A stretch of 64,000 nt of DNA from Albidovulum marisflavi (GTDB taxonomy: Bacteria; Pseudomonadota; Alphaproteobacteria; Rhodobacterales; Rhodobacteraceae), in NCBI RefSeq assembly GCF_025751435.1, contig NZ_JAOWKY010000001.1:1224001-1288000 (forward strand). The letters run 5' to 3'. This document shows, in pieces, positions 1 to 64,000 of this stretch. The stretch's first letter is position 1. Every line of letters begins with the position of its first letter. Under the pieces are notes generated by a model, which saw only the letters and a program-made list of their open reading frames with translations, did no database searches and was not told the origin of the DNA. Both the position numbers and the translations under genes were made by a program.

Positions 1-178
1 GCGCAATTGGCGGTCGTCTGGACTGCTACCTGTCTAGAAAGCGGGAACAAAAACGCTCTGCTTGGCGCATTCGTTGCAATTTCGCAACAAGGGTGGACAG
101 TCTTGCCAACTTGCGCTAATCCGCCGCCAGTCATTGCCTGGGGGCCATGGCTCGTCGAAGCAATTCGGGAAACTACCA

Positions 179-862
179 ATGACAGTGCTGATGCGCTGGG
201 CGGCTCCAGTCGTCCTGCTCTTCGGACTTGCCGGAGGCGTTCAAGCCGAGATGACGGTGAGCCAGTCGAACGATCCGGACGGATCCATTGATGTGCACAT
301 GACGGCGCTTCTGGGGCAGGAGCGTGCCGCGTTGAGCACGCTCACTTCAAGCGACGTGGCCGCGATCGCGACCGCGCCGATGAAGCCCGGAAAGTCCAAG
401 GGCAAGGCTGTGATGTCCTACGACGGCACCTGGCTTGCCGCGCTTCCGCGGCCCGAATCCAGCGACGAACTCGATTGTCTGGCGCAGGCGCTCTACTTCG
501 AGGCGAGGGGCGAGTCGATCAAGGGCCAGGCCGCGGTGGCCGAGGTCATCCTGAACCGGGTCGATAGCCCGTCGTTTCCCAAGACCGTCTGCGCGGTGGT
601 GAACCAGGGCGGCAACGGCGGATGCCAGTTTTCCTACACATGCGACGGGCGTGCCGAGGTGGTCGCTGAACCCGAGGCGTGGAAACGTTCGGCCAAGATC
701 GCGGGCGCGATGCTGGATGGCGCGCCGCGGATTCTGACCGAAGGTGCTACCTATTTCCACACCCCGCAGGTTTCCCCGTCGTGGTCCAAGCGGTTCGAAC
801 TGACCGCAACCATCGGGGCGCACCTGTTCTACCGCGCCCCGATCGTCACGGCGCTGAACTGA
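179..862 (+). CDS. Cell wall hydrolase, SleB/Hydrolase_2 family
   Basis: Probable secreted peptidoglycan hydrolase (227 residues) of the SleB/CwlJ type. The ATG at 179 gives a clean signal peptide (MTVLMRW followed by a hydrophobic run ending in GGVQA); the open frame extends upstream to 62, but that extension would bury the signal. The C-terminal half carries the family core: LDCLAQALYFEARGE with the catalytic Glu in the ALYFEARGES stretch, then AVAEVILNRV and a CQFSYTCDG segment. Rhodobacterales usually carry several such proteins, so the exact cell-wall role (remodelling, division or lysis) cannot be given. The 178 bases in front hold no gene I can support. Confidence 0.85.
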   Translation: MTVLMRWAAPVVLLFGLAGGVQAEMTVSQSNDPDGSIDVHMTALLGQERAALSTLTSSDVAAIATAPMKPGKSKGKAVMSYDGTWLAALPRPESSDELDCLAQALYFEARGESIKGQAAVAEVILNRVDSPSFPKTVCAVVNQGGNGGCQFSYTCDGRAEVVAEPEAWKRSAKIAGAMLDGAPRILTEGATYFHTPQVSPSWSKRFELTATIGAHLFYRAPIVTALN

Positions 863-935
863 TCTCTGGCGTCGCGTCCGTGCTGCCCATTCGTGTCCGG
901 TCCCGCTAGCATGGGAAAACCTTGAGGGACGGAAC

Positions 936-1826
936 ATGACGGACGACATCGCCCAGGCCTTTGACCACCCGGAGGCGCGATCCCGCGCTACTGCGACGCT
1001 CGCGGACAGGCTTTCCCTGCGCGATTTCATCGTATCGGCGGACATAGGCGCGTTTCAGGAAGAACGCGGCGCCGAGCAGCGTCTGCGCTTCAACATCGTC
1101 GTTGAAATTGCGCCTCTGCCCGAAGGGCTGGATGATGATGTCGACCAGATCCTGTCGTACGATCGGCTGATCGAGGCCGTCGAGGCAGAGTTGGCGCGCG
1201 AAAGGCTCAACCTTCTGGAGACCTTGGCCGACGGCGTGGCGGCGCGCATCCTTGCCGAACCGCAGGCGCAAAGGGTCTTTGTGCGGATCGAGAAGCTGGA
1301 TCGCGGCCCCTTCGCGCTTGGTGTCGAAATTGTGCGGGAGGCAGCGGACAGTCCTGTCGACGAAGCGCCTGCCCCGCATCCCGTCGTCATCCATTTCGGG
1401 GCGGACGCCCTGATGGCAACCGATCTGGCGGCGCGTTTGGAAAGCCACATGGACGCAGCCAGCCCGGTCGTTGTCACGCTGGGCCTGCCGCCCGAACCGC
1501 GACCGGCCGCTGCGACCGAGGACGCGCGCCGCCGCATCGCGCTTCTGGCGATTGAACAGAACGCCTGGGCATTTGCCGCACGCGATCCACGGCTCAAGGT
1601 AGTGGCCTCGCGCACCGAGCTCGACTGGGCGATGCGCCACGGCCGCACCGCCGTCTGGGCGCCTTCGAAGCTGGTGCTGGATACGCCGGGTGCGCCGCTT
1701 GCGTCGGCCGAGGATGGCGCCGCGCTCGCCGTCTGGCTGGCCGAGACGCTGGAGGCACGCCAGCTTGTCGTTCACGGCAGTGTCACCATCCCGGCGGGAA
1801 GCCGCGTGCCCGTACAGCGCCGCTGA
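936..1826 (+). CDS. folB: Dihydroneopterin aldolase with extra C-terminal domain
   Basis: Folate biosynthesis enzyme converting 7,8-dihydroneopterin to 6-hydroxymethyl-dihydropterin and glycolaldehyde. Residues about 22-130 are the FolB domain (LRDFIVSADIGAFQEERG, ILSYDRLIEAVE, LLETLADGVAARIL). FolB is usually near 120 residues; this protein has 296, and the extra C-terminal 160 or so residues (SHMDAASPVVVTLGLPP to the end) form a separate domain I cannot name. It lies directly upstream of folP (43 bases apart) and glmM, so folB-folP-glmM are probably one transcript. The ATG at 936 follows a GAGGGACGGAAC ribosome-binding stretch. Confidence 0.85.
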   Translation: MTDDIAQAFDHPEARSRATATLADRLSLRDFIVSADIGAFQEERGAEQRLRFNIVVEIAPLPEGLDDDVDQILSYDRLIEAVEAELARERLNLLETLADGVAARILAEPQAQRVFVRIEKLDRGPFALGVEIVREAADSPVDEAPAPHPVVIHFGADALMATDLAARLESHMDAASPVVVTLGLPPEPRPAAATEDARRRIALLAIEQNAWAFAARDPRLKVVASRTELDWAMRHGRTAVWAPSKLVLDTPGAPLASAEDGAALAVWLAETLEARQLVVHGSVTIPAGSRVPVQRR

Positions 1827-1869
1827 CAGCCGCCTTGCCAATCGCAACGCTTCGTCGGAAAACCGCGCC

Positions 1870-2883
1870 ATGGAATACTTTCGACCAATCGCGATGACCG
1901 ATCCCGCCCGACCCGAGGGCGCCTTGACCCTTGCCGGGGGCTGGTGCTGGTTCGACAGGGTCGAGGTGCTGACGCGGCAGGGACCGCGCGGCATGATCCC
2001 AGCCAGCGAATTGCCCCCTGAGGCCAAGGCGGCGCTGACCGATCCGCGCCCCGATTTTCTTGGGATGGGCTTGGACCGGCCAAGGATCATGGGCGTCCTG
2101 AACGTGACGCCCGACAGCTTCTCTGACGGGGGGCTTTTCGCCGAAGCGGCCGCCGCGCGGGCGCACGGCCTGGCGATGGTGACGGCAGGCGCCGACCTGA
2201 TCGACATCGGAGGGGAAAGCACTCGGCCCGGCGCAGCCGATGTCCCGCTTGCAGAAGAGACCGACCGAACGGTGCCGGTGATTTCCGCGCTGAGGCAGGC
2301 AGGGATAACCACGCCCATCTCGATCGACACGCGCAAGGCGCCTGTCGCCTGCGCGGCGCTGAACGCCGGGGCCTCGATGGTCAACGACGTCTCGGCCTTT
2401 GCCTATGACGCGGCCCTTGGCCATCTGGTTGCCGCGCGCGAGGTGCCGGTCTGCCTGATGCATGCCCTGGGCGTGCCCGCCACGATGCAGGACGACCCGC
2501 GCTATGCCGACGTGCTGCTTGACGTCTACGACTATCTTGCCGAGTGCGTGCGAGAGGCGGAGTCGGTCGGAATTCCCCGCGCGCGCATCCTTGTCGATCC
2601 CGGTATCGGCTTTGGCAAGACGCTGGAACACAACGTGGCGCTTCTGAGGGGGCTGTCGCTTTTCCATGGGCTTGGATGCGGCGTTCTGCTGGGCGCCTCG
2701 CGCAAGCGTTTCATCGGCACGTTGGGCGGTGCCGATGCCGCCGCCGATCGAGGACCGGGCACGATCGCGGTCACGCTTTCGGGTATTGCCCAGGGTGTGC
2801 AGTGGCACAGGGTGCATGATATCAAAGAAACAAGGCAGGCCATCCGGCTCTGGCAGGCGGTGACGGCGGGAGACATGCAATGA
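1870..2883 (+). CDS. folP: Dihydropteroate synthase
   Basis: Condenses 6-hydroxymethyl-dihydropterin diphosphate with p-aminobenzoate to give dihydropteroate, the target step of sulfonamides. Signature stretches are [16 protein letters not shown] (pterin/phosphate site), [14 protein letters not shown] and the later [10 protein letters not shown] and GASRKRF. The start was taken at ATG 1870 ([12 protein letters not shown]), giving 337 residues; the first 70 or so residues precede the TIM barrel, a longer N-terminal extension than in E. coli FolP. The stop overlaps the glmM start by four bases (ATGA), indicating translational coupling, and folB lies just upstream. Confidence 0.93.
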
Positions 2884-4223
2884 CGCGCAAGCTTTTCGGA
2901 ACCGACGGGGTCAGGGGCACGGCAAACACCCATCCCATGACTGCCGAGATGGCCTTGCGGCTCGGTGCGGCAGCCGGGCGCTATTTCCGCACCGACGGGC
3001 GCAACCGCCACCGTGTCGTCATCGGCAAGGACACGCGGCTGTCGGGCTACATGCTGGAAAACGCGCTGACCGCGGGTCTGACCTCAACCGGGATGAACGT
3101 GCTGCTGCTCGGTCCGGTGCCAACGCCCGCCGTGGGTTTCCTGACCCGTTCGATGCGGGCCGAGTTCGGGATCATGATTTCGGCCAGCCACAATCCCGCG
3201 CATGACAACGGCATCAAGTTCTTCGGCCCGGACGGCTTCAAGCTGTCTGACGAGGCCGAGGCGAAGATCGAATCCATCGTCGCGGGGCAGATCGAACCGG
3301 CCCAACCGCAGAACATCGGGCGTGCGAAACGCATCGACGACGGACTGGGGCGGTACGTCGAATACGCCAAGACGACCTTCCCGGCGCGAGGGCAGCTATC
3401 GGGCCTGAAGGTGGTCATCGACTGTGCCAATGGTGCTGCCTACAAGGCGGCGCCCGAGGTTCTCTGGGAGCTTGGGGCCGAGGTCATTCCAGTCGGCGTG
3501 GCTCCGAACGGTCTGAACATCAACGATGGATGTGGCTCGACCAACACCCGCACGGCGGCCGAGGCGGTCGTGGCGCACGGGGCCGATCTTGGCATCAGCC
3601 TGGACGGCGACGCGGACCGGGTGATGATCCTGGATGAAGCCGGGCAGGTTGCCGACGGGGATCAGATCATGGCGCTGTTCGCGCGCCGGTGGGCCGAAGC
3701 CGGTCGGCTTCGCGGCGGTGCGCTGGTCGCGACGGTGATGTCGAACCTCGGGCTCGAACGGTTCCTGGGCGGGCAGGGATTACGGCTTGAGCGCACGGCG
3801 GTTGGCGACCGCTACGTTGTGGAACGGATGCGGGAAGGCGGCTTCAACCTGGGCGGAGAGCAGTCGGGGCACATCGTCATGACGGACTACGCGACAACCG
3901 GCGACGGGCTGATCGCGGGCTTGCAGTTCCTGGCTGCGATGGCAGAGACCGGCAAGAAGGCGTCCGAGCTTGTGCGTCAGTTCGAGACCGTGCCCCAGAT
4001 GTTGAAGAATGTGCGCTATGCGGCCGGGCAGGAGCCTTTGGCCGCCGATAATGTGCGAAAAGTGATCGGAGAGGCAGAGGCGCGGCTGAACGGATCGGGC
4101 CGTCTCCTGATCCGAAAGTCGGGGACGGAGCCCCTGATCCGCGTCATGGCCGAATGCGAGGACGAAGCACTTCTGGCCGATGTGGTCGGCGGGATCGTCG
4201 CGGCGGTGGAAGATGCGGTCTAG
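2880..4223 (+). CDS. glmM: Phosphoglucosamine mutase
   Basis: Interconverts glucosamine-6-phosphate and glucosamine-1-phosphate on the way to UDP-GlcNAc for peptidoglycan and LPS. The 447-residue length is standard. The catalytic phosphoserine lies in [14 protein letters not shown] (Ser103); the metal-binding loop is [10 protein letters not shown], the sugar-binding loop GGEQSGHIV, and the phosphate-binding end is [12 protein letters not shown]. The start ATG overlaps the folP stop (ATGA), a common arrangement in alphaproteobacteria. No sign of truncation. Confidence 0.96.
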
Positions 4224-4274
4224 CGGCGCGCGATAGCGCGGGGTTGCGCGCGTTCGTCCGCGCCCTTCCGCCGG

Positions 4275-4856
4275 TCAGTGGAGGCGCAGATGCGGCGGAA
4301 TGAGCGCCAGAAGCTCGCCGGTCTTCGGGTCGAAATGGGCCCCGACATTGGCGGACGTCAGCGCGCGGTCGAAGGCGTTTGCATTCCTGTTCCAGCGGAC
4401 CCGGTCGGGCTTCGACTTCGTCCAGAACTCGTTGTCGTCGTTAACGACCGTCATCGTCTTCGGCGCGCGTGGCAGGGCGGCACTGAGCAGAAGGACCAGC
4501 GTGGCTTGCACGAGATACGCTTGGCCGATCGGGTGCATGTTTGCGATCCGTGTCTGGACCGTTTGCCGGGTCAGGCTGCCGAGAAGCGGAAGCGCCCCGA
4601 GATTGGCGCGCGACAGGCCGAAGCGCTGCCACTTCTGTTGCATGTTGTAGGAATAGGCTATGTTCCCGGCCACGACGAGAAGGGCGGTCAGGACAATGGC
4701 TTGCCGCAGACCGGGCACCGTAAGGTGGACGCGCGTGAATTCGTCCGCCAGGGCGCGCACCTCCTTGTCGCGTTCGTTCGCGAACGCCGGGTTGGGGCGG
4801 AATGCACAGCTCGCACCGGCGGCGACAAGGCCGGTGCCAAATGCCCTTCGGTCCAT
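4275..4856 (-). CDS. Hypothetical protein with twin-arginine-like N-terminus
   Basis: A 193-residue protein I do not recognise. The start at 4856 is supported by a GGAGGGGAAG ribosome-binding site just upstream and by a twin-arginine-like N-terminus (MDRRAFGTGLVAAGA). Two further hydrophobic stretches (about residues 50-68, AIVLTALLVVAGNIAYSY, and about residues 105-120, YLVQATLVLLLSAALP) suggest membrane association. The C-terminal half, with FWTKSKPDRVRWNRNA and the HFDPKTGELL end, looks soluble. It is convergent with glmM and tandem with ilvC, with no obvious functional link to either. Confidence 0.65.
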   Translation of the reverse strand: MDRRAFGTGLVAAGASCAFRPNPAFANERDKEVRALADEFTRVHLTVPGLRQAIVLTALLVVAGNIAYSYNMQQKWQRFGLSRANLGALPLLGSLTRQTVQTRIANMHPIGQAYLVQATLVLLLSAALPRAPKTMTVVNDDNEFWTKSKPDRVRWNRNANAFDRALTSANVGAHFDPKTGELLALIPPHLRLH

Positions 4857-4973
4857 CTTCCCCTCCTGACTTGTTGAGGGGAAAAGCCTACCATCGCTTC
4901 GGGTGCGGACAAAGGAAAAGCCTGCCGGGCGCGACACGCGCCTCCCGGCAGGTAAGTCAGCAGGTCGTGCGGA

Positions 4974-6579
<1,606 letters not shown>

Positions 6580-6583
<4 letters not shown>

Positions 6584-7038
6584 TCGAGCTTGATGACATC
6601 GACCGCGCGATCCTGCGGGAGTTGGTCGCGGACGCCACGCAAAGTGCGGGTGCGATCGGCCGGCAGCTAGGGTTGTCGCAACCTGCGACCTGGCGGCGGA
6701 TCCGGCGGCTTGAGCAGGCGGGCGTGTTGGCGGGGCGGCGCATTGACCTTGACACCGAGGCGCTTGGCTTCGGCGTGACGGTCTTCCTTGGTGTGAAGCT
6801 TGCGGCGAAGGGGCGCGTGAGCCTTGAGGATTTCGAACGTGCCGCGACAGCGATTCCCGAAGTGCAGACAGTCCAGCATGTGCTGGGCCTTTACGACTAC
6901 CGGCTGCGCGTGACCGCCCGGGACCTTGCGGACTTCGAGCGCGTGCTGAGGCGCCGGATCATGACGCTGCCCGGCGTGGGAAACGTCGAGGCAAACGTGC
7001 TGCTTAGCGAGGAAAGACGCCCCGGTCCCCTGGGCTGA
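6580..7038 (+). CDS. Lrp/AsnC family transcriptional regulator (second of pair)
   Basis: Also 152 residues, with the same layout as its upstream neighbour: helix-turn-helix (IELDDIDRAILRELVADA, RQLGLSQPATWRRIRRLEQAGVL) then the RAM domain (FGVTVFLGVKL, AIPEVQTVQHVLGLYDYRL, LPGVGNVEANVLLSE). It starts with GTG inside the stop of the first gene. The two paralogues probably arose by tandem duplication and, being co-translated, could form hetero-oligomers. The downstream class V aminotransferase gene is 89 bases away on the same strand and is the other plausible target. Confidence 0.9.
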
Positions 7039-7127
7039 TGCCCAAAACCGTCATGCTCTGTCGTGAAATCCTTGGCCTTTCCGGCCATCCTGCGCTACCG
7101 CAGGACCAAGAGAGACAGGAGGATTTT

Positions 7128-8258
7128 ATGCCCGCGCTGCTGCCCCACATCGATCCCGACGGTTTGGAAGAATTCTCGGTGGTCTTCACTGACCGTTCGC
7201 TCAACCACATGAGCAAGCAGTTTCAGGGCGTGATGCGCGACATCTCGGCCATGCTGAAAGATGTCTACAACGCCGACGCGGTGGCCCTTGTGCCGGGCGG
7301 CGGGACCTATGCCATGGAATCTGTGGCGCGCCAGTTCGCGGGTGGAAAAAGGGCACTGATCGTCCGCAACGGCTGGTTCTCTTACCGCTGGACCCAGATC
7401 TTCGAGGCGGGCGGATTTGCCGCGGAAACCCATGTCGCCATGGCGCGCCGCGCCGGAAACGAGGTTCAGGCGCCCTTTGCCCCGGCCCCGATCGAAGAGG
7501 TCGCGGCCAAGATCGCCGAGGTAAGGCCCGACGTCGTCTTCGCTCCGCATGTCGAAACGGCAAGCGGCATGATCCTGCCCGACGACTATCTCAGGGCATT
7601 GGCGCAAGCCGCGCACGAGGTGGGTGCGCTTTTCGTGCTGGATTGCATCGCCTCTGGCTGCATATGGGTCGACATGCAAGGGATCGGAGTCGATGTACTG
7701 ATCTCCGCCCCGCAAAAAGGATGGTCGGCATCGCCGTCCGCGGGTCTGGTGATGATGAGCGCCGAGGCCGAAAAGCGGATGGAGGCGACGGTTTCGAACA
7801 GCTTCGCACTCGATCTCAAGAAGTGGCGCGCGATCATGACTGCGTATGAGGGCGGCGGACACGCCTATCATGCGACCATGCCGACGGACGCGCTCAAGGC
7901 GTTCCGCGATACGATGCTGGAAACCAGGGATTACGGATTCGAGCGGCTTCGCGCAGCGCAGTGGGCGCTTGGCGACGCGGTTCGGGCGGACCTTGCCGCC
8001 CGTGGTATCCGTTCGGTCGCGGCCGAGGGTTTCGGGGCGCCCGGTGTCGTTGTCAGTTTCACCGACGATCCCGACATCCAGACCGGCAAGAAATTCGCGG
8101 CCCAAGGGGTGCAGATCGCCGCCGGCGTGCCGTTGCAGGTTGGGGAAGGCGACAGCTACCGCAGTTTCCGCATCGGCCTTTTCGGCCTGGACAAGCTTTA
8201 CGACGTCGAAGCGACCGTCGCGCGCGTCCGGCGCGCGCTGGACGAGGCCTTGGGCTAA
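7128..8258 (+). CDS. Class V PLP-dependent aminotransferase (alanine/serine-glyoxylate type)
   Basis: 376-residue fold-type I aminotransferase related to alanine-glyoxylate, serine-glyoxylate and AEP aminotransferases. The PLP lysine is K197 in SAPQKGWSASPSAGLV; the cofactor aspartate is in FVLDCIASG (D172). Start at ATG 7128 is favoured by the AGACAGGAGGATTTT ribosome-binding stretch; upstream in-frame starts lack one. It follows two Lrp/AsnC regulators, consistent with an amino-acid substrate. Substrate assignment is not possible from sequence alone; it is not the phnW of this window, which lies at 17.5 kb. Confidence 0.88.
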   Translation: MPALLPHIDPDGLEEFSVVFTDRSLNHMSKQFQGVMRDISAMLKDVYNADAVALVPGGGTYAMESVARQFAGGKRALIVRNGWFSYRWTQIFEAGGFAAETHVAMARRAGNEVQAPFAPAPIEEVAAKIAEVRPDVVFAPHVETASGMILPDDYLRALAQAAHEVGALFVLDCIASGCIWVDMQGIGVDVLISAPQKGWSASPSAGLVMMSAEAEKRMEATVSNSFALDLKKWRAIMTAYEGGGHAYHATMPTDALKAFRDTMLETRDYGFERLRAAQWALGDAVRADLAARGIRSVAAEGFGAPGVVVSFTDDPDIQTGKKFAAQGVQIAAGVPLQVGEGDSYRSFRIGLFGLDKLYDVEATVARVRRALDEALG

Positions 8259-8278
8259 GCAAGGAGGGCCCGGCTGCC

Positions 8279-9478
8279 CTAGCGCATGCCGAGCCCAGCC
8301 TTCATCAGGGTCTTGCGCACGGGGGCCAGCGAATAAAGCGCGTTCAAAGCCCCGGCGCGCAGGTCGCGCAGGGGGCGCGGCGACAGCATGGACGTGCGGT
8401 TCAGAAGGTCGATCCCCGTCACGCGCGCCTTGACCTCGGGCCAGCGTCGACGGTTGTAGGCCGACAGCATCGCGCGTTCACCCAGCCGATCCGGCGCTGT
8501 GGCCGCAAGGTCCAGCAGGCAGGCCAGATCCGCAAGCGACATGTTCAAGCCCTGTGCGCCGATGGGCGGCACCACATGGGCCGCTTCGGCGATCAGCGCC
8601 GTCCGTTCAGCTTCGAACCTGTCGGCGATCTGGGCGATCATCGGCCAGACCGATCGGCGGGTGACCAGCTTCAGCGGCCCGAACAGTCCGGCCGAACGCG
8701 TGAACATCTCTGCCTCGAATTCAGGGAGGGGCAGGGTGGCCAGGCGTTCCGCCTCTGGTCCGCGCTCCATCCAGACGACGGCGGAACAGGGCTTCCCTTC
8801 CCGATCCGGAAGCGGCACCAGCGTGAAGGGTCCCCCGGTCCTGTGAACCTCGGTCGAGACGTTCTGATGCGGGATTGGGTGGGTCACCGCGAAGGCCAGC
8901 GCCTTTTGCCCGTAGCGCATCGTCTTGACGCCGATGCCCACCGCCGCGCGCACCGGGCTGGCGCGACCATCGGCGGCGACAAGCAGTCGGGCCGCGACCT
9001 GCGTTCCGTCCGACAGGGCAATCCGCGCCTCGCTTTCTCGGGTCAGGACTGTCCGCGTCGACACGCCGGGGCGGAATTCGACATTCGGAAGCTCTGCCAG
9101 GCGGGCGACCATTTCCCGGCGCAGAAGCCAGTTCGGGAAATTCCAGCCAAACGGTTCATCCCCGATTTCCGAGGCATCGAAATCCCTGACGATACGGGGT
9201 TCGGGAACTTCGCCCCCGGCATCGACGATCCGCATGACCTTCAACGCGGCGGCATGGGGGGCAAGCTGATCCCAAAGGCCCGCCTGCTCAAGCACCTTGC
9301 GCGCCGGTTGCAGAAAGGCCGTCGTTCGCATGTCGGCGCCTGCGGCATCCGCCTCGGTTACCGGGGGGGCGGGGTCGACGCAAATGACGGAAAAACCCGC
9401 CGAACCGAAGGCCGATGCGGCGGTCAGCCCCGCCACGCCGCCACCGGAAATCAGGATGTCTATCGCCTGGGCCTGCAT
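8279..9478 (-). CDS. UbiH/UbiF/Coq6 family FAD-dependent hydroxylase
   Basis: 399-residue flavoprotein monooxygenase of the ubiquinone-ring hydroxylase group. It has the N-terminal FAD dinucleotide motif ISGGGVAGLTAASAFGSAG, the ring-hydroxylase motif VAADGRASPVR and the second FAD motif LIAEAAHVVPPIGAQGLNMSLADL (the usual GDAAH position reads AEAAH, a departure from consensus). Start 9478 has AAAGGAG eight bases upstream. Alphaproteobacteria vary in which Ubi hydroxylase acts at which ring position, so no specific symbol is given. It stands alone, converging on the class V aminotransferase gene. Confidence 0.85.
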   Translation of the reverse strand: MQAQAIDILISGGGVAGLTAASAFGSAGFSVICVDPAPPVTEADAAGADMRTTAFLQPARKVLEQAGLWDQLAPHAAALKVMRIVDAGGEVPEPRIVRDFDASEIGDEPFGWNFPNWLLRREMVARLAELPNVEFRPGVSTRTVLTRESEARIALSDGTQVAARLLVAADGRASPVRAAVGIGVKTMRYGQKALAFAVTHPIPHQNVSTEVHRTGGPFTLVPLPDREGKPCSAVVWMERGPEAERLATLPLPEFEAEMFTRSAGLFGPLKLVTRRSVWPMIAQIADRFEAERTALIAEAAHVVPPIGAQGLNMSLADLACLLDLAATAPDRLGERAMLSAYNRRRWPEVKARVTGIDLLNRTSMLSPRPLRDLRAGALNALYSLAPVRKTLMKAGLGMR

Positions 9479-9547
9479 ATCATGCTCCTTTGGGCGCATG
9501 ATATGCGGTCCCGCGCCGGAGGGCCAAGCGACATTCCGTCCCGAGCG

Positions 9548-9796
9548 CTACTTTCCAAGGGTGATCAGGATCAGCGTGACAAACATCACCGGCACCATCG
9601 CCAACGCCGTCATCGCCAAAGCCACGAGCCCCCAGGTCTGAACCGCCAGAACCATCACGGTCACCAGGATGACCAGCGCGTACCAGATGGTGTCGGGGTC
9701 GCCGTAGGCGATGTCAAAGGCGATCCATCCCAGGACCGGGATGTGGTGAAACCAGGACCGAACGGGGCGGCCCGAGGAAATCGGCATGTCAGTCAT
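9548..9796 (-). CDS. Small two-helix membrane protein, unknown
   Basis: 82 residues starting at ATG 9796 after ACAGGAG. A polar N-terminus (MTDMPISSGRPVRSWFHHIP) leads to two hydrophobic stretches, TIWYALVILVTVMVLAVQTW and VALAMTALAMVPVMFVTLIL, which should span the inner membrane. No function can be named. It lies between a UbiH-type hydroxylase and a HAD phosphatase, all on the minus strand. Confidence 0.7.
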   Translation of the reverse strand: MTDMPISSGRPVRSWFHHIPVLGWIAFDIAYGDPDTIWYALVILVTVMVLAVQTWGLVALAMTALAMVPVMFVTLILITLGK

Positions 9797-9869
9797 CGTA
9801 AACTCCTGTTCGCGGCGTCGACTTAAGGTCGAGGGCGCAGGAACACGAGAAGACGTATCGCCGCAGGGC

Positions 9870-10514
9870 TCAGACAAGCCGGGCCAGAAACGCGGCCAGA
9901 TCGTCAGTGTGGTGGTGGATATGCGGCGCGGGATCAGGTTGCGGCGCCACGTGCACGGTGCGCATTCCCATCGCATGAGGCTCGGTCAGGTTGCGCGGAT
10001 CGTCCTCGAACATGGCGGCGCGCATGGGGTCAATGCCGTCGTGGCCAAAGACCGCCTCGAAGGCGCCGCGTTCCGGCTTGGGGCGGAAGCCCGCGTGTTC
10101 CACGCCGTAGACGGCATCGAATACGCCCTCAAGTCCGCGCGCGGCGATCACCCGCTCGGCGTAGGGGCGACTGCCGTTGGTATAGACGATGCGGCGGCCG
10201 GGCAGCGCGGCGATGGCCTGTCGCAGCGCAGCGTCCGGCGCCAGCGCGTCCAGCGAAATTTCGTGAACCTCGGTCAGATAGGGGGCGGGATCCACGCCGT
10301 GTTCCGTCATCAGCCCCGCCAGGGTCGTGCCATAGCGCGCCCAGTAATGGCGCCTAAGGCGGTCCGCTTCGTCCCGCGCCACGCCGAGCGACTGCATGAC
10401 ATATGTGGTCATACGCACTTCGATCTGATCGAAAAGCCGCGCTTCCGGGGGGTATAGCGTGTTGTCCAGGTCGAAAACCCAGCAGGTCACATGGGCAAAG
10501 GCAGAAGCGGGCAT
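9870..10514 (-). CDS. HAD-superfamily pyrimidine 5'-nucleotidase-like hydrolase
   Basis: 214-residue HAD subfamily IA phosphatase of the Sdt1/pyrimidine 5'-nucleotidase type. Motif I is FDLDNTLYPPEA with nucleophile D15 and acid/base D17; motif II is IVYTNGSRPYAERV; motif III/IV is GFRPKPERGAFEAV then MFEDDPRNLTEPHAMG. The DLDNTLYP form is characteristic of this subgroup. Start was set at 10514 (MPASAFAHVTCWVFDLDN). The natural substrate (UMP/CMP-type nucleotides or another phosphate ester) is inferred from the family only. Single gene next to a divergent GntR regulator. Confidence 0.85.
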   Translation of the reverse strand: MPASAFAHVTCWVFDLDNTLYPPEARLFDQIEVRMTTYVMQSLGVARDEADRLRRHYWARYGTTLAGLMTEHGVDPAPYLTEVHEISLDALAPDAALRQAIAALPGRRIVYTNGSRPYAERVIAARGLEGVFDAVYGVEHAGFRPKPERGAFEAVFGHDGIDPMRAAMFEDDPRNLTEPHAMGMRTVHVAPQPDPAPHIHHHTDDLAAFLARLV

Positions 10515-10661
10515 GTCGGCAATCACATCGTGTCGAACCAGGGCATTTGTCTCATGCGGCGGGGCAGGGGGCAAGGCCGCCAGGCCCATGCGGCAGCGAA
10601 GCCTCTTGCTTAGGGGGGGCGATGCGCCCTAGGTTTGCGCCTTGTTCACTACGGCCAGGAC

Positions 10662-11309
10662 ATGCGGATGCAGAAAGATGCCTATACCCTGATCCTCGAA
10701 GCGATCGAGGGCGGGACCTACCGTCCGGGCGATCGCCTGGTTGAATCCGAACTGGCCGAGAGACTTGGCGTGTCGCGCACCCCGGTTCGGGAGGCGCTTC
10801 AGCGTCTGGAAACGCAGTCGATGCTGACGCGGGACGGGCGGTCGCTGATCGTGGCCTCTCTGGATCACAACCAGTTGGCCGAGCTTTACGTCGTGCGCGC
10901 CGAGCTTGAAGGCCTGGCTGCGCGGTTGGCCGCCAAGCACGCGACCGAAGAGGAGATTCGCGTGCTTGAGGACATGATTGATGAAGACCGCGCGCATCTT
11001 AGCGATCCCGAGGCGCTGTCACGCGCCAACCGGCGCTTTCACAAGCAGATTCACCTTGCTTCCCACAACCGCTACCTGGTGCAGCAGCTTGGGCTGGTCC
11101 ACCGCTCCATGGCGCTTCTGGCGACGACGTCGCTTGCGGCGGAAGGACGGGGCGAGGCGGCTCTGGCCGAGCATGACGCCATCGTGAGCGCGATTGCCAA
11201 CGGGGATGAGATCGGCGCGCAGACTGCGCTGCGCGCGCATATCTCGAAAGCGTTCGAAACACGGCTCAAGCTTGACGCGGCCTCTCAGCGCAGGGAGAGC
11301 GACGCCTAA
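10662..11309 (+). CDS. GntR family regulator, FadR/FCD subfamily
   Basis: About 215 residues: N-terminal winged helix (YRPGDRLVESELAERLGVSRTPVREALQRLE) and a C-terminal all-helical FCD effector domain (ELYVVRAELEGLAARLA, ANRRFHKQIHLASHNRYL, EHDAIVSAIANGDEIGAQ), whose conserved His/Asp residues usually bind a metal and an organic acid. ATG 10662 and ATG 10668 are both possible starts; a TTG at 10635 is less likely. It converges on the CpXC gene and is divergent from the HAD gene, so neither is an obvious operon partner. Effector unknown. Confidence 0.85.
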   Translation: MRMQKDAYTLILEAIEGGTYRPGDRLVESELAERLGVSRTPVREALQRLETQSMLTRDGRSLIVASLDHNQLAELYVVRAELEGLAARLAAKHATEEEIRVLEDMIDEDRAHLSDPEALSRANRRFHKQIHLASHNRYLVQQLGLVHRSMALLATTSLAAEGRGEAALAEHDAIVSAIANGDEIGAQTALRAHISKAFETRLKLDAASQRRESDA

Positions 11310-11326
11310 GGCACCGCCGGCGCGTC

Positions 11327-12022
11327 CTAGACCTCGACCGGTTCGGGAACGATAAAGTTGCGCTGGATGTCCACGAACAGATCGCCCGAAAGGTCCGTGC
11401 GCGTCTGGGCCCAGTCCTCCCCATCCCGGACCGCGTCGTGAAGGGCGCGCTGCGCCACGAATCTTTGCAGGATCTCGTCCGAGGCGACCGTGATCCAGCC
11501 AAAGGTCAACTGGTCGCCGGCGGCGTCGATCAAGCGCAGTTCCGCGCCCGCTTGCAGGATATTTCCTGGCCGGGTCTGCAAAACCACCAGCTTCACCGTC
11601 TCGATCGCGACATCGTCAAGGCCCGCGTCCGCGATGACGATCTTCTCTCGGACCGCGGGCCATCCGAATGTAAGCCTGGCCTTCAGGGCGCGCCCGATGT
11701 CGCGCGCGGCCTCGCCCGCCTTGTCGCCGTAGGCCAGCGCGAAGTCGTCGGCCGCCTTTGCGATTTCGGCATCCCACTGGGCAAGCGCCGCGATCGGGCG
11801 CGCAGAGATCCAGATCCCGGCCTTGCCGTCAAGGTAGTTGAAATCGGGTTCCGGCCTGAATTCGGTCGCGCAGCTTGAACAGGGTTTCACCTGAAAGCGC
11901 TGCTCTAGGATGGCGGTCTTCAGGTCTGGGCGCCGGTCGGCATTGACGCTCTGGAAGATGTCCATCTCGTTTGCCGTCCCACAGTTGGGACAGGCCACGG
12001 ACAGTGTGGTAAACATCGACAT
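11327..12022 (-). CDS. CpXC-domain zinc-knuckle protein
   Basis: 231 residues. The N-terminus matches the CpXC domain: CPNCG at C11/C14 and CSSC at C48/C51 separated by an SVNADRRPDLK spacer, a four-cysteine zinc-binding layout typical of that family. The rest (FGWPAVREKIVIADAGLDD, LVVLQTRPGNILQAG) is a long alpha/beta extension without a recognised domain. CpXC proteins have no agreed function. It is the last gene of a three-gene minus-strand cluster with a large HEIGH protein (20 bases upstream) and a repeat protein; the tight spacing suggests a shared transcript. Confidence 0.8.
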   Translation of the reverse strand: MSMFTTLSVACPNCGTANEMDIFQSVNADRRPDLKTAILEQRFQVKPCSSCATEFRPEPDFNYLDGKAGIWISARPIAALAQWDAEIAKAADDFALAYGDKAGEAARDIGRALKARLTFGWPAVREKIVIADAGLDDVAIETVKLVVLQTRPGNILQAGAELRLIDAAGDQLTFGWITVASDEILQRFVAQRALHDAVRDGEDWAQTRTDLSGDLFVDIQRNFIVPEPVEV

Positions 12023-12042
12023 GGCGTGATCCTTTCACTGTG

Positions 12043-14940
12043 TCAGAGGGTCGACAGCCACTTGGCAGCCGGATGCTTGGGGTTGAGCTTGCCGGTGTGA
12101 TAGGCCGCATACAGTTCCGAGAACCACTCGCCCGGTGCTCGGAACTGGTAGCCTGTAACGCCTTGCCTGCGCGAACCTGCGTCATACGAAACCCACGTGT
12201 CACCGTAGGCTTCATGGTAGACCTTTCCGCCTATCGCATAGTCGCTTGAGGCACGCTTGTTGTCCCAGGGTTTGCTGCCAGTCGACATTGCCTTGTACCA
12301 GTTGTCCACATTCTGCTTCCGAGCGCTCCAGGCGGTTGCGCCGTTGGGATTCTCCTTCAGTTCTTCCGGCATCTCCGGATCTTCTGGTGCACCACCCGAG
12401 ATCAAGCGCTCGACGTAGAACTCGTCGTACTTGTATTCGGCGGCTACCGCCTTCGCGATTGGCCTGATGTCACCTCCATATTCGGTCCAGCCACCGAATG
12501 CCGCATTACCTGCCTTGCCCTTCATGAACCCCTTCGCATCATCCACCGCGTGTCCGATCTCATGCAGGGTCGTCCAGGTTCCGTAGGTTGGCTGAGGCTT
12601 TTCGGTGTCGGGAACGCAAACGCAGTCAGGCTCGATGTCCTCGAGCTTGTCGGGGTCGCTGAGGCTTGAGCCCCAGTCCATGGCGCCACCCAAGCCCATT
12701 ACGACCTGGCGCTTGCCGGACTGGTAGAAGGAATCGTAAACACCGACTTGTTCGACCTCATCAAAACGAAGAAGGCTTTCATTGAGCTTGGTGTGAGCAT
12801 CAGGAACTTTGGTCATCATCTTGTAATATTTAAGCAAATTTGGCGCGGGCCCGGTAAGTGACGCCTTGCCGCCACCGGCTTCCATTTGCGCCTTGGTATC
12901 GAATACTCCAACCTCCATGTCGAAGCGGGCGCCCAGCAAGGCCATCATGACTTCCTGCGTCACGTCGTTCGGGCCAAGCTGCTCGATCAGACCATCCAGC
13001 ATTCGCTGGCCGTTTGGTTGCGCGATGATGTCCAGAACTTCCTGTTTGGTCGGCGGCGTCCCGGCCTTTGCCTTCGCAGCGATGTTGATGCTGGCGACCT
13101 CTGCCATCACACCGTCAAGCGCACCCTTGGCCTTTGCGGGTTCAAGCCCCTTGGAAAACTCCTCTGCCCGAAGCATCGCGTCGTTGATGCGGCCCTGGGC
13201 CCCCGGCTTGTCGGGGAAGTTCTGCTTCAGCGCCTTGTCTGCTTCGGATTTCACCTCGGCGCGACGGATGAGATAGACCTCCTGGCCGTCCGCCAACATG
13301 CGCGCGCGGTCCAGTGCGGCCTCTGCCCGGTCCAGCATTCCCGTCGCGGCGTCATTGCCCTTTTCGGCGGCTTCGCGGCCCTGTTTGGCGGTTTCCAACG
13401 CGGTCTTCAGGCTGGTTTCGGCGTACTTCGCCTGGCCGTGCGTGTCGCGCAGGTTTGTTATCCGATCGATCAGCCTGTCCGCGCGCGTCATCAGCGCGTC
13501 GACGATATCGGCCAGTCGCCGGGCGCCGCTGGCCAGTTCGGCCAGTTCCTTAAGATGACTGCGGGCGGTATCGTCGTCAAAGTTTTCAACGCCCTCGTCG
13601 GCAGCCTTGTGGCGCCGCTTCAAGTCCGCAATCGCTTCGGCGATCTGGGCCGCGCGGGGATGCGCCTCGAGCGACTTTATCAGCGCCTCGGCCTGAGAGA
13701 TGATCCGTTCGGGCGGCTCGCTGCCGACGGCTTCCTCAAGCCTCGTGAACGGAGCACCCGCCGCCGCGTTCTCGGCGGCGGCCTTGCACATGTCGGGAAT
13801 GAGATCCAGGCGCGCGACGGCTTGGGCGTATTTGCGAACGCCGGCAAGCGCCTCTGCCTGCGCGAAGACCGACCGCGCCTCGGCGATCTGACCAAGGGCG
13901 AACTTGCCCTGAGGATGGCTGGCAAGCGCGCTGATCGCTTCACTTGCCGTCTTGGCCGCAGCCTCGAAGTCAAGGTAGCCTTGCGCGAATGGCAACTCTG
14001 CCACCGCGCGTTTCTTCAGGTCCTGCATGATGTGCCATGGTGTGATGAAGTCGCGCGCAGCGACAGCGGTCGCAGCCTCCCCCTGTCGGCGCACGATTTC
14101 GGCGCATTCTTCCTCGACCCCTGGACAACGCTTGGCCAGAAGCTTGTTGATCTCGGTTTCGGCGGCGGCCTTGACGAGTTCGTAGTCGGCGCGGTTGTCC
14201 AGAAGTCGCTTGGCCGCGTCGACCTTGCCCCAGGCGATGCTGATGTTGCTGCGCGCCACCGAGATGGAGTGCTCATCAAGCTGCTGCTCTGCAAGGGCGA
14301 CAAGCCTTTCGACCTCTTGCCGTTCGGTACTGACGAAGGCGTCGTTGATCTCGGGATAGCGATTCCGGACCATCTGCGGCCAGCCCTTGTACTTGTTGTA
14401 TTCGGCCATGTAGGCGTTCGAAACCTGCGTGACCCTTGTCTCTTCGCCAAGGATGAAGGCGTGCGCCGAACGCACCGCGTCAAAGTCGGGAGGGGTTCGC
14501 GCGCCGGCATTGCGCAACTCGACCAGACGCGCTTCGGCCTTCTGACGGTGAATGACGGTGCCCCTGAGCGCCTGCATCCGTGTCACCGCCTGCTGCGCCT
14601 CGGTTTGCAACCGGTTGACGTAGGTCTGGCCCAAGGTCTCCAATGCCGTGCTCAGCCGGCCTATTTCCTGCGTCGCGGCGGCGGCGTTCAGCTGCTTCTT
14701 GTCCTTGTCGACGGAGTCGCGCGCCGTATCGAACGATTTGACGATGGATTTCGTGCCGATAAAGGGCGGGTAGTTCTGGATCTTCAGAGAGAATTGCGCG
14801 CAGGCGTCCTGGTACGCCTGGTATTCATCCGACATCCGGTCCTTGTCGACCTGACTGGTCCCCTTTCCGAAAAGCCCGCCGGACTTGAAGTACTTCTTGA
14901 CGAATTTCTGGGCTTTGGGGTCAAGCGATGAAAACGGCAT
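12043..14940 (-). CDS. 965-residue helical protein with C-terminal HEIGH zincin-like domain
   Basis: I do not recognise this protein as a named family. Residues about 1-650 are almost entirely charged, alanine-rich amphipathic helix, as in coiled-coil or helical-repeat scaffolds. The last 300 residues are globular and contain HEIGH at 793-797 preceded by YGTWTTL, and a second acidic element APGEWFSELYAAY (E942 or E938) near the end. HExxH plus a downstream glutamate in an EW/ELYAAY helix is the zinc-site layout of gluzincin-like peptidases. There is no signal peptide or membrane segment, so it is cytosolic or exported by a dedicated route. Start ATG 14940 follows GAGGAGATATAG. It is flanked by the CpXC and 421-residue genes on the same strand. 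Confidence 0.75.
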   Translation of the reverse strand: MPFSSLDPKAQKFVKKYFKSGGLFGKGTSQVDKDRMSDEYQAYQDACAQFSLKIQNYPPFIGTKSIVKSFDTARDSVDKDKKQLNAAAATQEIGRLSTALETLGQTYVNRLQTEAQQAVTRMQALRGTVIHRQKAEARLVELRNAGARTPPDFDAVRSAHAFILGEETRVTQVSNAYMAEYNKYKGWPQMVRNRYPEINDAFVSTERQEVERLVALAEQQLDEHSISVARSNISIAWGKVDAAKRLLDNRADYELVKAAAETEINKLLAKRCPGVEEECAEIVRRQGEAATAVAARDFITPWHIMQDLKKRAVAELPFAQGYLDFEAAAKTASEAISALASHPQGKFALGQIAEARSVFAQAEALAGVRKYAQAVARLDLIPDMCKAAAENAAAGAPFTRLEEAVGSEPPERIISQAEALIKSLEAHPRAAQIAEAIADLKRRHKAADEGVENFDDDTARSHLKELAELASGARRLADIVDALMTRADRLIDRITNLRDTHGQAKYAETSLKTALETAKQGREAAEKGNDAATGMLDRAEAALDRARMLADGQEVYLIRRAEVKSEADKALKQNFPDKPGAQGRINDAMLRAEEFSKGLEPAKAKGALDGVMAEVASINIAAKAKAGTPPTKQEVLDIIAQPNGQRMLDGLIEQLGPNDVTQEVMMALLGARFDMEVGVFDTKAQMEAGGGKASLTGPAPNLLKYYKMMTKVPDAHTKLNESLLRFDEVEQVGVYDSFYQSGKRQVVMGLGGAMDWGSSLSDPDKLEDIEPDCVCVPDTEKPQPTYGTWTTLHEIGHAVDDAKGFMKGKAGNAAFGGWTEYGGDIRPIAKAVAAEYKYDEFYVERLISGGAPEDPEMPEELKENPNGATAWSARKQNVDNWYKAMSTGSKPWDNKRASSDYAIGGKVYHEAYGDTWVSYDAGSRRQGVTGYQFRAPGEWFSELYAAYHTGKLNPKHPAAKWLSTL

Positions 14941-14993
14941 CTATATCTCCTCGGGGCGCTGAGGTCTGAAGGGGGTAAGTTGGCGGATGCGTC

Positions 14994-16259
14994 CTAGCCA
15001 AGGACCTTTGCGATCGCATCCAATGCCTTGCGCGCACTTGCGGCGACGGCAACCTGAACAAAGCCGTTGTCGTCATCCACTTCGGCGAAGAAGTCGCTTT
15101 CAAGCGCGCTACTGTAGTCCCGAATTGCGGCGCGCGCCTCGACCTTCAGCGCGCTGCGCTGATCGCCCTCGGGGGTGTTGGTGATCCGGTCAAGCACATC
15201 CTCGAGCCGCGCGTCGAAGACATCAAGCCGCTTGCGCAGTTCGCTTGCCTCGGCCGCGATGGGGGCGAGTTCCGGGTCGCCAGCGCAGACGCTGACGATC
15301 GCGGATTCCAGTTTCGCCATTTCCTTCATCATGGTGGACCTGGTGGCGCCCCAGAGCACGCGGGACTTCTGGAAGGGCACGACATCCTTGGGGACCTCGC
15401 GCTCGGTGCCTGATCCGCCCTTGCTGATCGCGGCCTCGAGCGCTGACTTCAGCCTGGTGGCGATCTGAAGCGCCGCCGCGAAGTCGCCCGCCTCTGCCTT
15501 CTCGGTCGCCATGGCCCAGGCGGCACTCAGCTGGCTGCGGTTCTCGGGGTTCAGCGCCATGGCCTTTTCGTATAGCTGGCCGATCGCGCCCGCGACCGCG
15601 CCCCAACGCTTGGCGTCCGGACCCTCGGGCGCGTTGCTTTCCGGGGCCTGCTGTTGCGGTTGCTGGGCGCTCAGCAATGGGCGCAGCTTCGCCGCGATGG
15701 CCAGCGCTTCCTGATGGTTGCCGGCTTCCGCCGCCTCAAGGGCCCGGTTCCATGCGGCCTCGATCTGGGGGGCTTTTTCATGTCCCGCATTCAGCGCCCG
15801 TTCGACCATCGCCGTCATGGCCGGTGCGATCTTGGCCCAGTTCTGCGCCTCGGGGCTTTGGGCCTCGGCGGTTTCCACCTGATCCTGATCGCCCTCTTCC
15901 TCCGGCTCCCCGTCGTCGTCCGCCACATTCCCGTCGGCGTCAAGCGCCACGATCTTCAGCTTCAGGTCAAGCCCGGCAAGGAACTTGCGAAGGTTCTTCG
16001 ACATGCCGGGCAGGATGTCGCCCTGGCATTGCAGCATCATCTTCTTGCCCTTGATTTCGACCGTGCCGAACGTGACCTTCGGCGTCTCGCCCTCCTTCTT
16101 GGCCTGGCGGGCAAGAATCGCGGGCTCCTTCATGCGGTGAAGCACCATCACGGTGCCCTCGGGTTTCTTTCCAAGGCACACGCCGAACCCCAAGGCCCGC
16201 TTTCGCGCAACGGGAACCATCGACTTGAGTTCTTCGGTCGCTTCGGGGGTCATTGGCAT
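14994..16259 (-). CDS. 421-residue protein with duplicated 57-residue helical repeat
   Basis: Unrecognised protein, first gene of the CpXC/HEIGH cluster. Residues 1-107 form an alpha/beta domain (FGVCLGKKPEGTVMVLHR, KVTFGTVEIKGKKMML). An acidic linker follows (DDDGEPEEEGDQDQ). Residues 140-196 and 218-274 are an ungapped duplication with 22 of 57 identical positions by my own alignment (shared W, AAW, AEAG and AL-IA positions), resembling a TPR-like two-helix unit. A helical C-terminal domain (KSRVLWGATRSTMMKEMAKL to the end) ends the protein. Start 16259 follows AAGAGG. The partner is presumably the HEIGH protein 53 bases downstream. Confidence 0.72.
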   Translation of the reverse strand: MPMTPEATEELKSMVPVARKRALGFGVCLGKKPEGTVMVLHRMKEPAILARQAKKEGETPKVTFGTVEIKGKKMMLQCQGDILPGMSKNLRKFLAGLDLKLKIVALDADGNVADDDGEPEEEGDQDQVETAEAQSPEAQNWAKIAPAMTAMVERALNAGHEKAPQIEAAWNRALEAAEAGNHQEALAIAAKLRPLLSAQQPQQQAPESNAPEGPDAKRWGAVAGAIGQLYEKAMALNPENRSQLSAAWAMATEKAEAGDFAAALQIATRLKSALEAAISKGGSGTEREVPKDVVPFQKSRVLWGATRSTMMKEMAKLESAIVSVCAGDPELAPIAAEASELRKRLDVFDARLEDVLDRITNTPEGDQRSALKVEARAAIRDYSSALESDFFAEVDDDNGFVQVAVAASARKALDAIAKVLG

Positions 16260-16434
16260 GGCAAACCTCTTGAGGGCTGGGTGCGCCCGTCGTTCAGCGC
16301 AATATGGGCGTCAAGGGCGGCGATTTGATTCGCCGGATGGATGTGTCCGCAACCAGCTTAGTGCAGAATTTCACGGGATGGGGCGAATTTGGGATGCTGC
16401 CCGTCCCGATACGAAGTTTCGCGTGTGATGACGA

Positions 16435-17316
16435 TCAACGCAATGATTTTTCAGCAAATTCCCTGCAAATTTCAAAGAAGGCCGAAACGCGGGTGCTTCC
16501 CCTTCTTTCGCGCAGGCAAACAAGGGCCTCGTCCATCCGCATGGCGTCCTCCCCCTCGATCCTGATCCGCACCAGGCGCGGGTCCTGTCCGAACTCGGCG
16601 GCGGAAACAAAGCCGATCCCCGCGCCCGAGGCCACGATTTCGCGCACGGCCTCCCGTCCCTCGGCCTCGATCGCCGGGGTCAGGGCGAAGCCTTTCGCCC
16701 GTGCCGCGGCTTCCAGCTTCTGGCGCGTGCGCGACCCGCTTTCGCGCATTACAAGCGGTTGATTGGCAAGATCCGAGAACGACACCGAGACCCGACCTGC
16801 AAACGGGTGTTCCTTTGCCACGAAGGCAATGATCGGGGTGGAGTTCAGGCGGATATAGTCGAAGTCCCGGCTTTGGGGTATCTCGCCAAGGACGCCGATG
16901 TCGGCCTCGTAACTGTGCAGGCTTTCAAGCACCGTGTCGGTATTGCCGGCCCGCATCGATATCCGCACACCCGGATAGCGCTGCCGGAACTGGGTAAGCA
17001 CATGCAGAAGGTGATGGGCGCTGTCGGCGACGATCCTGAGCGTGCCAGCCCGCAGTGCGCGCGATTCCGAAAGAAGCTCCAGCGCCTGCTGTTCGTTGTC
17101 GAAAAGACGTCGCGTGATTTCAAGCAGCCGCTCGCCCGCCGGCGTCAGCGCGACCTGCTTCTTGTGCCGGTTGAACAGAAGGACGTCGTATTCTTCCTCC
17201 AACTTTCGCACCTGGTCCGAAATGGCGGGTTGGGTCAGCCGAAGCTCCTCTGCCGCGCGGGAAAATCCGCCGCAGATCGCGACATAGTGGAAGGCGCGAA
17301 GCTGAACGTAGCGCAT
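16435..17316 (-). CDS. LysR family regulator of the AEP cluster
   Basis: 293-residue LysR-type regulator: winged helix-turn-helix at residues 1-62 (QLRAFHYVAICGGFSRAAEEL, LTQPAISDQVRKLEEEY) and a periplasmic-binding-like effector domain (GTLRIVADSAHHLLHVLTQF, IGVLGEIPQSRDF, GAGIGFVSAAEFG). It is transcribed away from phnW across a 175-base gap that contains a perfect T-N11-A palindrome. Position makes it the likely activator of phnWAY and perhaps of the importer; AEP or a pathway intermediate such as phosphonoacetaldehyde would be the expected inducer, but this is inference. Confidence 0.9.
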   Translation of the reverse strand: MRYVQLRAFHYVAICGGFSRAAEELRLTQPAISDQVRKLEEEYDVLLFNRHKKQVALTPAGERLLEITRRLFDNEQQALELLSESRALRAGTLRIVADSAHHLLHVLTQFRQRYPGVRISMRAGNTDTVLESLHSYEADIGVLGEIPQSRDFDYIRLNSTPIIAFVAKEHPFAGRVSVSFSDLANQPLVMRESGSRTRQKLEAAARAKGFALTPAIEAEGREAVREIVASGAGIGFVSAAEFGQDPRLVRIRIEGEDAMRMDEALVCLRERRGSTRVSAFFEICREFAEKSLR

Positions 17317-17390
17317 CCGGGTCCTCGTGGTTTGATGCGGCTCTGGGGCTGATCCGGTCGTACTGTTTGGAGCCTGGGCGGGATTATCGG

Positions 17391-17403
17391 TAAGCTGAGC
17401 TTA
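17391..17403. promoter_or_regulatory. LysR-type operator T-N11-A in the LysR/phnW gap
   Basis: TAAGCT-G-AGCTTA: a perfect 6-base inverted repeat around a single central base that fits the T-N11-A LysR box exactly. It sits 89 bases before the phnW start and 75 bases before the LysR start, where such regulators normally bind. An AT-rich promoter-like stretch (TTATATAACAATACAAATTA) follows immediately on the phnW side. Confidence 0.6.
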
Positions 17404-17491
17404 TATAACAATACAAATTAACGATTTTACAGATGACAAGCCGCGTGACAGATACGAAAGGCATGCCGAAACACGAAGCCAGGACGTTCCC

Positions 17492-18679
17492 ATGACTGCT
17501 TCTGCCAAACCGCTTCCCGCGCCGCATCTGGGCGAACCCTACCTGCTGACGCCCGGTCCGCTGACCACCGCCTTTTCAACCAAGGAGGCGATGCTGAAAG
17601 ACTGGGGGTCTTGGGACGCCGATTTCCGGGCGATGACCAGGTCGCTTTGCGATCAGCTGGTTGCGCTTGCTGGCGACAGCCGGGGCGAGTTCGTTTGCGT
17701 GCCGATGCAGGGCTCCGGTTCGTTCTCGGTCGAGGCGATGCTGGGCACCTTCGTCCCGCGGGAGGGCAAGGCGCTGGTCCTTGCAAACGGCGCCTACGGG
17801 CTGCGGGCGGCCGAAACCATGCGCTACCTTGGCCGCGCCTACACGCTGATCGACAAGGGCGACTACATGCCGCCGCGGGGCGATGAGGTCGCGGCGGAGC
17901 TGGACGCCGACCCCGCGATCACCCATGTCGTCGCGATCCACTGCGAAACGTCCAGCGGCATCCTGAACCCGGTCGCCGAGATTTCAGAGGCGGTTTATTC
18001 ACGCGGGCGCAAGCTGCTGATCGACTCCATGTCGGCCTTCGGGGCGATCGACCTGGACGTGAACCGGATCCGGTACGAGGCGATGGTGTCCTCGGCCAAC
18101 AAGTGCATCGAAGGTGTGCCGGGCTTCGGCTTCGTTGTCGCCCGCAGGTCCGAGCTTGAGGCTGCGAAGGGCAACAGCCATTCGCTCGCGCTCGACCTGC
18201 ACGCGCAGTGGGCCTACATGGAAAAGACCGGCCAGTGGCGCTATACGCCGCCGACCCACGTCGTCGCGGCCTTCCTTGAGGCACTGCGCCTGCACGCGGA
18301 AGAAGGCGGCGTTCCCGCCCGCGGCGCGCGCTACACCCGCAACCGCGACGTGATGGTTGACGGGATGCGGGGCTTGGGGTTCGAAACCCTTCTGAAGGAC
18401 CGCTGGCTGTCCCCGATCATCGTCACGTTCTTCTGCCCCGCCGATCCGAACTTCGTCTTTTCGCGCTTCTATGAGTTGATGAAGGCCAAGGGCTTCATCA
18501 TCTATCCCGGCAAGCTGACGGTCGTGGACAGCTTCCGTGTCGGCTGTATCGGGCGGATGGACGAACACGTGATGCGCAAGGTGGTTCAGGCCGCGAAGGA
18601 AGCATTGGCCGAAATGGGCGTCGCTTCTGCCGCCCCGCCCGAAGCCGCCATCGCCGAACGCGCCAGGCTTGCCGCTTGA
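17492..18679 (+). CDS. phnW: 2-aminoethylphosphonate:pyruvate aminotransferase
   Basis: Transfers the amino group of 2-aminoethylphosphonate to pyruvate, giving phosphonoacetaldehyde and alanine. 395-residue class V aminotransferase starting with the PhnW-typical LLTPGPLTT; phosphate-contact region [15 protein letters not shown] aspartate in [16 protein letters not shown] lysine K204 in [17 protein letters not shown]-terminal [10 protein letters not shown] and FRVGCIGRM. It is followed by phnA, phnY and a PbfA-like gene on the same strand with short gaps, so this is the first step of the PhnWAY hydrolytic route rather than the PhnWX route (no phnX here). Confidence 0.95.
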
Positions 18680-18711
18680 GCGGCCCCGAGACACTGACGG
18701 AAGGACCGAAG

Positions 18712-19962
18712 ATGAACATGATCAACCGCGCCGCCGTGACCGCCAACGGCCGCGTTTATCCCTGGCCCAAGGTGCCCGCCATCGCGATCTGCCTGGACGG
18801 ATGCGAACCTGAATACCTGGACGTGGCCATCTCCGAAGGGCTGATGCCCACGTTGAAGCGCATTCGTGAAACCGGCACCGAGCGTCTGGCGCACTCGGTC
18901 ATTCCGTCCTTCACGAACCCAAACAACCTGTCGATCGCCACGGGGCGCCCGCCCGCGGTGCACGGGATCTGCGGAAACTACCTGTATGAGCCGGAAACGG
19001 GGCAAGAGGTGATGATGAACGACGTGCGCTTCCTGCGCGCGCCGACCGTATTCGCCCAGTTCTACGATGCCGGCGCCCGAGTGGCCGTTGTCACCGCCAA
19101 GGACAAGCTTCGCGCGCTTCTGGGCGCGGGGCTGAAGTTCGACGAAGATCGCGCCATCGCCTTTTCCTCGGAGCGCGCCGACACCACGACGAAGGCCGAA
19201 CACGGGATCGACAACGCCAGTGCCTGGCTGGGCCGCCCGGTGCCGGAGGTCTATTCGGCCGACCTGTCGGAATTCGTCTTCGCCGCTGGCGTCAAGCTTC
19301 TGAAGGAATGGAAGCCCGACGTGATGTACCTGTCCACGACCGACTACATCCAGCACAAGTTCGCGCCTGACGAACAGGGGGCGAAGGATTTCTACAGGAT
19401 GTTCGACGGCTACCTGGCCCAGCTTGACGCGCTTGGCGCGGCGATCGTGGTGACGGCCGACCATGGCATGAAGCCCAAGCACAACGCCGACGGCACACCT
19501 GCCGTGATCTACGTCCAGGACCTTCTGGACGATTGGCTCGGAAAGGACGCGGCGCGCGTGATCCTGCCCATCACGGATCCCTATGTCGTCCATCACGGCG
19601 CACTCGGCTCCTTTGCCACCGCCTATCTGCCCGAGGGCGCGGACAGGGCGGACATCATGGCGCGGCTTTCGGCGCGGGATGAGCTGATCCTTGTCGTGGA
19701 CCGGGACGAGGCGGTGACGCGTTTCGAACTGCCGGCCGACCGGATCGGCGACATCGTCATGATCTCGGGCGAGAACATGACCATCGGCACTTCGGCCCAC
19801 CGCCACGACCTGGCGGCGCTGAAGGAGCCGCTGCGCAGCCATGGCGGGCTGACCGAGCAGGAGGTGCCCTTCATCGTCAATCGCAAGGTCGACTTGCCGG
19901 ACGCGCCGGACCTTCGCAATTTCGACGCCTTCCTTTACGCCTGCACGGCGGCGGCGCTTTGA
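18712..19962 (+). CDS. phnA: Phosphonoacetate hydrolase
   Basis: Cleaves the C-P bond of phosphonoacetate to acetate and phosphate. Member of the alkaline-phosphatase superfamily with two metal sites: [12 protein letters not shown] (D29), nucleophile threonine in [16 protein letters not shown] (T68), [13 protein letters not shown] and [11 protein letters not shown], and a late histidine in [10 protein letters not shown]. The start at 18712 gives 416 residues and follows GGAAGGACCGAAG. Its stop overlaps the start region of phnY. The N-terminal [19 protein letters not shown] lacks a signal peptide, so it is cytoplasmic, as known PhnA enzymes are. Confidence 0.94.
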
Positions 19963-19979
19963 TCATGAAGGACCAGGAC

Positions 19980-21428
19980 ATGACGACGATCGAGGTCCGG
20001 CACGAAGGCATGCGGATCGGGGGCGAAAAGGTCTTTACCGACCGCGTGATCGAGGTCCGCTATCCCTACACCGATGAGGTGGTGGGAACGGTCCCGGCGG
20101 GCACGGCCGAACATGCCCGCCGCGCCTTCGAGATCGCCGCCAGCTATCGCGCGACGCTTTCGCGCTACGAGCGCAGCCAGATCCTCAAGCGCGCGGGCGA
20201 GTTGATCGGAGAGCGGCGCGAGTACCTGGCAACGTGGCTTGTGCTTGAGCTTGGCATCTGCTGGCAGCATGCGATCTATGAGACCAAGCGTGCGCAGGAT
20301 GTCTATACCTTCGCCGCAGCGCAGGCGCTGCAAGACGACGGGCAGATCTTTTCCTGCGACCTGACGCACAACGGCAAGGACCGCAAGATCTACACCAAGC
20401 GCGAGCCAGTCCGGGCGATCAGCGCGATCACGCCCTTCAACCATCCGCTGAACATGGTCAGCCACAAGATCGCGCCCTCGATCGCGACCAACAACTGCAT
20501 GGTCTGCAAGCCGACCGAGCTGACGCCGCTGACCGCCATCGCGCTGGCAGACATTCTGTATGAGGCGGGTCTTCCGCCGCAGATGTTCCAGGTCGTCACC
20601 GGCTGGCCGCAGGACATCGGCGACGAGATGATCACAAATGAGCACATCGACATCATCACCTTCACCGGTGGCGTGCCAGTCGGCAAGATGATCGCGGACA
20701 AGGGCGTCTACAAGCGCCAGGCGCTGGAACTGGGCGGCAACGATCCCCTGATCGTGCTGAACGATCTGGACGACGCCGACCTTGAAAAGGCCGCGACGAT
20801 CGCCGTGGCCGGAGCCACGGGCAATTCGGGGCAGCGCTGCACGGCGGTCAAGCGCATCCTGGTGCAGGAAAGCGTCGCCGACCGCTTCGTGCCGATGGTG
20901 CTGGAAAAGGCCAGGAAGATCCGCTTCGGCGACCCGATGGACCCCGCGACCGAGCTTGGCTGCGTGATCCATGCCAAGGCTGCGGAGCTTTTCGAGAAGC
21001 GCGTCTACATGGCGGCCGAGCAGGGCGCCAAGGTGCTCTACGATCCCGGCCGCAAGGGTGCGCTTCTGCCGCCGATCGTGGTTGACCATGTGCCCCATGA
21101 CAGCGAACTGGTGATGGAGGAAACCTTCGGCCCCATCGTGCCCATCGTGCGTGTGCCCGACGACGATGCCGCGGTCATGCGGATATCGAACGGAACGCCC
21201 TTCGGGCTGTCCTCGGGCGTGTGCACGAACGACTTCCGCCGCATGCAGGCCTATATCGAGGGGTTGAATGTGGGTACCGTGAACATCTGGGAGCAGCCCG
21301 GATACCGGATCGAGACCTCGCCCTTCGGCGGCATCAAGGACTCGGGCAACGGCGTCAAGGAAGGTGTCAGCGAGGCCATGAAGTTCTTCACCAACGTGAA
21401 GACCTATTCGCTTCCCTGGCCGCGCTGA
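19980..21428 (+). CDS. phnY: Phosphonoacetaldehyde dehydrogenase
   Basis: NAD-dependent aldehyde dehydrogenase that oxidises phosphonoacetaldehyde to phosphonoacetate, linking PhnW (and PbfA) to PhnA. 482 residues from the ATG at 19980, which has AAGGA seven bases upstream; an earlier ATG at 19965 lacks a ribosome-binding site. Catalytic residues are visible: Asn in [10 protein letters not shown], Glu in [11 protein letters not shown] (E250) and Cys in [11 protein letters not shown] (C287). Substrate assignment rests on its position between phnA and pbfA as well as family similarity. Confidence 0.92.
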
Positions 21429-21483
21429 AAGGCTTGGGTCGCGCAGGTCCCGGGCCGGGATGGACAAGAGGAAGGGGCGGGGT

Positions 21484-22833
21484 GTGATCACGCATACCGA
21501 GGGCGAGTCTAACACGTCGCAAGCGCGCCGCGCCTGGGCAGAGAAGCACCCGGATGCGGCGACGCGCGCGCTTCTGGCGCGCGACGCGGGCGCCTTCCTG
21601 CACCAGTCGCTGTCCTCCCCCTGCGTTTCGACGATCGCGAAGGCGGATGGGATCTGGATCGAGGATACCGCCGGGCGGCGCTACATGGATTTCCATGGCA
21701 ACTCGGTTCATCACATCGGCTACAGCCATCCTCGCGTCGTCGCCGCGATCAAGGCGCAACTGGATGAATTGAGCTTCGCGCCGCGCCGCTTCACGAACGA
21801 GGTGTCGGTCGAACTGGCCGAGCGTCTGGGGCAGATCGCGCCGGGCGATCTGGGCAAGGTGCTGTTTACGACCGGAGGCTCGGACGCGAACGAGGTCGCC
21901 TTGCGGCTCGCGCGCGCGGCCACCGGGCGTTTCAAGACGGTCAGCTTCTGGGACGCATTCCACGGCGCGGGTTTCGGCGCCTCAAGCGTCGGCGGCGAGG
22001 CGACGTTCCGGTCGCATATCGCGGGTCCCCTCTTGCCGGGGGCAGAACATGTCGCGCCATTCAACTGCTACCGCTGCGCCTACGGGCATCCCGGACCGGC
22101 GGCTTGCGGACTGGCCTGTGCGAAAATGGTCGAGTTCGTCCTTGAGCGCGAGGGCGATGTGGCCGCGGTGATCGCCGAGCCGATGCGGGCGGTTCCCACG
22201 CTTCCGCCGGCGGGCTTCTGGAAGCATGTCCGCGAAGCCTGCAACCGGCACGGCGCGCTTCTGATCATGGACGAGATCCCCACGGGGCTGGGCAAGACGG
22301 GCCGCATGTTCGCGTTCGAGCATGACGACATCGTTCCGGACATCGTGACCCTGGGCAAGGCGCTTGGCGGCGCCATCCTGCCCATCGCGGCGGTCGTCGC
22401 GCGGCGCGACCTGGACCTGTGCGGCGATTTCGCCATCGGCCACTACACGCATGAAAAGAACCCCGTGACGGCGCGCGCCGCTCTGGAAACGCTTGCCGTC
22501 ATTCAGGAAGAGGGCCTGGTCGAGAGGGCTGCGGCGCTTGGCTGTCACGCGCTTCAGCGGCTTGCCGATATGGTCGGGGATTGCCCAATCGTCGGCGACA
22601 TTCGGGGGCGCGGGCTCATGTTCGGGGTTGAGATCGTCGAGGACCGTTCGTTCAAGGCCGCGGGGAAGGCCGCCGCCGAGCGCATCTACTATCGTTGTCT
22701 GGAGGCGGGGCTAAGCTTCAAGATCAGCGCCGGCTGCGTGCTGACGCTGTCGCCGCCGCTGACGATCGCAAGGCAGGACCTTGATCGCGCGCTCGACATC
22801 GTCGCGCAAGCGATCGCGGACGAGGCCGCCTGA
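21484..22833 (+). CDS. pbfA: PbfA-like class III PLP enzyme, (R)-1-hydroxy-2-aminoethylphosphonate ammonia-lyase
   Basis: Class III aminotransferase-fold protein of about 449 residues. Cofactor residues: DE in LLIMDEIPTGLGKTGRMF and the PLP lysine in DIVTLGKALGGAI (K292). Proteins of this kind next to phnW-phnA-phnY or phnW-phnX are known as PbfA and eliminate ammonia from (R)-1-hydroxy-AEP to give phosphonoacetaldehyde, feeding the same PhnY/PhnA steps. A GTG at 21484 with AGAGGAAGG upstream is preferred; ATG 21460 is the alternative start but lacks a ribosome-binding site. The lyase assignment is from context and resemblance; an aminotransferase on another aminophosphonate is possible. Confidence 0.82.
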   Translation: MITHTEGESNTSQARRAWAEKHPDAATRALLARDAGAFLHQSLSSPCVSTIAKADGIWIEDTAGRRYMDFHGNSVHHIGYSHPRVVAAIKAQLDELSFAPRRFTNEVSVELAERLGQIAPGDLGKVLFTTGGSDANEVALRLARAATGRFKTVSFWDAFHGAGFGASSVGGEATFRSHIAGPLLPGAEHVAPFNCYRCAYGHPGPAACGLACAKMVEFVLEREGDVAAVIAEPMRAVPTLPPAGFWKHVREACNRHGALLIMDEIPTGLGKTGRMFAFEHDDIVPDIVTLGKALGGAILPIAAVVARRDLDLCGDFAIGHYTHEKNPVTARAALETLAVIQEEGLVERAAALGCHALQRLADMVGDCPIVGDIRGRGLMFGVEIVEDRSFKAAGKAAAERIYYRCLEAGLSFKISAGCVLTLSPPLTIARQDLDRALDIVAQAIADEAA

Positions 22834-22885
22834 CCGTTGAAAATGCCGTGCGTCCGTCATCTAGCGGTATCGATTATTTTGACGG

Positions 22886-22904
22886 ATCTATAAGATAAAT
22901 AGAT
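22886..22904. promoter_or_regulatory. Inverted repeat upstream of the AEP importer
   Basis: ATCTAT-N7-ATAGAT in an AT-rich stretch within the 240-base gap between pbfA and the binding-protein gene. Its core TATAAGATAAATA (22889-22901) also fits T-N11-A. The following GATTTTAC (22902-22909) recurs in the phnW leader at 17423-17430. Likely a second promoter/operator so that the importer can be expressed separately. Confidence 0.45.
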
Positions 22905-23004
22905 TTTACTTATTGTTTGGCGGTCCCCAAACTCCTTTCGGGGTCGCGTAGAACGGACACCGGTTCATGCGGGTGTCACACTCACGCGCTACCGAACGCA
23001 AAGA

Positions 23005-23032
23005 AGCCTGCGGCGCCATGCGCCGACAGGCT
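23005..23032 (+). other. Stem-loop in the leader of the AEP binding-protein gene
   Basis: AGCCTG-CGGCGC, loop CAT, GCGCCG-A-CAGGCT: a 12-base-pair stem with one bulged A, ending 41 bases before the start codon at 23074. No U-run follows, so it is not a simple terminator. It could protect or regulate the mRNA. Confidence 0.4.
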
Positions 23033-23073
23033 CGACAACAGTGAAATCGCACTGGCCAACACTGGGGAAAAAA

Positions 23074-24096
23074 ATGACCAATTCGAAATCTTTGGCTTTG
23101 GGCGCGCTGGCGCTTGTGATGAGCAGCACCGCGCTTTGGGCCCAAACCGAACTTACCGTATACACGGCGGTCGAGGCGGAGGATCTGGAGCGCTACGCCG
23201 CGACCTTCAACGAGGATCATCCCGACATCAAGATCAACTGGGTGCGCGATTCCACCGGGGTCATCACCGCCAAGCTGCTGGCAGAGAAGAATAACCCCCA
23301 GGCAGACGTGATCTGGGGCTTGGCCGCGACATCGCTTCTGGTTCTGAAGACGGAAGACATGCTTGAGCCCTACGCGCCTGCCGGTCTTGATGCGCTGGAT
23401 CCGAAGTTCCGCGACAGCGACAATCCGCCCTCTTGGGTCGGGATGGACGCATGGGTTGCCGCGATCTGCTACAATACGGTCGAGGGTGAAAAGCTTGGCC
23501 TTACCGCACCGACAAGCTGGGCGGACCTGACCAAGCCGGAATACGCTGGCCATGTCGTCATGCCCAACCCGGCGTCCTCCGGCACGGGTTTCCTTGACGT
23601 GTCGAGCTGGCTTCAGATGATGGGCGAGGAAGGCGGCTGGGCCTACATGGACGCCCTGCACAACAACATCGCGGCCTATACCCATTCGGGATCCAAGCCC
23701 TGCAAGATGGCGGCTGCCGGTGAAACCGTGATGGGTGTTTCATTCGCCTTCCGCGGCGCCAAGGAAAAGGCCAACGGCGCCCCGGTCGAGATCATCATCC
23801 CCGAAGAAGGCATCGGCTGGGACATGGAGGCGACCGCGATCGTCGCGGGAACGGCCAAGGAAGAGGCGGCAAAGACGCTTGTCGACTGGTCCATCACGCC
23901 CAAGGCGATGGAGATGTACAACGTAGGCTACGCCGTCGTCGGTATTCCGGGAATGGCCAAGCCGGTCGAACATTTCCCAGCCAACATTCCGGAAAAGATG
24001 ATCGACAACGACTTCGAATGGGCGGCGAACAATCGCTCGGCCATCCTGGAAGAGTGGTCGAAGCGCTACGATTCCAAATCGGAGCCGAAGGGCTGA
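23074..24096 (+). CDS. phnS2: 2-aminoethylphosphonate ABC transporter, periplasmic binding protein
   Basis: 340-residue iron/AEP-type (family 1) solute-binding protein. A signal peptide (MTNSKSLALGALALVMSSTA, cleavage after LWA) is followed by ELTVYTAVEAEDLERYAATF, the usual start of PhnS2-type proteins; DVIWGLAATSLLVLK, NPASSGTGFLDVSSWLQ and GWDMEATAIVAGT are further family-like stretches. Start at 23074 follows GGGGAAA. First gene of the importer, separated from the ATPase gene by 73 bases with a strong stem-loop, which suggests higher output of this protein than of the membrane parts. Ligand AEP is inferred from the adjacent phnWAY-pbfA genes. Confidence 0.88.
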   Translation: MTNSKSLALGALALVMSSTALWAQTELTVYTAVEAEDLERYAATFNEDHPDIKINWVRDSTGVITAKLLAEKNNPQADVIWGLAATSLLVLKTEDMLEPYAPAGLDALDPKFRDSDNPPSWVGMDAWVAAICYNTVEGEKLGLTAPTSWADLTKPEYAGHVVMPNPASSGTGFLDVSSWLQMMGEEGGWAYMDALHNNIAAYTHSGSKPCKMAAAGETVMGVSFAFRGAKEKANGAPVEIIIPEEGIGWDMEATAIVAGTAKEEAAKTLVDWSITPKAMEMYNVGYAVVGIPGMAKPVEHFPANIPEKMIDNDFEWAANNRSAILEEWSKRYDSKSEPKG

Positions 24097-24115
24097 TCTT
24101 GACCCGAATTGGGCG

Positions 24116-24139
24116 GGGGCGCCGTTTGACCGGCGCCCC
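24116..24139 (+). other. Stem-loop between binding-protein and ATPase genes
   Basis: GGGGCGCCG, loop TTTGAC, CGGCGCCCC: a perfect nine-base-pair stem 19 bases after the binding-protein stop, followed by the weakly U-rich TTCT. It is likely an attenuator or 3' stabiliser that sets the ratio of binding protein to ATPase/permease. Confidence 0.55.
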
Positions 24140-24169
24140 TTCTGCGCCTGCATTGACCGGACGGCAAAC

Positions 24170-25300
24170 ATGAGCGAATCCAAGGCAGTGGTGATGCAAG
24201 GCGCCGCAGCGGAACCGACCTATCTGAAGATCGAAGGGCTGTGGAAAGCGTTTGGCGACTTCCTCGCGCTCAAGGACATTTCGCTGGAAATCGCGCAAGG
24301 GGAATTCATCTGCTTCCTCGGGCCGTCCGGCTGCGGCAAGACGACCCTGCTCAGGGCGGTCGCAGGACTTGACCCGCAGACGCGCGGGACGATTTGGCAG
24401 GGCGGACGCGATATTTCGGAATTGCCGGCGTCACAGCGCGATTACGGCATCGTGTTTCAGTCCTACGCCCTTTTTCCCAACCTGACGGTCGAACGGAACA
24501 TTGCCTTCGGTCTGGAAAACACCAGGCGCCCAAGGGCCGAAATCGCCGCGCGGGTGCGGGAGCTTCTGGACCTCGTCGGGCTGCCCGACCAGGCACGCAA
24601 GTATCCGGCCCAGCTTTCAGGCGGCCAGCAGCAGCGGATCGCCCTGGCGCGGGCCATCGCGATCAACCCCGGCTTGCTGCTGCTGGACGAGCCGCTGTCG
24701 GCGCTGGACGCGAAGGTGCGCGTTCACCTGCGGCACGAGATAAAGGAGCTTCAGCGCAAGCTGGGGGTCACCACCATCATGGTGACCCACGACCAGGAAG
24801 AGGCCTTGTCGATGGCCGACCGCATCGTGGTGATGAATCATGGCGTGATCGAGCAGATCGGCACACCGACGGAAATCTACCGGCAACCGGCGACGCTGTT
24901 CGTCGCCGACTTCATCGGAGAGACGAACCGCGTCGCGACGACCTATTCGGACGGCGCCGTGACGATCGGGGACGCCGTGCTACAAACCCATGCCGTCGGG
25001 CTGGCGAACGGTGCCCCGGTCACGATGGCGGTGCGGCCAGAGGATGTGCTGCCTCATGCCAGCGCGGACGGTGCCGCGCCGCGCCCAAATCACCTGGACG
25101 TCCGGATTGAGGCGATGGAGTTCCTCGGGTCCTACTGGCGCACGCATCTGACAAGCCCGGCATTGGGCGACACGCCGCTGTTCGCGAATTTCTCGATGAA
25201 TGCGGTCCGCCGCTTCGGGCTTTCAGCCGGCGCTTCGCTGACGGTCGAACTGCCGGCCGAGCGTGTGCTTGTCTTCCCGCGCGGGGGCGAAGATGGCTGA
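24170..25300 (+). CDS. phnT2: 2-aminoethylphosphonate ABC transporter, ATP-binding protein
   Basis: 376-residue ATPase of the CUT1/ferric/AEP type. Walker A is GPSGCGKTT (51-59), Q-loop FQSYALFPNLTV, signature LSGGQQQR (149-156), Walker B LLLLDEPLSALD (169-180), and the switch histidine is in VTHDQEEALSMADR. A C-terminal TOBE domain (about 240-376; NGAPVTMAVRPEDVLPH, FLGSYWRTHLTSP) fits PhnT2-type proteins. The stop overlaps the permease start by eight bases. Confidence 0.9.
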   Translation: MSESKAVVMQGAAAEPTYLKIEGLWKAFGDFLALKDISLEIAQGEFICFLGPSGCGKTTLLRAVAGLDPQTRGTIWQGGRDISELPASQRDYGIVFQSYALFPNLTVERNIAFGLENTRRPRAEIAARVRELLDLVGLPDQARKYPAQLSGGQQQRIALARAIAINPGLLLLDEPLSALDAKVRVHLRHEIKELQRKLGVTTIMVTHDQEEALSMADRIVVMNHGVIEQIGTPTEIYRQPATLFVADFIGETNRVATTYSDGAVTIGDAVLQTHAVGLANGAPVTMAVRPEDVLPHASADGAAPRPNHLDVRIEAMEFLGSYWRTHLTSPALGDTPLFANFSMNAVRRFGLSAGASLTVELPAERVLVFPRGGEDG

Positions 25301-27302
25301 CGCGACCGTCCTTCCCGAGGGCCGCAACGTTCGGCTCAGGATCGACAGCGACGGCTGGATCAAGCGCGCCTTCATGGGGGTCATCGCGCTTTACCTGGTT
25401 GTGGCGCTTGCGCTGCCGCTTTACGCGATGCTGTCCAAAAGCTTCGTGACCTACAGCTTCGACCTGACGCGCTACGAATTCCAGGTCAGCGATGAAAGCG
25501 GCGCCGTCTGGGGTGATCCGGTTACCGCGGCCGAACTGAACGACCGGCTCGGCGAGTTCGCGCCGGACGATCTGCGCTCAAGCTCGGACGGGCGTCTTTC
25601 GGTGACGGATCTGTTCCCCGACTTCAGCTTTCGCAGCCCGGTCATGTACCGGATCCGGGGCACGACCGACAATGCGCCCTACCTTGTCGGGCTCGACCTC
25701 CAGAATTCGACCGACTGGCGCGAGCTTGACAGCAACACCTTCCGCCGCGTGAACCTGCGCCCGGTCGCGGATACGGGACTGCAGAACTACCAGGAGTATT
25801 TCTCGAACCCCGCTCTTTTCTCGTCGATCGAGAACTCGCTTTACATCGCTTCGATCTCGACTGTCCTGACGGTGCTTTTCGCCTTTGGCTTCGCCTATGC
25901 GATCAACCGATCCTGCATGCCACTCAAGGGGGCGTTCCGGCTGATCGCGATGATGCCGATCCTCGTGCCGTCGCTTTTGCCCGGCATCGCACTGATCTAC
26001 ATGTTCGGCAACCAGGGGTTCCTCAAGCCGCTTCTGTTCGGCCAGTCGATCTACGGCCCCTTGGGCATCGTCATCGGCTCGGTGTTCTTCACCTTCCCGC
26101 ACGCGCTGATCATCATCTCGACGGCGCTCTCGATTTCCGACCAGCGGCAGTACGAGGCCGCGGAGTCCCTTCGCGCCTCGAAGTGGCGGACCTTCTGGAC
26201 GGTGACGATCCCGGGCGCGCGCTACGGGCTGATCTCGGCCGCCTTCGTGACCTTCACGCTGGTCATCACCGACTTCGGCCTGCCCAAGGTCATCGGCGGG
26301 CAATACAACGTGCTGGCGATCGACATCTACAAGCAGGTCATCGGCCAGCAGAATTTCGAGATGGGGGCGGTCGTGTCCGTCGTCTTGCTGATCCCCGCCA
26401 TTGTCGCCTTCGTCATCGACCGGCAGGTACAGAAGAAACAGGTCTCGCTCCTTTCCGCCCGCTCTGTCCCGTATGAGCCGAAGCCCAACCGCCGCTTCGA
26501 CATGGCGATGCTGGCCTGGTGCACGATCATGGGCATTTTCATCGCCGGGATCATCGCCGTCTGCCAGTTCGCGGCTCTGATCAACTACTGGCCCTATGAC
26601 CTGAGCTTCTCCTTGCGCAACTACGACTTCAACAAGATGGATGGCGGCGGCTGGGGGGCCTACTGGAACTCGCTCGAACTCGCCGCGCTGACCGCCGTGA
26701 TCGGCACCGCGATCATCTTCGTGGGCGCCTACATGGTTGAAAAGATCGACGGCTTCAAAACCGGCCGGGCGGCGTTCCAGTTCCTGGCGATGCTGCCGAT
26801 GGCGATTCCGGGGATGGTGCTGGGGCTGGCCTATATCTTCTTCTTCAACAACCCCGCCAATCCGCTGAACGCGATCTACGGGACGATGGCGATCCTGGTC
26901 GTTTCGACGGTGACGCATTTCTACACCGTGGGCCACCTGACCGCGCTGACCGCGCTGAAGCAGATCGACGCAGAGTTCGAGCCTGTCGCCACATCCCTTC
27001 GCCAGCCGTTCTGGAGGCTTTTTGCCCGCGTCACGGTGCCGGTCTGCCTGCCCGCGATCCTCGACATCTCGATCTACATGTTCGTGAACGCGATGACGAC
27101 GGTGTCGGCGGTGGTGTTCCTTTATTCCACCCACACCGCGCTCGCCTCGGTCGCGGTGCTGAACATGGACGACGCGGGCGACATCGCGCCCGCCGCCGCG
27201 ATGGGCATGATGATCTTCTACACCAACGCGACGGCAAGGGTCCTGCACGCGTTCGCCTCGCGGAGCATCCTGCGCCGCACGCAGGCCTGGCGGGTGAGGT
27301 AG
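25293..27302 (+). CDS. phnU2: 2-aminoethylphosphonate ABC transporter, fused double permease
   Basis: 669-residue inner-membrane permease in which two permease domains are fused, as in PhnU2-type and ferric-type transporters. The first membrane helix (ALYLVVALALPLYAMLSKSF) is followed by a loop of roughly 120 polar residues (about 48-170) before the first permease domain (SLYIASISTVLTVLFAFGFA). EAA loops are YEAAESLRASKWRTFWTVTI in half one and PVATSLRQPFWRLFARVTV in half two. Start at ATG 25293 overlaps phnT2. The polar loop looks longer than usual for this family and may contact the binding protein. Confidence 0.88.
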   Translation: MADATVLPEGRNVRLRIDSDGWIKRAFMGVIALYLVVALALPLYAMLSKSFVTYSFDLTRYEFQVSDESGAVWGDPVTAAELNDRLGEFAPDDLRSSSDGRLSVTDLFPDFSFRSPVMYRIRGTTDNAPYLVGLDLQNSTDWRELDSNTFRRVNLRPVADTGLQNYQEYFSNPALFSSIENSLYIASISTVLTVLFAFGFAYAINRSCMPLKGAFRLIAMMPILVPSLLPGIALIYMFGNQGFLKPLLFGQSIYGPLGIVIGSVFFTFPHALIIISTALSISDQRQYEAAESLRASKWRTFWTVTIPGARYGLISAAFVTFTLVITDFGLPKVIGGQYNVLAIDIYKQVIGQQNFEMGAVVSVVLLIPAIVAFVIDRQVQKKQVSLLSARSVPYEPKPNRRFDMAMLAWCTIMGIFIAGIIAVCQFAALINYWPYDLSFSLRNYDFNKMDGGGWGAYWNSLELAALTAVIGTAIIFVGAYMVEKIDGFKTGRAAFQFLAMLPMAIPGMVLGLAYIFFFNNPANPLNAIYGTMAILVVSTVTHFYTVGHLTALTALKQIDAEFEPVATSLRQPFWRLFARVTVPVCLPAILDISIYMFVNAMTTVSAVVFLYSTHTALASVAVLNMDDAGDIAPAAAMGMMIFYTNATARVLHAFASRSILRRTQAWRVR

Positions 27303-27345
27303 AGGGTAGAGGTTGCCGTGCACCAGTGCCACAGCGAGTGCTGCG

Positions 27346-28131
27346 CTATTGCGTCGACGAGTTTAGGAACTCTCTTAGCGCGGTGTATTCGGACAGAATG
27401 ACGGGTTTAAGTCGGCTAACATTGTATGGCCGCAATGTGAAGCCGCGCTCCCTATATCGACCTGAGTGATCTTTCCACAGAAGTTTCTGCAGCTTCGACT
27501 GAATTGTCCTTCTGGCAATCGGGTTATCGCCGTTCGCAAGATACCGGAGACTTCCTGTTAGAATATCATTTAAAGAACTTAGGTGCGACGTGCCTTCACT
27601 ACTCATTCCATATGAAATGATGTTTTCTAGCTTCCTGTAACCTTCGGGGTACGAATTTCCATTTTGAAACTTCTCTTTCATAAAATCATATGCATCTCGA
27701 TATCTTTTCTTCGTATTTCGAGAAAAGTCACACCTATCCATTTGCAGAATACCAAAGGCTCGGTTCTGTGAAAGGAAATCGTTGAACTTAGCAGCTAAAG
27801 TGTTGAATCAGTAAATTCTGTTCCGATCAGAATCATGTGCGACGTGGTCCTCGTTGAAATGGCAATAACCGAAGAATACGACGCCATGGTCGACAGCCGC
27901 ACTGATTACAGAGTCTTTGGTCTGTCTGTGATTGTCTTCACTGCAATATACTGGCCTTGAATTGGTCGAAAATTTGAGGAGGTCTTCTGGTTTAAATTCG
28001 CCAACAATCCTGATTTTTTCAATCTGCCGCGACAGATCTGCTGCATGTTCTACATGAATTGCAGTCAGGCCACATACCGTAAAGTTGTTTTTGGAAGTGT
28101 GATCAGCTTCATCAAAATATCCAAGATACAA
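27346..28131 (-). pseudogene. DUF3800-like gene interrupted by one in-frame TGA
   Basis: A TTG at 28131 with AGGAGG six bases upstream opens a frame starting MYLGYFDEADHTSKNNFTV, like the N-terminus of DUF3800 proteins (a YxDExG-type acidic motif). The frame meets TGA at 27808-27810 after NRIY, then continues without any frame change as FNTLAAKFNDFLSQNRAFGI and through MDRCDFSRNTKKRYRDAYDF to a TAA-type end at 27346. Read through, it would be about 261 residues, a normal DUF3800 size. One base change (for example TGG to TGA) explains it; a sequencing error is also possible. The DNA is much AT-richer than its neighbours, suggesting acquisition. DUF3800 proteins are often found in mobile or defence loci but have no firm function. 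Confidence 0.65.
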
Positions 28132-28171
28132 GGCGTGCCTCCTGAAGAATGGCACCACTCAGCGCCATTAC

Positions 28172-30127
28172 TCAAACATCCAACTCCTCCACGAACCGCG
28201 CGTTCTCGGAAATATACTGGAACCGCAGTTCGGGTTTCTTGCCCATCAGCCGTTCGACAAGGTCCGAGGTCTCGCCCGGTTCATCCTCGTCGATGCTGAC
28301 GCGGATCAATTTCCGCGTGGCGGGGTTCATGGTGGTGTCCTTCAGGTCCTTGGCGTCCATCTCGCCCAGGCCCTTGAAGCGCTGGACGTCGATCTTGCCC
28401 TTGCCGCCCAGGCCCTTGGCCAGCATCGCCTCTTTCTCGGCGTCGTCGGCGACGTAGATGCGGCGTGCGCCCTGTGTCAGCCGGTAAAGCGGCGGGCAGG
28501 CAAGGTAGAGGTGCCCCTTGTCGATCATCGGGCGCATCTGGGTGAAGAAGAACGTCATCAGAAGGGATGCGATATGCGCCCCGTCCACGTCGGCGTCGGT
28601 CATGATGATGACCTTGTCATAACGCAGGTCATCGACGTTGAACCTGGTGCCCAGGCCGACCCCAAGCGCCTGCGTCAGGTCACTGATCTCCTGGTTGGTG
28701 CCGATCTTGCCCGAGGCCGCGCCAAGCACGTTCAGGATCTTGCCGCGCAGGGGCAGTAGCGCCTGCGTTGCCCGGTCCCGCGCCATCTTGGCAGAGCCGC
28801 CCGCGCTGTCACCCTCGACGATGAAAAGCTCGGTCCCCTCGCGGTTGGTGGCGGAACAGTCCACCAGCTTGCCCGGCAGGCGCAGCTTCTTGGTGGCCGA
28901 CTTGCGGGCGGTTTCCTTTTCCTGCCGGCGGCGCAGGCGTTCCTCCGCGCGCAGCACCAGGAAGTCGAGGATCGCGCCCGCCGACTTCGTGTCCGAGGCC
29001 AGCCAGTTGTCGAAATGGTCCCGGACCGCGCCTTCCGTCATGCGCGCGGCGGCCTCGGTCGCGAGCCGGTCCTTGGTCTGGCCCACGAACTGCGGTTCGC
29101 GGATGAAGCAGGACACCAGCGCGCAGCCGCCCGCGATCAGGTCGTCGCGGGTGATCAGTTCGGCCTTGCGGTTCTTGACCAGCTCCCCGTAGGCGCGGAT
29201 GCCCTTCAGGATCGCCGACCAGAATCCGGCCTCGTGGGTGCCGCCCTCGGGCGTGGGGACGGTGTTGCAGTAGGACTGGATGAACCCGTCGCGCGACGGC
29301 GTCCAGTTGATCGCCCACTCGACGCTACCCGGCTCGCCGAACTTGTCCTGGAAGCTGACCTTGCCCGCGAAGGGCCGGTCGGCGTAGGTCGTCGATCCGT
29401 TCAGGTTTTCGCCCAGGTAGTCGGCCAGCCCGCCGGGGAAGTGAAACACGGCCTCTTTCGGGGTTTCGCCATCCTCGATCGCGGTCTTCCAGCGGATTTC
29501 CACGCCCGAGAACAGGTAGGCCTTGGAGCGCACCATCTTCATCAGCCGCGCGGGCTTGAAGCGGTGGTGGCCGAAGATCTCCTCATCTGCGTGGAAGGTT
29601 ACGGATGTGCCGCGCCGGTTCGGGGCCTGCCCGATCTTCCTGACCGGGCCAAGCGGTATGCCGCGCGAAAAGCGCTGCTCGACCAGTTCCTTGTTGCGCG
29701 CGACCTCGACCACCATGCTGTCCGAAAGCGCGTTCACGACAGACGCGCCCACTCCGTGCAAACCGCCAGAGGTCTCATAGGCCTTGCCCGAGAACTTGCC
29801 CCCCGCATGCAGGGTGCACAGGATCACCTCGAGCGCCGATTTGCCGGGAAACTTGGGATGCGGATCGGTCGGGATGCCCCGGCCGTTGTCGCGAATGGTG
29901 ACGGCAAAGTCCGCGTGCAGTTCCACCTCGATCCGGGTGGCGTGACCCGCCACGGCCTCATCCATGGAGTTGTCGAGGATTTCGGCCACCAGGTGGTGCA
30001 GCGCGCGTTCGTCGGTGCCGCCGATGTACATGCCCGGCCGCTTGCGAACCGGCTCAAGCCCCTCGAGCACCTCGATCGAATGGGCGTTATAGTCGTCCGC
30101 CCGAGCGGATAGAAGGTCGTTGGGCAT
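28172..30127 (-). CDS. parE: DNA topoisomerase IV subunit B
   Basis: 651-residue type IIA topoisomerase ATPase subunit that with ParC decatenates daughter chromosomes. GHKL ATPase motifs: EILDNSMDEAVAGHA, IRDNGRGIPTDPHPK and GGLHGVGASVVNALS. Toprim domain: LFIVEGDSAGGSAKMARDR and MTDADVDGAHIASLLMTFFF, ending in the QRFKGLGEMDAKDL region. Its shorter length and sequence favour ParE over GyrB. Start taken at 30127 (MPNDLLSARADDYNAHSIEV). The AT-rich DUF3800 remnant lies immediately downstream. Confidence 0.94.
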   Translation of the reverse strand: MPNDLLSARADDYNAHSIEVLEGLEPVRKRPGMYIGGTDERALHHLVAEILDNSMDEAVAGHATRIEVELHADFAVTIRDNGRGIPTDPHPKFPGKSALEVILCTLHAGGKFSGKAYETSGGLHGVGASVVNALSDSMVVEVARNKELVEQRFSRGIPLGPVRKIGQAPNRRGTSVTFHADEEIFGHHRFKPARLMKMVRSKAYLFSGVEIRWKTAIEDGETPKEAVFHFPGGLADYLGENLNGSTTYADRPFAGKVSFQDKFGEPGSVEWAINWTPSRDGFIQSYCNTVPTPEGGTHEAGFWSAILKGIRAYGELVKNRKAELITRDDLIAGGCALVSCFIREPQFVGQTKDRLATEAAARMTEGAVRDHFDNWLASDTKSAGAILDFLVLRAEERLRRRQEKETARKSATKKLRLPGKLVDCSATNREGTELFIVEGDSAGGSAKMARDRATQALLPLRGKILNVLGAASGKIGTNQEISDLTQALGVGLGTRFNVDDLRYDKVIIMTDADVDGAHIASLLMTFFFTQMRPMIDKGHLYLACPPLYRLTQGARRIYVADDAEKEAMLAKGLGGKGKIDVQRFKGLGEMDAKDLKDTTMNPATRKLIRVSIDEDEPGETSDLVERLMGKKPELRFQYISENARFVEELDV

Positions 30128-30263
30128 GGCACTGCTCTTCGTTCTGATTGGCTGCGGATTAGACCACGCGCGCGGGGCAGGGGCAAGCGGTCGGGGCTTG
30201 ATCGCGCTGCGGGCCTCACGAAATATGGGTGAAGACACCCGAAGGGCCACAAGGGAGCGTGGA

Positions 30264-30857
30264 ATGTGGAACGAGCGATACGCCGGGGATGACTATCTGT
30301 TCGGGACGGAGCCGGCCGATTTCCTGCTGCGCGCTGAACCTTGGCTGAAGGAAGGGGAAACCGCGCTGGCCATAGCGGACGGCGAGGGCCGCAATTCGGT
30401 CTGGCTGGCGGGGCAGGGCCTGAAGGTGACCGCCTTCGATCCGGCGCCCAATGCCGTTGCCAAGGCGCGGAAGCTGTCCGCGGCTCGGGCTGTGACGGTG
30501 GATTTCCACCTGTCCGATCTGGATGGCTGGGACTGGTCGCGGCGCTTTGACGTCGTCGCGGGCATCTTCATCCAGTTCGTCACGCCCGCCGAGCGGTCGC
30601 TGCTGTTCGACCGCATCGACCGCGCGATCCGCCCCGGCGGGCTGCTGCTTTTGCACGGTTACGCGCCGCGTCAAGTGGATTACGGGACGGGCGGGCCGCC
30701 GCATCGGGAAAACATGTACACGCTCGAAATGCTAACCGATGCATTCTCGGACTACGAGATTCTGCGCGCCAAGGATTTCGACGCCGACGTCGACGAGGGG
30801 CGCGGCCATTCCGGCCGCTCGGCGCTGATAGATTTCATAGCGCGCAAACCCCAGTGA
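30264..30857 (+). CDS. Class I SAM-dependent methyltransferase
   Basis: 197 residues, start at ATG 30264 (MWNERYAGDDYLFGTEPADF) after AAGGGAGCGTGGA. The SAM-binding motif I is ALAIADGEGRNSVWLAGQG, and motif IV lies in FDVVAGIFIQFVTPAER. The WNERY-YLFG start is typical of a small TehB/thiopurine-like methyltransferase group common in proteobacteria. The substrate is unknown. It is divergent from parE and converges on the GST gene. Confidence 0.85.
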   Translation: MWNERYAGDDYLFGTEPADFLLRAEPWLKEGETALAIADGEGRNSVWLAGQGLKVTAFDPAPNAVAKARKLSAARAVTVDFHLSDLDGWDWSRRFDVVAGIFIQFVTPAERSLLFDRIDRAIRPGGLLLLHGYAPRQVDYGTGGPPHRENMYTLEMLTDAFSDYEILRAKDFDADVDEGRGHSGRSALIDFIARKPQ

Positions 30858-30867
30858 TGCCTTGGCG

Positions 30868-31512
30868 TCAAAGCGTTTCGGCCTCGCGGGCTTGCCACAT
30901 CTTCCGGAACGCGGGGCGGGCATGCAGCTGCGTGATCCAGTGCTGCAGATCCGGAAAACCCTCGATCAGGCCGGATGCGGGCATCGCATAGCGGACGACC
31001 TCGGCCATGTTGATGTCGGCCACGGTAAACCGCCCGCCGACAAGCCATCCGGTTTCCGCTAGCGCGCCGTTCACCACCGACAGCGGTCGGCGCAGCTTTT
31101 CCGCCGCTGCCGAGACCTGCGCGCGCCCGTCATCGGTCGCCTGGTCGGCATAAAGCAGTTCCAGCGCCGGGGGTTCGATTGCCGTAATGCCGTAATACGA
31201 CCATTGGTCCATCATCGCCTGTTCCCGTTCATCGCGAGGACCAAGGTCCTTGCCTTGCGTCCGCGCGATATGAAGGTTTATCGCCATGGACTCAGACAGG
31301 ATCAGATCGCCGTCCTGCAGAACCGGGATCGCCGCCGCGGGCGACATGGACCTGAAGGTTTCGGACTGCGTGTGGATCCGCGTTTCGGCCTGTTCGTCGG
31401 ACAGGCGGTAGCGCTGAACGACCGGCACATGGTCGTAAGGCAGGCCGAGTTCTTCCAGAAGCCAGATGTTGCGCGCCGCGCGCGATCGGTAGACGCCGTG
31501 AAGACGAAGCAT
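30868..31512 (-). CDS. Glutathione S-transferase family protein
   Basis: 214 residues with an N-terminal thioredoxin-like domain (MLRLHGVYRSRAARNIWLLEELG, then the glutathione-contact AAIPVLQDGDLILSESMAI) and an all-helical C-terminal domain (WLVGGRFTVADINMAEVVRY with the N-capping box aspartate). The SRAARN stretch occupies the usual catalytic Ser/Cys/Tyr site. Substrate unknown; general conjugation or peroxide reduction is typical of the family. Confidence 0.88.
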   Translation of the reverse strand: MLRLHGVYRSRAARNIWLLEELGLPYDHVPVVQRYRLSDEQAETRIHTQSETFRSMSPAAAIPVLQDGDLILSESMAINLHIARTQGKDLGPRDEREQAMMDQWSYYGITAIEPPALELLYADQATDDGRAQVSAAAEKLRRPLSVVNGALAETGWLVGGRFTVADINMAEVVRYAMPASGLIEGFPDLQHWITQLHARPAFRKMWQAREAETL

Positions 31513-31756
31513 GGAAGCTCTCCTTTGAAGCGGGCCCGGTGTTTCGCGCCGGGTCGCGGGGTCCTGTCCTTTCTAAGGTGCAATCGCGTCGTTTGCCATC
31601 GTCCGGGTTGGCAAATCACGCCATCGATCAAGCCACGCGAGCTCGCCGCCGATGACGATTTTTCCCGTCGGGCAGCCGAAATTTGACACGAGTCATGGCG
31701 CGGCGTCGCCGAGGGCCAGAGACTCGGCCTGTCATTGAAAACTGGAAGGAGGATCC

Positions 31757-32740
31757 ATGGCCGAAACCCTTCAAGCTGTTCCCGCCGATGAAACCGCCGC
31801 TGAAGCAGCCATCCCTGACGCAGCCGCGCCCGAAAGTGCCGCCGCATCGCCTGACAGGAAGGGTCCGCGCGCGTTTCCGGTCGTCAATGCCGACGCAATC
31901 CGCCACGCATTCGAAAGCGGCAAGTATCCCTACGGGCACAAGCTGGCGACCAAGGCTTACGAGGCAGAAAAGGCCAGGCTTCAGACCGAGTTGCTGAAGG
32001 TCCAGCTTTGGGCGCAGGACACCGGACAGAAATTCGTGATCCTGTTCGAGGGGCGCGACGCCGCAGGCAAGGGTGGCACCATAAAGCGCTACATGGAACA
32101 CCTGAATCCACGTTTTGCCCGTGTCGTGGCGCTGAACAAGCCCTCGGATGTCGAGAAGGGACAGTGGTTCTTTCAGCGTTACATCGAACACCTGCCGACC
32201 GCCGGGGAAATGGTCTTCTATGACCGCAGCTGGTACAACCGCGCGGGCGTCGAGCGGGTCATGGGCTTCTGCTCGCCCACCGAATATCTCGAGTTCATGC
32301 GCCAGGCGCCCGAGGTGGAACGGATGCTCGTTCGTTCCGGCATCCGGCTTTACAAGTATTGGTTCTCGGTCACGCGCGAAGAACAGCGCAGGCGCTTCAT
32401 GTCACGCGAGACGGATCCCCTGAAACGTTGGAAGCTTTCGCCCATCGACAAGGCGTCGCTTGACAAGTGGGACGACTACACCGAGGCCAAGGAGGCAATG
32501 TTCTTCTACACCGACACGGCGGATGCACCGTGGTTGATCGTGAAGTCGAACGACAAGAAACGCGCCCGTCTGAATTGCATGAAGCATTTCCTGTCCTCGC
32601 TGGACTATCCCGACAAGGATCTGACGGTTGTCACCCAGCCCGACCCCCTTATCGTCGGCCGTGCCAGCCATGTCGTTCACCAGGCGGAACACATCCTGGG
32701 CGCTTCGCTTCATCCGGACCTGCGGCGCAGCAAGGTCTGA
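31757..32740 (+). CDS. ppk2: Polyphosphate kinase 2
   Basis: 327-residue PPK2, which transfers phosphate between polyphosphate and nucleoside diphosphates (class I acts mainly on NDP to NTP). Walker A is FEGRDAAGKGGTIKR (99-111), Walker B lies in VFYDRSWYNRAGVERVMGF, and the lid contains VTREEQRRRFMSRETDPLKRW (split here by family convention). An alanine/proline-rich N-terminal tail of about 45 residues precedes the catalytic domain. A strong GGAAGGAGGATCC precedes the ATG at 31757. It stands alone, with a PhaR-type box 91 bases beyond its stop belonging to the next gene. Confidence 0.93.
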   Translation: MAETLQAVPADETAAEAAIPDAAAPESAAASPDRKGPRAFPVVNADAIRHAFESGKYPYGHKLATKAYEAEKARLQTELLKVQLWAQDTGQKFVILFEGRDAAGKGGTIKRYMEHLNPRFARVVALNKPSDVEKGQWFFQRYIEHLPTAGEMVFYDRSWYNRAGVERVMGFCSPTEYLEFMRQAPEVERMLVRSGIRLYKYWFSVTREEQRRRFMSRETDPLKRWKLSPIDKASLDKWDDYTEAKEAMFFYTDTADAPWLIVKSNDKKRARLNCMKHFLSSLDYPDKDLTVVTQPDPLIVGRASHVVHQAEHILGASLHPDLRRSKV

Positions 32741-32830
32741 TACTGCGGTCACGTTGGCCGCATTGAGGCTGATGCATGACTGCTCTGCGCCGGTGGGGCT
32801 GGTCAAACGCGGCGGCAGGGCCCATCCTTG

Positions 32831-32845
32831 TGCTGCGCCGCAGCA
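32831..32845. promoter_or_regulatory. PhaR-type box in front of the GNAT gene
   Basis: TGCTGCGCCGCAGCA, containing CTGC-N3-GCAG, the known PhaR recognition pattern of Paracoccus-type bacteria. The 17 bases TGCTGCGCCGCAGCATG are identical to the box at 52460-52476 upstream of phaP. It lies 25 bases before the GNAT start codon, where a bound repressor would block transcription or elongation. Confidence 0.55.
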
Positions 32846-32870
32846 TGGCGGTGCCTGCAAGGAGGCCGCC

Positions 32871-33404
32871 ATGGCCGCTGCACCTGCAAAAGGTGTCCGG
32901 ATCGCCTCGCATTCGCCGGCAGAGCCCGGCTGGCGGGACCGGATGAAGGCGCATCTGCTGGGCCTTGGACCTGACGCCCGGCTCAACCGCTTCTTCACAT
33001 GGGTGTCCGACGCGCATCTGGAGCGCTACGCCGCGACGTCCCGGCCCGAGGTCGTCTTCGACGCCGTGGAAAACGGTGTCATCGTCGGCGTGGCAGAGCT
33101 TTACCGCTGGCCGGATGTGTCGGGCGAGGGCGAGATTGCCGTATCGGTCAACGAAGGCCATCGCCGGTCAGGCATCGGACAGGCGTTGATCGACGCCGCG
33201 CTGAAGGAAGGTCGGAGGCGCGGCTTCGCGGACGTGCATCTCTACTTCCGCAAGGCGAACGCGGCGATGCAGCGCATCGCAGCGCGCTCAGGCCTGGAGC
33301 CGCTTGACAGTGGTGATCCGAACATCGCCGAGGTACACGCGCGGTTTGGAAAGACGCCCCTCTGGCGAAGGTTGTTGCGACTTGGGGGGCACCCATCTGG
33401 CTGA
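32871..33404 (+). CDS. GNAT family N-acetyltransferase
   Basis: 177 residues starting at ATG 32871 behind GCAAGGAGG. The acetyl-CoA loop is NEGHRRSGIGQALIDAALKE (Q/RxxGxG/A form), followed by RRRGFADVHLYFRKANAAMQ. The N-terminal region (RMKAHLLGLGPDARLNRFFT) resembles acetyltransferases acting on small molecules. Substrate unknown. The MATE transporter gene begins 47 bases downstream on the same strand, so the two may form a transcript. The upstream PhaR-type box hints at control by polyhydroxybutyrate status. Confidence 0.85.
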   Translation: MAAAPAKGVRIASHSPAEPGWRDRMKAHLLGLGPDARLNRFFTWVSDAHLERYAATSRPEVVFDAVENGVIVGVAELYRWPDVSGEGEIAVSVNEGHRRSGIGQALIDAALKEGRRRGFADVHLYFRKANAAMQRIAARSGLEPLDSGDPNIAEVHARFGKTPLWRRLLRLGGHPSG

Positions 33405-33451
33405 TCTCTACGCCTCTGGACCTGTCTCAACCGTGGCTGTAATCCTCGGGG

Positions 33452-34816
33452 ATGAGCGCGCGACTGTCATATCCGGCCCATGCAAGGGCGCTGCTGGTGC
33501 TGGGCCTGCCGCTGATCGGGTCCAACATCGCCCAGATGGCGCTGCATGTCGCCGACACGGTCATGGTTGGCTGGTATGGCACGATTGAACTGGCTTCTGT
33601 CGTCATCGGGTCCGCCACCTTTTTCGTCATTTTCATCCTTGGTTCAGGTTTTGCCCAGGCGGTAATGCCGATGGTGGCCTCGGCGCTTGCGCGCGGGGAC
33701 GAGGTGCAGGTGCGGCGCGACACGCGGATGGGGCTCTGGCTGTCGATCGGCTTCTCGGTTCTCACGATTCCGGTTTTCTGGTGGTCGGGCGCCCTGCTGC
33801 TGGCGCTTGGCCAGGAGCCGCGCGTGGCCGAACTTGGACAGGATTACCTGCGCATCGCCGGACTTGGCATGCTGCCGGCGCTTGTCCTGACCGCACTGCG
33901 AAGCCTGCTGTCCGCATTGGAGCGTGCCGGCGTTGTCCTGTGGGCGACGATCGCGGGGGTTTTCCTGAACGTCTTTCTCAACTGGCTGCTGATCTTCGGC
34001 AATTGGGGGGCGCCCGAAATGGGCGTGCGCGGCGCGGCGATCGCTTCGGCCTCGACGCAGTTCCTGATGATGGCCTTGCTGGCGCTCCACTCATCGTTTC
34101 ATCCGGCCCTGCGCCGCTTCCAGCTTTTCGTCCGGTTCTGGCGGCCGGACTACGCGGCCCTGGTTCAGGTCTTCCGGCTGGGCTGGCCCATCGGGCTGAC
34201 GGGTCTTTTCGAAAGCGGCCTATTCGAAGCGGCGGCGATCATGATGGGATGGATCGGCGCGGTCGAGCTTGCATCTCACGGGATCGCGCTGCAGTTGGCC
34301 GCGATCACCTTCATGGTCCACCTTGGCCTGTCGAACGCCGCGACCGTGCGCGCCGGAAGAGCCTTTGGCATCGGAGACATGATCGGATTGCGCGACGGCG
34401 CGCGGACGGCGATCTACATGTCTTCGCTCTTCGGCGTACTGGTCGTGACCGCCTTCCTGATGCTGCCAGAGCCGATGATCCGTCTGTTCCTGGATCCCGA
34501 AAACCCGCAAGGCCCCCAGATCGTTGCCTACGCTACCAGCCTGGTGGCCATGGCGGCCCTGTTCCAGATGGCGGACAGCGCGCAGGTCATGGCGCTGGGG
34601 CTGCTGCGCGGCATCCATGACACGAGGGTGCCGATGGTCATCGCGTCGATCAGCTATTGGCTTATCGGGATTCCGGTCAGCTACCTGCTGGCTTTTCCGA
34701 TGGGCATGGGGGGCATCGGGCTATGGCTTGGCCTGGTCGCGGGGCTGACCGTGGCGGCCGTCCTGCTGATGTGGCGGTTTTGGCGCTGGCGCGGCATAGC
34801 CGCTCAGCCCGCCTGA
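33452..34816 (+). CDS. MATE family multidrug/Na+ or H+ antiporter
   Basis: 454-residue polytopic inner-membrane protein of the NorM branch, with about twelve hydrophobic segments in two related halves: LLVLGLPLIGSNIAQMALHV and DTVMVGWYGTIELASVVIGS in the first, LGWPIGLTGLFESGLFEAAA and MGWIGAVELASHGIALQLAA in the second. Exports cationic compounds in exchange for Na+ or H+ by family knowledge; the substrate is not predictable. Its 3' end overlaps the convergent gene at 34804 by 13 bases. Confidence 0.92.
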   Translation: MSARLSYPAHARALLVLGLPLIGSNIAQMALHVADTVMVGWYGTIELASVVIGSATFFVIFILGSGFAQAVMPMVASALARGDEVQVRRDTRMGLWLSIGFSVLTIPVFWWSGALLLALGQEPRVAELGQDYLRIAGLGMLPALVLTALRSLLSALERAGVVLWATIAGVFLNVFLNWLLIFGNWGAPEMGVRGAAIASASTQFLMMALLALHSSFHPALRRFQLFVRFWRPDYAALVQVFRLGWPIGLTGLFESGLFEAAAIMMGWIGAVELASHGIALQLAAITFMVHLGLSNAATVRAGRAFGIGDMIGLRDGARTAIYMSSLFGVLVVTAFLMLPEPMIRLFLDPENPQGPQIVAYATSLVAMAALFQMADSAQVMALGLLRGIHDTRVPMVIASISYWLIGIPVSYLLAFPMGMGGIGLWLGLVAGLTVAAVLLMWRFWRWRGIAAQPA

Positions 34817-35223
34817 TCCCGCGCGGGCTCTCTGGACGGGCGTTCGGATCTTTTCTTCACCAAAACAGATCTCAGGTCATGCATGGCCAGAAGCAGCGCG
34901 TCGGTGACCTGGTCAAGCTGTGCCTCGCTTGCCCGTGTCTGGGCCCAATGCGCGGTCTGGTTCAGGTGGTCCACGGTTCTGAGGATGTCGTCGGTATCGC
35001 GCCGCGCGACCAGCGCCTGGCGTTGGGCTAGCCAATCCCGTATCGCGGCAAGGTCCCCTGGTGACAGCGTGCGTCCGCCCTGCGGCTTGATCTCGCCGTT
35101 CTTCACGTTGACGACGGCGATCTGGTCCATCTCGATCCGGCGCATGCGGTTTTCGGTATCGACCCGAAACACCGCCGCGCCGTTTTCGCGGATGCGGAAG
35201 TAGAACTCTGGCAGTTCGGACAT
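34804..35223 (-). CDS. Conserved hypothetical protein
   Basis: 139 residues, soluble. An N-terminal beta-rich part (MSELPEFYFRIRENGAAVFR, RIEMDQIAVVNVKNGEIKP) is followed by helices (LSPGDLAAIRDWLAQRQALV, LDQVTDALLLAMHDLRSVLV) and a basic tail. No known domain is recognised. Start 35223 has a purine stretch (AAGGGCGGGTGCC) upstream. Overlaps the end of the convergent MATE gene. Confidence 0.7.
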   Translation of the reverse strand: MSELPEFYFRIRENGAAVFRVDTENRMRRIEMDQIAVVNVKNGEIKPQGGRTLSPGDLAAIRDWLAQRQALVARRDTDDILRTVDHLNQTAHWAQTRASEAQLDQVTDALLLAMHDLRSVLVKKRSERPSREPARDQAG

Positions 35224-35303
35224 GGCACCCGCCCTTGGTTTTCGCAGACTTTAGGGGCCGCGGCGGGCGCTGTCAAAAGCACCGCGCCGCTTTTGCCGTT
35301 CGC

Positions 35304-36982
<1,679 letters not shown>

Positions 36983-36986
<4 letters not shown>

Positions 36987-37258
36987 CCGACCCGCACGAG
37001 GCCAGGCTGAAACGGCTCGCCATGCGGTCGTGGCGGCGGGGAACCAAGGAAATGGATCTTATCCTTGGCCCCTATGCCGACGCACACCTGGCTTCGATGC
37101 AGGCCGATGCGCTTGAATTGTATGAGCGTCTTCTGGCCGAGAATGATCAGGATATCTATCCCTGGATGACCGGTGTCGCGGATGCGCCGCCGGTCCTTCG
37201 GCCCCTGGTGGCCGACATATCCGCCTTCGCGCGCGCACGTCACGCGAAGGCGCACTGA
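36983..37258 (+). CDS. sdhE: Succinate dehydrogenase assembly factor SdhE (DUF339)
   Basis: 91 residues, the standard size. The hallmark RGxxE stretch is MRSWRRGTKEMDLILG, needed for binding the flavoprotein subunit during covalent FAD attachment to SdhA; the later YERLLAENDQDIYPWMTG completes the five-helix fold. Translationally coupled to the XRE gene upstream. No sdh genes lie in this window. Confidence 0.92.
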
Positions 37259-37333
37259 GCCTTCACGCTTTTAACAGAAACTTTGGCTTTTTCGCCCAGT
37301 CTGCCCAAAGGCAAGACCAAGGTGGAGGCCAGG

Positions 37334-37831
37334 ATGACCATTCACGCAGCCGTGCCGGACACGCCGCAGGCGCATGTCCTGGCGGGCTATCTGGAAACGC
37401 TGGCGCTGCTCGAACGGCTGCATCGCCTGTTGCTTGACCTTATCAAGGACGAGTTCGAACGGCTGGGCATGTTCGAGATAAACCCGGTGCAGGCGCTGTT
37501 GCTGTTCAATGTCGGCGACGCCGAGGTGACGGCGGGCGAATTGAAAAGCCGCGGCTACTATCAGGGGTCGAACGTCAGCTACAATCTGAAGAAGCTGGTG
37601 GATGGCGGCTACATGCATCACGAACGCTCGACCGTGGATCGCCGTTCGGTTCGGGTAAGCTTGACAGCCGAGGGCAGGCGGGTCCGCGATGTCGTCGCCG
37701 CGCTGTTCCGACGCCACGCCGACGGGATGGAGGCGCGCGGCCTGATCGTGCGGCTGATGGCCGAGGAAACCAACACCACGCTCAAGCGGCTTGAGCGCTA
37801 CTGGACGGACCAGATCCGGTACATCTACTGA
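37334..37831 (+). CDS. ldtR: MarR-family winged-helix regulator, LdtR-like
   Basis: 165 residues from ATG 37334 (GGTGGAGG upstream). The winged helix lies in EINPVQALLLFNVGDAEVTA and RGYYQGSNVSYNLKKLVDGG, with the wing YMHHERSTVDRRSVRVSLT. It closely resembles the alphaproteobacterial LdtR group, known in Liberibacter as an activator of an L,D-transpeptidase and stress genes. The convergent neighbour (DUF1287) overlaps its end by seven bases. The ldtR symbol is a family-level assignment. Confidence 0.78.
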   Translation: MTIHAAVPDTPQAHVLAGYLETLALLERLHRLLLDLIKDEFERLGMFEINPVQALLLFNVGDAEVTAGELKSRGYYQGSNVSYNLKKLVDGGYMHHERSTVDRRSVRVSLTAEGRRVRDVVAALFRRHADGMEARGLIVRLMAEETNTTLKRLERYWTDQIRYIY

Positions 37832-38532
37832 TTGGCAAGACCGGACAGACGCGCAAGGACGTCCGGCGTCAAGCGGAACTGAGCCGACAGCGGATAGTCG
37901 AACAGAGCATTTTCAATCCGTACGCCCGCGCCGATGTTATGCGCTACAAGGGGGGTGCCGTCCGGCGAAATCCGCGCGGTCACGATCATCACATGCGGCC
38001 TGTTGTCCGGCAACCGTGACGTCACGATGTCGCCGGGTCGGAACGCCGCTGGTGTTGGCCCAATCGGAACCTCCGCCCCGGTGCGGCGAAAGAGCGCCTC
38101 GAGGTTCGGCACGCGGCGATGGTCGATGTTTGCGTCGGGGCGGGTGAGCCCCCATAGCGCCGGATAGGCTTGGAAATTGCGCGTCATGTCGTGATGAACC
38201 GCCGCCTGCAGGTCGATGCCCAGCCCGGCCCGAAGGGCACGGATCACGACGTCGGTGCAGACCCCGCGCTCGGCCGGAACATCCCCGCCGGGAAAGGCCA
38301 GCGTCACATAGGCGGGATCATAACGACTGGTTACGCCCACCTGCGCTTCTGCCGCTGTGATCAGACGCGCCGCCTCGGGCGTGGTCGGAACCAGATGGGC
38401 GTCCGGCACGGCGGGGTTGACAAACTGCGCCATGACGACCTGCGCTGCCACGCGCGCTTCTCGCGGCCAGTGCAGGGCCACCGTCGGACCCGCCACCGCG
38501 AGAGTCGCCGCAAGAATCAGCGTCTTTCGCAT
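37825..38532 (-). CDS. DUF1287 family secreted protein
   Basis: 235 residues with a signal peptide (MRKTLILAATLAVAGPTVA). The DUF1287 core is clear: AAEAQVGVTSRYDPAYVTLA, FPGGDVPAERGVCTDVVIRA with its conserved Cys and the downstream HHDMTRNF, then PGDIVTSRLPDNRPHVMIVT. This layout (Cys then His) is that of NlpC/P60-like papain-fold hydrolases, so an amidase or peptidase acting in the periplasm is plausible but unproven. The DUF1194 gene follows two genes upstream on the same strand with one base between the frames. Confidence 0.85.
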   Translation of the reverse strand: MRKTLILAATLAVAGPTVALHWPREARVAAQVVMAQFVNPAVPDAHLVPTTPEAARLITAAEAQVGVTSRYDPAYVTLAFPGGDVPAERGVCTDVVIRALRAGLGIDLQAAVHHDMTRNFQAYPALWGLTRPDANIDHRRVPNLEALFRRTGAEVPIGPTPAAFRPGDIVTSRLPDNRPHVMIVTARISPDGTPLVAHNIGAGVRIENALFDYPLSAQFRLTPDVLARLSGLANQ

Positions 38533-39234
38533 CTACCCTTCTTCTCCATCGGGTTGCGCAGCCGCGCCAATGATCGCGAATCCGATCTCGCGCCTCAGCT
38601 TGCGCGCCATTGCCTCTTCATAGTCGCGGTAGTCCCCAGCTTGCTCCAGAAATGCGCCGGGGCCGCGCAATACATGAGACATGTAGAATTGCGCGACGTT
38701 CGGGTCGGATCCCGTGATGACAAGGCCGTTTACCAACGTGTCACCGAACGGAAACGCCCGGTACGCGTCGGAAGGGGCGAACGCCTCGTTGTTGACGCCG
38801 TCGCCAGAGATATCAAGCGTTCGCCGGTCGCAAGCCGGCCCGCGATCCAGCAGCGTTGAGCCGAACCCAAGAGCTGCACCAAGCGCAGTCGGATAGTCCT
38901 GGTAGCTGCGTTGCGCCGATGCGATGCGTTCGGCGGCAAGCGTCAGGTCCATGTCGTTCCGGATCGGCGTCCAGTCAAGCACCATGGCCTGCTGCCAGCG
39001 CCCGCTCCATTCGTATACGGCGATCGCGACCCAGCGGGGGTCACCGGAAAACAGCGCTTCTTTCACCTGTTGCGACAGAAGCGCGGCGGCAAGGCCGTCG
39101 CGCTGAAGCGCGTATTCCTGCGGATCGACCGAAGACGAGACATCAAGCCCCAGCGCCAGCGCCAGACGGCACTCTGCTGCCGCAGCCTGGGTCGCGGGAA
39201 AACCGAATGCAAGTGCCAGGGCCAAAGCCTTCAC
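38533..39234 (-). CDS. DUF1194 von Willebrand factor A-like secreted protein (first of pair)
   Basis: 233 residues with a signal peptide ending near QAAAA. The VWA metal site is visible as LALGLDVSSSVDPQEYALQR (DxSxS) and TLDISGDGVNN. It is a paralogue of the adjacent gene upstream: both share CRLALALG, YEWSG, LPTALG-like and RTLDISGDG stretches. The start overlaps the stop of that gene by four bases. DUF1194 proteins are common in Rhodobacterales and rhizobia; function unknown, presumably periplasmic protein binding through the metal site. Confidence 0.88.
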   Translation of the reverse strand: MKALALALAFGFPATQAAAAECRLALALGLDVSSSVDPQEYALQRDGLAAALLSQQVKEALFSGDPRWVAIAVYEWSGRWQQAMVLDWTPIRNDMDLTLAAERIASAQRSYQDYPTALGAALGFGSTLLDRGPACDRRTLDISGDGVNNEAFAPSDAYRAFPFGDTLVNGLVITGSDPNVAQFYMSHVLRGPGAFLEQAGDYRDYEEAMARKLRREIGFAIIGAAAQPDGEEG

Positions 39235-39941
39235 CCACGATCCTCCCGCGGTTCGAGGCGGCCCAGAAGCTGCTCGGTCAACTCTCGCTCAAGCTTGCGG
39301 CGGAAGACGCGTGGGAAATCGCTGTGCTGGCGCGCGACTTCGACGAAGGCGCCTTTGCCGTGGATCAGGTGCTGCCGGTAGTACACGGCGATGTCGGCTT
39401 CATGCCCGCCGATCGCCAGCCCGTTGACAAGAATGTCGCCAAGGTCGCGCCGCGCGCGGACTTGTTCAGGTGCGTCGCCGTCGTTGTTGCGACCGTCGCC
39501 CGATATGTCCAGCGTCCTCACTGGGCAATCCCCTGACCGGTTCAGCAGGTCCAGCCCGAAATCCAGCGCCTCCCCCAACGCTGTCGGCAGTTTGTCCTCG
39601 GATCTGGGGTGCGCCGCAACCCGGGCCGATATCGCGTCGATATCCGATTGGGTGCTGATTTCGGTCCAGTCGACCACGATCGCTTGCGCGCCCTGGCCCG
39701 ACCATTCGTACAGCGCCAGGCGCACGGGCTGATCGCCCCCCAGAAGCGCGCGAACGATTTCTGGTGCGGCCAGCGCGGCAAGGATCCCGTCGCGCTGGAT
39801 CGCGTAATCCTGCACATCGACCGAACGCGATACATCGAACCCCAGCGCCAGCGCCAGACGGCAGGCGCCCCAGCCGGGCCCCGCCCAAAGCGACAGCGCC
39901 GCCGCCGCTACCAGTGCCCTGTATTGCCCATGCTGGCCCAA
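39231..39941 (-). CDS. DUF1194 von Willebrand factor A-like secreted protein (second of pair)
   Basis: About 236 residues; a paralogue of the gene at 38533. Metal site LALGFDVSRSVDVQDYAIQR and RTLDISGDGRNN. No ATG gives a sensible signal peptide; a TTG at 39941 (preceded by AGGCGGA) gives GQHGQYRALVAAAALSLWAG with cleavage before ACRLALA, so this start is proposed. That makes it overlap the end of the VOC gene by 34 bases on the same strand. The pair is probably co-translated. Confidence 0.78.
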   Translation of the reverse strand: MGQHGQYRALVAAAALSLWAGPGWGACRLALALGFDVSRSVDVQDYAIQRDGILAALAAPEIVRALLGGDQPVRLALYEWSGQGAQAIVVDWTEISTQSDIDAISARVAAHPRSEDKLPTALGEALDFGLDLLNRSGDCPVRTLDISGDGRNNDGDAPEQVRARRDLGDILVNGLAIGGHEADIAVYYRQHLIHGKGAFVEVARQHSDFPRVFRRKLERELTEQLLGRLEPREDRG

Positions 39942-40336
39942 GGTTCCGCCTGCGTTTTTGCCTCGCCCTTCTGCAGCAACTCGACCGAGATGTTGTCGGG
40001 CGACCGGACGAAGGCCATCCGACCGTCGCGCGGCGGCCGGTTGATCGTCACGCCGTTCGCCTGAAGATGCGCGCAGGTGGCGTAGATGTCGTCGACCTCG
40101 TAGGCCAAATGCCCGAAATGGCGGCTGTCCGAGGGCAGCCCCGGATCGCCGTCCCAGTTCCAGGTCAGTTCGACGGGGCACTCCTCCTGACCCGGCGGCG
40201 CCATGAACACCAGCGTGAAGCGCCCGCCTTCGTTGTCCCAGCGCCGCGTTTCCTTCAGCCCGAGCAGCTCGTAGAACGCCATCGATTTATCAAGGTCCAG
40301 CACCCGGACCATCGTATGCAGATATCGGATCGTCAT
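39908..40336 (-). CDS. gloA: VOC/glyoxalase I family protein
   Basis: 142 residues of the lactoylglutathione lyase type: MTIRYLHTMVRVLDLDKSMA, FYELLGLKETRRWDNEGGRF, FGHLAYEVDDIYATCAHLQA and MAFVRSPDNISVELLQKG. Metal ligands H8, E-rich mid-strand, the HLAYEV histidine and the final ISVELL glutamate fit GlxI. It would detoxify methylglyoxal with glutathione. Start 40336 follows GGGGGAAAG. The residues after EAKTQ form a short extra tail overlapping the downstream DUF1194 frame. Confidence 0.88.
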   Translation of the reverse strand: MTIRYLHTMVRVLDLDKSMAFYELLGLKETRRWDNEGGRFTLVFMAPPGQEECPVELTWNWDGDPGLPSDSRHFGHLAYEVDDIYATCAHLQANGVTINRPPRDGRMAFVRSPDNISVELLQKGEAKTQAEPWASMGNTGHW

Positions 40337-40490
40337 CTTTCCCCCGTCTTTCATTGGCCCCCAGACTACCACCCTGCTCCGGTTTTCCAAGCCGCCCGGA
40401 AAAAACACGGCAGACACATTCCATCGTGGTGTCCTGTGCGCCTGCATCAATATAAGGTGGGTAACGATTCGATGATGCGGAGGACGACCG

Positions 40491-41396
40491 ATGACCCTCA
40501 CCCCCGAACAGCAAGCCGAAATCGACGAGGCCCGCGCCACCACTCGGCCGACGCTGCGCGCCACCTCCGAGGGGATGGAGCGCCGCCTTTACGTCGCGCA
40601 CGAGGTGCTGGACCATGGCCTTGTCCGCGTCATCGACTACATGGGCGACGACGCCGCCATCACCCAGGCCGCCCGCGTCAGCTACGGCCGTGGAACCAAG
40701 GCCGTGCAGAACGACGAGGGGCTGATCCGCTATCTGATGCGGCACTGGCACTCGACCCCGTTCGAGATGTGCGAGGTCAAGTTTCACGTCAAGCTTCCCG
40801 TCTTCGTCGCCCGCCAGTGGATCCGCCATCGCACAGCGAACGTTAACGAGTACTCTGCCCGCTACTCGATTCTGGACCGCGAATTCTACATCCCCGCGCC
40901 CGAACACCTGGCCGCGCAATCGACGGTCAACAACCAGGGCCGCGGCGAATTGCTTGAAGGGGACGAGGCGCAGCGAGTGCTGGACATCCTGCGCGACGAC
41001 GCCACCCGCGCCTACGATCATTACGAAGACATGCTGAGCCAGGACGGGCAGAAGGGCCTGGCTCGTGAACTCGCCCGCATGAACCTGCCCGCGAACGTCT
41101 ACACCCAGTGGTACTGGAAGGTGGACCTGCACAACCTGTTCCACTTCCTGCGCCTGCGCGCGGACGCCCACGCCCAGTACGAAATCCGCGCCTATGCCGA
41201 AACGATGTGCGGAATCGTCAAGGACTGGGTCCCGCTCGCCTACGCCGCCTTCGAGGATTACCGCATGGGCGGCGCGACGCTGTCGGCCAAGGGGGTCGAG
41301 GTCCTGAAACGCCGCTTGGCCGGCGAGGTCGTCACGCAAGAGACCTCGGGCATGTCGAAGGGTGAATGGCGGGAGTTCGAAGGCGTTTGGGGGTGA
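40491..41396 (+). CDS. thyX: FAD-dependent thymidylate synthase
   Basis: 301-residue flavin-dependent dTMP synthase using methylenetetrahydrofolate and NADPH. The ThyX signature RHR-x7-S is at residues 112-122 ([14 protein letters not shown]), with the nucleotide-binding [10 protein letters not shown] and the later [20 protein letters not shown]. Length is at the long end for ThyX but usual in Rhodobacterales. ThyX in place of ThyA connects to the folate genes at the start of the window only in general metabolism. An AT-rich HEPN gene starts two bases after its stop. Confidence 0.95.
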
Positions 41397-41397
41397 G

Positions 41398-42060
41398 ATG
41401 CCGTCAAAATCAAGAAAGTTTTTTCACGACAAACTATATCCAGATGTAGTTCAACTCATCGCCACTCACGGTCTATTGAACGCGCCAGGACGAGGGAGGC
41501 GATACCTTGGGCACATTACCCGTAGTGGCGTGGTTATGTTATGTGCCGCTTGGGAGTTGTATACAGAAGAAGTCATTGTTGAAGGAATTGATTTCTTAGT
41601 GAAGAGTTCTATGAGTCCAGAATTTTTGCCCGCCAATGTCAAAACAGAGATAGCGTCAGTAGCAAAGAAGTCAAAACATGATCACGGCGCCTTGGAATTG
41701 TGTGGAGATGGTTGGAAGGATGTCTACAAGAATGCTGCAGTGGCTGAGTGTGCCGTTTTAAATACACCAAAATTCTCGCAGGTATCTGGATTGTTTCAGA
41801 AATGGTTAGGTGTTCCCGCCGAGGAATTAGAAGGCGCTTGGCGGCATCCCGCTGATTCTCTGAACGATTTTGTTGGGCTGCGTGGCGAAATTGCTCATCG
41901 AGGCGCAGATGCGCAATATGTCCGCATTGAACGTCTTACTGAATTGACGAATCTTGTTGACGACTTGGTAGTAGATACTGATAACTTTCTTTGTCATTAT
42001 CTCAGACGAATTTCCACCTCGAACAAACGACCTTGGAATGCGATTCCCGTTGCGCACTAG
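41398..42060 (+). CDS. RiboL-PSP-HEPN family protein
   Basis: 220 residues. VVMLCAAWELYTEEVIVEGI and the C-terminal SLNDFVGLRGEIAHRG are the two hallmark helices of the RiboL-PSP-HEPN group; R162-x4-H167 fits the HEPN RNase motif Rx4-6H. HEPN proteins of this type are mostly found in defence or toxin settings and cut RNA. The gene starts two bases after thyX, using GGGGGTGAG within the thyX end as its ribosome-binding site. Base composition and codon use are visibly more AT-rich than thyX, a sign of transfer. No obvious antitoxin (MNT) partner follows. Confidence 0.78.
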   Translation: MPSKSRKFFHDKLYPDVVQLIATHGLLNAPGRGRRYLGHITRSGVVMLCAAWELYTEEVIVEGIDFLVKSSMSPEFLPANVKTEIASVAKKSKHDHGALELCGDGWKDVYKNAAVAECAVLNTPKFSQVSGLFQKWLGVPAEELEGAWRHPADSLNDFVGLRGEIAHRGADAQYVRIERLTELTNLVDDLVVDTDNFLCHYLRRISTSNKRPWNAIPVAH

Positions 42061-42240
42061 GAGAATATGCGGGGTCGGCGCAATTCATTCGGTGTATTAC
42101 TGATAGATTTGCGCTGAATAATTAATAGGGTTCTCTTTATGAGTTCTCTGAAGTTAATAATCTAGGATTTTGGAGCGCCAGCGCCAGCGCACCCTTCATT
42201 CCCCCTTGCGCCATTCGCCCCTTGGTGCGACGCTCAATCC
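42061..42240. other. AT-rich gap behind the HEPN gene
   Basis: No gene seen. The first 110 bases stay AT-rich like the HEPN gene (for example AATAATTAATAG and GTTAATAATCTAGG) and contain a short direct repeat GTTCTCT about 13 bases apart; composition returns to the host type after about 42170. This marks the right edge of the AT-rich patch. Confidence 0.4.
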
Positions 42241-42432
42241 ATGGACCTCTGGCAAAAGTGGGCGAAAGCGCCCGACAAGATCGCTCCCGCGCCGACGCGC
42301 TTCCTCATGTTGGCGATCACCGCGGTCGTGGTTTCCGGATGCGAGGAACTGGTGGACCAGTATCACGACGACCGCCACGTCATGAAGATCCTCCGCGACG
42401 GCGAATACCGCTTCGTGGACGAAGAGTTCTAG
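42241..42432 (+). CDS. Possible small lipoprotein
   Basis: 63 codons. After a polar start (MDLWQKWAKAPDKIAPAPTR) comes a hydrophobic stretch and lipobox-like VVVSGC, then a short acidic tail (EELVDQYHDDRHVMKILRDG). If translated, an alternative start at 42307 (MLAITAVVVSGC) would give a minimal lipoprotein. No clear ribosome-binding site is seen before either start. A terminator follows the stop directly, which favours a real gene. Confidence 0.4.
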   Translation: MDLWQKWAKAPDKIAPAPTRFLMLAITAVVVSGCEELVDQYHDDRHVMKILRDGEYRFVDEEF

Positions 42433-42446
42433 CGTGCAAGGAAAAA

Positions 42447-42469
42447 GGCCCCGCCGATCGGACGGGGCC
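42447..42469. terminator. Bidirectional rho-independent terminator
   Basis: GGCCCCG stem with a nine-base loop and CGGGGCC, preceded by AAAAA on the plus strand, so the minus-strand transcript of the gene at 42491 ends in a U-run. It lies between that gene and the small lipoprotein-like frame. Confidence 0.75.
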
Positions 42470-42490
42470 TTGCCCGGACGGATCGTCCGA

Positions 42491-42754
42491 TCACTTGTTG
42501 CGCTTCGACACCTGGTCGCCGACTAGACCACTGCCGACGTTGCCCCAGCCGCCGGTCCCGCCGCCCGAGACATAGCTGGCGACGCCGCCGTTGCCTTCAA
42601 GCCCAAGCGCTTCCTTGATGGGCGAATTGTTTCCACCGCCGCCGCCCTTCAGCGCCGCGGCCATGTTCTGTGCCGCGTCCTTGTTGCTGTCGGCCATCGC
42701 CGGCGCGGCAACAGCCAGAAGTCCCGCCGTCAGGATCGTCAGAGTCGTTTTCAT
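42491..42754 (-). CDS. Small glycine-rich secreted protein
   Basis: 87 residues: signal peptide MKTTLTILTAGLLAVAAPAM with cleavage near AMA, then a short mature part with two glycine runs (ALKGGGGGNNSP and VSGGGTGGWGNVGSG). Start 42754 follows GGGGGTAG. No family recognised. Ends before a strong terminator, so it is a single-gene transcript. Confidence 0.7.
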   Translation of the reverse strand: MKTTLTILTAGLLAVAAPAMADSNKDAAQNMAAALKGGGGGNNSPIKEALGLEGNGGVASYVSGGGTGGWGNVGSGLVGDQVSKRNK

Positions 42755-42957
42755 ATCTACCCCCATTGTTGTGCCGTCTTTTAGATCGACCCTTTGACTA
42801 CGGGCGGAAGGGCAGGCTGGATCATGTCTTCACCGTTTCGTGAATGTGGATCAGAAATGTCTGCGCCGTTCGTGGGGGGGGCGTGCCGCAGGGCGTGCTT
42901 GGCTCTGGCCCCGCGGGCTGCTATTGCCGGTCCGCTGACTGTAAGGATAGGACACCC

Positions 42958-43284
42958 ATGATCCTTTATGGCATCCCGACCTGCGACACCTGCCGAAAGG
43001 CCAGGAAAGAGATCGAGTCCGCTGGCAAGGCCGTCGCCTTTCGGGACATCCGCGCCGAGCCGCTTGAGCCGGAACAGGTCTCCCGCTTCTTGTCCGTGTT
43101 TGGCGACCGTCTGGTGAACCGCGCGTCGGCGACCTGGCGGGGGCTTGACGACGATGCCCGTGCGGCCGCTCCGGAAAAGCTTCTGGCCGATCATCCGACG
43201 CTGATGAAGCGCCCGGTGATCGAGCACGAGGGCGAACTGATCCTTGGCTGGACCGCCGAGGCCAAGGCCCGCGTCCTGAAATGA
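42958..43284 (+). CDS. ArsC/Spx/YffB-like thioredoxin-fold protein
   Basis: 108 residues from ATG 42958 (AAGGATAGGACACCC upstream). MILYGIPTCDTCRKARKEIE carries a CxxC at the start of a thioredoxin fold; the C-terminal LLADHPTLMKRPVIEHEGEL with the conserved MKRP arginine fits the ArsC/YffB family. Many members are glutathione- or thioredoxin-dependent reductases, but true arsenate reductase activity is not implied; no other ars gene is near. Confidence 0.85.
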   Translation: MILYGIPTCDTCRKARKEIESAGKAVAFRDIRAEPLEPEQVSRFLSVFGDRLVNRASATWRGLDDDARAAAPEKLLADHPTLMKRPVIEHEGELILGWTAEAKARVLK

Positions 43285-43285
43285 A

Positions 43286-43308
43286 AACGGCCCGCGGGGC
43301 GGGCCGTT
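43286..43308. terminator. Rho-independent-like terminator between ArsC-like and cspA genes
   Basis: AACGGCCCGC, loop GGG, GCGGGCCGTT: a perfect ten-base-pair hairpin directly behind the ArsC-like gene; AAAA on its left gives a U-run for minus-strand cspA transcripts arriving from the right. Confidence 0.7.
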
Positions 43309-43327
43309 GCATGCGCGTTGGCGAAGT

Positions 43328-43534
43328 TCAGAGCAGCTTGAGGTCGGAGGCCGACGACCGCCCGTCGCGCCCCGCCTGAAGTTCGTACGAAACCTTCTGA
43401 TTGTCGTTCAGCGACTTCAACCCAGCCCGCTCGACCGCGGAGATATGGACGAAAATGTCCTTCCCGCCGTCATCCGGGGCGATGAAGCCATAACCCTTCG
43501 TCGAATTGAACCATTTCACGGTGCCGGTGGCCAT
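43328..43534 (-). CDS. cspA: Cold-shock domain protein
   Basis: 68-residue single cold-shock domain RNA chaperone. RNP1 is KGYGFIAP and RNP2 DIFVHISAV; N-terminal MATGTVKWFNSTKGYG is canonical. GGGAGTAAACGG precedes the start. About 170 bases without a gene lie upstream, including the inverted CCGC/GCGG element (CCGCCTGCGAGATTGCCTGC region near 43559), consistent with the long structured leader usual for csp mRNAs. Confidence 0.95.
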   Translation of the reverse strand: MATGTVKWFNSTKGYGFIAPDDGGKDIFVHISAVERAGLKSLNDNQKVSYELQAGRDGRSSASDLKLL

Positions 43535-43703
43535 CCGTTTACTCCCTGTTTAATTCTCCGCCTGCGAGATTGCCTGCGGATCGTGCAGCCAGGTCTTTCA
43601 CTCAGTCCGGCTGCCCCGAAACGAGGAGCGGTAGAAAGTCTGCGGTCACGCGGAGTGAAGGATGAGCGATTTGCGCAAAAAATCAAGAATTTTGACGATA
43701 AGG

Positions 43704-44267
43704 TCAGAAACCGCGCGCTTTGGCTCTGGCGCGGGCAAATAGTCGGTCCAGGGAAAGCGGGCCGGCCCCAAGGAAGACGAGGATGGAGAGCAGCACCATC
43801 CACAGCGCGCGCTGATCAAGGATCAGCGCGTCGGATGCCCTGTCGAACCAGCTTCCCAAGTCGCTGCCGCCGATGCCATGGCCGTAGACGTCGGTCAGGC
43901 TCTGGACGACGACGAAGCCCATCATGCCAAGCGCGGCAAGCCGGGTGAACAGGCCGACAAGGATCAGGGCGGGCAAGGTCAGCTCGGCCAGGGTCCCAGC
44001 CAGAACGACCAGGTAGTGAAACACGCCCAGCTGGCTCACGTCATAACCGACAGCCTCGACCGCCTTGGGAAATATCTGAATGTAGGCCCCATCGCGTGGG
44101 AACAGAATGCCGAAGATGCCGTCGCCAACCTTGGTGCGCGCCGAGTTCCAGAAGTAGACAAGCAGCACGCCCGCGAAGCCAAGCCGCGCCAAGGTGGGAA
44201 GGACGCCAGGCGCGACGCTGGCGAGCGTCGCAGAGACTCGGTCGTAAAGGGCAAGAAGCATGTTCAT
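43704..44267 (-). CDS. DoxX family membrane protein of the bufferin operon
   Basis: 187 residues with four hydrophobic segments (LARLGFAGVLLVYFWNSART, FHYLVVLAGTLAELTLPALI, LAALGMMGFVVVQSLTDVYG, LWMVLLSILVFLGAGPLSL). DoxX-type proteins are quinone/redox-linked or of unknown role. It overlaps the DUF2063 gene by four bases and ends the bufA-bufB-bufC-doxX order known for bufferin clusters. Likely role: inner-membrane redox partner in maturation or export; this is inference. Confidence 0.88.
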   Translation of the reverse strand: MNMLLALYDRVSATLASVAPGVLPTLARLGFAGVLLVYFWNSARTKVGDGIFGILFPRDGAYIQIFPKAVEAVGYDVSQLGVFHYLVVLAGTLAELTLPALILVGLFTRLAALGMMGFVVVQSLTDVYGHGIGGSDLGSWFDRASDALILDQRALWMVLLSILVFLGAGPLSLDRLFARARAKARGF

Positions 44268-45007
44268 GTCGCATCTCCTGCGGCGATTTCCGCGATGACG
44301 CGCCTGCCGACCAGGATCGTCAACGCTGCGGTCAGATCCATCTCCGGCGCTCGATCAAGTGCTTCGGACAGCTGCGCGCCCTCCATGAGCGCGGCAATGA
44401 AGTCCCCCGCACCGTTCGGCAGCAGGACAGGCTCGGGGTCGAATTCCGGACGCACGATCAAGACGTCCTCGGCCGCGGCCGCTTTGGGTGGGTTCTCGCC
44501 CAACACGTTCGCGGCCCAGATCGACCTGATGGGCCAACGCGACCGCAATAACCTGGTCGGGGGGGTGAAGCGCACCCGCGCCGACATCAGGCGGTCTGGC
44601 GAGATCGATGCGAACAATTCGCGGCGCATGGGGCATGCGTCGGCAGCATGGTAGGAGTGGCGAATGGCAAGTTCCAATCGCGCGACATCGGGAAGATAGC
44701 CCAGATGCCGCACCGGGTCGAAGCCTTCAAGAAAAGCAGGCATGTCTTCGCCATAGAACATCAGAAGCGGGGACTTGGGCGGATGCGCGCGCAGGTGCAC
44801 GCGCGCCATGTCCGCAAAGAACTCAGCCCCGACCAGCGCATGGACGACGGGAAACGCCTTGCGCAGGGCTTCTGTCAGGGATGCGGTGACATTGTTCCGG
44901 TAGACATTGAAACGCTTCGGCGCGGGACGGCCCTCAGGATCCGTAATGCCAGCGGGCAGGGGCCTTTCGGGGTCAAGAAGTGCCGCGCGGAATTCGGACT
45001 GGTTCAT
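44264..45007 (-). CDS. bufC: DUF2063 partner protein BufC
   Basis: 247 residues. The N-terminal DUF2063 domain ([80 protein letters not shown]) is the usual partner of DUF692/MNIO enzymes and is thought to present the precursor peptide to the enzyme. Start 45007 overlaps the bufB stop by four bases (ATGA). The C-terminal half (residues 130-247) is the variable second domain. Confidence 0.88.
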
Positions 45008-45858
45008 GCTTTCACCCGGTCGAGGATGCGTGCGGCGCGCGCGGCTTCGGCGGCAAGCACGGGCCAGTCCGGCACGTCGTTGTCCCACTCGATCAGGGTG
45101 GGTTTCGCGCCGCCCAGTTCGATCGTCCGAGCGTAGAGTTGCCAGACAGGGTCCACGACTTCCGATCCGTGCGCGTCGATCAGAAAAGGCTGATCTGTAT
45201 CGTCACGGTCTTCATCATGGCCGCCAAGGTGGATTTCCTTGACCAGATCATGCGGAAATCGGGTGATGTAGTCCTGCGGATCGGTTCGCCGGTTCGTGCT
45301 GGATACGTAGACGTTGTTCACATCCAGAAGCAGTCCGCAGCCGGTGCGGCGGGCAAGTTCGACAAGGAAATCGATCTCATCCAGCGCCGATCCGGTGAGC
45401 TCGACGTAAACCGAAGGATTCTCCAACAGCATCTGGCGTCCCAGGCATTCCTGCACCTGGTCGATGTGGCGGGCGACGCGTGCCAGCGTCGCATTTGTGT
45501 ATGGGAGAGGCAGCAGATCGTTCAGGAACTCTGCCCCATGCGTGGACCAGGCCAGGTGTTCCGAGAAACTGGCGGGGTTCAGCCAGTTCAGGAGATGCTT
45601 GAGCCGGTCAAGGTGATCGCGGTCCAGTGGCGCTTCCCCCCCGATCGACAGGCCCACACCATGAACCGAGATCGGAAACCGTTCGGCCAGGTGGCGCAGT
45701 TGCGCGATCGGGCGTCCACCGGCCCCCATGTAGTTTTCTGCATGGATCTCAAGCCATTCAACCGGTCCTGGGTGCTCCAGAATGTTCGATATGTGCTGGG
45801 GCTTGTAACCGATACCGGGACTGGTCGGCAGTCTGCGGCGGGAACCCTGGTCCAACAT
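45004..45858 (-). CDS. bufB: MNIO (DUF692) enzyme BufB
   Basis: 284-residue multinuclear non-heme iron-dependent oxidative enzyme with a TIM-barrel fold. Metal-ligand stretches are present: [79 protein letters not shown] and [11 protein letters not shown]. In known bufferin clusters this enzyme converts precursor cysteines to thiooxazole groups with BufC. It follows bufA by 59 bases containing a strong stem-loop. Confidence 0.93.
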
Positions 45859-45880
45859 TTCTTACCCCCTGGTTGCAAGC

Positions 45881-45908
45881 GTCCCCCCACGCCAGTGCAC
45901 GGGGGGAC
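45881..45908 (-). other. Stem-loop between bufA and bufB
   Basis: GTCCCCCC, twelve-base loop, GGGGGGAC: a perfect eight-base-pair stem in the 59-base gap after the precursor gene. No clear U-run on the minus strand. Likely partial terminator or 3' stabiliser that raises precursor over enzyme mRNA. Confidence 0.55.
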
Positions 45909-45917
45909 TTGTTTCCA

Positions 45918-46211
45918 TCAGCTCTGGGGAAGATCGCGCTCGAGCGCCTCAAGAGATCCCATGCGGCCGTCGGGAAGCTCCATCGTGGTGCAGGTGCCGG
46001 CCGGCACCAGCTTCCAGGAGTTGCCCTGATAGTCGACCGTCGAGGTTCCAGCGCAGGTCGTGCCCGGACCCGCGGCGCAGTCATTCTGTCCGGCAAGCGC
46101 CACGCCGAAGCATTTTTCGTTTTCCTGGGCGACGGCGGGCGTGGCGAACTGTGCGGCGAGGGCTGCTGCGAGAGAGCTTGCAACGGCGAGGGTCTTGACG
46201 GAATTGGACAT
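45918..46211 (-). CDS. bufA: Bufferin-type RiPP precursor BufA (DUF2282)
   Basis: 97 residues. A Sec signal peptide ([20 protein letters not shown], cleavage after AVA near residue 28) is followed by a short core with four cysteines at 34, 45, 53 and 74: [26 protein letters not shown] and WKLVPAGTC, the DUF2282/BufA1 pattern. The C-terminal tail ([20 protein letters not shown]) extends beyond the last cysteine. Bufferins are described as copper-binding peptides modified on cysteine and exported to the periplasm. Start 46211 follows AGGAGGAAGATA. Confidence 0.9.
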
Positions 46212-46360
46212 TATCTTCCTCCTGAAATGTGTTGCGTCGTTTCTTTATCGACACCGGAGTCCTATCCGGCGGACGGCGTAACGGGCCAGTCACGACCCCG
46301 TGGGCCACGCCGGTGTGACCCAGTGAAACATTGCTGATGAAGGTCCAGCACGCCGCAGGT

Positions 46361-46397
46361 AAAGAAAAAAGCGCCCTGAAACGGGGCGCTTTTCTTT
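46361..46397. terminator. Bidirectional terminator between bufA promoter region and thrS
   Basis: AAAAAAGCGCCC, loop TGAAACG, GGGCGCTTTTCTTT. A-rich left arm and U-rich right arm allow use on both strands; its main job is ending the minus-strand thrS transcript, whose stop is six bases away. Confidence 0.8.
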
Positions 46398-46402
46398 ATA
46401 TA

Positions 46403-48355
46403 TCAGTGATTTGCCAGATCAGGCGGCGCCGCTTCCGCCGTTAGAGACGATAGCACGTCCGACAGCGCCACCGTTTCAGTGCGCGTCTCGCCCAGTCTGC
46501 GAAGTGAAACAGTCCGTTCCGCCACTTCCTTCATGCCGATCGCGAGGATCACGGGAACCTTGCCCACCGAATGTTCGCGAACCTTGTAGTTGATCTTCTC
46601 GTTGCGGGTGTCCGCCTCGGCCCGGATGCCTGCATCGCGCAGCTTCGCCACGACCTCGTTCACGTAGTCATCCGCGTCCGACACGATGGATGCCACGACG
46701 ACTTGCCGCGGGGCCAGCCAGATCGGCAGTTTGCCTGCGTAGTTTTCGATCAGTATCCCGAGGAAGCGTTCGAAGCTGCCCAGGATCGCGCGGTGCAGCA
46801 TGACGGGCCGGTGCTTTGCGCCATCCTCGCCAACGTATTCCGCACCCAGCCGAACGGGCAGGTTGAAGTCGGCCTGGAAGGTTCCGCACTGCCATTCACG
46901 TCCGATCGCATCCGTCAGCTTGAAGTCGAGCTTCGGGCCATAGAACGCGCCTTCGCCGGGGTCGACCTCATAGTCGTTCGTGACTTTGCGGACGGCATTT
47001 TCCAGCGCGGCCTCGGCCTTGTCCCAGATCTCGTCGCTGCCGACACGCACGTCGGGGCGGGTGGACAGCTTGACGTCGAACTTGGTGAAGCCCAGGTCGC
47101 GATAGATCGAGGACAGAAGGCCGATGAAGTTCGCACATTCCTGCTCGATCTGGTCTTCGGTGCAGAAGATATGCGCGTCATCCTGAGTGAAGCCGCGCAC
47201 GCGCATCAGGCCGTGCATGGACCCCGAGGATTCGTAGCGGTGGCAGGAGCCGAACTCGGCCAGGCGCAGTGGCAGGTCGCGGTAGGATTTCAGGCCCTGA
47301 TTGTATACCTGCACGTGGCAGGGGCAGTTCATGGGCTTCAGCGCATTGATGCGCTTTTCCTTGGCATGTTCTTCCTCGACTTCGACGATGAACATGTTTT
47401 CGCGGTAGGCCTCCCAGTGGCCCGAACGTTCCCACAGGATGCGGTCGACGACCTGGGGGGTCTTGATCTCCTTGTATCCGGCACGGGCGAGGCGGCGGCG
47501 CATGTAGTCTTCAAGCGCGCGATAGACCGTCCAGCCGTTGGGATGCCAAAAGACCATGCCAGGCGCTTCTTCCTGCAGATGGAAAAGCTCCATCTCCTTG
47601 CCAAGCTTGCGGTGGTCGCGCTTGGCGGCCTCTTCCAGCATGGTCAGGTAGGCCTTGAGGTCCTCGCGGTTCTTGAACGCCACGCCGTAGATGCGCTGAA
47701 GCTGCTTCTTGGTGTGGTCGCCGCGCCAGTAGGCGCCCGCGACCGACATCAGCTTGAAGGCGTCGGCGGGAAGCTGGCCGGTATGCTGCAGGTGCGGGCC
47801 GCGGCACAGGTCCTGCCAGTGGCCGTGCCAATACATCCGCAGCGGTTCATCGCCGGGGATCGCCTCGATCAGTTCCACCTTGAAGGGCTCGTTCTTGCGG
47901 ATGTAGTGCTCGATCGCGCGCGAACGATCCCAGACCTCGGTCTTGACCAGGTCGCGTTCGTTGATGATCGCCTTCATTTCCTTTTCGATCAGCCCAAGGT
48001 CCTCGGGCGTGAAAGGCTCATCCCGGTCGAAGTCGTAGTACCAGCCGTTCTCGATCACCGGGCCGATTGTCACCTTGACGTCGGGCCAGAGCTTCTGGAC
48101 GGCGCGGGCCATGACATGTGCAAAGTCGTGGCGGATCAGCTCAAGCGCCTGGGCGTCGTCCTTCATCGTGTGGATGGCGATCTGCGCATCGTCTTCAATG
48201 GGCCACTGCAGGTCCCAGTGCTTGCCGTTGACGCTGGCCGAAATCGCGCTTTTCGCAAGCGAGGGCGCGATCGACTGCGCAACCTCGGCCGCGGTCACGC
48301 CCTTGTCGTAGTCGCGCTGCTTGCCATCGGGAAATGTCAGGGAAATCTGGCTCAT
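46403..48355 (-). CDS. thrS: Threonyl-tRNA synthetase
   Basis: 650-residue class II synthetase that charges tRNA-Thr and edits mischarged serine. Domain order: TGS (1-64, [20 protein letters not shown]), editing domain ([39 protein letters not shown]), catalytic core with the zinc cysteine in [19 protein letters not shown], motif 2 [20 protein letters not shown] and motif 3 [19 protein letters not shown], then an anticodon-binding domain. Full length. No T-box leader is seen or expected in this group. Confidence 0.97.
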
Positions 48356-48513
48356 GGCCGGCTCCTCGTCGGTTTGGCGCCCACGGAACGCCCGGTTGCG
48401 GGTGATGTCGCGCCTTATTCCTCAATCGCGGCGGGGAAGTCAATCACCGGGGGTTTCACGCCGTGCCGCTCGACGGTATTTGTCGCATGGAGCAAGGCAA
48501 AGGGGGGCGGAGC

Positions 48514-49260
48514 ATGAGCGATCATCATCGAACGGAAACGGGCCGGCACATTGCCTATGACCGTCTTGAAGGTAAGGGGCCGGGCATCGTTTTCCTCGGG
48601 GGCTTCAAGTCGGACAAGGAAGGCACCAAGGCGCTGGCGCTTGAGGACTGGGCAAGAACCCGCGGGCGCGCATTTCTCAGGTTCGATTATTCCGGTCACG
48701 GTTTGTCCTCCGGCGATTTCATGGACGGCGCCATCGGCGACTGGTTCGACGACGCGCTTTCGGCGATCCTCGCGCTGACCGAAGGGCCGCAGATACTTGT
48801 CGGGTCTTCGATGGGCGGCTGGATTTCCCTGCTCTTGGCTCGCGACTATCCCGAAAAGGTGGCGGGGCTGGTCACCGTGGCGGCGGCACCCGACTTCACC
48901 GAAAGCCTTTGGAGCGAAATGACCGAGCCCGAGCGGCACGAGATGATGGAAAAGGGCCGGTTGGAGCGTCCTTCGGACTACTCGCCCGAGCCCTATGTGT
49001 TCACGCGGAGGCTGATCGAAGAGGGACGCGAGCGGCTGATCTTCGACCGGCCGCTGGATCTGGCGATGCCTGTCCGCATGCTCCAAGGCACGGCGGATGC
49101 CGATGTTCCCGTCGACGTCGCCATGCGCCTGCTCAATCACATGTCGGGCCCCGACATCCGGCTGACCCTGGTCAAGGGTGCCGACCATCGGTTTTCGACG
49201 CCCGACTGCCTGAGGCTTATCGAGGCTACCGTGCTGAAGGTTGGAAACCGCGCGGCTTAG
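48514..49260 (+). CDS. Alpha/beta hydrolase
   Basis: 248 residues from ATG 48514 (GGGGGGCGGAGC upstream). The nucleophile elbow is ILVGSSMGGWISLLLARDYP; oxyanion region FLGGFKSDKEGTKALALEDW; catalytic Asp in LQGTADADVPVDVA and His in VKGADHRFSTPDCL. This resembles the ABHD10/mycophenolic-glucuronide esterase-like group of thioesterases. Substrate unknown. It ends four bases into the convergent phaZ gene, so a link with the PHB cluster is possible but unproven. Confidence 0.85.
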   Translation: MSDHHRTETGRHIAYDRLEGKGPGIVFLGGFKSDKEGTKALALEDWARTRGRAFLRFDYSGHGLSSGDFMDGAIGDWFDDALSAILALTEGPQILVGSSMGGWISLLLARDYPEKVAGLVTVAAAPDFTESLWSEMTEPERHEMMEKGRLERPSDYSPEPYVFTRRLIEEGRERLIFDRPLDLAMPVRMLQGTADADVPVDVAMRLLNHMSGPDIRLTLVKGADHRFSTPDCLRLIEATVLKVGNRAA

Positions 49261-50516
49261 ACCGCGCGGATATGCGCCTTGGACGGCCCGGCATTGGCAT
49301 CGATGAAGTCGAGCACGAGCGGGCGGATGTTGTTGCGCCAGGACTTGCCGGCGAAGATGCCATAGTGGCCGGCTTCGGGTTCCAGGTGCTGGGCCTTCTT
49401 TTCGTCGGCAAGGCCGGTCAGAAGATCCAGGGCCGCAAGGCACTGGCCCGGCGCCGAAATGTCGTCCTTTTCGCCCTCGACGATCTTCACCGCAACGTCG
49501 GTGATCTTGCCGAAGTCGACCTTGGTGCCGGCCACCGTGAAGTCGTTGCGCGCGATCTCGCGGTTCTTGAAGACGCGCTCGACCGTCGAAAGATAGAACT
49601 CTGCCGTCATGTCCATGACGGACAGATATTCGTCATAGAACCGGTTGTGCGCATCCCGTTCGGTTGCCTCGCCCTTGGCCGCGCGCAGGATCTGTTCGGA
49701 AAACGCGGTGGTGTGGCGATCTAGGTTCATCGAGATGAAGGACGCGAGCTGCATGAGCCCGGGATAGACCAGCCGTCCCGCGCCGCCGTATTTGAAGCCG
49801 ACGCGCTGGATCACCATATGCTCAAGCTGACCCATCGTTACGCGCCGTCCGAAGTCCGTCACCTCGGTCGGGGCGGCGTCGGGGTCGACCGGGCCGCCGA
49901 TCAGCGTCAGCGTCCTGGGCTGCGCGGCAGGGTCTTCGCCGGCCAGATACGCCGTGGCGGCAAGCGTCAGGGGCACAGGCTGACAGACCGATACGATGTT
50001 GATGTCGGGTCCGAGGAAGCGGATGAAATCCACGAGGTAGAGCGTATAATCCTCGACGTCGAACTTGCCTTGCGAAACCGGGATGTCGCGTGCGTTCTTC
50101 CAGTCCGTCACATAGACTTCACAGTCGGGAAGGAGACTTTTGACCGTAGAACGAAGGAGCGTTGAATAATGGCCGGACATCGGCGCGACCAGCAGGACGC
50201 GACGCTTCATTGGAGCGCGGCCCTGAACGCGGAAATGGATCAGGTCGCCGAAGGCGCGCGTGACCAGAGTGTCGATCTCGACGATGTGGTCGCGGCCGTC
50301 GGGGCCCACAATCGTCCGGATGCCCCAGTCGGGCTTGATGACCATGCGCGCAAACGACCGCTCGGTGATGCGGCCCCAGGCGGACATGACCTTGAACATC
50401 GGATGCGGGGCAAGTCCCCAGACCGGATAGGAGGCCATCGCGCGTGCGCTCGCCCCAAGCCATTCGTTGGTGTTGCGAATGCTTTCCATCAGGTCGTAGG
50501 TTGCCATGCCCTTCAT
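49257..50516 (-). CDS. phaZ: Intracellular polyhydroxyalkanoate depolymerase
   Basis: 419 residues of the i-PhaZ family that mobilises PHB granules. Nucleophile is cysteine: INIVSVCQPVPLTLAATAYL (C178) instead of the serine of extracellular depolymerases; the catalytic His lies in LEPEAGHYGIFAGKSWRNN. N-terminal half includes the family-typical VLLVAPMSGHYSTLLRSTVK. Start 50516 follows AAGGAGATACG. Divergent from phaC with about 100 bases between them, which hold a PhaR-type site. Confidence 0.93.
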   Translation of the reverse strand: MKGMATYDLMESIRNTNEWLGASARAMASYPVWGLAPHPMFKVMSAWGRITERSFARMVIKPDWGIRTIVGPDGRDHIVEIDTLVTRAFGDLIHFRVQGRAPMKRRVLLVAPMSGHYSTLLRSTVKSLLPDCEVYVTDWKNARDIPVSQGKFDVEDYTLYLVDFIRFLGPDINIVSVCQPVPLTLAATAYLAGEDPAAQPRTLTLIGGPVDPDAAPTEVTDFGRRVTMGQLEHMVIQRVGFKYGGAGRLVYPGLMQLASFISMNLDRHTTAFSEQILRAAKGEATERDAHNRFYDEYLSVMDMTAEFYLSTVERVFKNREIARNDFTVAGTKVDFGKITDVAVKIVEGEKDDISAPGQCLAALDLLTGLADEKKAQHLEPEAGHYGIFAGKSWRNNIRPLVLDFIDANAGPSKAHIRAV

Positions 50517-50584
50517 CGTATCTCCTTCTCCGGGACTGGCCCTGCGGAAATCATTGCTTTCACGGTCGCGCGGGCAGCGCTATG

Positions 50585-50595
50585 CTGCACCGCAA
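50585..50595. promoter_or_regulatory. Imperfect PhaR-type box upstream of phaC
   Basis: CTGCACCGCAA, one base off CTGC-N3-GCAG, located 26 bases before the phaC start in the phaZ/phaC gap. A GCAGC (50574-50578) and GCTGC (50584-50588) inverted pair overlaps its left edge. Confidence 0.4.
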
Positions 50596-50620
50596 GAAAG
50601 ATTAGGAGGGAAAGATCGAG

Positions 50621-52414
50621 ATGACAACAGAGGTAACCGAATCTGGCCCCAATCTCGAGAAATTCACCTCAAATCTTGCTAAGATTGAGGAATTGACGCA
50701 ACGGTTGGTCGCTGCGCTGCAGCAAAAGCGGATGCGGACGCCGGCGCTTGAAGCCCCCGGACAGGAACTTTACGGCAAGGCGATGACCGCGTTTCTGAGC
50801 GAGGCGATCTCGAATCCGACCCGGATTCTCGAACAGCAGGTCGAATTCTGGGGCAAGTCGCTTGAGCACTACATGGAGATGCAGCAGGCATTCGCCGGCC
50901 AGACGGTGGAGCCCGAAGATGACAAGGGGCCGAAGGACCGGCGGTTCTCGAACCCGCTTTGGGACACCAATCCCTATTTCAGCTTCATCAAGCGCCAGTA
51001 CCAGACCAACGTCGAGGCGATGTCGAAGGCCGTCGAGGGGCTCGAGGGGCTTGAACCAGCGGACAAACGCAGGATCGCGTATTTCACGCGGCAGATCGTG
51101 GACATGCTGGCGCCGACGAACTTTCTGGCCACCAACCCCGACGCCCTTGAGCGCGCGGTCGCAACCGAGGGCGAAAGCCTCGTCAAGGGGCTTGAAAACC
51201 TTGTGCGCGACGTCGAGGCTAACCGGGGCGATCTGCTGGTCACGCTGGCCGACAAGGAGGCCTTCGCGGTCGGCAACAATATCGGCACGACCGAAGGTGG
51301 CGTCGTTTTCCGTAACCGGATGTTCGAGCTGATCCAGTACAAGGCCACGACGGACAAGGTTCACAAGACCCCGCTGCTGATCTTCCCACCCTGGATCAAC
51401 AAGTTCTATATCCTGGATCTGAAGCCCGCGAATTCCCTGATCAAGTGGATCGTCGACCAGGGCTTCACGCTGTTCGTGGTCAGCTGGAAGAACCCCGACG
51501 CCAGCTATGCCGAGGTCGGCATGGACGACTACGTGCAGGATGGCTACCTGACGGCAATCGAGCAGGTCAAGGAGATCACGGGCGAGGCAAAGATCAATGC
51601 CGTGGGCTACTGTATCGCGGGGACCACTCTGACAGCCACGCTTGGGCTGATGAACAAGCGTGGCGACAAGTCCGTGAATTCCGCCACCTTCTTCACCACG
51701 CTCACCGACTTCTCCGATCCCGGAGAGATCGGCGTGTTCCTGGACGACGATTTCGTCGACGGGATCGAGGAAACGGTGAACAAGGAGGGCTATCTGGACA
51801 AGTTCTTCATGTCGCGGACCTTCTCCTATCTGAGGGCGAACGACCTGATCTACACGCCTGCCATCAGAAGCTACATGCTGGGCGAGGCCCCCCCGGCCTT
51901 CGATCTGCTTTACTGGAATGGCGATGGCACCAACCTTCCCGGTCGCATGTGTGTCGAATATCTTCGGGAGCTGTGCCAACAAAACCAGCTGATCGCGCCC
52001 GGTTTCGATGTCGGTGGCGAACGCGTGACAGTGAAGGATGTCAAGATCCCGGTCTGCGCCATCGCCTGCGAGACCGATCACATCGCGCCGTGGAAGTCCT
52101 CGTACAACGGAATCCAGCAATTCGGATCGCGGGAGAAGACCTTCATCCTGTCCGAAAGCGGCCACATCGCGGGCATCGTCAATCCGCCCGGCAAGGACAA
52201 GTACGGCCATTACACGAACGAGGGCCCGATGCGCACCGTTGATGAATGGAAGGAGGGCGCGGGCTATCACAAGGGAAGCTGGTGGCCACGCTGGCGCGAC
52301 TGGCTGTCGGCCCGCTCCGGGCGCATGATCGACGCCCGCCCCCTGGGCTCCCAGACCCACAAGGTGCTTGCCGCGGCGCCGGGAACCTACGTGAGCGAGG
52401 TTCCCGGCACGTGA
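50621..52414 (+). CDS. phaC: Class I poly(3-hydroxyalkanoate) synthase
   Basis: 597-residue PHB synthase polymerising 3-hydroxybutyryl-CoA. Lipase-like box with catalytic cysteine is AVGYCIAGTTLTATLGLMNK (C331); the catalytic Asp lies in CAIACETDHIAPWKSS and the His in LSESGHIAGIVNPPGKDKYG. The N-terminal domain includes NPLWDTNPYFSFIKRQYQTN. Start after TTAGGAGGG. phaP and phaR follow on the same strand; the phaA/phaB biosynthesis genes are elsewhere. Confidence 0.96.
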   Translation: MTTEVTESGPNLEKFTSNLAKIEELTQRLVAALQQKRMRTPALEAPGQELYGKAMTAFLSEAISNPTRILEQQVEFWGKSLEHYMEMQQAFAGQTVEPEDDKGPKDRRFSNPLWDTNPYFSFIKRQYQTNVEAMSKAVEGLEGLEPADKRRIAYFTRQIVDMLAPTNFLATNPDALERAVATEGESLVKGLENLVRDVEANRGDLLVTLADKEAFAVGNNIGTTEGGVVFRNRMFELIQYKATTDKVHKTPLLIFPPWINKFYILDLKPANSLIKWIVDQGFTLFVVSWKNPDASYAEVGMDDYVQDGYLTAIEQVKEITGEAKINAVGYCIAGTTLTATLGLMNKRGDKSVNSATFFTTLTDFSDPGEIGVFLDDDFVDGIEETVNKEGYLDKFFMSRTFSYLRANDLIYTPAIRSYMLGEAPPAFDLLYWNGDGTNLPGRMCVEYLRELCQQNQLIAPGFDVGGERVTVKDVKIPVCAIACETDHIAPWKSSYNGIQQFGSREKTFILSESGHIAGIVNPPGKDKYGHYTNEGPMRTVDEWKEGAGYHKGSWWPRWRDWLSARSGRMIDARPLGSQTHKVLAAAPGTYVSEVPGT

Positions 52415-52432
52415 GTGTTTTGTGAATTTTTT

Positions 52433-52474
52433 CTGCGGTGCAGCAAAAAGGACTTGAAATGCTGCGCCGCAGCA
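52433..52474. promoter_or_regulatory. Two PhaR-type boxes upstream of phaP
   Basis: CTGCGGTGCAG (52433-52443) and TGCTGCGCCGCAGCA (52460-52474) both contain a perfect CTGC-N3-GCAG; their centres are 29 bases apart, close to three helical turns, so two PhaR oligomers could bind the same face. PhaR is known to repress phaP until PHB granules titrate it away. Confidence 0.72.
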
Positions 52475-52529
52475 TGTATCTAGGCTCCAGAAGCGAATGA
52501 AACCCCCCGTCGCAAATGGAGTGACCACC

Positions 52530-52991
52530 ATGACGAAGCCGCAAGATTACTCGAAAGTCCTTCAGGACATGGTTTCGGCGTTCCCGGTTGACGCCGCTGC
52601 AATGAAAGACGCCTACAAGAACTCTGCCGTTCTGGGCGAGAAGATGACCAAGGTCGCACTGGAAGCCGCCGAGAAGTCGAACGACATCTCCTCGAAGTGG
52701 GCCAAGGAAGCGATCGCCAAGTTCGGCGAGCTGTCGAAAGCCAAGGCCGAGCCGGCCGACTACACCAAAGCGTTCAGCGACTTCGCCTCGTCGGCTGCCG
52801 AGCTGACTGCTGAAAACCTGGCCGCCTTCGCCGAAGTCGCGAAGAAAGCCCAGACCGAAACCGTCGAGCTGATGCTGGCCGCCGGCAAGGACTTCTCGGA
52901 AGAAGCGACCGCCGCCGTCAAGAAGGCGACCGCCGAAGTCCAGACCGCCGCGAAAAAAGCCGCGACCGCCGCGACCACCGCTGCGAAGTAA
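52530..52991 (+). CDS. phaP: Phasin (PHB granule surface protein)
   Basis: 153 residues, start MTKPQDYSKVLQDMVSAFPV at 52530. Mostly amphipathic helix (FGELSKAKAEPADYTKAFSD, ENLAAFAEVAKKAQTETVEL) ending in a lysine/alanine-rich tail (KKATAEVQTAAKKAATAATT), typical of Rhodobacterales phasins that coat PHB granules and control their size. Flanked by two PhaR boxes upstream and a strong terminator downstream, giving its own short, highly expressed mRNA. Confidence 0.92.
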   Translation: MTKPQDYSKVLQDMVSAFPVDAAAMKDAYKNSAVLGEKMTKVALEAAEKSNDISSKWAKEAIAKFGELSKAKAEPADYTKAFSDFASSAAELTAENLAAFAEVAKKAQTETVELMLAAGKDFSEEATAAVKKATAEVQTAAKKAATAATTAAK

Positions 52992-53033
52992 TCTGTCGAC
53001 GACCGTCCTCCTCCCATACGGTCGATCGCACTG

Positions 53034-53060
53034 GCGGGCCCCTCGGGGCCCGCTTTTCTT
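53034..53060 (+). terminator. Rho-independent terminator after phaP
   Basis: GCGGGCCCC, loop TC, GGGGCCCGC, then TTTTCTTT: a nine-base-pair stem with a U-run, about 40 bases behind the phaP stop. Confidence 0.88.
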
Positions 53061-53120
53061 TGCGCTCGCAGCACTGTGCGGCTTTTCGGTTGTTGTTTTT
53101 TCCGCGCCGCGCCTTAATCT

Positions 53121-53130
53121 CGCTGCAGCG
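53121..53130. promoter_or_regulatory. Palindrome upstream of phaR, possible autoregulatory site
   Basis: CGCTGCAGCG, a perfect ten-base palindrome 32 bases before the phaR start. It contains CTGC and GCAG overlapping rather than spaced, so it is only a weak match to the PhaR pattern; autoregulation by PhaR is known in related bacteria. Confidence 0.35.
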
Positions 53131-53161
53131 CCAATAAGAAACGACCCTTTGGGAGGATTGC

Positions 53162-53731
53162 ATGGCCGAAGACTCCAAGCCGCTGCTGATAAAGCGATAT
53201 GCAAGCCGACGGCTCTACAATACTGAAACAAGCGACTATGTGACGCTTGAGGACATCGCAGCCTTCATCCGCGATGGTCGGGAGGTTCAGATCGTCGATC
53301 TCAAGACCGGCGACGACCTGACACGGCAATACCTTCTGCAGATCATCGCAGAGCATGAAAGCCGCGGTGAAAGCGTCCTGCCGATCGACGTTCTGACGGA
53401 TCTGGTCCGAAGCTACACCACAAGCGCGCAAAGCGTCGTGCCGCAGTTCCTGGCCGCGTCATTCGAAATGCTGCGCGAAGGCCATTCCAAGATGCTGGAG
53501 AACATGAACCAGTTCCCCAACCCGATGGCGTCGATGCCGGGTTTCGACGCGTTGCAGCGCCAGCAGCAAGCCTTTCTGAAGTCGATGATGGGCGGATGGG
53601 CCGAGGCAGCGCAAGAGGACGCCGAGCGGGAAAAGCCTGCCAAGGCGAAATCCAAGCCCAGGGACGATGAAGACCTGGCGGCCATCAAGAAGCAGTTGGC
53701 AGAACTGCAGGCCAAGCTGTCCAAGATGTGA
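53162..53731 (+). CDS. phaR: Polyhydroxyalkanoate synthesis repressor PhaR
   Basis: 189 residues. The N-terminal PHB/PHA-accumulation DNA-binding domain covers about residues 9-68 (LLIKRYASRRLYNTETSDYV, LEDIAAFIRDGREVQIVDLK), followed by the PHB-binding helical region (VVPQFLAASFEMLREGHSKM, FDALQRQQQAFLKSMMGGWA) and a lysine-rich C-terminal coiled coil. It senses PHB itself and controls phaP and its own gene. GGGAGGATTGC precedes the ATG. Confidence 0.95.
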   Translation: MAEDSKPLLIKRYASRRLYNTETSDYVTLEDIAAFIRDGREVQIVDLKTGDDLTRQYLLQIIAEHESRGESVLPIDVLTDLVRSYTTSAQSVVPQFLAASFEMLREGHSKMLENMNQFPNPMASMPGFDALQRQQQAFLKSMMGGWAEAAQEDAEREKPAKAKSKPRDDEDLAAIKKQLAELQAKLSKM

Positions 53732-53733
53732 CA

Positions 53734-53757
53734 AAGGCCCCCGCAGGGGCCTTTTCA
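53734..53757. terminator. Bidirectional terminator between phaR and the oxidoreductase gene
   Basis: AAGGCCCC, loop CGCA, GGGGCCTT then TTCAT on the plus strand; the left arm also gives TTTGTC on the minus strand. It ends both the phaR transcript and the convergent amine-catabolic transcript. Confidence 0.82.
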
Positions 53758-55056
53758 TATTCCAAGGCGATCGCGCATGGAATACCAGGTCATGGCCAGC
53801 ACCAGAAGCGGCCAGCGCATCGCAGGCCCTCCCGGAAAGCGCGGCAGGTTCAGTCCGGACAAGACGTCGAAGCGCCCCGTCTGTCCGCGAACCGCCTCGG
53901 CCAGGATCTTGCCGGCAAGCGTCGCCATCGCGACGCCATGGCCCGAGTAGCCGGACGCCGAAAGCACATTGTCCGCGGGCCGCAGAAAACACGGCATCCG
54001 GTTCATCGTGATCGCGAGAGTGCCGCCCCAGGCGTAGTCGATCCGCACATCCGCAAGCCCAGGGTAAACCTTCAGCATCGGCGGGCGCACGGTCTTGACG
54101 ACATCCGGGAAGCGGTAGCCGTAGCTTTCGCCGCCGCCGAACAACAGCCGCTTGTCATCGGAAAGCCGCCAGTAATTCACGACGAACTTGGTATCGCAGG
54201 CGGCCACATCTCGTGCCAGCACTTCGTCCGCCCGCTCGCCCAGCGGTTCGGTCGCGATGACGAAGTTGTTGATGGGCATCACCCGTGCGGCCACCTTGTC
54301 ATCGAGGCCGCCCAGGTATCCGTTGCAGGCCAGCAGGACATGGCCGCACGTGACACGTCCCTGCGCGGTTTCGACCACAGGGCGCGGGCCATGGCGGATC
54401 GCCGTCACATGGCTGTCCTCGCAAATTCGGGCGCCCTTGGCTGCGGCCGCCTGTGCCAGTCCTATCGCGAAGTTCAGCGGGTGGATATGGCCCGAGCCGT
54501 GGTCGATGTCACCGCCCTTGTAGACGCCCGAGGGGATGATCGCGGCCAGTTCGGCCGCGTCCAGCGGTTGGACCTGGTCGTATCCGTAATCGCGCGACAG
54601 CTTTTCGGCATAGTCGTGGGAGTGGCGCACCTCGCCGTCGTGCCAGCACGCATGGGCGATGCCCGGCTTGTACGTGCAGGGCATGTCGTGCGCGGCAATC
54701 AGGTCGCGGACCAGTTGCTTGGATTCCTCTCCGAACGCCCAGAGCCCGCGCGCCGTATCCAGTCCGAACATCCGTTCCAGCGCGTCCTGCTCAAGCCTCT
54801 GGCCCGAGCCCACCTGGCCGCCGTTGCGCCCCGAAGCACCGAAGCCCACGCGATGCGCCTCAAGCACGATGACGGACAACCCGGCTTCGGCTAGGTGCAG
54901 GGCCGCGGAAAGCCCGGTGAAGCCAGCACCCACGACGCAGACATCCGCCTTGGCGTCACCTTCCAGCGCCGGAAAGCGGTCGATGGGCGCGGCCGTGGCA
55001 GCGTAATAGCTTCGGGGGTATTCGCCCCGGCGGTCATTGGCGAAAAGCAGGTTCAT
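53755..55056 (-). CDS. FAD-dependent amine oxidoreductase, PuuB-like (DAO family)
   Basis: 433 residues of the D-amino-acid/gamma-glutamylputrescine oxidase family. FAD motif ADVCVVGAGFTGLSAALHLA (near residues 37-56), GFGASGRNGGQVGSGQRLE, substrate region MPINNFVIATEPLGERADEV and the C-terminal SASGYSGHGVAMATLAGKIL. The flanking glutamine-synthetase-like gene overlaps it by four bases, so it probably oxidises a gamma-glutamylated amine to the aldehyde, as PuuB does. The actual amine is not known. Confidence 0.87.
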   Translation of the reverse strand: MNLLFANDRRGEYPRSYYAATAAPIDRFPALEGDAKADVCVVGAGFTGLSAALHLAEAGLSVIVLEAHRVGFGASGRNGGQVGSGQRLEQDALERMFGLDTARGLWAFGEESKQLVRDLIAAHDMPCTYKPGIAHACWHDGEVRHSHDYAEKLSRDYGYDQVQPLDAAELAAIIPSGVYKGGDIDHGSGHIHPLNFAIGLAQAAAAKGARICEDSHVTAIRHGPRPVVETAQGRVTCGHVLLACNGYLGGLDDKVAARVMPINNFVIATEPLGERADEVLARDVAACDTKFVVNYWRLSDDKRLLFGGGESYGYRFPDVVKTVRPPMLKVYPGLADVRIDYAWGGTLAITMNRMPCFLRPADNVLSASGYSGHGVAMATLAGKILAEAVRGQTGRFDVLSGLNLPRFPGGPAMRWPLLVLAMTWYSMRDRLGI

Positions 55057-56411
55057 ACGTTCAGAAGCAGGTGTTCACGTTCCCAAGGGCTGATGACCTG
55101 CAGGAACTCCTTGTATTCGTTGCGCTTCACCGCCTCGTAGATGTCGCAGAAATCCGAAGACAGCGCTTCGCGCACCGGCTGGCACTCAGAGAAAAGGTCA
55201 AGGGCGTCGCCCAGGTTGGTCGGCAGTTCGTCCGAGTCAATGTAGGCGTTCCCTACCTTTTCGGGCCGCGGCATCTTCTTTTCCATCAGGCCGAGGTAGC
55301 CGCAAACCATCGTCGCGACCATGCCCAGATAGGGGTTGCAGTCCATGCCGGGCAGGCGGTTTTCCAACCGACGCGCCGGCGGCTCGGAGATGGGCACGCG
55401 CAGGCCCGTGGTGCGGTTGTCGCGCCCCCATTCCAGGTTGATCGGGGCGGCGAAATCCGGGACGTAACGACGGTAGGAATTCACATAAGGTGCCATGAGC
55501 GCCACGACCGCAGGCAGGTAGTTCTGCATCCCCGCGATGAAGTGAAAGAACTCCGGCGTCTCTTGCCCGTTGGCGTCACAGAAAATGTTGTCTCCGGTCT
55601 GTGCATTGACGACCGACTGGTGAATGTGCATGGCAGAGCCCGGTTCGCCCTCGATCGGCTTGGCCATGAAGGTGGCGAAGCAATCGTGGCGCAGGGCTGC
55701 CTCGCGGATCAGTCGTTTGAAATAGAAGACCTCATCCGCCAGAACGACCGGGTCGCCGTGGGAGAGGTTCAATTCGACCTGGCCCGCCCCGCCTTCCTGC
55801 ACGATGCCGTCGATCTCGAGCCCCTGCGCTTCGGCAAAGTCGTAGATGTCGTCGACGACCTTGCCGTACTCGTCCACCGCCGACATCGAATAGGCCTGGT
55901 TGGCCATGACCCGCCGGCCCGACCGGCCGACCGGCGGGATGATTGGCTGGTTGGGGTCTATGTTGCGGGCGACGATGTAAAACTCCATCTCGGGCGCGAC
56001 GATCGGGCGCCAGCCTTGTTCGGTGTAAAGCTGCACCATCCGCTTCAGCACGTTCCGCGGCGCCATCGTGACCGGGTTGCCCTTCTGGTCGTTGACGTCG
56101 TGGATTACCTGCAAAGTAATGTCAGCCGTCCAGGGCACCGCGGTGGCGGTGGTGAAATCGGGGACCAGAACCATGTCGGGCTCGGTGAACTCGCTTTCAT
56201 CGGGCATGTCGGCATAGTCGCCGGTGATCGTCTGGGCGAAGATCGAGTTGGGCAGGTGAAAGAACTTCTGCTTGGCGAACTTCGAGCCGGGCATGGCCTT
56301 GCCCTTGGCAACGCCGGCAAGGTCGGAGACAAGGCATTCGACCTCGTCCAGTCGGCGGCCGGCAATATATTCCCGTGCTGCTTCGGGCAGTTTTTCGGTC
56401 CAGTCGGACAT
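55053..56411 (-). CDS. Glutamine-synthetase-like gamma-glutamyl amine ligase (PuuA-type)
   Basis: 452 residues. Glutamine-synthetase catalytic elements: IVAPEMEFYIVARNID, GGAGQVELNLSHGDPVVLAD, EPGSAMHIHQSVV and the ATP/ammonia-site ARRLENRLPGMDCNPYLGMV. The preceding beta-grasp part (ECLVSDLAGVAKGKAMPGSK) is of the PuuA/GlnT kind rather than true GlnA. It would attach glutamate to an amine with ATP. First of a pair of such genes; a GATase gene is 15 bases upstream and a PuuB-like oxidase overlaps downstream. Confidence 0.88.
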   Translation of the reverse strand: MSDWTEKLPEAAREYIAGRRLDEVECLVSDLAGVAKGKAMPGSKFAKQKFFHLPNSIFAQTITGDYADMPDESEFTEPDMVLVPDFTTATAVPWTADITLQVIHDVNDQKGNPVTMAPRNVLKRMVQLYTEQGWRPIVAPEMEFYIVARNIDPNQPIIPPVGRSGRRVMANQAYSMSAVDEYGKVVDDIYDFAEAQGLEIDGIVQEGGAGQVELNLSHGDPVVLADEVFYFKRLIREAALRHDCFATFMAKPIEGEPGSAMHIHQSVVNAQTGDNIFCDANGQETPEFFHFIAGMQNYLPAVVALMAPYVNSYRRYVPDFAAPINLEWGRDNRTTGLRVPISEPPARRLENRLPGMDCNPYLGMVATMVCGYLGLMEKKMPRPEKVGNAYIDSDELPTNLGDALDLFSECQPVREALSSDFCDIYEAVKRNEYKEFLQVISPWEREHLLLNV

Positions 56412-56425
56412 GGGATCACGCTTTT

Positions 56426-57106
56426 TCAGTTACGGGTTTGCTTGAAGAAATCCGCGATCCGATCTGCGATCGCGGCCGAGGAATTTCGGTCGGAGAAGCG
56501 CGCGCGCGCCTGCTGCATCAGCTCATCCGGGACAAGGCCCTTGCCCCTTGTGCGCATCAGCCCGTCTATGAACTCATTGCCATATTCGGGGTGCGCCTGG
56601 ACCGTATAGGCGCTGTCGCCGTAAAGCAGGGCGGCGTTCTCGCAAAAGGCGTTCGAGCCGATCACTTCCGCGGCCTCGGGGCGCTCGACGACCTGGTCCT
56701 GATGCCAGGCGTTCAGACTGATGGTCTCGCCGCCGAAATTATAGTCCTGCGGGCCCACGGCCCATCCGCCCTTGAACTTTTCGACCTTGCCGCCAAGGGC
56801 CTGCGCGATGATCTGATGACCGAAACAGATACCCACAATAGGCACTCGGTGCGCGAAGGCGTCGCGAATGAAGTCTTCGAGCGGTTTGATGAACGCGTGG
56901 TCCTCGTAGGCGCCATGGCGCGAGCCGGTGATCAGCCAGCCGTCGCAATCATGCACATCCTTGGGAAACTCCATCGCTTCGACATGGAAGGTCTTGAAAG
57001 TCAGCCCGCGGTTCGCAAGCAGACGGATGAACATGTCGGGATAGTCGCCCATCTCGGTCCTGAGGACGTCGGGCGCCTGTCCCGTCTGAAGTATGCCGAT
57101 CAGCAT
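56426..57106 (-). CDS. Class I glutamine amidotransferase-like hydrolase
   Basis: 226 residues of the GMP-synthase-like GATase type. Nucleophile in VPIVGICFGHQIIAQALGGK, His/Glu in AYTVQAHPEYGNEFIDGLMR. No synthetase domain is attached. In this setting it may act as the hydrolase that removes glutamate from the gamma-glutamyl product, the job done by PuuD (a different family) in E. coli; that is inference. A perfect TTTTGATCAAAA palindrome lies 18 bases before the start. Confidence 0.85.
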   Translation of the reverse strand: MLIGILQTGQAPDVLRTEMGDYPDMFIRLLANRGLTFKTFHVEAMEFPKDVHDCDGWLITGSRHGAYEDHAFIKPLEDFIRDAFAHRVPIVGICFGHQIIAQALGGKVEKFKGGWAVGPQDYNFGGETISLNAWHQDQVVERPEAAEVIGSNAFCENAALLYGDSAYTVQAHPEYGNEFIDGLMRTRGKGLVPDELMQQARARFSDRNSSAAIADRIADFFKQTRN

Positions 57107-57123
57107 GGCTGTCTCTTGGCTGC

Positions 57124-57135
57124 TTTTGATCAAAA
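57124..57135. promoter_or_regulatory. TTTGATCAAA palindrome upstream of the GATase gene
   Basis: TTTTGATCAAAA, a perfect 12-base palindrome in the gap between the GATase and the second glutamine-synthetase-like gene. The same core occurs at 58599 and 58675; I saw it nowhere else in the window. Probable shared operator of an unidentified regulator. Confidence 0.55.
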
Positions 57136-57173
57136 TAGACCGCCCCCTACCACCTGGCAAGGGGCGGGGCGGT

Positions 57174-58532
57174 TCACACGGTATCGAGGTAGATTTCGGT
57201 CTGCTCGACCGGCGAAAGCTCTGCCATGTAGTGCAGTTCCTGACGCTTGGTCATCACCAGATTGCGGATCAGCTCTGGCGCGAAGATCTGGGGCATGATC
57301 GAGCTTTTCTCGAACGCCTCGATGGCGTCGGCCCAGTTGTCATGGATCAGCGGCAGGTCCATCGCATAGGCGTTTCCGGTGATCGGCGGCGGTGGCGTCA
57401 GCTCTTGCTCGATCCCCAAGAGGCCCGCACCCAGGATCGCAGCCAGCATCAGGTAGGGGTTGACGTCGCCCCCCGCCACGCGATGCTCGATCCGGCGCGC
57501 GGCCGGGTTGCCTGAAGGCACGCGGATTGCCGCGGTCCGGTTTTCGTAGGCCCAGCAGACCGCATTCGGGGCGTGAGCCTCGGGCACGAGGCGGTCGAAA
57601 CTGTTGGAATGCGGCGCGAACAGCAGGGTGGAGTCCGGCATCGCGTGCAGACATCCGGCAATGGCTTGCCGCAGCTTCAGCGATCCTTCGGGCCCGCCGT
57701 TGGAAAAGATGTTGCGTCCGTCGCGGTCCAGGACCGAGAAATGGGTGTGCAGCCCGTTGCCGGAGTATTCCGGGTAAGGCTTGGCCATGAAACTCGCGGC
57801 AAAGCCATGCCGGCGGGCCAGACCCTTGACCAGAAGCTTGAACAGCCAGGCGTCGTCTGCGGCACGCAGCGCATCTTCCTGGTGCATCAGGTTGATTTCG
57901 AACTGCCCCAGACCCGATTCCGAAATGGCGGTATCGGCGGGTATGTCCATCTCCTCGCATGCGTCGTAGAGGTCGGTGAAGAACGTGTCGAAAGCGTCCA
58001 GCGCGCGGATCGACATGATCTCGGCCGCCTTGCGACGCTTGCCCGACCGCGGGCTTGGTGGAACCTGCAGGGTCTTGCCGCTGTCGTCGATCAGGAAGAA
58101 TTCCAGTTCCATTGCCGCGACCGGCGTCAGGCCGAGCGCCTTGTAGCGATCGACGACGCGGGCCAGGGCGTGGCGGGGATCGCCCTCATACGGCTTGCCG
58201 TTTTCGCGGAACATCCAGATCGGCAGCAGCGCCGTCGGCGCCTCGAGCCAGGGCATTGGCATGAACCCGCGTTCGGTCGGCCTGAGCACGCCGTCCGCAT
58301 CGCCCGTGTCAAAGACCAGTGGGCTATCCTCGATGTCCTCGCCCCAAATGTCGAGGTTCAGGACCGAGAACGGGAATCTTGTCCCATCGGCCGTGATCTT
58401 GTCAGCGAAGCGCGTCGGAATGCGCTTGCCGCGGGGTTGTCCGTTCAGGTCTGCCGCGGCCACACGGATCGTGCGCACCTGCGGGTGTTTTCTGAGCCAG
58501 TCCTTCATCATCTCACCGGGAGACCTGGGCAT
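57174..58532 (-). CDS. Second glutamine-synthetase-like ligase (PuuA-type)
   Basis: 452 residues, the same length as its paralogue at 55053 but clearly diverged. Catalytic stretches: PVAAMELEFFLIDDSGKTLQ, SGLGQFEINLMHQEDALRAA, GNGLHTHFSVLDRDG and ARRIEHRVAGGDVNPYLMLA. Two ligases beside one oxidase suggest two amines or a two-ended polyamine. Start 58532 follows GAGG; MMKDWLRKHP a few codons later is an alternative. Two TTTGATCAAA boxes lie upstream. Confidence 0.88.
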   Translation of the reverse strand: MPRSPGEMMKDWLRKHPQVRTIRVAAADLNGQPRGKRIPTRFADKITADGTRFPFSVLNLDIWGEDIEDSPLVFDTGDADGVLRPTERGFMPMPWLEAPTALLPIWMFRENGKPYEGDPRHALARVVDRYKALGLTPVAAMELEFFLIDDSGKTLQVPPSPRSGKRRKAAEIMSIRALDAFDTFFTDLYDACEEMDIPADTAISESGLGQFEINLMHQEDALRAADDAWLFKLLVKGLARRHGFAASFMAKPYPEYSGNGLHTHFSVLDRDGRNIFSNGGPEGSLKLRQAIAGCLHAMPDSTLLFAPHSNSFDRLVPEAHAPNAVCWAYENRTAAIRVPSGNPAARRIEHRVAGGDVNPYLMLAAILGAGLLGIEQELTPPPPITGNAYAMDLPLIHDNWADAIEAFEKSSIMPQIFAPELIRNLVMTKRQELHYMAELSPVEQTEIYLDTV

Positions 58533-58598
58533 TCGGCACGCCTCGCGCTGTCCCTCAGGGGCAGGGGGCGGAATGGCCCGGCCGTTGTCCTTCCGTTC

Positions 58599-58610
58599 AA
58601 TTGATCAAAT
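58599..58610. promoter_or_regulatory. TTGATCAA box upstream of the second ligase gene
   Basis: AATTGATCAAAT, matching the perfect ATTTGATCAAAT at 58675 in 11 of 12 positions. It lies 67 bases before the gene start; the two boxes are 76 bases apart. Confidence 0.5.
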
Positions 58611-58674
58611 CGCGATCTGGTGGCCGACATGGCAGGCCCCTGCAGTTTTGCGCCGAAGGGGCTGCACCAGATGA

Positions 58675-58686
58675 ATTTGATCAAAT
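58675..58686. promoter_or_regulatory. ATTTGATCAAAT palindrome downstream of the permease gene
   Basis: A perfect 12-base palindrome nine bases beyond the permease stop and 143 bases before the second ligase start. With the boxes at 58599 and 57124 it makes a set of three. Confidence 0.55.
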
Positions 58687-58694
58687 AACAGATA

Positions 58695-59501
58695 CTACCG
58701 GACCAGCATAGGACGCAAGCGAATTCTGCCGCGTTGCAGTTGCGGCAGGTGCCGGTTCAGGCGCTGGTTCACGATGCCGAAAAGCTTGATGACCGTGAGC
58801 GTCAGCAAGATGAAGTAGCAGGCCAGGATCGGGTAGGGGATGAAGGGGTTGAATGTCTTGTCCGCGAAGTAGTTCGCATAGTAGAGCGCGTCGCCCATCT
58901 GCTGCGTCGCCGGGAACCCCGAGAAGAAGACAAGAGCCGTGGCATGGAACAGGAAGATCGCCTCGTTCGTGTAGGCGGGCCAGGCAAGCCGCAGCATCGT
59001 CGGCCAGATGATCCGGCGGAAGCGCGGCCAGCCGGACATTCCGTAGGCGTCCGCGGCCTCGATGTCGCCCTTGGGAATGGACTGCATCGCGCCGTAGAAG
59101 ATTTCCGCCGAGTAAGCAGAGGTGTTGAAGAACAGGACAACCAGCGCCCCCGCCCAGGCCGAGGTCAGCGGAGAGAAGACCGGGAAGACGTTCTTCAGGC
59201 TCAGGAACAGGAAGTAGGCGAAGAAGAACTGTATGAAGAGGGGCGAGCCCCGGAAGACGAAGATGAACCATTCTGCCGGCTTGCGCAGCAACGGCGAATG
59301 CGCCGCCTTGGCCATGGCCAGCGCCGTGGCCAGGAAGAAGCCGGACAACAGCGCGATCGTGCCGAAATAGATGTTCCAGATCATGCCGGAGCCGATCAGG
59401 GTCACCTGCTGACAAAGCGTGAAGTCGGATCTGGGCAGAAGCCTTTCGCCAATGCCGACGCTGCGCAGCGCGTAGTCGGCGACCGTATCCCAGCAACTCA
59501 T
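58695..59501 (-). CDS. Polar amino acid/amine ABC transporter permease (HisM-type)
   Basis: 268 residues from 59501 (MSCWDTVADYALRSVGIGER). Permease domain of the HisM/ArtM class: IFVFRGSPLFIQFFFAYFLF, the EAA loop EAADAYGMSGWPRFRRIIWP and several membrane helices. Its start overlaps the first permease gene by four bases. It ends the ATPase, binding protein, permease, permease order of this importer; the neighbouring ligases suggest an amine or amino-acid substrate. Confidence 0.9.
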   Translation of the reverse strand: MSCWDTVADYALRSVGIGERLLPRSDFTLCQQVTLIGSGMIWNIYFGTIALLSGFFLATALAMAKAAHSPLLRKPAEWFIFVFRGSPLFIQFFFAYFLFLSLKNVFPVFSPLTSAWAGALVVLFFNTSAYSAEIFYGAMQSIPKGDIEAADAYGMSGWPRFRRIIWPTMLRLAWPAYTNEAIFLFHATALVFFSGFPATQQMGDALYYANYFADKTFNPFIPYPILACYFILLTLTVIKLFGIVNQRLNRHLPQLQRGRIRLRPMLVR

Positions 59502-60382
59502 GCGGCAGCCTTTCTTTGCGCTTCGCCCCCCATCGTGGCCTGACCGTGGGTCAGACGGCGCATGATCCGGCCAAGCACGACCTCGGAAACCTTGGTGAAA
59601 AGAAGATAGAAGACTAGCAGCGCGCCAAAGTACCACATGCGCCAGTCGCCATGCGGATAGTCGGTGAACTTTGGCGTCTTGGTGCCGCCAAGTTCGCGGG
59701 CCCAATAGACGATATCCTCCACCCCAAGCAGGAACAGAAGTGGCGTCGCCTTGATAAGCACCATCCAGAGGTTCGAAAGGCCCGGCAGCGCGTAGACCCA
59801 CATCTGCGGCACCATGATGCGCCAGAACGCCTGGCGGTGCGTCATGCCATAAGCCTCGGCGGTTTCAACCTGGGCGCGAGGAACCGCCTGCATCGCGCCG
59901 TAAAGCACGTTGGCGGCAAAAGCCCCGAAGATGATCGAGAATGTCAGAACCGCCAGGAAAAATCCGTAGGTTTCATGGACCCACTGTGGTGCGTCGCCCA
60001 AGGGCAGCTTGGCTGCCGCGCAGACGACGAAATCATTGCCCTGACGGATCGGCTGATCCCAATCGGGGCATTTGATCGTGTGGCGGAGATATTCGAACGC
60101 CTGATCCAGGGCGATGACGAAGAACAGGAAGAAGGCGATGTCCGGTACGCCCCGAACGATGCCGATATAGGCCTTGCCGAGCCAGGACAGCGGCACGAAG
60201 CGCGACCGCGCAGCGCTGGCGCCGCCGAAGCCGAAGACAAGGGCTATGGGGGCCGTGATCGCAAGTAGCAGCAGCACGGTCCCGAAGGACAGGTAAAGCG
60301 ACGTGTGCTTGCCGGTGGTCAGATAGCACGAAAGCCAAGTGAGGCCGGAAAGCGTCTCGGGGTCCGAACAGTATGAAAACAT
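59498..60382 (-). CDS. Polar amino acid/amine ABC transporter permease (HisQ-type)
   Basis: 294 residues. Permease domain with IGIVRGVPDIAFFLFFVIAL, EAA loop VETAEAYGMTHRQAFWRIMV and LLFLLGVEDIVYWARELGG. A polar insertion (about residues 100-135, KCPDWDQPIRQGNDFVVCAA) between membrane helices, with two cysteines, is longer than in HisQ. 45 bases with a strong stem-loop separate it from the binding-protein gene. Confidence 0.9.
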   Translation of the reverse strand: MFSYCSDPETLSGLTWLSCYLTTGKHTSLYLSFGTVLLLLAITAPIALVFGFGGASAARSRFVPLSWLGKAYIGIVRGVPDIAFFLFFVIALDQAFEYLRHTIKCPDWDQPIRQGNDFVVCAAAKLPLGDAPQWVHETYGFFLAVLTFSIIFGAFAANVLYGAMQAVPRAQVETAEAYGMTHRQAFWRIMVPQMWVYALPGLSNLWMVLIKATPLLFLLGVEDIVYWARELGGTKTPKFTDYPHGDWRMWYFGALLVFYLLFTKVSEVVLGRIMRRLTHGQATMGGEAQRKAAA

Positions 60383-60390
60383 GCGGGTCC

Positions 60391-60417
60391 GGGGCGGGAT
60401 CGCGACGACCCCGCCCC
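60391..60417 (-). other. Stem-loop between binding-protein and permease genes
   Basis: GGGGCGGG, 11-base loop, CCCGCCCC: a perfect eight-base-pair stem filling most of the 45-base gap after the binding-protein stop. No U-run on the minus strand; likely a 3' stabiliser or attenuator as in the AEP importer. Confidence 0.5.
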
Positions 60418-60427
60418 CCTTTTCCGG

Positions 60428-61138
60428 TCAGAAGGTTGCGCCGATTTCCCACTTGGTGATGAGTTCGTTCAGCGTTCCGTCATCCTTCATCGACTGAATC
60501 GCGGCGTTGAACTTCTCTTTCAGTTCGGTGTCGGATTCGCGCAGGCCCATGCCGACGCCGCCGCCGATCAGGACGTCGTCACCAACGAAGTCCAGGTCGG
60601 CGTCTTCGGCCGCGATCGGCTCAAGGTAGGCGCGGTCCGCAAGCACCGCGTCCGCTTCACCGTTGCGCACGGCACCGATGGTTTCCTCGGGCGTGGCGAA
60701 CTCAAGCAGGGTCGCGCCCGACTGCGCGACGTAGGAGGCCTGGATCGTCCCGGTCTGAGCCGCGATCACGCCACCGGTCAGATCGACATCCGCTCCGGCC
60801 TTGGCCAGGAAGGCCGAGGGATCGGGCTGGGTGTAGTTCTGGGTGAAGTCGATGACCTCATCGCGCTCGTCGGTGATCGACATGCCGGCGATGATGGTGT
60901 CGTAGTTGCCGGAGACGAGGTTCGGGATGATCGAATCCCAGTCGTTCGTGACCCATTCGCACGTCAGCTCGGCGCGCTTGCAAAGCTCGTCGCCCAGTTC
61001 GCGCTCAAAGCCGGCGACCTGGCCGCTATCGTCGATGTAGTTGTACGGAGGGTAGGCGCCCTCGGTGCCCATGCGCACGGTCTGGGCCTGGGCTGCCCCG
61101 GCGGCAAGCGCGGCCGCCGCAATCAGAAGGTATTTCAT
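60428..61138 (-). CDS. Amino acid/amine ABC transporter, periplasmic binding protein (family 3)
   Basis: 236 residues. Signal peptide MKYLLIAAAALAAGAAQAQ, then the family-3 start VRMGTEGAYPPYNYIDDSGQ and AGFERELGDELCKRAELTCE, with the ligand-site NYDTIIAGMSITDERDEVID. Usual ligands are basic or polar amino acids and opines; octopine/lysine/arginine/ornithine-type proteins are near relatives. The ligand here is probably the amine precursor handled by the ligases downstream (inference). Confidence 0.9.
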   Translation of the reverse strand: MKYLLIAAAALAAGAAQAQTVRMGTEGAYPPYNYIDDSGQVAGFERELGDELCKRAELTCEWVTNDWDSIIPNLVSGNYDTIIAGMSITDERDEVIDFTQNYTQPDPSAFLAKAGADVDLTGGVIAAQTGTIQASYVAQSGATLLEFATPEETIGAVRNGEADAVLADRAYLEPIAAEDADLDFVGDDVLIGGGVGMGLRESDTELKEKFNAAIQSMKDDGTLNELITKWEIGATF

Positions 61139-61213
61139 CGTTTTCTCCTTGATGGTCGTCTGGTTGTTATTGTTAGGTCTGGCGGGCTTGCCCGAAATGG
61201 CTCGTGCCGGGGG

Positions 61214-61993
61214 TCAGGCCGGCGCGGTCGCGCTCAGGAACTGCTGCAAACGCTCGGTTTTGGGGTTGCCGAACAGGTCGTCCGGTCGGCCCTCTTCCTC
61301 GATCAGGCCGCGGTGAAGAAATACCACATGATCCGATACATCGGCGGCCAGGCGCATGTCATGCGTCACGATCAGCATCGTTCGGCCTTCCTCGGCCAGC
61401 GCCTTGATCACCTTGACCACCTCTTGCTCCAACTCGGGATCAAGCGCCGAGGTGGGTTCATCGAAAAGCAGGGCGGTCGGCTCCATGCACAGCGCGCGGG
61501 CAATTGCCGCGCGCTGCTGCTGCCCGCCCGAAAGCTGCGCGGGGTAGGCGTCGCACTTGTCACCGATTCCTACCTTTGTCAGATACCCGCGCGCGGCCTT
61601 TTCGACGTCCGCGCGGTCGCGCCTGAGAACGGTCAGAGGCGCCTCCATCACGTTCTGAAGAATCGTCATGTGTGACCAGAGGTTGAACTGCTGGAACACC
61701 ATCGACAGGTTGGTGCGGATTCGGATCACTTGCGCGCGGTCGGCGGGATGGCGGCCAAGGCCCTCTCCGCGCCAGCGCACGGCGTCGCCGTTGAAGATCA
61801 CCTCGCCCTGCTGGCTGTCCTCAAGCAGGTTGCAGCAGCGAAGAAGCGTGGATTTTCCAGAGCCTGAAGAACCGATCAGGGAAATTACCTCTCCCTTGTG
61901 CGCGGTTATCGACACGCCCTTCAGAACTTCCAGCTGTCCGTAGGATTTGTGCAGGTCCCTGATTTCGATGACCGGTGTTTCTTTCGTCGTCAC
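61214..61993 (-). CDS. Amino acid/amine ABC transporter, ATP-binding protein
   Basis: 259-residue HisP/GlnQ-type ATPase. Walker A GSSGSGKST, Q-loop MVFQQFNLWSHMTILQNVME, signature LSGGQQQRAAIARAL, Walker B ALLFDEPTSALDPELEQEVV and switch IVTHDMRLAADVSDHVVFLH. First gene of the importer on the minus strand; the binding-protein gene starts 75 bases downstream. Confidence 0.92.
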   Translation of the reverse strand: MTTKETPVIEIRDLHKSYGQLEVLKGVSITAHKGEVISLIGSSGSGKSTLLRCCNLLEDSQQGEVIFNGDAVRWRGEGLGRHPADRAQVIRIRTNLSMVFQQFNLWSHMTILQNVMEAPLTVLRRDRADVEKAARGYLTKVGIGDKCDAYPAQLSGGQQQRAAIARALCMEPTALLFDEPTSALDPELEQEVVKVIKALAEEGRTMLIVTHDMRLAADVSDHVVFLHRGLIEEEGRPDDLFGNPKTERLQQFLSATAPA

Positions 61994-62111
61994 TGTCGCC
62001 CATCCCCTGGTCTGGCGACCAAGTGTGCTAAAAAAACGGCGTCATGCAACGTCCGATGTGGGGCGTTTTGGAAGAAGTTGCGCGATTTGGACGACAAAAG
62101 CGCGCAAAACG

Positions 62112-62861
62112 TCAGTGACGCTGCGGCACCGGAACGTTCAGGTACGCATCCCGGCCGATCCGCACGTGGCCGGCAAGCCCCAATGCCGCACGATCGCCGG
62201 GGGCAAGCGCACGGACTGCCGCATCCACCGTTTCTCCGATGGCAACGACGTCGCGCCCTAGCGCGCTGATGTAGGGCAGGCCGGGGGTGGCGGGCGCCGT
62301 GGGGCCAAGGACGCGCAGTTGCGCGGCAAGGGCAGGCCGGTGCGCCTCCAGAAGCCGCCAGGTCACCGCGTCAACCGCAGCAATGTCGGCGCGCCCTTCC
62401 GCGACAGCACGAGCGCTTTCGATATGGGCGCCGGTCAGGATCACCTCATTGACGGCAATCCCCAACATCGCGGAGTGATTGAGGGGCGCGGCCCAGCCCG
62501 ACTGGCTGTCGGTGCTGTTGGCCGCCAAACGCTGCCCGAACAAATCCTGCGTCGATCGCTCTTCGTCCGCCCGGACGACCAGTTGGGAATAATAGTGTCC
62601 GGGTGCCGCATCGGGCAGCCCGTAATCAGGCGTTCCGATCAATGACACCCGATCATGCAGGCGTGTGCGGTATGGGAAACCGCAGGTCTGCCCCAGGATC
62701 AGGTCGGGGCTTTCCCATGCCTCCCACAGATCCATCCCTCGGGTCAGGTTGTCGGGCGCATCGATCTCGCGCGCGCGCAACCCGTCGCGGATCAGCCCCC
62801 AGAAGCGATCGGTCGGTTCGCGCACTTCGTCCCAGTCGTACATTGGCAAGAGTGCGATCAT
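62112..62861 (-). CDS. PhnD-like phosphate/phosphonate-binding protein without signal peptide
   Basis: 249 residues resembling the phosphate/phosphite/phosphonate binding-protein (PhnD) superfamily: LILGQTCGFPYRTRLHDRVS, AANSTDSQSGWAAPLNHSAM (the SxSG phosphate-type loop) and ADIAAVDAVTWRLLEAHRPA. It begins MIALLPMYDWDEVREPTDRF and lacks any signal peptide or membrane helix, so it is cytoplasmic unless an upstream start exists. It overlaps the TerB-like gene by four bases. Role unknown: intracellular sensor or ligand carrier is possible. Confidence 0.8.
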   Translation of the reverse strand: MIALLPMYDWDEVREPTDRFWGLIRDGLRAREIDAPDNLTRGMDLWEAWESPDLILGQTCGFPYRTRLHDRVSLIGTPDYGLPDAAPGHYYSQLVVRADEERSTQDLFGQRLAANSTDSQSGWAAPLNHSAMLGIAVNEVILTGAHIESARAVAEGRADIAAVDAVTWRLLEAHRPALAAQLRVLGPTAPATPGLPYISALGRDVVAIGETVDAAVRALAPGDRAALGLAGHVRIGRDAYLNVPVPQRH

Positions 62862-63295
62862 GTCCCGCGCTCCATTCTTTTTCTGGCCAGTCCGCTTTCG
62901 GCATCGGTGACCCCAAGCAGGCTGGCGGCCAGCCTGATCACGGCATCCTCATGCGCGTCGCGCTCGCCGTCCGCAAGGGCGATCGACCATAGCGTTTCGA
63001 TCAGCGCGATACGATCTTCATGCGGCACCGCGTCTTTCAGGGCGCGCGTGAACCGCACGGTGTCTGGCGCCTCTGCCTCAAGTGCTTCGGCTTCCTGCCG
63101 CAAATGTGCCGCTTCGAAAGGTGAAAGTTCGTACCTGCTGACAAGGGCGCGATCGATCCGCGCCGCCTCGACCAGGGCATAGACGCCGTCGGCGCGCGCG
63201 ATCCGCACCAAGAGCGCTGCGAGCGCAAGGCGGGCGTCGTCGGGTGGAAGTGAGGTGGGCGACGCCATCAGCGTCGATAGCAGCTTTGAAAACAT
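62858..63295 (-). CDS. TerB-like (tellurite-resistance/DjlA) domain protein
   Basis: 145 residues, all helical: LALAALLVRIARADGVYALV, ELSPFEAAHLRQEAEALEAE, HEDRIALIETLWSIALADGE. The paired 'RIARADG' and 'ALADGERDAHED' acidic loops are the metal-binding pattern of the TerB domain. Start 63295 (MFSKLLSTLM). Translationally coupled to the PhnD-like gene. No other ter genes lie near, so tellurite resistance is not implied. Confidence 0.83.
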   Translation of the reverse strand: MFSKLLSTLMASPTSLPPDDARLALAALLVRIARADGVYALVEAARIDRALVSRYELSPFEAAHLRQEAEALEAEAPDTVRFTRALKDAVPHEDRIALIETLWSIALADGERDAHEDAVIRLAASLLGVTDAESGLARKRMERGT

Positions 63296-63335
63296 GATCA
63301 GGATATAGCGATCCCGGTGCCTGTAGAAAAGCGCC

Positions 63336-63554
63336 TTAGCCTGCGCGCGTGCCGACGCGCGCAGAGTGCCTGCGTTCCTTGGCCTGATCGCCTGGCAGCA
63401 GGTGCAGGCTGACAAGGCCCAGAAGCGCGATGGCCGCGCCGCCAAACGACCATATCAGGAATCCGGCCCAGAGAGGAGCGCCGTAAACGAACGAAGCCAC
63501 CAGCCCAGCGGCCAGTCCCAGCACCCATCCGAATATCAGCATTCCAAGATACAT
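63336..63554 (-). CDS. Small two-helix membrane protein
   Basis: 72 residues: MYLGMLIFGWVLGLAAGLVA and FLIWSFGGAAIALLGLVSLH are two membrane helices, followed by a basic tail (KERRHSARVGTRAG). No family named. It lies 40 bases upstream of the TerB-like gene on the same strand and may be in the same transcript. Confidence 0.65.
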   Translation of the reverse strand: MYLGMLIFGWVLGLAAGLVASFVYGAPLWAGFLIWSFGGAAIALLGLVSLHLLPGDQAKERRHSARVGTRAG

Positions 63555-63832
63555 TCTGCGCCCCCGCGTCAGATCGTGATCATAAATCAGCTTGATTGGC
63601 GATTAGGGCAAAATTTTGGCGGCACGCGAAAAAGCGCGCCTGCGCATGCTGCATTTCGGCAAAATGCAGCCGAGTCCCTTTGTGGTCCCTTGGGAAATGC
63701 AGCGTTTTTGTATTGGAAACTTTGATTGGTTGCGTTCCGAGGCGGGGAACTGGCAAGGACCTTGCGCGGTTTCAAGAGGGCGGTGCCGCCAAATGTCAGG
63801 TCGGGGCAGCCAAATGTCGCGACATTGGCGAC
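63555..63832. promoter_or_regulatory. Palindrome-rich intergenic region
   Basis: 278 bases without a convincing gene. It holds CAAAATTTTG (63609-63618, perfect palindrome), CTGCATTT-N5-AAATGCAG (63649-63669, perfect) with a third AAATGCAG near 63695, two direct copies of GCCAAATGTC about 21 bases apart (from 63788), the second continuing into GACATTGGC as an imperfect palindrome. This density suggests several regulators act here on the minus-strand genes downstream. Confidence 0.45.
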
Positions 63833-64000
63833 TCAACGGCGCAGGCAAGGGCGCCCGTCTACGCGGCTTGTGCCCCTATCTCCCGCCTTCTCCAGAACCG
63901 TTCGAGCGGCCATCGTGATCAGGCAATTCCATTCATCCTGCCGGTCCGGGTTCGGGGTCTCAAGGACGGCGCGGACGCCGAGGACCGGTGTGCCGTCAAG
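63833..64000 (-). CDS. 3' end of an unidentified gene, cut by the window edge
   Basis: An open minus-strand frame enters from the right edge and ends at TGA 63833-63835. The visible 55 residues read LDGTPVLGVRAVLETPNPDR, then QDEWNCLITMAARTVLEKAG and a basic end with RVDGRPCLRR. Nothing identifies it. It could be a chance open frame in high-GC DNA. Confidence 0.35.
   Translation of the reverse strand, partial: LDGTPVLGVRAVLETPNPDRQDEWNCLITMAARTVLEKAGDRGTSRVDGRPCLRR

What the first reader, a model, noticed from the sequence alone, without database searches (positions are those of the whole stretch)
11327..16259. Three-gene cluster of CpXC protein, 965-residue HEIGH protein and repeat protein: possible undescribed system
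Three minus-strand genes with gaps of 20 and 53 bases encode a zinc-knuckle CpXC protein, a very long helical protein with a C-terminal zincin-like site, and a protein with duplicated TPR-like units and acidic linker. None matches a system I can name. A peptidase-like domain on a long helical stalk plus a small zinc protein could be a protease effector, a proteolytic stress sensor or a toxin with its partners. The grouping and order are seen directly; the function is inference.
Basis: partly seen in the sequence, partly recalled or inferred. Interest (0 to 1): 0.8.

Follow-up and report, generated by a model that had tools for sequence, protein, structure and literature searches.

The report
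Putative type VI secretion effector operon
Three neighbouring genes look like one weapon kit (a delivery partner, a long toxin ending in a zinc peptidase, and its antidote) for the type VI secretion machine of this bacterium, and the delivery part seems to mark a wider, undescribed set of such kits.

Summary
The trio is real and under purifying selection. Best reading: an adaptor-effector-immunity operon for a type VI secretion system (T6SS). Gene 1 (REP) begins with a ~110-residue domain without a Pfam or NCBIfam match. Of 196 genomes of the order, 13 carry it; all 13 are among the 15 with a giant, TssCL-like sheath protein, and in 11 of 13 a copy lies ~2 kb from tssC. Gene 2 is a helical stalk ending in a HEIGH...E zincin, remotely like lethal-factor-type peptidases; in nine of 16 loci it is fused to the gene-1 domain. 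Gene 3, CpXC, directly follows the zincin in 16 of 16 loci and occurs in the same 8 of 196 genomes, like an immunity gene. The N-domain also heads other toxin-like sets: in the window's own genome, a 924-aa protein followed by an ADP-ribosylglycohydrolase whose closest solved relative is in PDB entry 6drh, as is the T6SS effector Tre1. Secretion, toxicity and immunity are inferred; both structure predictions failed. Exceptions: G199 has the fused gene but no sheath match; G253 has a T6SS without a giant sheath match; two genomes have the giant protein without the N-domain.

The parts
14994..16259 (-). Gene 1, REP / N-domain protein, 421 aa: putative adaptor; similar at both ends to a gene found beside tssA in T6SS clusters
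   Evidence: ORF; BLAST to T6SS-cluster proteins, e.g. L070 39% over 132 aa at the C end and 41% over 92 aa at the N end
15900..16259 (-). N-domain (residues 1-120), shared with other toxin-like modules and with T6SS clusters
   Evidence: alignment A2; 13 of 196 order genomes
15672..15863 (-). TPR-like unit 1 (residues 133-196)
   Evidence: 24 of 64 identical to unit 2; shuffle test
15438..15629 (-). TPR-like unit 2 (residues 211-274)
14997..15401 (-). Conserved C-terminal domain of REP (about residues 287-421)
   Evidence: alignment, shared with T6SS-cluster and orphan N-proteins
12043..14940 (-). Gene 2, HEIGH protein, 965 aa: putative toxin (effector)
   Evidence: ORF; relatives
13096..14940 (-). 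Long Ala/Glu/Lys-rich, probably helical stalk (residues 1-615); its first ~25 residues resemble those of gene-2 proteins of other N-domain loci
   Evidence: composition; N-terminal alignment
12046..13095 (-). C-terminal zincin domain (residues 616-965)
   Evidence: alignment A1 and profile span 616-965
12550..12564 (-). HEIGH zinc-binding motif (residues 793-797)
   Evidence: both His and the Glu invariant in the 11 sequences aligned
12109..12129 (-). EWFSELY motif (residues 938-944), probable third zinc ligand
   Evidence: E, W, F, S, E, Y invariant in the 11 sequences aligned
11327..12022 (-). Gene 3, CpXC protein, 231 aa: putative immunity protein
   Evidence: PF14353; directly follows HEIGH in 16 of 16 loci
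11870..11992 (-). Zinc-ribbon-like part of CpXC, Cys 11, 14, 48, 51
   Evidence: all four Cys invariant in the 9 sequences aligned

Best explanation
The trio is an antibacterial effector operon for the T6SS encoded elsewhere in the same genome. REP is an adaptor that docks the cargo on the T6SS through its N-domain, and its TPR-like and C-terminal parts hold the stalk of the HEIGH protein. HEIGH is the cargo: a long helical stalk ending in a zinc metallopeptidase, remotely related to the lethal-factor-like toxin peptidases, that cleaves one or more proteins in the cytoplasm of the target cell. CpXC is the cytoplasmic immunity protein that blocks the peptidase in the producer and its kin. In many relatives the N-domain and HEIGH are one polypeptide, so delivery part and toxin can work in cis or in trans. 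SHOWN here: gene content, order, constraint, the pairing with CpXC, the link of the N-domain to T6SS clusters, and other toxin-like partners of the N-domain. INFERRED: secretion, docking, peptidase activity, toxicity, immunity and target.
For: (1) 13 of 196 order genomes have the N-domain; 56 of 196 have the sheath protein VipB. All 13 are among the 15 with a second VipB match in a frame of at least 1000 aa (Fisher 1.6e-18; by genus 10 of 10 among 12 of 87, 1.6e-11). In the window's genome that protein is 1549 aa with VipA and VipB domains, i.e. TssCL as named in PMC9515649; in the other 12 it was not scanned and is called TssCL-like from frame length. (2) In 11 of 13 an N-domain gene lies 2.02-2.12 kb from tssC; in two annotated plasmids it is beside tssA, before MotA/ExbB, ExbD and DUF4384 genes. 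(3) In G186 and G036 HEIGH and CpXC lie directly beside such a cluster, after the DUF4384 gene (profiles for G186). (4) The window's genome has TssA, B, C, CL, Hcp, VgrG, PAAR and TssF, H, K, L. (5) Its second N-domain locus: N-protein, a 924-aa protein with a weak ADP-ribosyltransferase match near its C end (PF03496 E 0.2, below cut-off), then an ADP-ribosylglycohydrolase (PF03747 E 2.7e-58), best PDB match 6dre/6drh, E 3.8e-81; 6DRH holds Tre1 (PMC6829252). (6) Other C-ends: an M15-like peptidase (E 8.6e-4, below cut-off); two further sets of large protein plus small partner, each found in two genomes. (7) HEIGH-CpXC: 16 of 16 loci, the same 8 of 196 genomes, the same six plasmid records. 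(8) N-domain fused to HEIGH in 9 of 16 loci. (9) RIX operons have the order adaptor, effector, immunity (PMC10435454).
Against: No experiment. G199 has the fused gene with CpXC on a 7.4-kb contig but no VipB match (90 contigs, 4% contamination). G253 has the trio and a T6SS but one VipB match only, in a 495-aa frame, 35 kb or more from its N-domain genes on that contig. The window's T6SS cluster has no detectable N-domain gene, and G064 and G076 have the giant protein without the N-domain. The frame-length cut was set after seeing the data, and related genomes are not independent. Membership of the peptidase in the lethal-factor family is weak by sequence (E 0.2; no ATLF Pfam hit for the window protein at E up to 1). 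Both structure predictions had very low confidence. In the window the neighbours that I identified beside the trio are regulators and metabolic genes, not vgrG, hcp or PAAR. No CpXC of this subfamily without HEIGH was seen in 196 genomes, whereas immunity genes are often found alone (recalled).
Confidence: 0.72

Rival explanations
1. T6SS accessory or structural set: the N-protein and the long stalk protein are parts of the TssCL-type apparatus (scaffold, length control, energised ExbB/ExbD module), and the zincin trims or remodels the machine or the cell wall during assembly; CpXC is its chaperone.
For: An N-protein gene is a regular neighbour of tssC/tssA and, where annotated, of an ExbB/ExbD/DUF4384 set; long helical proteins suit a scaffold.
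Against: HEIGH is absent from 5 of the 13 N-domain genomes, which still have the TssCL-like T6SS, and is far from the T6SS in others; the C-terminal parts that go with the N-domain vary and come with different small partners.
Confidence: 0.1
2. Cargo of an extracellular contractile injection system (eCIS/PVC type) rather than of the T6SS.
For: A Streptomyces anulatus plasmid protein carries the same zincin (profile E 2.6e-27) after an N-terminal stretch LQRTVGN that recalls eCIS cargo (recalled motif); PMC3482391 states that lethal-factor-like peptidases are found primarily in PVC-delivered toxins (passage).
Against: The window protein starts differently; the alphaproteobacterial members go with the N-domain, which sits near tssC in 11 of 13 genomes. 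Genomes were not searched for eCIS genes.
Confidence: 0.07
3. Anti-phage or abortive-infection module: a peptidase held off by CpXC and unleashed on infection.
For: Toxin-antitoxin-like pairing; patchy distribution, 4 of 22 in the genus; copies on plasmids.
Against: PADLOC gives no CpXC or REP match and only weak Cas13d matches to the stalk (E 0.0017-0.033); the association found is with T6SS genes.
Confidence: 0.06
4. Ordinary intracellular proteolytic or stress-response operon unrelated to secretion.
For: No signal peptide is evident by eye; flanked by regulatory and metabolic genes.
Against: Patchy and plasmid-borne; CpXC locked to the zincin; N-domain shared with T6SS clusters and with a glycohydrolase module.
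Confidence: 0.05

Closest known systems
RIX-domain secreted adaptors and polymorphic T6SS effectors (PMC10435454, passages read)
   Same: An N-terminal domain shared by diverse toxins; three-gene operons of adaptor, cargo effector, immunity; orphan loci; 97.7% of host genomes carry a T6SS
   Different: RIX is a ~55-residue arginine-rich motif of Vibrionaceae and Moritellaceae; this domain is ~110 residues, seen here in Alphaproteobacteria only, also encoded inside T6SS clusters, and the cargo is far longer (965 aa, or 1844-2001 aa with the fusion)
Tre1/Tri1 T6SS ADP-ribosyltransferase and glycohydrolase immunity pair
   Same: The sister N-domain locus of the same genome ends in a glycohydrolase whose best solved match is 6dre/6drh
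   Different: There it is preceded by an N-protein and a 924-aa protein; the window trio has a zincin and CpXC instead
Anthrax-lethal-factor-like metallopeptidase toxin domains (Tox-ALFMPTase; Pfam ATLF PF07737)
   Same: HExGHAVDD zinc motif and, ~145 residues on in the window protein, an E-W-F-x-E motif; weak profile matches
   Different: Very remote; different carrier protein, different partner gene, bacterial competition inferred
TssCL-bearing T6SS of roseobacters (PMC9515649, passages read)
   Same: The window's genome has one; a TssCL-like giant sheath protein is in 13 of 13 N-domain genomes of the order sample
   Different: The passages read name no N-domain or effector family; [quoted passage not shown]

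Membership tests
Polymorphic T6SS effector class with a marker domain (MIX/FIX/RIX/WHIX kind) | One N-terminal domain with different C-terminal toxic domains | tested here: met
   N-domain, fused or as a separate gene, with zincin, ADP-ribosyltransferase-like, M15-like and other C-ends; apart from the zincin motif these assignments are weak and toxicity is not shown
Polymorphic T6SS effector class with a marker domain (MIX/FIX/RIX/WHIX kind) | Host genomes carry a T6SS | tested here: met
   13 of 13 in the order sample, G253, G200 and G201; exception G199
Polymorphic T6SS effector class with a marker domain (MIX/FIX/RIX/WHIX kind) | A cognate immunity gene directly downstream | tested here: inconclusive
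   Gene order fits: CpXC in 16 of 16, glycohydrolase in L068; protection not testable here
Polymorphic T6SS effector class with a marker domain (MIX/FIX/RIX/WHIX kind) | Secretion depends on the T6SS | not testable with these tools
   needs secretomes of tss mutants
Known marker domains MIX, FIX, RIX or WHIX themselves | Sequence membership | not tested
   No Pfam or NCBIfam match of REP over its N-domain; no profile of these domains was at hand
Lethal-factor-like zincin (ATLF, M34) | HExxH plus a downstream Glu ligand | tested here: met
   both motifs invariant in the 11 sequences aligned; zinc binding not shown
Lethal-factor-like zincin (ATLF, M34) | Match to the family model or fold | tested here: inconclusive
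   no PF07737 match for the window protein at E up to 1; E 0.002, below cut-off, for the Streptomyces relative; lethal factor E 0.2 with the profile; fold prediction pLDDT 40.9
CpXC (PF14353) | Score over the curated cut-off | tested here: met
   75.2 against 25.4 bits
Imm-ARG/Tri1 immunity (sister locus L068) | ADP-ribosylglycohydrolase directly after an ADP-ribosyltransferase toxin | tested here: inconclusive
   glycohydrolase clear; transferase weak (PF03496 E 0.2; no PDB hit)
Known anti-phage defence systems (PADLOC) | Match to a system component | tested here: not met
   none for CpXC and REP; weak Cas13d matches to the stalk only
Prophage module | Relatives in viral contigs | tested here: not met
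   no relative of A1, A2 or A3 confirmed in viral contigs

The most novel reading that the evidence does not exclude
The REP N-domain is an undescribed, alphaproteobacterial T6SS loading domain, matched mainly to the TssCL-type machine, that carries very large helical toxins either fused to it or as separate partners and has spread a whole set of toxin-immunity pairs, including a zincin-CpXC pair.
Probability: 0.55. Interest if true: 0.85.

Novelty: new variant of a known kind. Interest (0 to 1): 0.72.

Why it matters
A 2022 paper says that no function is described for the T6SS of any of the reference roseobacter genomes (PMC9515649, passage), and the RIX paper speculates that further family-specific T6SS secretion domains exist (PMC10435454, passage). 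The N-domain would be such a domain: a sequence handle for finding the effectors of the TssCL-type machine. It would give a role to CpXC, a zinc protein family for which my one literature search showed no function, and raise the question how toxins of 900-2000 residues ride on a T6SS.

Tried and rejected
Profile libraries: no Pfam or NCBIfam family over its cut-off, and no PHROG or PADLOC family of convincing score, explains HEIGH or REP. Weak hits such as THOC7 (E 0.0063), HAT_PRP39 (0.022), phrog_2772 (0.0044) and Cas13d (0.0017-0.033) fall on helical stretches and were set aside as probable chance.

No fold search was run on such models.

Phage origin: no relatives confirmed in viral contigs. 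Wider distribution by A1: 1 of 398 phylum genomes, the window's own; 3 of 385 class genomes, being the window's own, G253 and a weak, broken match in G390; outside the class only the Streptomyces plasmid record. By A2: 2 of 327 class genomes, the window's own and G253. CpXC as a described immunity protein: one search gave nothing relevant; the CoCoNuT paper uses CPxC only for a zinc motif (passage).

The first grouping of 21 genomes with a low-scoring second VipB (P 3e-15) mixed short and long frames; I replaced it by frames of at least 1000 aa (15 genomes), a cut chosen after seeing the data. No genome was dropped from the 196. Left out of the '16 of 16' count: Streptomyces L031, which has the zincin but no CpXC or N-domain match, and repeats of loci already counted (L011-L013, L025, hit H3). 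Some of the 16 come from close relatives (for example three Defluviimonas and several Leisingera plasmids). Nine of the 36 N-domain places were not read with long flanks; six of these are the copies near tssC known by coordinates only.

Full report
WHAT IS THERE. Three minus-strand genes lie at 16259-14994 (REP, 421 aa), 14940-12043 (HEIGH, 965 aa) and 12022-11327 (CpXC, 231 aa), in this order of reading, with gaps of 53 and 20 bases. They are under purifying selection: against Defluviimonas sp. WL0075 (L009) and D. sediminis (L010), found, they are 69-83% identical in protein with dN/dS of 0.10-0.21; all nine pairwise values among the three genomes are 0.10-0.26. The same trio in the same order stands in both relatives beside the same GntR-type regulator. 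Promoter-like sites were not above chance (1 found, 0.8 expected).

The neighbourhood GntR-HAD-UbiH is old: 21 of 22 genus genomes have the GntR gene at E up to 1e-60. Only G000, G200 and G201 have the trio beside it; in the other 18 loci neither trio nor LysR was seen within the 1.5 kb held at most (several of these loci are cut by contig ends). A fourth genus member, G199, has the fused form of the gene on another contig. The module therefore looks acquired, perhaps twice in the genus (inference).

WHAT THE PROTEINS ARE. CpXC belongs to PF14353 with four invariant cysteines. HEIGH has no Pfam or NCBIfam match over a cut-off. Its last ~350 residues align in 11 sequences with invariant H-E-x-G-H-x-V-D-D and E-W-F-S-E-x-Y. 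A profile of these finds in the PDB, at E up to 10, only three lethal factor chains, best E 0.2, over the zinc motif. A Streptomyces anulatus plasmid protein shares the domain (profile E 2.6e-27) and matches the ATLF Pfam family weakly (E 0.002, below cut-off). I read this as a remote lethal-factor-like zincin; the polymorphic-toxin survey PMC3482391 lists such peptidases as toxin domains, primarily of PVC-type delivery (passages). REP has an N-domain of ~110 residues, two TPR-like units and a conserved C-terminal domain.

THE FUSIONS. In relatives the parts are arranged in cis or in trans. N-domain and HEIGH are one ORF of 1844-2001 aa in nine loci (L014, L015, L017, L018, L021, L026, L027, L028, L030), and separate neighbouring genes in four (window, L009, L010, L029). 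In L019 and L020 the N-protein gene lies 3.3 kb from CpXC on the other strand, in the T6SS cluster. L016 is cut by a contig end. CpXC is the next gene on the same strand in all 16. Within the order sample HEIGH and CpXC are found in the same 8 of 196 genomes, and among plasmids in the same six records (the seventh HEIGH record, Streptomyces, has no CpXC match). That one-to-one lock, kept through fusion and fission of the upstream part, is the pattern of an effector and its immunity gene.

THE LINK TO TYPE VI SECRETION. The N-domain profile (A2) finds 36 places in 13 of 196 order genomes. VipB, the T6SS sheath protein, is in 56 of 196. All 13 have VipB, and all 13 are among the 15 genomes with a second VipB match in a frame of at least 1000 aa (Fisher 1.6e-18; at genus level 10 of 10 among 12 of 87, 1.6e-11). 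The cut of 1000 aa was set after seeing the data, and related genomes are not independent. In the window's genome this second protein is 1549 aa with VipA and VipB domains, which is TssCL as named in PMC9515649 (passages); in the others I infer it from frame length. In 11 of the 13 genomes one N-domain gene lies 2.02-2.12 kb from tssC. In two annotated plasmids it is divergent from tssA and followed by a small hypothetical gene, MotA/TolQ/ExbB, two ExbD and DUF4384. Window REP is similar to the longer cluster proteins at both ends. In G186 and G036 HEIGH and CpXC lie directly beside the T6SS cluster, after the DUF4384 gene (profiles for G186 only).

The window's genome has such a T6SS on contig C3: TssA, TssB, TssC, TssCL, Hcp, VgrG, PAAR, MotA/ExbB, ExbD, DUF4384, TssH, TssK, TssL, TssF. 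It has no detectable N-domain gene in that cluster, which would leave the orphan loci to supply that part (inference).

THE SISTER MODULES. The N-domain heads other sets. In the window's genome (C5, L068): N-protein of 451 aa, a 924-aa protein, and a 349-aa ADP-ribosylglycohydrolase (PF03747 E 2.7e-58) whose best PDB match is 6dre/6drh at E 3.8e-81. 6DRH holds the T6SS effector Tre1 (PMC6829252, passage); its immunity protein Tri1 has a glycohydrolase domain (PMC10763514, passages), and PMC3482391 says that such immunity proteins go strictly with R-S-E transferases (passage). The end of the 924-aa protein matches a transferase family only weakly (E 0.2; no PDB match), but the partner makes the reading likely. 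L083 is a fused 1673-aa protein ending in an M15-like peptidase (E 8.6e-4, below cut-off; no PDB match of sense). L085 and L110 share a C-terminal part, a ~125-aa partner and an N-protein. L081 and L082 are fused proteins with a 148-aa partner, 41% identical between the two. L074 has a 1138-aa protein and a 163-aa partner. Six loci (L069, L071, L075, L076, L079, L087) have the N-protein and two very large proteins; their role is unknown, and further loci (L072, L080, L084, L086) were not assigned. In these loci the profile search found A2 but neither A1 nor A3, so CpXC goes with the zincin and not with the N-domain as such.

HOW IT WORKS, MOST LIKELY. By analogy with RIX operons, in which a secreted adaptor, a cargo effector and an immunity protein are three consecutive genes (PMC10435454, passages), REP docks the cargo to the T6SS and HEIGH is delivered. 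CpXC has no signal sequence evident by eye, so the peptidase should act in the cytoplasm, and a dedicated immunity gene points to bacterial targets. All of this paragraph is inference.

WHAT DOES NOT FIT. G199 has the fused gene and CpXC but no VipB match; its contig is 7.4 kb in a 90-contig assembly. G064 and G076 have the giant protein and no N-domain match. No model of useful quality could be made.

NOVELTY. The kind (polymorphic T6SS effectors with a marker domain) is known; this domain, this toxin-immunity pair and the split, very large cargo were not found described. Searches for print: (open-licence PMC papers only). Of PMC10673891 and PMC12135965 I saw outline and abstract; of PMC3482391, PMC9515649, PMC10435454, PMC6829252, PMC10763514 and PMC11090510 passages only. 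I also saw passages of PMC13098142 (T6SS on plasmids), which name no such domain.

Noticed in passing
17492-22833, + strand: Phosphonate catabolism genes: PhnW (2-aminoethylphosphonate transaminase), PhnA (phosphonoacetate hydrolase), PhnY (phosphonoacetaldehyde dehydrogenase) and a PbfA-like ammonia-lyase, all over NCBIfam cut-offs.
   Followed up: no
G000 contig C3, L066:10020-14669 and L067: The window's genome carries a T6SS with TssCL; the 1549-aa sheath-like protein has two VipA stretches (the best at 10-160) and VipB at 1143-1427.
   Followed up: partly
L088:21316-24322 and L089:21307-24305: A MotA/ExbB, ExbD, ExbD, DUF4384 set accompanies these T6SS clusters, as if the machine had a proton-driven accessory.
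   Followed up: no
L069, L071, L075, L076, L079, L087: Six N-domain loci encode two further proteins of about 770-1230 and 870-1050 aa; the second one is related among the six loci. Seven of these twelve proteins were scanned and none has a Pfam family over its cut-off.
   Followed up: partly
L031:11533-12753 (Streptomyces anulatus plasmid): A 406-aa protein carries the same zincin without N-domain or CpXC match, near a HINT-domain polymorphic toxin.
   Followed up: partly
L087:6530-9843 (Qingshengfaniella plasmid): A type I secretion ATPase and HlyD adaptor directly precede an N-domain locus.
   Followed up: no
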